Shown here piece after piece: positions 1-23,568 of a stretch of DNA of 23,568 nucleotides. Under the pieces are notes generated by a model. The model saw only the letters and a list, made by a program, of their open reading frames with translations. It was not told the DNA's origin and made no database searches. Position 1 is the stretch's first letter. Each line of letters starts with the position of its first letter. Both the position numbers and the translations under genes were made by a program. The stretch is from a virus: positions 1-23,568 of the IMG/VR virus record IMGVR_UViG_3300029309_000356. The stretch is one strand, 5' to 3'.

Positions 1-752
1 CACGTAAGAAAAGAACTGCTGACCAACCGATTGGGGTTGGTTTGACGGCTAAGCAACTTAAAAGAAAAAAACCTCTTGGTAATGATTACTTAATTGATAT
101 AGAACCACTCACAGATAATCAAAAAAGATTATTTGAATCTTATAAGAACGGTAAACATATTATTGCCTATGGTGCAGCAGGAACAGGTAAAACATTTATT
201 ACCTTATATAATGCATTGACTGATGTTCTTGATCCATCAAAACCCTATGAAAAAATCTATTTGGTTCGATCACTGGTTGCAACAAGAGAGATAGGATTTC
301 TTCCCGGAGATCACGAAGACAAGGCTGATATCTACCAGATACCATATAAGAACATGGTAAAGTATATGTTTCAGATGCCATCTGACGCAGACTTTGAAAT
401 GCTCTATGGTAATTTAAAGGCTCAAGAAACTGTAAAGTTTTGGAGCACCTCCTTTTTGAGGGGAACAACACTTGATAACTGTATTGTTTTAGTTGATGAA
501 TTTCAAAACTTGAATTTTCATGAATTAGATAGTATAATAACAAGAGTTGGTGAAAACAGTAAAATTTGTTTCTGTGGTGATGCCACTCAGACAGATTTAC
601 AAAAGACCAACGAAAAAAATGGAATCATTGATTTCATGAAGATAGTTCGGACAATGCCTTCTTTCGATATTATTGAATTTGGCATAGATGATATTGTTCG
701 ATCTGGATTAGTCAAAGAGTACATCATCGCTAAAATGCAACTAGGTATGTAA
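1..752 (+). CDS. phoH: PhoH-like P-loop ATPase (5' end outside window)
   Basis: The reading frame is open from base 3 with no ATG before it. The first codons (RKKRTADQ...) look like the basic N-terminus of phage PhoH proteins, so the gene probably starts left of the window rather than at the TTG at 42. A Walker A motif GAAGTGKT lies at 171-194 and a Walker B VDE at 492-500. A second conserved stretch, CGDATQTDL, follows near 572-600. PhoH proteins are ATPases related to helicase superfamily 1, and their role in phages is unsettled, with RNA/DNA unwinding or phosphate-stress links proposed. The gene ends in TAATG and shares one base with the next gene, so the two are likely translationally coupled. 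Family assignment is firm; function is not. Confidence 0.93.
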   Translation, partial: RKKRTADQPIGVGLTAKQLKRKKPLGNDYLIDIEPLTDNQKRLFESYKNGKHIIAYGAAGTGKTFITLYNALTDVLDPSKPYEKIYLVRSLVATREIGFLPGDHEDKADIYQIPYKNMVKYMFQMPSDADFEMLYGNLKAQETVKFWSTSFLRGTTLDNCIVLVDEFQNLNFHELDSIITRVGENSKICFCGDATQTDLQKTNEKNGIIDFMKIVRTMPSFDIIEFGIDDIVRSGLVKEYIIAKMQLGM

Positions 753-1432
753 TGTTTAATCATGTAGATATTGAACTTCCAAAACTTTCAAGGGAGACAA
801 TTGATGGAGTTCGTTATTATTCAGTTCCTGATGAAGACGAACTACTCAAATTAGTATCAATCACTTCAGTCACAAGTCATTTCAATAAAGAGATATTTGT
901 GAAGTGGAGAAAGAAAGTTGGTGATGTTGAGGCAGATCGTATTACGAAAGCTGCTACAACACGCGGAACATCATACCATACACTCACGGAGAACTTTTTA
1001 CTCAACAAGGAACTTCCCGAAGGATTACCAATTTCTGAGTTCTTATTTAAGATATCAAAATCCACACTCAGAAATATAAATAACATACATGCTTTGGAAG
1101 GTTCTCTGTATAGTAAGCAATTAGGAATTGCAGGAACCGTTGATTGTATTGCAGAATACAATGGTGAATTATCAATAATTGACTTTAAGACATCCGCAAA
1201 ACCAAAACCTAAAGAGTGGGTTGAACATTACTTTGTTCAAGCAATGGCATACGGTTGTATGTTATACGAACTCACTGGGATTTCGGTTAAAAAATTAGTT
1301 ATCATCATGTCCTGCGAAAATGGAGAGTGTGTTGTCTATGAAGAATACGACAAAGCAAAGTACATCAAACTACTCGGAGAATACGTTAGTAAGTTTGTTC
1401 AAGATAAATTGGAACTCTATGGAACCGAATAA
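752..1432 (+). CDS. PD-(D/E)XK exonuclease, RecB/MGME1-like
   Basis: This 226-aa protein carries the ordered motifs of the RecB-family nuclease fold: RGTSYH (His76), a Glu in ALEGS (Glu116), Asp131 in GTVDCIA, the catalytic IIDFKTS (Asp144, Lys146) and the helix FVQAMAYG (Gln163, Tyr167). This layout matches mitochondrial genome maintenance exonuclease 1-like proteins found in many T4-like marine phages. It probably processes single-stranded DNA ends during replication, recombination or host DNA breakdown, though the substrate is inferred. The ATG overlaps the phoH stop as TAATG, and gp33 begins inside its 3' end. No signal peptide or membrane segment is visible. Confidence 0.85.
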   Translation: MFNHVDIELPKLSRETIDGVRYYSVPDEDELLKLVSITSVTSHFNKEIFVKWRKKVGDVEADRITKAATTRGTSYHTLTENFLLNKELPEGLPISEFLFKISKSTLRNINNIHALEGSLYSKQLGIAGTVDCIAEYNGELSIIDFKTSAKPKPKEWVEHYFVQAMAYGCMLYELTGISVKKLVIIMSCENGECVVYEEYDKAKYIKLLGEYVSKFVQDKLELYGTE

Positions 1433-1679
1433 AGAACTTGAGAAGGCTATTGAGAAGAAGTTTCTAACTCCATCCAAGTTTGCGATTGAGATTGAGAAAA
1501 TAGTTGCCGAAGAGGAATTCAATTACATTGATGCAATCTGCTACTATTGCGAATCTAACAATCTTGAGATAGAATCAGTAACGAAACTCATTTCAAAGTC
1601 TCTCAAAGAGAGATTAAAATGGGACGCAACCCGTCTTAATTTTATGAAAAAAACAACTCGTGCTAGACTACCTTTGTGA
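1419..1679 (+). CDS. 33: gp33-like late transcription coactivator
   Basis: The ORF is open from further upstream, but the ATG at 1419 (MEPNKELEKAIEKKF) gives an 86-aa protein close to the size of marine T4-like gp33. It overlaps the exonuclease gene by only 14 bp. The body (LTPSKFAIEIEKIV, YIDAICYYCE, SKSLKERLKWDATRLNFM) resembles the cyanophage gp33 family. T4 gp33 bridges the RNA polymerase beta flap and the gp45 sliding clamp to activate late promoters. The extreme C-terminus (RARLPL) is basic-hydrophobic and could be the clamp-contact tail, which is inference. Several candidate late promoters in this window fit the presence of this factor. The sigma partner gp55 is not in the window. Confidence 0.75.
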   Translation: MEPNKELEKAIEKKFLTPSKFAIEIEKIVAEEEFNYIDAICYYCESNNLEIESVTKLISKSLKERLKWDATRLNFMKKTTRARLPL

Positions 1680-1891
1680 TGAAAAAAACAGAATTGATTC
1701 ATTGGAGGTTACAAGCAATACTTCGGGAACACAGTATGCCAGATCTTAAGTATCTTGGTGTAAGACCCGACAGTATTGGAGTACCTCAACATTGGTACCA
1801 AATCGGTGAGGCAGAGGTGCCTTGCGATGCAATTACAGAATTAGACACTGAAATTACTGATGATGATCAAGAAGAAAGTGACACCCTTTGA
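1679..1891 (+). CDS. Small conserved hypothetical protein (70 aa)
   Basis: An ATG at 1679 shares its A with the gp33 stop (TGATG), which suggests translational coupling. A GTG one codon earlier is also possible. The protein has a basic N-terminus (MKKTELIHWRLQAIL), a central Pro/Tyr/Trp-containing segment (DLKYLGVRPD, VPQHWYQIG) and a strongly acidic C-terminus (TELDTEITDDDQEESD). I do not recognise a named family. The acidic tail and its position between gp33 and gp59 suggest a role in the replication or late-transcription block, but no function can be assigned. The gp59 start lies 32 bp inside its 3' end in another frame. Confidence 0.7.
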   Translation: MKKTELIHWRLQAILREHSMPDLKYLGVRPDSIGVPQHWYQIGEAEVPCDAITELDTEITDDDQEESDTL

Positions 1892-2468
1892 AACCTATCA
1901 AACATATCTTTCAATTAAAAATCATTTTTCAAGTCCGAAATATGATTACTTTAAGTATGGTGGTAGATCAAGAGCCAAGATAACTGCTTTCAATAAACGG
2001 AAAGATAAGTATTGGTTCGAGAAGACATCAAGAAAATATCCTGATCATGAGATCGTTGATTTCCTTGTGTCCAACTTTGTGAATACGGATAATCCTTCTG
2101 GTCTATGGATTGGTGAGATCATCAATTCTGGTGAGAGGAATTATTCAGAATGGTCAAGACGACAGCAAAGTCTTGGTTATATTTTTAGAGAGCAAGTCAC
2201 TGAATTATTCAATGAATTTGATTTGGATGATCTATTTGATTGCTCGAATGGCCATCCGATAGTATTGAAACAATATCTAGGTGGCAACATAGATCTAGAG
2301 ACTCTTGTGATCCTTGATAAGATCTTTGAGTTTCGTTCTAGGTTTGATAAAAAACTTACTGACCCTGTGTGGGAAACCGTAAGTCTCAAACTGAGGAAAT
2401 ATGATCCTTTCATAAATATTAATGTGTTTCAATATAAAAAAGTTTTACGAGAAGTGGTCAATGAGTGA
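1860..2468 (+). CDS. 59: gp59-like helicase loader
   Basis: This 202-aa protein is near the 217 aa of T4 gp59 and aligns by eye along its length. Shared stretches include YDYFKYGGRSRAK with KRKDKYWFEK (T4: KYDVIKYNW and KRRDKYFFQKL), then GLWIGEI, LETLVILDKIF and DPVWETVSLKLRKY (T4: NLVWNNYSIKLKAY). T4 gp59 is all-helical, binds fork DNA and gp32, and loads the gp41 helicase. Two ATGs at 1860 and 1863 are possible starts. It lies immediately upstream of DUF1825 and gp32, matching its known interaction with gp32. Its 3' end overlaps the next gene by 8 bp (ATGAGTGA). Confidence 0.9.
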   Translation: MMIKKKVTPFETYQTYLSIKNHFSSPKYDYFKYGGRSRAKITAFNKRKDKYWFEKTSRKYPDHEIVDFLVSNFVNTDNPSGLWIGEIINSGERNYSEWSRRQQSLGYIFREQVTELFNEFDLDDLFDCSNGHPIVLKQYLGGNIDLETLVILDKIFEFRSRFDKKLTDPVWETVSLKLRKYDPFININVFQYKKVLREVVNE

Positions 2469-2790
2469 ATTTTTTGAATCAGATATAGTTAAAGAAGAAC
2501 TAACTGAGATTAACAAATTGCAACAGGAGATCTATGGATCTACGATGCAATACCCTTCCATGTCTCGTGAACAGAAATTGAAGCATGTTGAAAAGTTAAC
2601 AGAACTGACGGATAAACAGAAAGTAATGTACACTCGTCTGAAACTATCTGATGATCCCGAAGCAAAGAAAACATTAGATGATTTAAAAAGATCCATAGCC
2701 TTGTTTGGTTATGGTGAAGATGTTGATATGAACTTGTTTTTTGATGCTGTTCACAAAACCATACAATCATTACGAGTCAATATTGACTAA
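2461..2790 (+). CDS. DUF1825-like protein
   Basis: The ATG at 2461 overlaps the gp59 stop by 8 bp and gives a 109-aa protein. The frame stays open 13 codons further upstream, but the N-terminus MSEFFESDIVKEEL at this start matches the FFDSEIVQEE start of cyanobacterial DUF1825 proteins. Other shared features as I recall the family are a mid-protein helix with a Tyr-x-Arg-Leu-x-Leu-Ser-Asp motif (YTRLKLSDD) and a C-terminal MNLFF...TIQSL helix. The sequence is helical, charged, soluble and free of cysteines. The function of DUF1825 is unknown. It sits directly before gp32, and its last codons hold the -35 box of the gp32 promoter. Confidence 0.75.
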   Translation: MSEFFESDIVKEELTEINKLQQEIYGSTMQYPSMSREQKLKHVEKLTELTDKQKVMYTRLKLSDDPEAKKTLDDLKRSIALFGYGEDVDMNLFFDAVHKTIQSLRVNID

Positions 2791-2811
2791 ATGATCTATC
2801 TTTGTTATAAT
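2783..2811 (+). promoter_or_regulatory. Sigma70-type promoter of gp32 (extended -10)
   Basis: TTGACT at 2783-2788, a 17-bp spacer, and TATAAT at 2806-2811 preceded by TG (2803-2804), an extended -10. The start point would fall near 2818, 37 nt before the gp32 ATG. The -35 box overlaps the stop codon of the preceding gene. This is a host-RNA-polymerase type promoter, unlike the late CTAAATA/NATAAATA motifs elsewhere in the window, so gp32 can be expressed before late transcription. Confidence 0.85.
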
Positions 2812-2817
2812 AAAACC

Positions 2818-2852
2818 AATCCAACGAAATCCAAATTAATCCGAGGTAATCT
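2818..2852 (+). promoter_or_regulatory. gp32 mRNA leader with 10-nt periodic AATCY repeats
   Basis: AATCC occurs at 2818-2822, 2828-2832 and 2838-2842, and AATCT at 2848-2852, exactly 10 nt apart. The Shine-Dalgarno GAGGT (2843-2847) lies between the last two and the ATG follows at 2855. The predicted transcript begins at about the first repeat. The leader is nearly G-free and so unstructured. T4 gp32 represses its own translation by cooperative binding to its leader, and this repeat is a candidate equivalent operator. The function is inferred. Confidence 0.6.
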
Positions 2853-2854
2853 AA

Positions 2855-3751
2855 ATGTCATTTGCTGATTTAAAGAAGCAATCAAAACTAGGCTCACTAA
2901 CTGCAAAGTTAGTTAAAGAAGTCGAGAAGATGAACAACAACGGTGCATCAGGTGATGACCGTTTCTGGAAACTAGAAGTAGACAAGAGTGGTAACGGTTA
3001 TGCTGTTATTCGCTTCCTACCTGCACCAGACAAGGAAGATCTTCCTTTTGTTAAATTATATTCCCATGCCTTCCAAGGCCCCGGTGGATGGTACATTGAA
3101 AATTCATTGACTACTTTAGGTCAGAAGGATCCTGTATCAGAATATAATTCCCAGTTGTGGAATAACGGAACAGATGCTGGCAAAGAACTTGCTAGAAAGC
3201 AAAAACGTAAGTTAACTTACATTGCGAACATCTATGTCGTTAAAGATCCTACAAATCCTGAGAACGAAGGACAAGTATTCTTATATAAGTTTGGTAAGAA
3301 GATCTTTGATAAACTCACTGCAGCAATGCAACCTGAGTTCGAGGATGAAGAGGCAATCGATCCATTTGATTTCTGGCAGGGTGCAAACTTCAAGTTAAAA
3401 GCAAAGAATGTCGCAGGATATCGAAACTACGATAGTTCTGAGTTTGCAGCACAAAGTCCTCTATTAGATGACGATGATGCAATGGAAGCAATCTGGAAGA
3501 AGCAAAGTTCTCTTGAAGAGTTCAGTGCTCCTACACAGTTCAAGTCCTATGATGAACTTAAGACTCGTCTTGAGTATGTTTTAGGTAAGAGAGGTGTAAC
3601 ACCAGCTGCTCAAGATCCAGAGGTTCAAGAGGAAGAGTATGAAAGAGAACCAGTTGCAGAAAGGGAGACTGTCTCCTCAGTAGCAAGAGGTTCAAGTGAG
3701 ATAGAAGATGACGATACGTTATCGTATTTCCAAAAACTCGCAGAAGACTAA
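2855..3751 (+). CDS. 32: gp32 single-stranded DNA-binding protein
   Basis: The 298-aa length matches T4 gp32 (301 aa). The OB-fold core is clear: DRFWKLEVDKSGNGYAVIRF, HAFQGPGGWYIE, YIANIYVVKDPTNPENEGQV and LYKFGKKIFDK. The protein ends in an acidic tail (SSEIEDDDTL...AED), as in T4, where the tail recruits gp59 and other replication proteins. His71 aligns with T4 zinc ligand His64, but the three zinc cysteines appear replaced (T4 C77, C87, C90 correspond to S84, D92, S95), so the zinc module is probably lost. The Shine-Dalgarno GAGG lies 8 nt upstream of the ATG. The gene has its own promoter and terminator. The protein coats ssDNA during replication, repair and recombination. Confidence 0.96.
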   Translation: MSFADLKKQSKLGSLTAKLVKEVEKMNNNGASGDDRFWKLEVDKSGNGYAVIRFLPAPDKEDLPFVKLYSHAFQGPGGWYIENSLTTLGQKDPVSEYNSQLWNNGTDAGKELARKQKRKLTYIANIYVVKDPTNPENEGQVFLYKFGKKIFDKLTAAMQPEFEDEEAIDPFDFWQGANFKLKAKNVAGYRNYDSSEFAAQSPLLDDDDAMEAIWKKQSSLEEFSAPTQFKSYDELKTRLEYVLGKRGVTPAAQDPEVQEEEYEREPVAERETVSSVARGSSEIEDDDTLSYFQKLAED

Positions 3752-3754
3752 AAG

Positions 3755-3781
3755 AAAAGGGGTCGTAAGACCCCCTTTTTT
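3755..3781. terminator. Bidirectional intrinsic terminator between gp32 and gp53
   Basis: A GGGGTC stem (3759-3764), GTAA loop and GACCCC (3769-3774) are followed by C and six T (3776-3781). A run of A precedes the stem at 3755-3758, giving a T-rich tract on the other strand as well. It lies between the convergent gp32 (stop at 3751) and gp53 genes, and the gp53 stop codon overlaps the T-tract. Confidence 0.88.
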
Positions 3782-4463
3782 ATGGCATAGTTATATTTGT
3801 ATTCTCTGTTTGTATCGTATTATCATCAACGAATTGTGATGATGGGCCATATAACATTATGTCTCTAAAATCATCAAGGAATTGTGTAAGGAACCCATTC
3901 TTAAGAACAAATATATTTCTCTTATTATCATTCAGTCGTGTCTCATGAACATAATTACTTACTGCTGATACAGGATCATCTATTGCTGCGACATTGGTTC
4001 CTAATTTAGTCAAATCATTTGTCTTTACTTCACCTCCATCAGAATAAAATAATTTAAAATCTTGATTTACTTTTTTACCTTTTTCTAAAACTATTCTTCC
4101 CTTTGAATCTTTTATTTCTTTTGTTTCAAAATATTTTGGATCATTCAAATTTTCACCATACTTATTAAGAGAATATTCATATAAATCATTATTTGACAAT
4201 GGCCATTCTGAACGAATATTAACAATACCTGCACATACGATCACAACCCAATCTAAATTTTCTGAACCATACAATTCCTCTGCAACATTATCTGGTCGGA
4301 ATCCCTCTGGTATTTCATACTTGTTGAATAAAGTAATAATATTTTGAAGATCCTCTCTTAATTTTACACGACGAAATAAATTCTTCGCATCAATATAATC
4401 TAAAGACGAATCATTACTTATGAATGATGGGTATCGTAGTGTTGGTAATTCTCTGAAATACAT
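3780..4463 (-). CDS. 53: gp53-like baseplate wedge protein
   Basis: This 227-aa protein resembles T4 gp53 (196 aa), a wedge subunit that helps close the six-wedge baseplate around the hub. The N-terminus MYFRELPTLRYPSF and the following YIDAKNLFRRVKLRE segment are typical. The middle (LDWVVIVCAGI, LSNNDLYEYSLNKYG) corresponds to the LysM-like part of gp53. The C-terminal third (FLTQFLDDFRDIMLYG) is conserved in marine relatives. Its ATG overlaps the gp48 stop by one base (TAATG on the minus strand), so it is coupled to gp48. No separate promoter is seen. Confidence 0.85.
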   Translation of the reverse strand: MYFRELPTLRYPSFISNDSSLDYIDAKNLFRRVKLREDLQNIITLFNKYEIPEGFRPDNVAEELYGSENLDWVVIVCAGIVNIRSEWPLSNNDLYEYSLNKYGENLNDPKYFETKEIKDSKGRIVLEKGKKVNQDFKLFYSDGGEVKTNDLTKLGTNVAAIDDPVSAVSNYVHETRLNDNKRNIFVLKNGFLTQFLDDFRDIMLYGPSSQFVDDNTIQTENTNITMP

Positions 4464-5434
4464 TAGAATCCTACTCCTGATGAATCTTTGTCATAATCAT
4501 CAAAGTAAATAGGTTCAATCTCTTTAAATGATAAGTTAAGTTGCATGGAGATTGGTGTTGCATCATCATAAGTTGCATATACACCTTCCCCTGTATAATT
4601 TACAGACATATTAGTAAGAAAACATTGTTTGAATTGATTTAAGAATGGATGATTACTATTTCCTTTACGATATCTTAATTCAAATAAATTTGGAGTTTTC
4701 ATGAAAATTGCAGCACCACCTACTTTATCCTTTCCAGTTTTAGGTGACATATTTTGTTTAAATGATCTTATGATTTGTTTACATTGATTTGCTTCTTGAG
4801 GACTACGAGGTGTAAATTTAAAAGTAAAACTAAAACTTCTTAGTGTTGGGCCATTGAATAATAATTCAAGGTTTGGATTAAATATTTGACCAGTTTGTCT
4901 TGCCATCAAATCTTCTGTGGATACGTTTGCACCGAATACACCCAAAGCAGCAGAGGTAGCTTTTGCAGTCAAACCCTGTTGTGCAGCAGTAAGTAATGCT
5001 TCAGGATTATCGACCTTAAGGTTTGCACTAAGATCAGCTCTTATTTTTTCTCCTGCTTTAGAAAATGTTTGTTCATTTGTAAGTGCTTTAGCAACTTCTG
5101 TACCTGCTTTCATACCACCACTAATCGCACCAGCCGCAGCACCCATCAGAGTGTTCATTTTACTATCACCGTAACTCGCTGAGTTGCCATCTTTTATATC
5201 AGATGGTATTTGTAATAATATTGTTCCATTATTTTTAACCGACTTTCTTGAGAGAGATCCAGAACGTGTATTTCCTGCTTTTCTATCTAATGTATTTCTA
5301 CCAAAACCTTGTGCACCAATTAATTTAGATCCCTTTCCACCTGCTACATCTTGTCTTACATATTCTTTAATATCTATCTGTAAATAATCAGTTGTACCAG
5401 TTAATGCTTCTAATGGATATCTTAAAATTGCCAT
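4463..5434 (-). CDS. 48: gp48-like baseplate-tail tube cap protein
   Basis: The 323-aa protein begins MAILRYPLEALTGTTDYLQIDI, a gp48-type start. Its C-terminal half has the tube-fold pattern of gp48/gp54: NPNLELLFNGPTLRSFSF, SPQEANQCKQIIRSFK, FMKTPNLFELRY, then TPISMQLNLSFKEIEPIYF. In T4, gp48 sits on the hub and, with gp54, starts tail tube polymerisation. The middle (about residues 95-180) is Ala/Gly-rich, including MGAAAGAISGG, which is less typical of T4 gp48. An AAGG Shine-Dalgarno lies 8 nt upstream of the ATG, and a candidate late promoter lies at 5454-5460. It is paired with gp53 downstream. Confidence 0.82.
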   Translation of the reverse strand: MAILRYPLEALTGTTDYLQIDIKEYVRQDVAGGKGSKLIGAQGFGRNTLDRKAGNTRSGSLSRKSVKNNGTILLQIPSDIKDGNSASYGDSKMNTLMGAAAGAISGGMKAGTEVAKALTNEQTFSKAGEKIRADLSANLKVDNPEALLTAAQQGLTAKATSAALGVFGANVSTEDLMARQTGQIFNPNLELLFNGPTLRSFSFTFKFTPRSPQEANQCKQIIRSFKQNMSPKTGKDKVGGAAIFMKTPNLFELRYRKGNSNHPFLNQFKQCFLTNMSVNYTGEGVYATYDDATPISMQLNLSFKEIEPIYFDDYDKDSSGVGF

Positions 5435-5448
5435 ATCGACCTTATTTT

Positions 5449-5793
5449 TTAACTATTTAGACGAAATTTTCCAAAGGGTAATGCTTGTAGATCTTTTATC
5501 TCATCAGCTGTCACTTGATATATACCACCAACTACTTCATTAAAGGTATATTGCCTTGATTCTCCCCAGTGAAAATTGACTCCTACAAAACCCCATGAAA
5601 ATACAGATGTCACTGCTACTAGAGGATTCTGATCATATCTGATTCCCGGTGTTTTTGGATTATAAACAAATAAACAAAAATTTCCTGCCTGTGGTGCACC
5701 ACCCTCTGTAAGAAGATCCATGATTTCCACCATCAAATCATCGGGATCTTCAATACCAATTAACACATCTAATGCTGGTGCAATGCGACTCAT
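5449..5793 (-). CDS. Conserved hypothetical protein (114 aa) between gp4 and gp48
   Basis: The ATG overlaps the gp4 stop (ATGA on the minus strand), suggesting coupling. The protein starts with an acidic helical segment (IGIEDPDDLMVEIMDLL). A distinctive beta-rich core follows: FCLFVYNPKTPG, IRYDQNPLVAV and WGFVGVNFHWGESRQYTF (residues 39-84). This NPKT...YD..PL...GF.G.NFH pattern recurs, as I recall it, in small unassigned proteins of large tailed phages and looks like a compact SH3-like barrel, which is inference. Its position between a head-completion gene and baseplate genes suggests a virion or assembly protein. I do not assign a function. Confidence 0.7.
   Translation of the reverse strand: MSRIAPALDVLIGIEDPDDLMVEIMDLLTEGGAPQAGNFCLFVYNPKTPGIRYDQNPLVAVTSVFSWGFVGVNFHWGESRQYTFNEVVGGIYQVTADEIKDLQALPFGKFRLNS
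5454..5460 (-). promoter_or_regulatory. Candidate late promoter upstream of gp48
   Basis: On the minus strand this reads CTAAATA followed by GTTAAAA. It lies 20 bp from the gp48 ATG, so a transcript would start about 13 nt upstream and still include the AAGG ribosome site. The motif matches the marine T4-like late promoter core and is repeated at 6256-6262 and 6892-6898. It overlaps the final codons of the 114-aa gene. Confidence 0.55.
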
Positions 5794-6227
5794 TTAATTC
5801 CTAATTCATCTTCGGTCATCACTTTAAATTCATAAAGTCTGTCTTTACAAAAACTACTGGCTGCTTTCCATTTAGCCTGATTACGAGCATATTCATATGC
5901 TTCATATAGATAACTCTTTGTTTGTCTTTTTGGTTTAGTAGGAGGTTTCAATTGTTTCTTTGGTTTCACCTCAATGATATACTTTTTTATCTTACCTGTA
6001 GTTTCTCTGAGTTTTACATAGAAGTCTGGAAAATATCTATGTACTTTCCCATCAATAGGTGATAGATATGGTATTGCAATTTCTTCACTTCCCCACTCAA
6101 GTATATTTTCATTAAGATCACAATACACCATAAATTTTCTCTCCCATAAGGAACGATAAATCACTTTTGTATAATCACCTTTGTATTTTCGAGGGTATGT
6201 AGGTTGATACCTTCCCTTATATGACAT
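5790..6227 (-). CDS. 4: gp4 head completion protein (PD-(D/E)XK nuclease fold)
   Basis: The 145-aa protein matches T4 gp4 (150 aa, also known as gp50) closely: MSYKGRYQPTYPRKYKGD, SLWERKFMVYCDLNENILEW, EEIAIPY, SPIDGKVHRYFPDFY and IIEVKPKKQ. The nuclease triad is visible as Asp68 (PDF), Glu86 and Lys88 (EVK), with Glu29 upstream. T4 gp4 acts late in head maturation, before tail joining, and is thought to trim or process packaged DNA ends. It is the first gene of the minus-strand cluster. No Shine-Dalgarno is visible before the ATG. A candidate late promoter lies at 6256-6262, and its start codon lies within the opposing late promoter at 6225-6232. Confidence 0.93.
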   Translation of the reverse strand: MSYKGRYQPTYPRKYKGDYTKVIYRSLWERKFMVYCDLNENILEWGSEEIAIPYLSPIDGKVHRYFPDFYVKLRETTGKIKKYIIEVKPKKQLKPPTKPKRQTKSYLYEAYEYARNQAKWKAASSFCKDRLYEFKVMTEDELGIK

Positions 6228-6232
6228 AAATA
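6225..6232 (+). promoter_or_regulatory. Candidate late promoter for the rightward tail operon
   Basis: CATAAATA followed by GAAATATA lies 31 bp before the GTG start at 6264. A start point near 6239 would give a 25-nt leader. The same ATAAATAGAAA string recurs at 17241-17251 before the giant fibre gene. The first three bases are the complement of the gp4 start codon. Confidence 0.6.
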
Positions 6233-6255
6233 GAAATATAGTAAAATCATATAGG

Positions 6256-6262
6256 TATTTAG
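6256..6262 (-). promoter_or_regulatory. Candidate late promoter for gp4 and the leftward baseplate genes
   Basis: The minus strand reads CTAAATA then CCTATATG. It is 28 bp from the gp4 ATG, so transcription would start near 6249 and give a leader of about 22 nt. It faces the rightward late promoter at 6225-6232, and the two predicted transcripts overlap at their 5' ends. Confidence 0.6.
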
Positions 6263-6263
6263 T

Positions 6264-6884
6264 GTGAGTTTCGTATCAAAAATAACGATGGATGATGCCA
6301 AAGTAAAATTTGGTAGTCTTTCACTTAATAATCAATATCAAGTGCATTTTGCTGGTTTGAACGGTGAGGTAATACAATTTCTGAGAGTTGATAAAAGAAT
6401 TGATAATGTTCAGGATTTTATTAGTCGTGAAACTGGTATACTTTGTAGTGATGCATCATTACCTGCGAGTGCCTATGCCACAGCAGAGGTGAAAGATAAT
6501 TTTATGGGTGTTCCACAGGAATTTGTGCACTCAAGATTATATACTGATATTGATTTTACCTTTTATGTCGATAAAGATTATACAGTTTTGAATATATTTG
6601 AAGGATGGATGGACTATATCTCTAGTGGTGCTTCTGGTGAGGTAAGAGATTTTCAAAAACCATTTTATCGTAGAATGAGATATCCTGATACTTATAAGTG
6701 TGATACCATGTTTATTACTAAATTTGAAAAGAATCAAAAAAGACTTTTGAGATATCAATTTATCAATGCATTTCCTAAAGCAATTACTCCAATGCCTGTT
6801 ACTTACGGACAGGCTGACTTACTCAGAGTGACTGTAAGTTTCAACTATGACAGGTATATTGTTGCAAACAAAGTAAATCCATGA
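6264..6884 (+). CDS. Tail-tube-like protein (gp19/gp54 superfamily)
   Basis: The 206-aa protein starts at GTG 6264, with AGG 8 nt upstream; an ATG at 6288 is an alternative. Its pattern is that of a tail-tube domain: LNNQYQVHFAGL, a segment with CSDASLPAS (as in the lead-in to the gp19 loop), a beta strand IDFTFYVDKDYTVLNIFEGWMDYI and a C-terminal pair RYQFINAFPKAIT with LLRVTVSFNYDRY. T4 gp19 (163 aa) forms the tube and gp54 (320 aa) initiates it; the length here lies between them. As it neighbours gp48, gp53 and gp26, a tube-initiator or hub-associated tube role is more likely than the main tube, which is inference. Confidence 0.65.
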   Translation: MSFVSKITMDDAKVKFGSLSLNNQYQVHFAGLNGEVIQFLRVDKRIDNVQDFISRETGILCSDASLPASAYATAEVKDNFMGVPQEFVHSRLYTDIDFTFYVDKDYTVLNIFEGWMDYISSGASGEVRDFQKPFYRRMRYPDTYKCDTMFITKFEKNQKRLLRYQFINAFPKAITPMPVTYGQADLLRVTVSFNYDRYIVANKVNP

Positions 6885-6891
6885 TATACTG

Positions 6892-6898
6892 CTAAATA
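6892..6898 (+). promoter_or_regulatory. Candidate late promoter upstream of gp26
   Basis: CTAAATA followed by AACATAC sits in the 35-bp gap after the tube-like gene and 21 bp before the gp26 ATG. A start point near 6905 would give a leader of about 15 nt. The motif is identical to the minus-strand cores at 5454-5460 and 6256-6262. Confidence 0.6.
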
Positions 6899-6919
6899 AA
6901 CATACTGAATCAGATAATT

Positions 6920-7642
6920 ATGCCATTACCCAAGATTAATACTCCAACGTATGAATTGACATTACCATCAAATAGTAAGAAAATTAAGTATCGTCCCTTC
7001 CTTGTCCGTGAAGAAAAGATACTAATTTTAGCACTTGAATCTCAGGACATGAAACAAATATCAAGTTCGATTGTTGAGATCATGGCTGATTGTATTCTTA
7101 CAAAGGGAGTTGATATAAACAAACTACCTAGTTTTGATATTGAATATTTGTTCTTAAATATACGTGCAAAATCAGTTGGAGAGACAGTTGAAGTTGTCGT
7201 GACTTGTCCTGATGACGGGGAGACAACAGTTGATACAGAGATAAGTATTGACTCAATTAAAGTCAAGAAAACAAAAGGACATAAGAATATTGTCAAACTT
7301 GATGATAAGTATTCAATGAAACTTAAATATCCTTCGATGCAACAATTTATTGATGCAAACTTTGATGCAGGTGAAGAGGGTAGTCAGGTTGCTCAATCAT
7401 TGAACATGCTTTCAACTTGTATTGATATGATATATGATGAGGAAGAAAGTTGGGATGCAAGTGATAGTACACCTGATGAGTTGAATGAATTTGTTGAACA
7501 ATTGAATACTAAACAGTTTAAAGATGTTGAAAATTTCTTTAACACTATGCCTAAGTTGGAACATAAAGTTAAAGTTAAAAATCCAAAAACAGGAGTTGAA
7601 AGTGATGTTGTACTGGAGGGACTAGCAAGTTTTTTCAGTTAG
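6920..7642 (+). CDS. 26: gp26-like baseplate hub / tail assembly chaperone
   Basis: The 240-aa protein is the size of T4 gp26 (208 aa) plus an acidic insertion. It matches in YELTLPSNSKKIKYRPFLVREEKILILALES, DINKLPSFDIEYLFLNIRAKSVGE and VTCPDDG. The C-terminal half (residues 150-215) is acidic and helical. T4 gp26 is needed for hub assembly. Position matters here: it is followed by a 57-aa ORF and then the tape-measure gene, the slot that lambda-like phages use for the G/GT chaperones. The last codons (AGT TTT TTC AGT TAG) contain a slippery heptamer and an upstream GGAGGG, so a fraction of ribosomes may extend it to 299 aa. Confidence 0.85.
   Translation: MPLPKINTPTYELTLPSNSKKIKYRPFLVREEKILILALESQDMKQISSSIVEIMADCILTKGVDINKLPSFDIEYLFLNIRAKSVGETVEVVVTCPDDGETTVDTEISIDSIKVKKTKGHKNIVKLDDKYSMKLKYPSMQQFIDANFDAGEEGSQVAQSLNMLSTCIDMIYDEEESWDASDSTPDELNEFVEQLNTKQFKDVENFFNTMPKLEHKVKVKNPKTGVESDVVLEGLASFFS
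7615..7642 (+). promoter_or_regulatory. Candidate programmed -1 frameshift cassette at the end of gp26
   Basis: T TTT TTC (7630-7636) is in the correct zero frame (AGT TTT TTC AGT TAG). The gp26 stop follows 3 nt later at 7640-7642. A Shine-Dalgarno-like GGAGGG (7615-7620) ends 9 nt before the heptamer, close to the spacing that stimulates -1 slipping in bacterial dnaX. The -1 frame is open from 7606 through the 57-aa ORF to 7818. A small inverted repeat GACTC/GAGTC (7656-7667) lies downstream. The product would be 239 gp26 residues plus 60. Confidence 0.65.
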
Positions 7643-7644
7643 GT

Positions 7645-7818
7645 ATGGCTCACACGACTCTTGAGTCATACTATAAGGTAAACTTTGCCTTGATGCAACA
7701 CCATAAATATTCATTAACAGAGATTGAAAACATGATGCCTTGGGAACGAGATGTGTACGTTACCCTGTTGAAACAATATATTGAAGAGGAAAACATTAAA
7801 GCACAACAAAGTGGCTAA
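7645..7818 (+). CDS. 57-aa ORF, candidate T-like extension of the tail chaperone
   Basis: The ORF runs from ATG 7645, 3 bp after the gp26 stop, to TAA 7816-7818. It could also be read as a -1 extension of gp26. The peptide has a helix (LESYYKVNFALMQHHKYSL), the motif TEIENMMPWERDVYVTLL and a charged end (KQYIEEEN). An aromatic-led helix, then an E-x-x-P-W-E/D motif and another helix, is a pattern seen in the T parts of G/GT chaperones, where T recruits the tape measure protein. T4 has gp51 beside gp26, but gp51 is much longer (about 249 aa). No good ribosome site lies at normal spacing from the ATG: GGAGGG is 24 nt away. The tape-measure start overlaps its 3' end. Confidence 0.8.
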   Translation: MAHTTLESYYKVNFALMQHHKYSLTEIENMMPWERDVYVTLLKQYIEEENIKAQQSG

Positions 7819-9352
7819 ATTACCAAAACTAGAACAGGAATATACAGGAGTTAATCCAGATACGGGTGAATACATGTCACCTGCTGAGAGGAAGGTAGCA
7901 TTTGCAAAAAGAACTGGTAAAGATGTAAGAAAGATGCCAAAGATGTCATCTACTACTGTGGGTGGTGCTTTTGGTGGAATGAAGGGTGGTGCATTAGTTA
8001 AACAAGATAGATTATTTAAAGTTGAACAAGAGATAGGAGAGGCAAACAAATCATTAGTAGAAATAAGATCAATATTGGAGAAAGATTTTGAAAGAAAAAT
8101 ACAACAAGATAAAGATGAGATTGCAGATTTACAAACATTAGATAGTAAAGAAAAATTTAAACGTAAAGAAAAAAGTGTAGAAAATAAAAATTTAGGAGAT
8201 AAGATTAAAAATCAGGCAGAAAAAGGATTAAAACCATTCAAGTCAATGACAGATAAGTTAATTGAACTTGCGACATTCCTGACAGCTGGTTTTCTTGGTA
8301 ATGCTGCATTTGAATTTTTAAAAGATCCTGCTGTGCGTGATGCATGGAAGAGTATTACAAAATTCATGATCAAACAGTTGGGATGGATTGGTAAGACTAT
8401 TGGTTCATTTATTGGTTTATTCTCATTTAAAAATCTTTTTAAATTATTTAAGAAAGCAGCAAAATTTGCACTAAACCTGCCTAAAAAAATATTTAACTTC
8501 GTTAAGAGTTTATTTAAGATACCAAAGAAGATAGGTCGTCTTTTTAAAAAGATTGGTATCAAAGTACAAAAGGTTGCAAAGAAAGTCAAGAATCTTGCTA
8601 AGACAATAGCTGGTATAATCAAGAAGGTTACAAATTTCCTAAAAGGTGGAGTTGGAAAAGTTTTAGGATTTGGTAAGAATTTACTTAAAAAAGGAAAAAA
8701 TGTAGTTAAATCATCTACTGCAATTGTTAAAAGTGGAGTAAAAAATCTTGGTAAAACAGGTGCTAAAACTGGTGTTAAAACTGCTACGAAGGCGGCTGGT
8801 AAAGGTGCTGGTAAATCTGTATTAAAGAAAATACCCTTTGTTGGTCTTGGACTTGGTGCAGCATTTGCTGTTGATAGATTAAGAAAAGGTGATTGGGCAG
8901 GTGCATTAATGGAACTTGGATCAGGTGCAGCATCCATGATTCCGGGTGTGGGAACAGCTGTATCTGCTGGTATAGATATCGCTCTGATCGCAAAGGATAT
9001 TGGTGATGCGAAGAAGAAACGAGCAGAAGGTGGAGAAGTTACACCTGCTAAAACTGGTAGAGGTGTAACCAAAGGTCAAAGATTGATCGTTGGTGAGAAA
9101 GGCCCAGAGATTCTGGAAGCACCATTTACTGGTACAGTGAAACATAATACAGAAACCATGAATACCCTCAAAGGTGAAGGTGGGGATGGAGTTGTAGTAG
9201 TCACAGAAAATTTACCACCAATTATGTCAAAACCACTAGAAGTGGGTCAAGATGCAGGTGAGGTGGCAAATCCCTCTGATTTCATAGCATCTATGAATAA
9301 AATGAATGATTATATGAAAACCACACCTGAAGTTCTAGGTATGACATTATGA
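7811..9352 (+). CDS. Tape-measure-like tail protein 1
   Basis: The frame extends to a TTG at 7781, but the GTG at 7811 (MAKLPKLEQEYTG) overlaps the preceding ORF by only 8 bp and is preferred; it gives 513 aa. Order of features: a charged coiled-coil part (residues 50-135), a hydrophobic helix (LIELATFLTAGFLGNAAFEF, about 145-170), a Lys-rich amphipathic stretch of nearly 100 residues (206-301), then an Ala/Gly-rich segment and a hydrophobic stretch (FVGLGLGAAFAV to SMIPGVGTAVSAGIDIALIA, about 341-395). The C-terminal LIVGEKGPEILEAPFTG motif is common in tape-measure proteins. Position after the chaperone pair supports this. T4 gp29 (590 aa) is the positional equivalent, but direct homology is not clear by eye. 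Confidence 0.75.
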   Translation: MAKLPKLEQEYTGVNPDTGEYMSPAERKVAFAKRTGKDVRKMPKMSSTTVGGAFGGMKGGALVKQDRLFKVEQEIGEANKSLVEIRSILEKDFERKIQQDKDEIADLQTLDSKEKFKRKEKSVENKNLGDKIKNQAEKGLKPFKSMTDKLIELATFLTAGFLGNAAFEFLKDPAVRDAWKSITKFMIKQLGWIGKTIGSFIGLFSFKNLFKLFKKAAKFALNLPKKIFNFVKSLFKIPKKIGRLFKKIGIKVQKVAKKVKNLAKTIAGIIKKVTNFLKGGVGKVLGFGKNLLKKGKNVVKSSTAIVKSGVKNLGKTGAKTGVKTATKAAGKGAGKSVLKKIPFVGLGLGAAFAVDRLRKGDWAGALMELGSGAASMIPGVGTAVSAGIDIALIAKDIGDAKKKRAEGGEVTPAKTGRGVTKGQRLIVGEKGPEILEAPFTGTVKHNTETMNTLKGEGGDGVVVVTENLPPIMSKPLEVGQDAGEVANPSDFIASMNKMNDYMKTTPEVLGMTL

Positions 9353-10413
9353 GTGCAATAGTAAAAAGTTCTGGTAAAGAAACCGGAAAATTAAAATTAA
9401 ACGTAACTAATATTAAAAGCACTTTATTAAAGGGCTCAAAGACTACTGCTAACTTAGCAAACATTAAAGAAAAATCTATATTTAAAAAGAAAGAAGCAGA
9501 GAAGATAAGGGCAGAAGAACAATCATTAGAATTACAAAAACCAAAGAAAAAAATTAAACCAGAGTCATCACCGATTCAAGGTGGAAGTATACTTGATAAA
9601 TTAATCGAAGCAGGTATCTTAATATTGGGAGGATTCTTTGCAAATGCCATACCTGAATTAATTAAGGCACTTAAAGAACCTTTCCAAAAAGCGATGGAAT
9701 TTTTAAGAGGAATATATGATGGATTGAAAGGTATATTTGATTTTATAATGGGAGGTGGTGCCGAAGAGGGAGATATAGAAACCAAAAAAGGAGAGGTGAA
9801 CGCTCAACTTAAATTATTTGAGACAGATAGAGATGAAATTGAAAGTTTGGCAGAGTCTGGTAATGCTGAATATGATGAAGTTGAATCTGGTATTAATTCT
9901 CTTGATGAAAAAGAATTAGAAGATGTATCAGATGAGGATGCAGAGTTAGACGATAGTGATCTTGAAAAAGATGATTCACCTGATGCTGAGTTTGAACCAA
10001 AAGATCAGGAAGATCCATCTAACTTAACACCCGTAGAAGAGAATCAAGTAGAGCAAGAAGTAGAGCCACCAACAACCGAAGATACAAAAGAGGCAGTTGT
10101 TGAAGGGATGAAAAAAGATCCCGAAGTTCAAAAGTTAGCAGAGGGTGGTAAGTCAAAACAAGGTGCAGCAAATGACACAACAAATATTAAAGATAGTATT
10201 CCAACACTGCTCAGTCCGGGTGAATATGTTTTAAGTGCGAAGATTGCAAAGGCAATCGGTTATGATGTACTAGATGGTATTAATGGTATTGGGCCAGGAT
10301 CTGGAACTCAGCAAAAGTTCAAGGAGATTTCCATGTTAAATAAAGGTAAGAAGAATGGTAAAACTGTAATTGTTAAACAAACACAAGTCGTTCAAACACC
10401 TATTCCAGTATAA
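9349..10413 (+). CDS. Tape-measure-like tail protein 2
   Basis: The ATG overlaps the previous stop (ATGA). The 354-aa protein has a basic N-terminus and then a hydrophobic segment, ILDKLIEAGILILGGFFANAIPELIKAL (residues about 81-108), resembling the LIELATFLTAGFLGNAAFEFL segment of the preceding protein. A very acidic, coiled middle follows (EDVSDEDAELDDSDLEKDD, about 190-250). Its C-terminus carries SIPTLLSPGEYVLSAKIAKAIG, the LxPGEYVLS signature common at the ends of tape-measure proteins. It may be a shorter paralog or a split part of one tape-measure system, possibly located at the baseplate. No T4 homolog is evident. The stop overlaps the gp27-like ATG (TAATG). Confidence 0.65.
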   Translation: MSAIVKSSGKETGKLKLNVTNIKSTLLKGSKTTANLANIKEKSIFKKKEAEKIRAEEQSLELQKPKKKIKPESSPIQGGSILDKLIEAGILILGGFFANAIPELIKALKEPFQKAMEFLRGIYDGLKGIFDFIMGGGAEEGDIETKKGEVNAQLKLFETDRDEIESLAESGNAEYDEVESGINSLDEKELEDVSDEDAELDDSDLEKDDSPDAEFEPKDQEDPSNLTPVEENQVEQEVEPPTTEDTKEAVVEGMKKDPEVQKLAEGGKSKQGAANDTTNIKDSIPTLLSPGEYVLSAKIAKAIGYDVLDGINGIGPGSGTQQKFKEISMLNKGKKNGKTVIVKQTQVVQTPIPV

Positions 10414-11684
10414 TGGCAGCATCAGCATCAGGCCCATCAAAATATAATACAATCGAGATTACTAAAGAAGGTAAGGAACCAGTTGAATTAAATGCTGGTT
10501 GTATATCAGTGGATTACTATGAAAGTTTATATTCACCTGTTGTGACTGCTTCTATTGTGTACATAGATGCTGGTGGTAATGTTGAAAATGATAAGGGAAA
10601 GTTAACAACAGTCAAAGAGGCATTGCCTATTGAGGGTTTAGAAGAAGTAAAAGTAAAAATAACCACTAAAACTGGTGAGTTAGATTTTACAAAAGAGGAT
10701 AATATTTTTAAAGTTAATCGAGCTCCTGTCATAACAAAAGAAGCAAACCGTGAGGTTGTTTTACTTGACTTGGTTAATAAAAAAGAAAAACAGAATGATG
10801 ATACTGCGATATTTGATAAATATCGAGGAAAAATTAGTGATACTGTCAAAAAAATATTAAAAGAAAAATTAGAATTATCTAATGATAAAGTAGAGGTTGA
10901 TGATACACAAAATAATTATAATTTTGTGGGTAGAGGTAGAGGTGCTTTAAATATTGTACGAGATTTGTGTAGAAGGTCAGTTCCTGTAAATGGTGATGCT
11001 GGTTACTTTTTCTATCAAACAAAAAGTAAATTTAAGTATAAAGCAATTGATGAATTAATTAAACAAGATCCATTTGAAGAACCTTATGTTTACACAGGTG
11101 CTTTGAGATCAGATATGGAAACAAAAACTGATAGTAATGATTTTAAAATAATGATGGAACCTCAATTTTTAAAAGATAATGATATAACAAAGGCATTAAA
11201 ATCAGGTACATATCGTAGTCGTAATGTATTTTTTAATCCATATACATTTGAACATCAAGAAATTACTTATGATATCACAAAAGATGGTGTAAAGGAAACA
11301 CTTGGTAAACCTCCTAAATTTGCAGAAGATGTAAAAGGATTTACAAAAACAAATCATCACATCTTAGATATTGGTAGTCTTGATGATGAACCATCAGTTG
11401 AGGTAAATAATGATCCTCGTGAATGGCAAGCCAAATCTGTTATGAGATATAATCTCTTACATACTCAAATGCTGAGAATACAAGTGCCATGTAATGTTGA
11501 GTTAGAGGCTGGAGGAATAATTGAGGTTGAGTTGGAATCACCAAGTGATCCAAAAGACCCCGATAAATTTGATGAAACTCAAAGTGGTAAATATATAATT
11601 TTACATCTATGTCATCATTTTGATAGTGATAGGTCGATCACATCATTGACATTAGTAAGAGATACATACGGTAGACGCAGGTAA
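10413..11684 (+). CDS. 27: gp27-like baseplate hub protein
   Basis: The 423-aa protein is near the 391 aa of T4 gp27. It has hub-fold features: an N-terminal beta-rich domain (YNTIEITKEGKEPVELNAG, VTASIVYIDAGGN), a helical insertion (ISDTVKKILKEKLEL), a second barrel with YNFVGRGRGALNIVRDLCRRS and GYFFYQTKSKFKY, and a C-terminal segment with YNLLHTQMLRIQVPCN and ending SGKYIILHLCHHFDSD...SLTLVRDTYG. The LrVpgN-like strand and closing LTLVRDTYG are typical of gp27/gpD hub proteins, which form the trimeric torus holding the gp5 spike. Its downstream neighbour is the gp5-like OB protein, matching the physical complex. Confidence 0.82.
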   Translation: MAASASGPSKYNTIEITKEGKEPVELNAGCISVDYYESLYSPVVTASIVYIDAGGNVENDKGKLTTVKEALPIEGLEEVKVKITTKTGELDFTKEDNIFKVNRAPVITKEANREVVLLDLVNKKEKQNDDTAIFDKYRGKISDTVKKILKEKLELSNDKVEVDDTQNNYNFVGRGRGALNIVRDLCRRSVPVNGDAGYFFYQTKSKFKYKAIDELIKQDPFEEPYVYTGALRSDMETKTDSNDFKIMMEPQFLKDNDITKALKSGTYRSRNVFFNPYTFEHQEITYDITKDGVKETLGKPPKFAEDVKGFTKTNHHILDIGSLDDEPSVEVNNDPREWQAKSVMRYNLLHTQMLRIQVPCNVELEAGGIIEVELESPSDPKDPDKFDETQSGKYIILHLCHHFDSDRSITSLTLVRDTYGRRR

Positions 11685-11686
11685 TT

Positions 11687-12514
11687 ATGACAGACGATAT
11701 AACACAACCAAGTTTTTTTAAGGGTGGTGCACAATTTTGGATAGGACAGGTCGTATCTACTAAAGCACAAAAACTTCAAATTGCTGGACATAATAAAGCA
11801 TGGGGATGGAGATATAAAGTTCGCATCTTTGGTGATACATCAGAGGCAGATAATATTCAAGATAAAGATGTGCATAGTGCATTAGTCATGTATGGTGTTA
11901 CAGATGGAACAGGATTTGGTGGTCGGGCAAAAACATGTAAGATAACTCAGAGGGATATTGTATTTGGTGTTTTCATGGCTCCTGATCAAAACTTTCCTGT
12001 GATTATGGGATTGCTTGCACCCACAGGTGGTAAGAAAAAACTTGAAGGAAAGTATGGAAATAAAGGTGATGGATATACAAAAGATTTGAAAAAAAATTCT
12101 CAAGTGGATAGCAGTGGCACAAATGATCAAGGTGGAACTAACGTAGCTAAAGTCAATGCTGACGAGGAGAACAACACTGGAAGTGGAAAGGGTAAAGAAG
12201 TAAACGAAGAAAAGATTAAACAACAACTAGGAGTTGATCCTAATTCTCAGGAGGTTAATGCTAAACCTGATCCTAATGGTTTAAAAAAATTTGATTTTAC
12301 CGGATTCAATCAGGATGATATTAAGGGAATGGTTCAAGAAACTGAAAACTTTGCAAATAATATGAAGGATGATGTGATTAAATTGGGTGATAAACTCAAA
12401 GAAGAAGCACCATTCGATGAATTAAAAAATACTGCTGAGAGACTTACACCTGAACTCAAGAATATTGCAGAGAGTTTTGGTGCTGATGTCGCAGGTGGTT
12501 TTGAATTTTTCTAA
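11687..12514 (+). CDS. 5: gp5-like baseplate spike OB-fold protein, no lysozyme domain
   Basis: The 275-aa protein opens with an OB-fold typical of gp5/VgrG proteins: AQFWIGQVVSTK, AWGWRYKVRIFGDTSEADN, HSALVMYGVTDGTGFGGRAK and FGVFMAPDQNFPVIMGLL (residues about 16-110). The rest is Gly/Asn/Lys-rich linker followed by helices (about 205-270). T4 gp5 has 575 aa with an OB domain, a lysozyme and a beta-helix. Here neither lysozyme motifs nor beta-helix repeats are visible, although a separate beta-helix-like gene lies at 14681. It follows the gp27-like gene by 2 bp, with an AGG ribosome site inside that gene. It probably joins hub to spike. Confidence 0.78.
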   Translation: MTDDITQPSFFKGGAQFWIGQVVSTKAQKLQIAGHNKAWGWRYKVRIFGDTSEADNIQDKDVHSALVMYGVTDGTGFGGRAKTCKITQRDIVFGVFMAPDQNFPVIMGLLAPTGGKKKLEGKYGNKGDGYTKDLKKNSQVDSSGTNDQGGTNVAKVNADEENNTGSGKGKEVNEEKIKQQLGVDPNSQEVNAKPDPNGLKKFDFTGFNQDDIKGMVQETENFANNMKDDVIKLGDKLKEEAPFDELKNTAERLTPELKNIAESFGADVAGGFEFF

Positions 12515-12524
12515 TAAATAAAGT

Positions 12525-14681
12525 ATGACAAACTCACAATTCTTACCAAAAGATAGCGAAAGATTTGCTGATAAGATTTTTAAATCACCTCCACCAGAAA
12601 ATTTGTCTGGTGATCAGATAAGTTTTTTCACCACATTAATAAAAGATAATCCTGTAGGATATGAAGAGGAGATAAGTTTACTAAAAAATACTTATCCAAC
12701 TGAATTTGGAAATGTAAATCCATTTAGTTCATCACAAATAAATGGATTTTCAGGAAGTGGATTTGATAATTATCTAAAAAGATCAAACAGTTATGACAGA
12801 GCAGCTGCAGAGAAATTAGATAGTGTATCTGATACATCAGGCACTTGTATTATACTTCCGGATGGTGAGTCTGATAAGTTCTTCGAGAAGGTCGAGGCGA
12901 GAACTAATAACTTTTTTGATAAGGCAAGTAAAGTTAACGACTTCACCACTGATCTACCGAATGAAATTACAAAACTAACAGACTCCATTGGAGGTGCTTC
13001 CTCAACTTTCGTAGGAAGAATCTCTAATTCCCTGCAAGATAGTTTGGTAGAATTTATTGATGGTGGTATGTCAAAACTATCAAGTCAAATCTTTAGTAGT
13101 CTTCCCGGAGCTGATGCACTAGGAAAGGTTAAATCATTCCAAAATAGTTTGATTGGCCCTGTCAGCAAACTTTTCAGTGGGATGGAGTGTCTTACATCAA
13201 AGGTAACTGAAGCATTGAAAGGTGTTATTAGTGATATGCTTACAGGCATGACTAAAAATTTAATTAATGTGCCAACGTGTGCGATACAACAATTCATTGG
13301 TGCATTGACAAATAAAATTGGTGATGCCATATCAGATGCGGTGACACCTGCATTACAACCAATATTAAGCATACTCGCTCCAATAGGTGCTAATTTTGAT
13401 GTAAAAGGTGCAGTTTTAGGTGGTATTGATTTCATGCAAAAGGCAGGTGATCTTTTTAAATGTGCTCCTCCAAAAAAACAAACATCCTCTGGTAAATATT
13501 GTATTGATGAGGGTTTAAAGAAGGACAAGACACAAAAAGAGAGTCAAAATCTTTTATCTCAATCACTTAATGCAGCATCATCAGCAAGTTCAGGGATAGA
13601 GAAAATCAAACAGGGATTAGACTCTGGAGTTCCACAACAAATCTCTAAGTTTGAAGAAGAGTATGGTCAATGGTCAATTTTTGGATCAAAGGTTGATGAA
13701 GCAACAGATCAAGGTATAGGTGGAGGTAATTGTTACACAGGAAATAACTTTAGTTGTGGGCCAACAACAGTTGATTTTTTTGGTGGAACAGGAGAGGGAG
13801 CATCGGGTGAGGTAATATTAGGAAATTTCATCACTAAATTTGATAAGGATGATTTATTTGGAACACTTACAAAAACTGCTGGAATTATAGGTGTTAAGAT
13901 AGATAATCCGGGTGAAGGATATGCTGAACCACCTTTGGTATCATTTAATGATAAATGTAAACAAGGATTTGGTGCTTATGCAAAAGCAATTATTGATGAA
14001 AAGGTAACATCACCAACATATGGTCAGGTAATTAAAGTTGTTATATTATCAGAAGGTACAAATTATCCAACTGATGGTTCAAATGAGCAGGAGGCATTTA
14101 TAAGTGACATTATTATAGAAGATCCCGGAAGAAATTATCAGGATGGATTTATCTCAGATGATATTGAACCAGTAATCAGAAATGGAAGAGTCGAGGCAGT
14201 GATTATAAAAGAACAAATACCTTATACTTCACTTCCCGATTTATTTGTTGAATCAGATACGGGTGTGGGTGCAGTGTTACGACCAATTTTATCTACAGAA
14301 AGAGAAGACAGGAGAACAGATCCCACTCAGGCTGGTGCATTTAAAGTTATTCAATGTGTTGGGACATTTCCCATATCTGAGGTATCACCACAGACAGTGC
14401 AAGAATCTGTTGTTAGAGGAGGATCAACTGCCACTGCAACAACAACATCTACATCCGAAGCAACTGAAGATGTTGAGACAAGCACACAATCAGAAATAAC
14501 AGAGGAATCAACCACTACACAAACGACCACACAAACAACTACACAAACTCAAACTCAAACGAGCACACCAGCACAGCAACAACAATCAACACCCACACCA
14601 CCAGCACAGCAACAACAATCAACACCACCTCCCACTCCACCTAGCACACCACCATCAGGTGGGGGAGGTTATGGTTACTAA
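12525..14681 (+). CDS. Large baseplate/tail structural protein (718 aa)
   Basis: I do not recognise a T4 homolog. The N-terminal half is helical and partly hydrophobic (for example ISDAVTPALQPILSILAPIG), with repeated Ser/Leu/Phe-rich helices. The second half contains two copies of a beta module: ITDNPGEGYAEPP-like IDNPGEGYAEPP...GFGAYAKAII...VIKVVILSEGTNYP, then IEDPGRNYQDG...VEAVIIKEQIPYTSLPDL...GVGAVLRPIL. Nine or so cysteines occur, unusual for a cytoplasmically assembled virion protein. The last 85 residues are Thr/Gln/Pro repeats ending SGGGGYGY. The gene lies between the gp5-OB protein and a spike-like gene, so a baseplate or hub-associated virion role is likely. The stop overlaps the next ATG (TAATG). 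Confidence 0.7.
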   Translation: MTNSQFLPKDSERFADKIFKSPPPENLSGDQISFFTTLIKDNPVGYEEEISLLKNTYPTEFGNVNPFSSSQINGFSGSGFDNYLKRSNSYDRAAAEKLDSVSDTSGTCIILPDGESDKFFEKVEARTNNFFDKASKVNDFTTDLPNEITKLTDSIGGASSTFVGRISNSLQDSLVEFIDGGMSKLSSQIFSSLPGADALGKVKSFQNSLIGPVSKLFSGMECLTSKVTEALKGVISDMLTGMTKNLINVPTCAIQQFIGALTNKIGDAISDAVTPALQPILSILAPIGANFDVKGAVLGGIDFMQKAGDLFKCAPPKKQTSSGKYCIDEGLKKDKTQKESQNLLSQSLNAASSASSGIEKIKQGLDSGVPQQISKFEEEYGQWSIFGSKVDEATDQGIGGGNCYTGNNFSCGPTTVDFFGGTGEGASGEVILGNFITKFDKDDLFGTLTKTAGIIGVKIDNPGEGYAEPPLVSFNDKCKQGFGAYAKAIIDEKVTSPTYGQVIKVVILSEGTNYPTDGSNEQEAFISDIIIEDPGRNYQDGFISDDIEPVIRNGRVEAVIIKEQIPYTSLPDLFVESDTGVGAVLRPILSTEREDRRTDPTQAGAFKVIQCVGTFPISEVSPQTVQESVVRGGSTATATTTSTSEATEDVETSTQSEITEESTTTQTTTQTTTQTQTQTSTPAQQQQSTPTPPAQQQQSTPPPTPPSTPPSGGGGYGY
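14568..14626 (+). repeat. Tandem direct repeat in the Thr/Gln/Pro tail of the 718-aa protein
   Basis: A 26-bp unit (CCAGCACAGC...CAACACC) occurs at 14568-14593 and identically at 14601-14626, a 33-bp period of 11 codons (PAQQQQSTPTP / PAQQQQSTPPP). It follows ACA/CAA triplet runs at 14510-14560 that encode TTTQ repeats. Such in-frame repeats can expand or contract by recombination or slippage. Confidence 0.85.
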
Positions 14682-15223
14682 TGTCTGATTCAAAAGAGGC
14701 AAGACAACTTGAACTGTTTGGTGAAAAGTTATTCATGGAGGTCAATGGTTCAGCACCAGATGGCCCGGGAACTTGTGCTTATCTACTATCTTCACAAACA
14801 AGAGATAAAGTAAAGTATAATCAAAGTTTGCATGAAGGATCAGGTTTATCAAGAGTTTATGCGGATAAAGTTTTACAAATCGAAGCAGGAAATAAATGTC
14901 AAACTAACGAAAAAGCAATCGCTGTAACATCACATAACGGGGATGTATTCATTACAGCTTTAAATGGTAGAATTCTTTTTGATGCAAAAGAAATCATAAT
15001 GAGTGCCGATACCAACGTGAAAATAGTTGGATCAAAAATACAAGTCGGATATAATCAAGGTGGTTCAACAGATCAGGTAGATATAAATGGTGCTAAGATA
15101 CATATAAATCCAGGCTCTAAGTGCACTCTCAAGGATAAAGTCTTATATAATAATGCTTTTAAATCATTTGCAAGTGCTTTAGTCGGCTACAATAAGTGGT
15201 ACAATAGTCTTCTACCAAAATAA
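14681..15223 (+). CDS. Putative baseplate spike protein with beta-helix C-terminus
   Basis: The 180-aa protein starts with a mixed region (QLELFGEKLFMEVNGSAPDG). From about residue 75 it shows short alternating strands ending in Gly/Asn/Asp turns: AIAVTSHNGDVFITALNGRILFDAKEI, IIMSADTNVKIVGSKIQVG and VDINGAKIHINPGSKCTL. This pattern is like the triple-stranded beta-helix of gp5/VgrG spikes. The C-terminus (FKSFASALVGYNKWYNSLL) is helical. With the gp5-like gene lacking a beta-helix, this could supply the spike, or act as a separate hub/needle protein; this is inference. It is coupled to both neighbours by TAATG overlaps. Confidence 0.55.
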   Translation: MSDSKEARQLELFGEKLFMEVNGSAPDGPGTCAYLLSSQTRDKVKYNQSLHEGSGLSRVYADKVLQIEAGNKCQTNEKAIAVTSHNGDVFITALNGRILFDAKEIIMSADTNVKIVGSKIQVGYNQGGSTDQVDINGAKIHINPGSKCTLKDKVLYNNAFKSFASALVGYNKWYNSLLPK

Positions 15224-16680
15224 TGTCAGATAATCCAAGTCTATTAAATCAAGCAGAAGTCTCTGACGGTAATTCCGTCTTTGATGATGTATGGATATTA
15301 AATAAATTAAATTATGATTTTACCAAATCAGGTACAATAAATGTATCAGAATTAAATGTTATTGGTGTATCAACTTTCAGTAGTGATGTCACATTTTCTG
15401 GTGATATAACTCTTGATGAAATTACTTGTCGTAATGCAAATGTCACTGGTATTGCAACAGTTATCGGGGATTTATATTTAACAGGTGCTTTTAGAGATTC
15501 AAGTGGAGATGCTGGTACATCAGGTAAATTATTAGAATCAACTGGTAGTGGTACAAATTGGGTGGCAGCAAATGCAACAAGTGTTGCAAATGCAATTAAT
15601 GTTGGTGTGAATGTCAATGGTACAAATGCAGATCAATTTGTATCTTTCTTTGGTGCAAACAGTGGTAATCAACCTAATAGAGTTGATGGAGACTTTACAT
15701 ATAACCCATCCACAAATACAATGTCAGGAATTAATTATTCTGGCACTTCGAGTTTTAACAATGTTAATATTACCGGTGTTACCACTGTATCAAACTTGTA
15801 TGTTAATGGAAGATTATACGATAAAGATGGACAATCTGGTAATAGTGGTCAAGTATTATCATCCACAGGAACAAAAGTTGATTGGATAAACGTAGGTAGT
15901 ATTTCTGCAGGTTCAGCAGCACAGGTTGCAGTTACAAACACTGCTTCTGGATCACATTTTTTAGCATTTGTTGATAGCACATCTGGAAATGAAGATGTTA
16001 GAGCTAACTCTAATCTCACATATAATGTATCTTCTCAAGAGATTGGTGGTAAAATATCTGACATTTCAAATCATGACACTGGTGATTTATCTGAAGGATC
16101 AAATTTATATCATACAACTGCAAGGGCTAGAGCAGCGATTAGTGCATCAGGTGATTTAAATTATAATAATAGTACAGGTGTGATGTCATTCTCTGCACCA
16201 TCTGCATTTGTGAGTGGTATGATAATACTTTGGTCTGGTAATACTGGAAATATTCCAACTGGTTTTGTATTATGTGATGGTCAGAATAACACACCAGACT
16301 TGAGAAATAGATTTGTGGTGGGAGCAGGTGATGTTTACAGTCCCGGAAATACTGGTGGTAGTACAGATGCAACTTTGGTATCACATAGTCATACTATAAA
16401 CAATCATACTCACTCATTTAGTGCAACCACAGGAAGTGACACACATAGTCACTCTTACATCGATCAGTATGTTGTAATTAATAATGGATACAGACCTTGG
16501 CCAGCAAGTAATAATGACTGTGCAGCTAGAAATGTTAACACTGGTGGAGATACACACTCACACTCTGTTAGTGGTACAACTGGTAATCCATCTGATAGAG
16601 GGACAAACACACAAGGATCTTCAGCAACTAACGCAAACTTACCACCATACTATGCCCTCTGCTATATTATGAAGACATAG
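15223..16680 (+). CDS. Tail fibre protein with C-terminal tail-collar domain (gp12-like)
   Basis: The 485-aa protein has an N-terminal fibre region with beta repeats (INVSELNVIGVSTFSSDVTF, NVTGIATVIGDLYLTG). Two copies of a DxSGxxGTSGxxLxSTGxxxxW linker follow (residues about 92-115 and 205-226). The C-terminal receptor part is a tail-collar domain: GMIILWSGNTGNIPTGFVLCDG, NTPDLRNRFVVGAGD, GGSTDATLVSHSHTINNHTHSF and the ending NLPPYYALCYIMKT. Histidine clusters (HSHT, NHTHS, THSHS twice) at 16381-16575 are probably metal ligands, as in T4 gp12 (Zn) or gp37 tip (Fe). It likely binds the host surface. It ends the late tail operon; no terminator is visible after it. Confidence 0.82.
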   Translation: MSDNPSLLNQAEVSDGNSVFDDVWILNKLNYDFTKSGTINVSELNVIGVSTFSSDVTFSGDITLDEITCRNANVTGIATVIGDLYLTGAFRDSSGDAGTSGKLLESTGSGTNWVAANATSVANAINVGVNVNGTNADQFVSFFGANSGNQPNRVDGDFTYNPSTNTMSGINYSGTSSFNNVNITGVTTVSNLYVNGRLYDKDGQSGNSGQVLSSTGTKVDWINVGSISAGSAAQVAVTNTASGSHFLAFVDSTSGNEDVRANSNLTYNVSSQEIGGKISDISNHDTGDLSEGSNLYHTTARARAAISASGDLNYNNSTGVMSFSAPSAFVSGMIILWSGNTGNIPTGFVLCDGQNNTPDLRNRFVVGAGDVYSPGNTGGSTDATLVSHSHTINNHTHSFSATTGSDTHSHSYIDQYVVINNGYRPWPASNNDCAARNVNTGGDTHSHSVSGTTGNPSDRGTNTQGSSATNANLPPYYALCYIMKT

Positions 16681-16681
16681 T

Positions 16682-16710
16682 TTGACAGAAATACCTATAT
16701 ATGTTATGCT
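16682..16710 (+). promoter_or_regulatory. Sigma70-type promoter for the small-gene pair
   Basis: TTGACA at 16682-16687, a 17-bp spacer, and TATGCT at 16705-16710 preceded by TG (16702-16703). The start point would be near 16717, and GGAG at 16721-16724 lies 7 nt before the ATG at 16732. This has the same architecture as the gp32 promoter and differs from the late motifs around it. Confidence 0.78.
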
Positions 16711-16731
16711 TATAGAAACTGGAGAACCTCA

Positions 16732-16974
16732 ATGCACGAGAATTCCTATGTCGATGGCGTAATTATTGACATATGCAAACGTACTTTTTGTATAGTCAGC
16801 GATAAGGGAGCAGAGCAGGTTATAAAGTGTGAAACACCAGATGAATTTTTAGATGTACTTAAAGTTTGTCATCAATTTTTAGATGATGATGAAATAGAAT
16901 TTGCAAATATTATTACAAAACCAAAGAGAAGAACTCGTAAAAAACCAACCTCAGATAAAAATGAAAAACTTTAA
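16732..16974 (+). CDS. Small hypothetical protein (80 aa)
   Basis: The ATG is supported by a GGAG ribosome site and a sigma70-type promoter. The N-terminal half predicts beta strands (VDGVIIDICKRTFCIVSD, AEQVIKCE), followed by a helix (TPDEFLDVLKVCHQFL), an acidic patch (DDDEIEF) and a basic tail (KPKRRTRKKP). I do not recognise a family. The compact size, three cysteines and basic tail are compatible with an early or middle regulatory or nucleic-acid-associated protein, but this is speculation. It lies between two late fibre genes and is followed by an overlapping small gene. Confidence 0.75.
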   Translation: MHENSYVDGVIIDICKRTFCIVSDKGAEQVIKCETPDEFLDVLKVCHQFLDDDEIEFANIITKPKRRTRKKPTSDKNEKL

Positions 16975-17248
16975 GCAATTTAACGAAGCAGCAAATGCAA
17001 AACAAAAGCAAGCAGCACTCCGTGCAAGACAACAGGCTGCAGTCGCAAAATATAAGTCATCTGCATCTGAAACTAAAACAGAAAAACCGAAACAAGAATC
17101 AGAAGTTCATCAGGGTAATATTAAAACTCAGGACTTGAGAGATAAGAGAGCAGCAGTCAAACAGGCAGCAGCAAAAGCAACAGCACGTAAGGCAGAAATA
17201 CAAAGAGAGGTTCAACGAGAAGTACAGAGACAAAAAGGGGATAAATAG
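16961..17248 (+). CDS. Small Ala/Lys/Gln-rich coiled-coil protein (95 aa)
   Basis: The ATG at 16961 overlaps the previous gene by 14 bp. The frame is open further upstream, but MKNFKQFNEAANAKQ looks like the MKxFKxF start common in marine myovirus proteins. The rest is almost entirely helical, charged and low in complexity: AKQKQAALRARQQAAVAKY, DLRDKRAAVKQAAAKATARK and AEIQREVQREVQRQKGDK. No aromatic residues occur after Tyr31. It could be a scaffold-like or nucleic-acid-binding protein; no family is recognised. Its stop codon overlaps the candidate late promoter of the next gene. Confidence 0.72.
   Translation: MKNFKQFNEAANAKQKQAALRARQQAAVAKYKSSASETKTEKPKQESEVHQGNIKTQDLRDKRAAVKQAAAKATARKAEIQREVQREVQRQKGDK
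17240..17247 (+). promoter_or_regulatory. Candidate late promoter for the giant fibre gene
   Basis: GATAAATA followed by GAAAGAAG lies 28 bp before the ATG at 17276. A start point near 17254 would give a leader of about 22 nt. The 11-bp ATAAATAGAAA is shared with the rightward late promoter at 6226-6236. Confidence 0.6.
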
Positions 17249-17275
17249 AAAGAAGACATACTTTGTAGATGAGCG

Positions 17276-20200
17276 ATGCCACTTAATAAGTTAGAGAATT
17301 TCATAAAGAACACTGAGGGTAAGATTCTCTATGTAAATCCAAATGATCTTGATGCGACTGATGCGATCACGAATCAGGGTAATTCATTAGCACAACCTTT
17401 CAAGACAATCCAAAGAGCCCTGTTGGAGTCTGCTAGATTCTCATATCTACGAGGTAATAATAACGACTTAATAGAAAAGACAACAATATTACTTTTTCCG
17501 GGAGAGCATGTTGTAGATAATAGGCCAGGTTTTGGTGTTAAAGATGTTAGTGGAACTGCAACAGCAGTGTCACCTTCAGGAACTGAGTCAGTTGCATCAT
17601 CTACATTATCATTATCATTAGAATCAAACTTTGATTTAACTCAAGAAGATAATATTTTATATAAGTTTAATAGTATCAATGGCGGTGTAGTTGTTCCTCG
17701 TGGTACATCACTTGTTGGACTAGATTTAAGAAAGACAAAGATAAGACCAAAGTATGTTCCAAACCCAACTGATGACACTGTATCAGGTTCAGCAATATTC
17801 AGACTAACTGGTACATGTTATTTCTGGCAGTTCTCCATATTTGATGGTGATGAATCTGGAACTGTATTCACAGACCCAGTAGATTTTAGTACAACAAATA
17901 GATCCGTACCAACATTCTCTCATCACAAACTAACTTGTTTTGAGTATGCTGATGGTGTAAATCTTGATTCAAGATTTAATTTAACTGACTTAGACATATA
18001 TTACAGTAAGTTATCAAACGCATTTAACTCTACTGCAAGACCTATTGATGCGATTGATAGATTCCCAGCTAACCCACTAGGATTTGCTCCACAAAGACCT
18101 GAGTTTGAAATTGTTGGTGCATTTGCTTCAGATCCAATCAATATTTCAACAATTAAATCTGGTGATGGATCTACACCCGGAACAATTATTACTGTTACCA
18201 CTGCGACTGCACATGGATTAACAACTAACACACCAATTAAAATTAAGGGTGTTAGTACATTAGACTATAATATATCCACAAAAGTTCAGAACGTAACCAG
18301 TGCGACTACTTTTACATATTTGCTTCCATTTGTACGAGATAACTTACCTGCATCACCTAGTTCTGCAAACGCAACAGTAACGATTGAAACTGATACAGTA
18401 TCAGGTGCTTCTCCTTATATCTTTAACATATCTCTCCGTTCTGTCTTTGGAATGAATGGTATGCATGCTGATGGTGATAAGGCAACTGGTTTCAAATCAA
18501 TGGTTGTTGCTCAGTTCACTGCGATCTCACTACAGAAAGATGATAGAGCATTTGTTAAGTATAATCAAACATCAAGAACCTATGAGGGTATTGGAATATC
18601 TAAGGTAACTGGTGCAGAATTGGCCTCTGGTGCATCATCACAAGACTCAACAACTGTTTATCACTTAGATTCAGGTGCAGTTTATAGAAGAGGATTTGAA
18701 ACAACTCATATTAAACTATCCAATGATGCAGTTATGCAGATTGTATCTGTATTTGCGATTGGATTTAATAAGCATTTCAATGCAGAGACAGGTGCTGATG
18801 CTTCAGTTACCAACTCTAACTCAAACTTTGGACAGTTTGCGATTGCATCTGATGGATTTAAAAAAGAAGCATTTACAAAAGATAATAACGCATTTATTAC
18901 TCAGATAATTACACCAAGAGCGATAGATGCAGTAGAAACTAATATTGATTGGCAGAGAATTGACGTTGGACTTACTACATCCGTAGGTATCTCAAGTCAT
19001 TTATATCTCTTTGGATTCAACACAAAGGACAATGTACCTCCAGTTGTAATTCAAGGTTTCCGTGTTGGTGCACAGACAAATGATAAAGTATTTGTTGATT
19101 TCTCAAATGCAGCAACAGGATATGGAACAAGTGATGCCAGTGTTTTCATGGTTGATAATTCAATCGCAAGCACAGGTATTACATCTGCACTAGGAACGAC
19201 CAGTAGCACCAAGTTGTTCACTGTTTCATCAGGCCCAACAAACAATACCCTAACATTACCAGTTCATACATTGCTTACTGGTGAGAAAATTAGAGTTATA
19301 AGTGATGATGGTGATCTACCAGAGAATCTTGTTGAAAATACTGTATATTTTGCAATTAAGGTTTCTTCATCACAGATCAAGATAGCATCATCCAAGACTA
19401 ACGCTGAACTTGGAACTGCAATCACGATTGCTGGTGGATCTAAATTAAAGATAGAGAGTCGTGTATCTGACAAGGCATCTGGTGATATTGGATCACCGAT
19501 TCAATTTGACCCACAAAACTCTAACTGGTTTATCCATACTGAAACTAATAGTGACATCTTTAAAACTCTGAATACTTTAGGTGTTGGTAACTTAGGAAGT
19601 AACACACCTGTATCATTCATTAAGAGAGTTCCTGACGAGAGAGGACTAGACGAGAAAATTTATAAGTTAAGAGTCGTTGTACCAAAAGAGATTGAAAATG
19701 GTAAGAATCCTGAAGAGGGATTTATCATTCAGGAATCAAGTTCTACAAATGTCAGAAACTTAGGTGACTTCACAAGAACATCTATCACCTCTGCTGATTA
19801 TGAGTTTGATCGTAACACTAGATTTATCAGCACATGTACAAGAGTAGCAAGCACAGTTACAGTTATCTCTGATGTACCTCATGATTTAAAAATTGGTGAG
19901 AGAATTTTTGTTCGTAACGTAACTGATGATGATGCAAATGGAACATCTACAGGTGTATTTGATAAGGGTTATAATGGTTCATTCCTCGTAAATGGTATAA
20001 TTGATGATAAAACATTTACATATCCAACCACTGACACAGCTGGTGTTACTCATAGTATAGGTAACTTTACAAATAATATTTCAACTCGTTCAACTACACT
20101 TCCAAGATTTGAAAGGAATAATTTACAGAGTAACTTCTACATTTATCGTAATGACACGATAAGTGAGTACATCAAAGATGTGCAAGACGGAATCTATCAT

Positions 20201-23110
20201 TTATTTGTATTACATGCCGATAGCGAAATCACAACCGAGTTTACCGGTGTCAAGTATGGACAGAATGTTGCAGACCTTTATCCACAACTTGACAGAGATA
20301 ACAATCACTCTAACCCAGCTGCATCTAAGTCATTCGCCAAAAGAGATCCTCTAGGTGATGTATCAACAAACGATCAAAGAAAGAGTATCACCAGAGAATC
20401 TTTGGATAAACTTGTTCAAGATTTTGGATATGCAAAACGTATTACTGGATCAGTTCGAGATAATACTGCTGGTATTACAACTATAACCTTTGATCGTCCT
20501 CATGGATTTGGACAAGTTAAGACTGTTGCTACAATTACTGGTGGATCAGGATTAACAAATGGTGTCTATCATAACGTCAAGTTATTCAATACTGGAACTA
20601 CGACATGGGATGGTGCTACTGCAAAAGTCACTGTTGCAAGTAATGCTGTCACAGCTGTCGAGATTATTGAAGGTGGTTCTGGATACACAGGTGCAGAAAC
20701 ATTAGATATTGATAATCAGTTCACAGGTGGAACTGGTGCAAAAGTAACAATCGTCACTGCTGGTATCTCAACAAATATAGGTGACACAATACAAATTACA
20801 GGTGTTGGTACACAGACTGATTCATTACATAGAATAAGATCACTTGAATCCACAACTAAAGTTTCAGTTGCTGTAACTGCTGGTGATGCTTCAATTATTG
20901 GTGGTCAATTTGCGATTAGTCAAGGGCCATCTGCTACAATCACAGGTTCACCTGTATTTGATTCATCTGTTGGAATCACAACATTTACAGTCACATCTGG
21001 TCACGGATTAATCGTTGGTAATCAGTTCCGAGTTTTGGATACCAGTAATAATAATATTGGTAATTTCTTTGTTAAGAATGTCAACAGTCCTACAGTATTT
21101 TCTGCCAAGACTACAAATCAATTAACAAACCCAGCTCATGTTCTTCGTGATGGCATGACTGCTGCTACCACACCATCTGATAAAGAGAATGAGAACATAG
21201 GATCAAGAGGTCTATCATTCTATGATGGAGAAACATTCAATCTTGGTGCAAACGTAACAACAGGATCATCACTAGAGATTACACTTCCAAGTGTTGGTGT
21301 AGGTACGACTGCGAGATTTGATTTAGGTTCTTACATTCAGGTCGGTAACGAAATACTTCGTGTGACATCTGCGAATGTAAGTGGTTCTGGTAATAACGAA
21401 CTCACTGTTATTCGTGGTGCACTGGGTACGATTCAAGAGGATCATACTTCAGGTGAACAGGTAAGAAAGATTAAACCAATACCCATCGAGTTCCGCAGAC
21501 CATCTATCATTCGTGCATCTGGTCATACATTTGAATATCTTGGATTTGGGCCCGGTAACTACTCAACTGCATTACCACAGGTTCAGGTCAGAACTCTATC
21601 AGAACGTGAAGAGTTCTTAACACAGTCACAGGAAAGATCATGTGGTACTGTGGTTTACACAGGTATGAACAACAGAGGTGACTTCTTTATTGGTAACAAG
21701 AGAGTTAGTTCTGCAACTGGTCAGGAGAGAACATTTGATGCTCCAATACCAACTGTCACAGGTGAAGATCCATCAAGACTATCAGTTATCTTTGATGAGG
21801 TAATTGTCAAGGAGAGATTAGTTGTAGAGGGTGGTAAATCAAGAACAATTCTTACACAGTTTGATGGCCCAGTTACATTTAATGAAGTTGTTAAGGTTAA
21901 TAAAGCAATTACATTTAATGATGTATTGAAGTTAAACAGCACCTTCGAGATTACTAATGATACTAATTCTCATTCTAAGGATACAGGTTCGATTGTAACT
22001 GATGGTGGTGTTGGTATCGAGAGAAACTTAAATGTAGGTGGAGACTTTAGTGTTGCTGGTATTGTTACATTTGGTCAACTTAATATCTCAGGATTATCTA
22101 CATTTACAGGTCTTGCAGACTTTAATGGTGGTGCTTCAATTGATCTTATACAAATTGGGGTCACTGCTAATAATGAAATTGATACCTCATCAGGTAACTT
22201 AATTATTGATTCTGCTGGTGGTACAACAACGATTGATGATAACCTAGTTGTAAGTGGAACATTTACTGCTGGTGCAAACATTGGTGGTAATATTCGCATA
22301 GGTGTTACAGATGCGAATGAAATAGATACATCCACAGGAAATTTAGTCTTAGATTCTGCGGGTGGTTTAGTTCAAGTTACTGATAATTTGGCAGTCACAG
22401 GTGCAATTACATCTTCAGATTTAACGAGTGGCAATATTAGAATTGGTGTCACAGGAGATAATGAGATTGATACATCTTCAGGTGGATTAACACTTGACTC
22501 AGCTGGTGGCACAATCACAGTTGACGATAATTTAACAGTCACAGGAAACTTATCACTAACAGGTAATTTCAATGGATCAAGTGTTACATTTAGTGGAAAT
22601 ATATCTGCAGCTGGTGGAACATTTGGTAATGTCACAGTTGGTTTATCAGATAATCAGACTGTCACAACTTCATCAGGAAAACTAATCTTAGATGCTGCTA
22701 CAAATGAAGTTGAAATTAATGCTGACATAGATCATAATGGAGCATTGAATACATCTGGCAATTTGGTATGTGCAGGTAGTGGAACATTCTCAGGTGATGT
22801 GATCGCATTTAGTTCTTCAGATATAAATCTTAAGAAAGATATTACACCGATTGATAATGCTCTTGATATGATTAACAGAATAAGTGGTAATACATTTACA
22901 TGGAATACAAGTATTCTTGACCTTATACCTTATGAAAATGGCACTAAAGATACTGGTATTCTTGCACAGGAGGTTGAGGCACTTGGACTACCCGGCCTTA
23001 CAACCACAAGAGGTGATGGTGTAAAAGCAGTTCGTTATGATAGATTGATACCCGTTCTAATTGAAGCAATCAAAGAACTAAAATCAAAAGTAGAGGATCT
23101 TCAAAAATGA
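17276..23110 (+). CDS. Giant tail fibre/structural protein with C-terminal S74 chaperone domain
   Basis: The 1944-aa protein begins with a pectate-lyase-like cap (ILYVNPNDLDATDAI, QPFKTIQRALLESARF, TTILLFPGEHVV; residues about 18-90). The middle holds several degenerate beta modules built around an HGL or related turn (near 18210, 19265, 19880, 20500 and 21000). A conserved block follows, including RRPSIIRASGHTFEYLGFGP (from about 21499). Then come four IRIGVTxxNEIDTSSG repeats and a final Peptidase_S74 intramolecular chaperone domain (SDINLKKDI with Ser1848 to the C-terminus, TGILAQEVEALGLPG, RYDRLIPVLIEAIKEL). S74 domains trimerise fibres and cut themselves off before that Ser. Similar long proteins occur in T4-like cyanophages. 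A candidate late promoter lies 28 bp upstream. Confidence 0.88.
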   Translation: MPLNKLENFIKNTEGKILYVNPNDLDATDAITNQGNSLAQPFKTIQRALLESARFSYLRGNNNDLIEKTTILLFPGEHVVDNRPGFGVKDVSGTATAVSPSGTESVASSTLSLSLESNFDLTQEDNILYKFNSINGGVVVPRGTSLVGLDLRKTKIRPKYVPNPTDDTVSGSAIFRLTGTCYFWQFSIFDGDESGTVFTDPVDFSTTNRSVPTFSHHKLTCFEYADGVNLDSRFNLTDLDIYYSKLSNAFNSTARPIDAIDRFPANPLGFAPQRPEFEIVGAFASDPINISTIKSGDGSTPGTIITVTTATAHGLTTNTPIKIKGVSTLDYNISTKVQNVTSATTFTYLLPFVRDNLPASPSSANATVTIETDTVSGASPYIFNISLRSVFGMNGMHADGDKATGFKSMVVAQFTAISLQKDDRAFVKYNQTSRTYEGIGISKVTGAELASGASSQDSTTVYHLDSGAVYRRGFETTHIKLSNDAVMQIVSVFAIGFNKHFNAETGADASVTNSNSNFGQFAIASDGFKKEAFTKDNNAFITQIITPRAIDAVETNIDWQRIDVGLTTSVGISSHLYLFGFNTKDNVPPVVIQGFRVGAQTNDKVFVDFSNAATGYGTSDASVFMVDNSIASTGITSALGTTSSTKLFTVSSGPTNNTLTLPVHTLLTGEKIRVISDDGDLPENLVENTVYFAIKVSSSQIKIASSKTNAELGTAITIAGGSKLKIESRVSDKASGDIGSPIQFDPQNSNWFIHTETNSDIFKTLNTLGVGNLGSNTPVSFIKRVPDERGLDEKIYKLRVVVPKEIENGKNPEEGFIIQESSSTNVRNLGDFTRTSITSADYEFDRNTRFISTCTRVASTVTVISDVPHDLKIGERIFVRNVTDDDANGTSTGVFDKGYNGSFLVNGIIDDKTFTYPTTDTAGVTHSIGNFTNNISTRSTTLPRFERNNLQSNFYIYRNDTISEYIKDVQDGIYHLFVLHADSEITTEFTGVKYGQNVADLYPQLDRDNNHSNPAASKSFAKRDPLGDVSTNDQRKSITRESLDKLVQDFGYAKRITGSVRDNTAGITTITFDRPHGFGQVKTVATITGGSGLTNGVYHNVKLFNTGTTTWDGATAKVTVASNAVTAVEIIEGGSGYTGAETLDIDNQFTGGTGAKVTIVTAGISTNIGDTIQITGVGTQTDSLHRIRSLESTTKVSVAVTAGDASIIGGQFAISQGPSATITGSPVFDSSVGITTFTVTSGHGLIVGNQFRVLDTSNNNIGNFFVKNVNSPTVFSAKTTNQLTNPAHVLRDGMTAATTPSDKENENIGSRGLSFYDGETFNLGANVTTGSSLEITLPSVGVGTTARFDLGSYIQVGNEILRVTSANVSGSGNNELTVIRGALGTIQEDHTSGEQVRKIKPIPIEFRRPSIIRASGHTFEYLGFGPGNYSTALPQVQVRTLSEREEFLTQSQERSCGTVVYTGMNNRGDFFIGNKRVSSATGQERTFDAPIPTVTGEDPSRLSVIFDEVIVKERLVVEGGKSRTILTQFDGPVTFNEVVKVNKAITFNDVLKLNSTFEITNDTNSHSKDTGSIVTDGGVGIERNLNVGGDFSVAGIVTFGQLNISGLSTFTGLADFNGGASIDLIQIGVTANNEIDTSSGNLIIDSAGGTTTIDDNLVVSGTFTAGANIGGNIRIGVTDANEIDTSTGNLVLDSAGGLVQVTDNLAVTGAITSSDLTSGNIRIGVTGDNEIDTSSGGLTLDSAGGTITVDDNLTVTGNLSLTGNFNGSSVTFSGNISAAGGTFGNVTVGLSDNQTVTTSSGKLILDAATNEVEINADIDHNGALNTSGNLVCAGSGTFSGDVIAFSSSDINLKKDITPIDNALDMINRISGNTFTWNTSILDLIPYENGTKDTGILAQEVEALGLPGLTTTRGDGVKAVRYDRLIPVLIEAIKELKSKVEDLQK
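22153..22730 (+). repeat. Four tandem beta repeats before the S74 domain
   Basis: Units begin near 22153, 22293, 22437 and 22630, with the consensus IxIGVTxxNEIDTSSGxLxLDSAGGxxxVDDNLxVTG. The first three are about 140 bp apart; the last is more diverged and carries a 50-bp insertion before it. They encode a repetitive fibre shaft directly before the chaperone domain. Copy number could vary by recombination. Confidence 0.8.
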
Positions 23111-23568
23111 CCTTACAATCATCAGGACAAATCACACTTGGTGACATAGCAAATGAATTTGGATATACAGAATCTAATCAAACAACTACTAAATTAGGTT
23201 CTTATCGCTCAACAAAAGGACAGGGCTCTTATCCTTTATCATTGGGAACATTATCCTATAGTTCGATAGATGGTGGTGGTGCAGTCCCCACATCAGGACA
23301 AATTAAGTTATCTGATTTTCGTGGTACACAACTACAGACTGTTGTAAATTTTTATGGATCAGGGAAGGGTGGTACTAGATTAAATGCTTATGATAGATAC
23401 AATGCAGGTGATGTAACAGTTGTTGGTGGATATAGAGACCAACCATCAAACACGAGTGGTACGAGAGTTAAGATACACGTTAATCAAAATATAGGTTCTG
23501 AAAAAAATAGTAGAAATCATTGTGCTTTGAGAACTGGTAATGGATGGAACTCAGGTACAACATTAAGT
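23107..23568 (+). CDS. Fibre-like structural protein (3' end outside window)
   Basis: The ATG overlaps the stop of the giant fibre gene (ATGA), and 154 codons are open to the right edge. The N-terminus MTLQSSGQITLGDIANEFGY and, 60 residues on, VPTSGQIKLSDFRGT are two copies of a short SGQIxLxDhxxxF/G motif common in cyanophage tail and fibre proteins. Beyond it lies a Gly/Tyr/Asn-rich beta segment (VVNFYGSGKGGTRL, DVTVVGGYRDQPSN) with no recognised domain. It is probably a fibre or fibre-tip partner of the preceding protein. Total length and C-terminal function cannot be judged. Confidence 0.75.
   Translation, partial: MTLQSSGQITLGDIANEFGYTESNQTTTKLGSYRSTKGQGSYPLSLGTLSYSSIDGGGAVPTSGQIKLSDFRGTQLQTVVNFYGSGKGGTRLNAYDRYNAGDVTVVGGYRDQPSNTSGTRVKIHVNQNIGSEKNSRNHCALRTGNGWNSGTTLS

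Follow-up and report, generated by a model that had tools for sequence, protein, structure and literature searches.

Does the small open reading frame (ORF) behind gp26 in a marine T4-like phage encode a protein of its own, or is it the C-terminal part of a longer gp26 reached by ribosomal frameshifting? This question is raised by a junction in our window, the 23,568-nt stretch of DNA that we analyzed (IMG/VR virus record IMGVR_UViG_3300029309_000356, positions 1 to 23,568). The original prediction favored a programmed -1 frameshift. The junction and its surroundings have the following features.

6920 to 7642, plus strand: gp26 homologue of 240 aa, the short form (TAC-N, or "G" role), from PF12322, phrog_150, and an AlphaFold model.
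7615 to 7620, plus strand: Shine-Dalgarno-like (SD-like) GGAGGG, a probable frameshift stimulator, from the GAGG spacing and GAG codon excess in representatives.
7630 to 7636, plus strand: slippery heptamer T_TTT_TTC, from the conservation of T_TTT_TTN across loci and tree parsimony.
7637 to 7641, plus strand: spacer of 5 nt between heptamer and hairpin, from the fold.
7642 to 7652, plus strand: 5' arm of a putative stimulatory hairpin of 11 bp (counting a closing G-U pair), which includes the ATG at 7645-7647.
7653 to 7661, plus strand: hairpin loop of 9 nt, from the fold.
7662 to 7672, plus strand: 3' arm of the putative stimulatory hairpin.
7606 to 7818, plus strand: -1 open frame, a C-terminal extension (T role; "gp51" in cyanophage annotation) and almost certainly no stand-alone gene, from phrog_634, phrog_150, and the gp51 alignment.
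6920 to 7818, plus strand: predicted 299-aa gp26-51 frameshift fusion, the long form (TAC-NC, or "GT" role), assembled from its parts.
7811 to 9352, plus strand: 513-aa ORF, a probable tape-measure protein, from weak profile matches and position.

On the window sequence, the heptamer lies in the zero frame of gp26 as predicted, and the GGAGGG, the -1 frame open from 7606, and the 299-aa fusion are each where they had been placed. The gp26 product ends in GLASFFS before its stop, with codons AGT TTT TTC AGT TAG across the heptamer. In the -1 frame, a TGA at 7603-7605 precedes the open stretch, the stop is 7816-7818, and the first ATG is at 7645, 3 nt past the gp26 stop here and in most close relatives. 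Directly 5' of gp26 is a gene for a tail-tube-like protein (6264-6884; phrog_45, PF23849) with a GTG start, and in P-SSM2, the gene at this position is annotated as "hypothetical protein."

A lone T_TTT_TT heptamer in a gene is not rare; its conservation is what exceeds chance. The window holds five in-frame T_TTT_TT sites in 7,127 codons, and ~0.17 are expected per gene of gp26's size. The -1 frame is also open from the heptamer to the ATG, as the original prediction noted, but we discarded this as evidence because the codons there (C..,.TA or.TG, and A.. or G..) cannot be stops, and openness is thus guaranteed by construction. With the heptamer alone not rare and openness uninformative, the test therefore had to be comparative.

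The comparison drew on 305 usable junctions, collected by scanning viral contigs for gp26 four times and adding six annotated phage records and the window; thinning left 223 representatives. T_TTT_TTN was kept in 305/305 loci, and the T ORF was in the -1 frame in 305/305. Alignment of the junction across these relatives bore out the prediction, with the six Ts unbroken in all loci and no -1 stop before the conserved T domain. Among the representatives, the heptamer was TTTTTTC in 215, TTTTTTT in 7, and TTTTTTG in 1. Given the encoded amino acids, it would be expected in ~93 of the 223 representatives, compared to the 223 observed, and other Phe-Phe pairs in the same gp26 genes were encoded by TTTTTT in 6/224 cases. 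Parsimony on the tree required 0 changes at the six Ts vs. roughly 40-100 at most neighboring third codon positions. The wobble base of the heptamer was C in 215/222 Phe codons, compared to a background of 29% TTC. The distance from the heptamer to a conserved YYKxNF block was exactly 13 codons in 212/223 representatives, and T itself was 59-75 aa long.

Outside the 305-locus set, T_TTT_TTC also occurs in Stenotrophomonas phage Moby, Aeromonas phages CC2 and Aeh1, P-HM1, and S-PM2; within it, Vibrio phage nt-1 carries TTTTTTC, phiN3 TTTTTTT, and RHph_N34 TTTTTTG. No X_XXY_YYZ heptamer was found at the gp26 ends of Ackermannviridae (L326, L327, and L330) or Vibrio phage D509 (L331), and the signal is therefore not universal among gp26 relatives. 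Separately, further in-frame T_TTT_TT heptamers lie inside structural genes of the window (11687-12514, 12525-14681, and 15223-16680).

The signals around the heptamer were also informative. GAGG ended exactly 10 nt 5' of the heptamer in 159/223 representatives, so the conservation expected of GGAGGG held for most of them but was weaker or absent in ~28%. Where Glu is encoded at this position, the codon was GAG in 159/199 cases (80%) vs. a 30% background. On its flanks, GGA and GGG were overrepresented among codons of the next Gly, as were G-ending codons at the preceding Leu. These patterns indicate that GAGG is selected at the codon level with fixed spacing. Nor is GAGG simply a ribosome-binding site for T, because it was kept in 21 of 40 loci lacking any T start codon.

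We also found a downstream hairpin that was absent from the original prediction (7642-7652/7662-7672), with 11 bp in the window fold and an onset 5 nt after the heptamer. In the 73 representatives with the window's stem, its mean z was -4.63 when dinucleotide shuffles served as the reference and -4.8 when the reference was synonymous recodings that preserve the peptide. For the remaining 150 representatives, the two values were -1.74 and -2.03, and control windows fell between about -0.7 and +0.5. In a covariation set of 41 sequences, 18 cells changed on both sides with the pair kept (0/500 shuffles). Selection of this set relied chiefly on the outer part (half) of the 5' arm, which makes the inner pairs the fairer test. 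One stem pair occurs as UA, AU, or GC. Within the window's clade, the stem hardly varies, which leaves covariation near zero. RNAalifold predicted no consensus structure for this clade, probably owing to a few non-conforming sequences and a mostly invariant stem.

Away from the window, the hairpin was less uniform, with z < -2 in under half of the sequences. P-HM1 and S-PM2 have strong hairpins at the same place that are unrelated in sequence to the window's, and that of S-PM2 (L334), just after the gp26 heptamer, reaches 14 bp. We ruled out one stem in the same register across all clades, as pairing in that register was confined to the window's clade and some of the P-SSM2 group. The full three-part signal (an SD-like element ~10 nt upstream and a hairpin 5-8 nt downstream of the heptamer) was found in the window and its clade and was weaker in some other clades. 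Overall, the comparative evidence shows selection on all three elements.

These elements also bear on whether slippage would occur in transcription. RNA polymerase could slip on the six-T run and produce mRNAs one base longer or shorter, which would yield the same fusion, and a conserved homopolymer run is what this explanation would lead us to expect. However, six bases are short for polymerase slippage, the run is not lengthened, its wobble base is C in 215/223 representatives, and GAGG and the hairpin are separately selected at ribosomal distances. We consider transcriptional slippage very unlikely.

Could the 57-aa ORF instead be a separate gene ("gp51"), translated from the ATG at 7645 by re-initiation after the gp26 stop? 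Many records annotate it so, including P-SSM2, S-PM2, and S-8S56, where T is called from the junction ATG. The position of this ATG just past the gp26 stop fits re-initiation, and with an ATG ahead of the YYKxNF block in 155/223 representatives, a certain amount of T may be made as a protein of its own. Yet the original prediction judged GGAGGG, 24 nt from this ATG, too far away to start it normally, and an SD motif at start distance was seen at 0/155 T ATGs vs. 76/223 gp26 starts. Moreover, 40 representatives, ACG-2014b among them, have no ATG, GTG, or TTG before the YYKxNF block, and 28 more have GTG/TTG only. In S-CAM1, Aeh1, and CC2, the junction region lacks an ATG, and the records carry no T gene annotation. 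In the window, the ATG is buried in the hairpin stem (7645-7647), which should further hinder separate initiation. A separate gene would also leave the six invariant Ts and the constant -1 frame of T unexplained, and the peptide ahead of the ATG still aligns to gp51. We therefore regard a separate gene as very unlikely, and the 57-aa ORF, or cyanophage gp51, is almost certainly not a stand-alone gene.

The annotation of T is uneven across records. It is unannotated in the S-CAM1, ACG-2014b, CC2, and Aeh1 records. In Aeh1 (L332, 1001-1180), T_TTT_TTC is followed by an unannotated -1 extension of 60 aa, in which ATG first appears at codon 21, and CC2 (L329, 2193-2366) has an unannotated -1 T domain after T_TTT_TTC. 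In Sf-CH8 (L323, 2768-2899), gp51 was called from an internal ATG 50 nt past the gp26 stop, and the annotated protein is thereby cut to 43 aa. A survey of 26 T4-like genomes reported cyanophage gp51 at ~20% of its usual length and gp51 as "missing only in Aeh1" (Sullivan et al. 2010, PMC3037559). Both the short cyanophage gp51 and its apparent absence from Aeh1 would be explained by the -1 frameshift.

The protein families point the same way. The window's gp26 matched PF12322 (E=8.9e-72) and phrog_150 (E=2.3e-79), while the -1 ORF matched phrog_634 ("baseplate hub assembly catalyst," gp51; E=4e-31) and positions 227-278 of phrog_150 (E=9.7e-9). Of the 282 columns of phrog_150, T4 gp26 (208 aa) spans 14-235 and T4 gp51 spans 13-280. 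T4-type gp51 (249 aa) thus fits the long gp26 profile end to end, and T4 gp51 also matches phrog_634. These alignments indicate that in T4, separate genes encode the short protein (gp26) and its long paralogue (gp51). With hhalign, marine gp26 aligned to gp51 residues 6-200 (97.4%, E=1e-11) and stopped at the heptamer's Phe-Phe. The -1 peptide aligned to T4-like gp51 residues 199-253 (94%, E=2e-8), beginning at Phe-Phe and including the residues before the ATG. By these alignments, the point in gp51 where the gp26-like part and T are fused in frame coincides with the heptamer. T4 and Aes012 each have two PF12322 genes, vs. one in each of the nine frameshifting records searched. The heptamer was found in none of the 11 T4-type gp26 genes with complete ends and a separate gp51 (a 12th was left out because a contig end cuts the gene), and T4 gp26 writes its own Phe-Phe as TTC TTT.

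This loss also bears on a last alternative, that the heptamer is an RNA or DNA signal unrelated to frameshifting, such as a protein site or, together with the hairpin, a terminator. A hairpin and a T run are indeed both present. However, the T run is upstream of the hairpin rather than downstream. The signal also keeps to the reading frame and has disappeared from the T4-like gp26 genes of phages that encode the long form separately. Such a signal is extremely improbable as the explanation, and we return to a programmed -1 ribosomal frameshift that gives two forms of a tail assembly chaperone, a reading in which we are highly confident.

A putative G/GT chaperone role is the best explanation for the middling fold match of gp26, the T4 listing, and a long downstream ORF with weak tape-measure similarity. 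AlphaFold modeled gp26 with a pLDDT of 91. Its N-terminal domain gave as top three structural rows 3fgx (Z 8.0; uncharacterized, from Bacillus stearothermophilus), the HK97 tail assembly chaperone 2ob9 (Z 7.8), and YqbN 3klu (Z 7.0), which are middling values. Foldseek alone found no significant match to the model in the PDB, with 2ob9 ranked third. A PDB sequence search found no gp26 or gp51 relative, and an NCBIfam search found no match. T4 gp26 and gp51 have been listed as hub assembly chaperones, with gp51 needed for assembly and absent from the particle (PMC3004832). As predicted, a long ORF, of 513 aa, follows at once, but its identity as the tape measure draws on weak profile matches. 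The phrog_4200 tape-measure match had E=4.5e-4, with stronger matches to non-tape-measure families, and the phiN3 counterpart matched phrog_4200 at 3.5e-5. Mainly from its position, we infer that this ORF is probably the tape measure.

The assignment of gp26 to the G role and the ORF to the T role is strongly supported by slip-site conservation, the frame relation, the signals, and in-frame gp51 homology. The locus resembles lambda gpG/gpGT in having a short protein with a predicted -1 frameshift extension, a position ahead of a probable tape measure, and a slip site just before the short gene ends. Unlike in lambda, gp26 is longer (240 aa), and slippage would take place on T_TTT_TTC, flanked by an SD-like element and a hairpin. 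No sequence match of gp26 to gpG was found among the families searched. With T4, the locus shares the family (PF12322, phrog_150), and the T domain corresponds to the gp51 C-terminus. However, T4 has two genes without frameshifting, whereas here one gene would give both forms. In Escherichia coli dnaX, an SD ~10 nt upstream, the slippery heptamer A_AAA_AAG, and a hairpin ~5 nt downstream lead to a shortened product. The three-part layout is alike, but here the heptamer is T_TTT_TTC and the product is extended.

By this mechanism, most ribosomes would complete the 240-aa gp26 short form, while a minority, as we infer for slippage efficiency, would slip one base back on T_TTT_TTC. The GGAGGG ~10 nt upstream would aid the slip by pairing with the ribosome's anti-Shine-Dalgarno, as would the hairpin 5 nt downstream. 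Slipped ribosomes would continue into the 299-aa gp26-51 fusion, or long form. Like lambda gpG and gpGT, the two forms would be expected to cover the tape-measure protein and bring in subunits of the tail tube. What the comparative evidence shows is the slip site with its conservation, the -1 relation of the two frames, selection on the signals, and homology to the in-frame gp51 of T4.

The abstract of Vladimirov, Gautam, and Davidson from 2022 reportedly names genes 26 and 51 and describes frameshifting as kept in several T4-like groups. The original prediction was not aware of such annotation in marine T4-like phages, but T4-like tail assembly chaperones, some of them frameshifted, had already been identified in that study (Virology 566:9-15, as cited in PMC10885494 and PMC12846349). 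PRFect cites it on T4-like phages, some of which encode the short form and the fused long form in separate genes (PMC10885494), and another paper refers to it for polyT signals that direct frameshifting in the short genes of T4-like phages (PMC12846349). The Vandenendeviridae and Andersonviridae tail assembly chaperones are likewise described with a T-rich slip site close to where the short gene ends and an unannotated -1 extension before the tape measure, but their motif is GTTTTT, and that account reports no SD or hairpin in the parts consulted (PMC12846349). The principle is already known in phages, and the signal seen here is an unusually complete and conserved one. The complete three-part signal, its extent, and its consequences for annotation may be new. 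More tentatively, and with somewhat less than even confidence, we suggest that a three-part -1 signal (SD, T_TTT_TTC, and a hairpin masking a false start) was ancestral to the T4 superfamily. The T4 lineage would have swapped the frameshift for gene duplication and in-frame fusion at the exact slip point, with later loss of the slippery site. On this view, neither the full signal nor how nearly universal it is among marine T4-like phages would have been described before.

Several hundred public records likely misannotate or omit the cyanophage "gp51, baseplate hub assembly catalyst." The locus also offers a natural comparison between frameshifting and gene duplication as ways of making the short and long form of one chaperone, in a group of ocean viruses that is extremely abundant.
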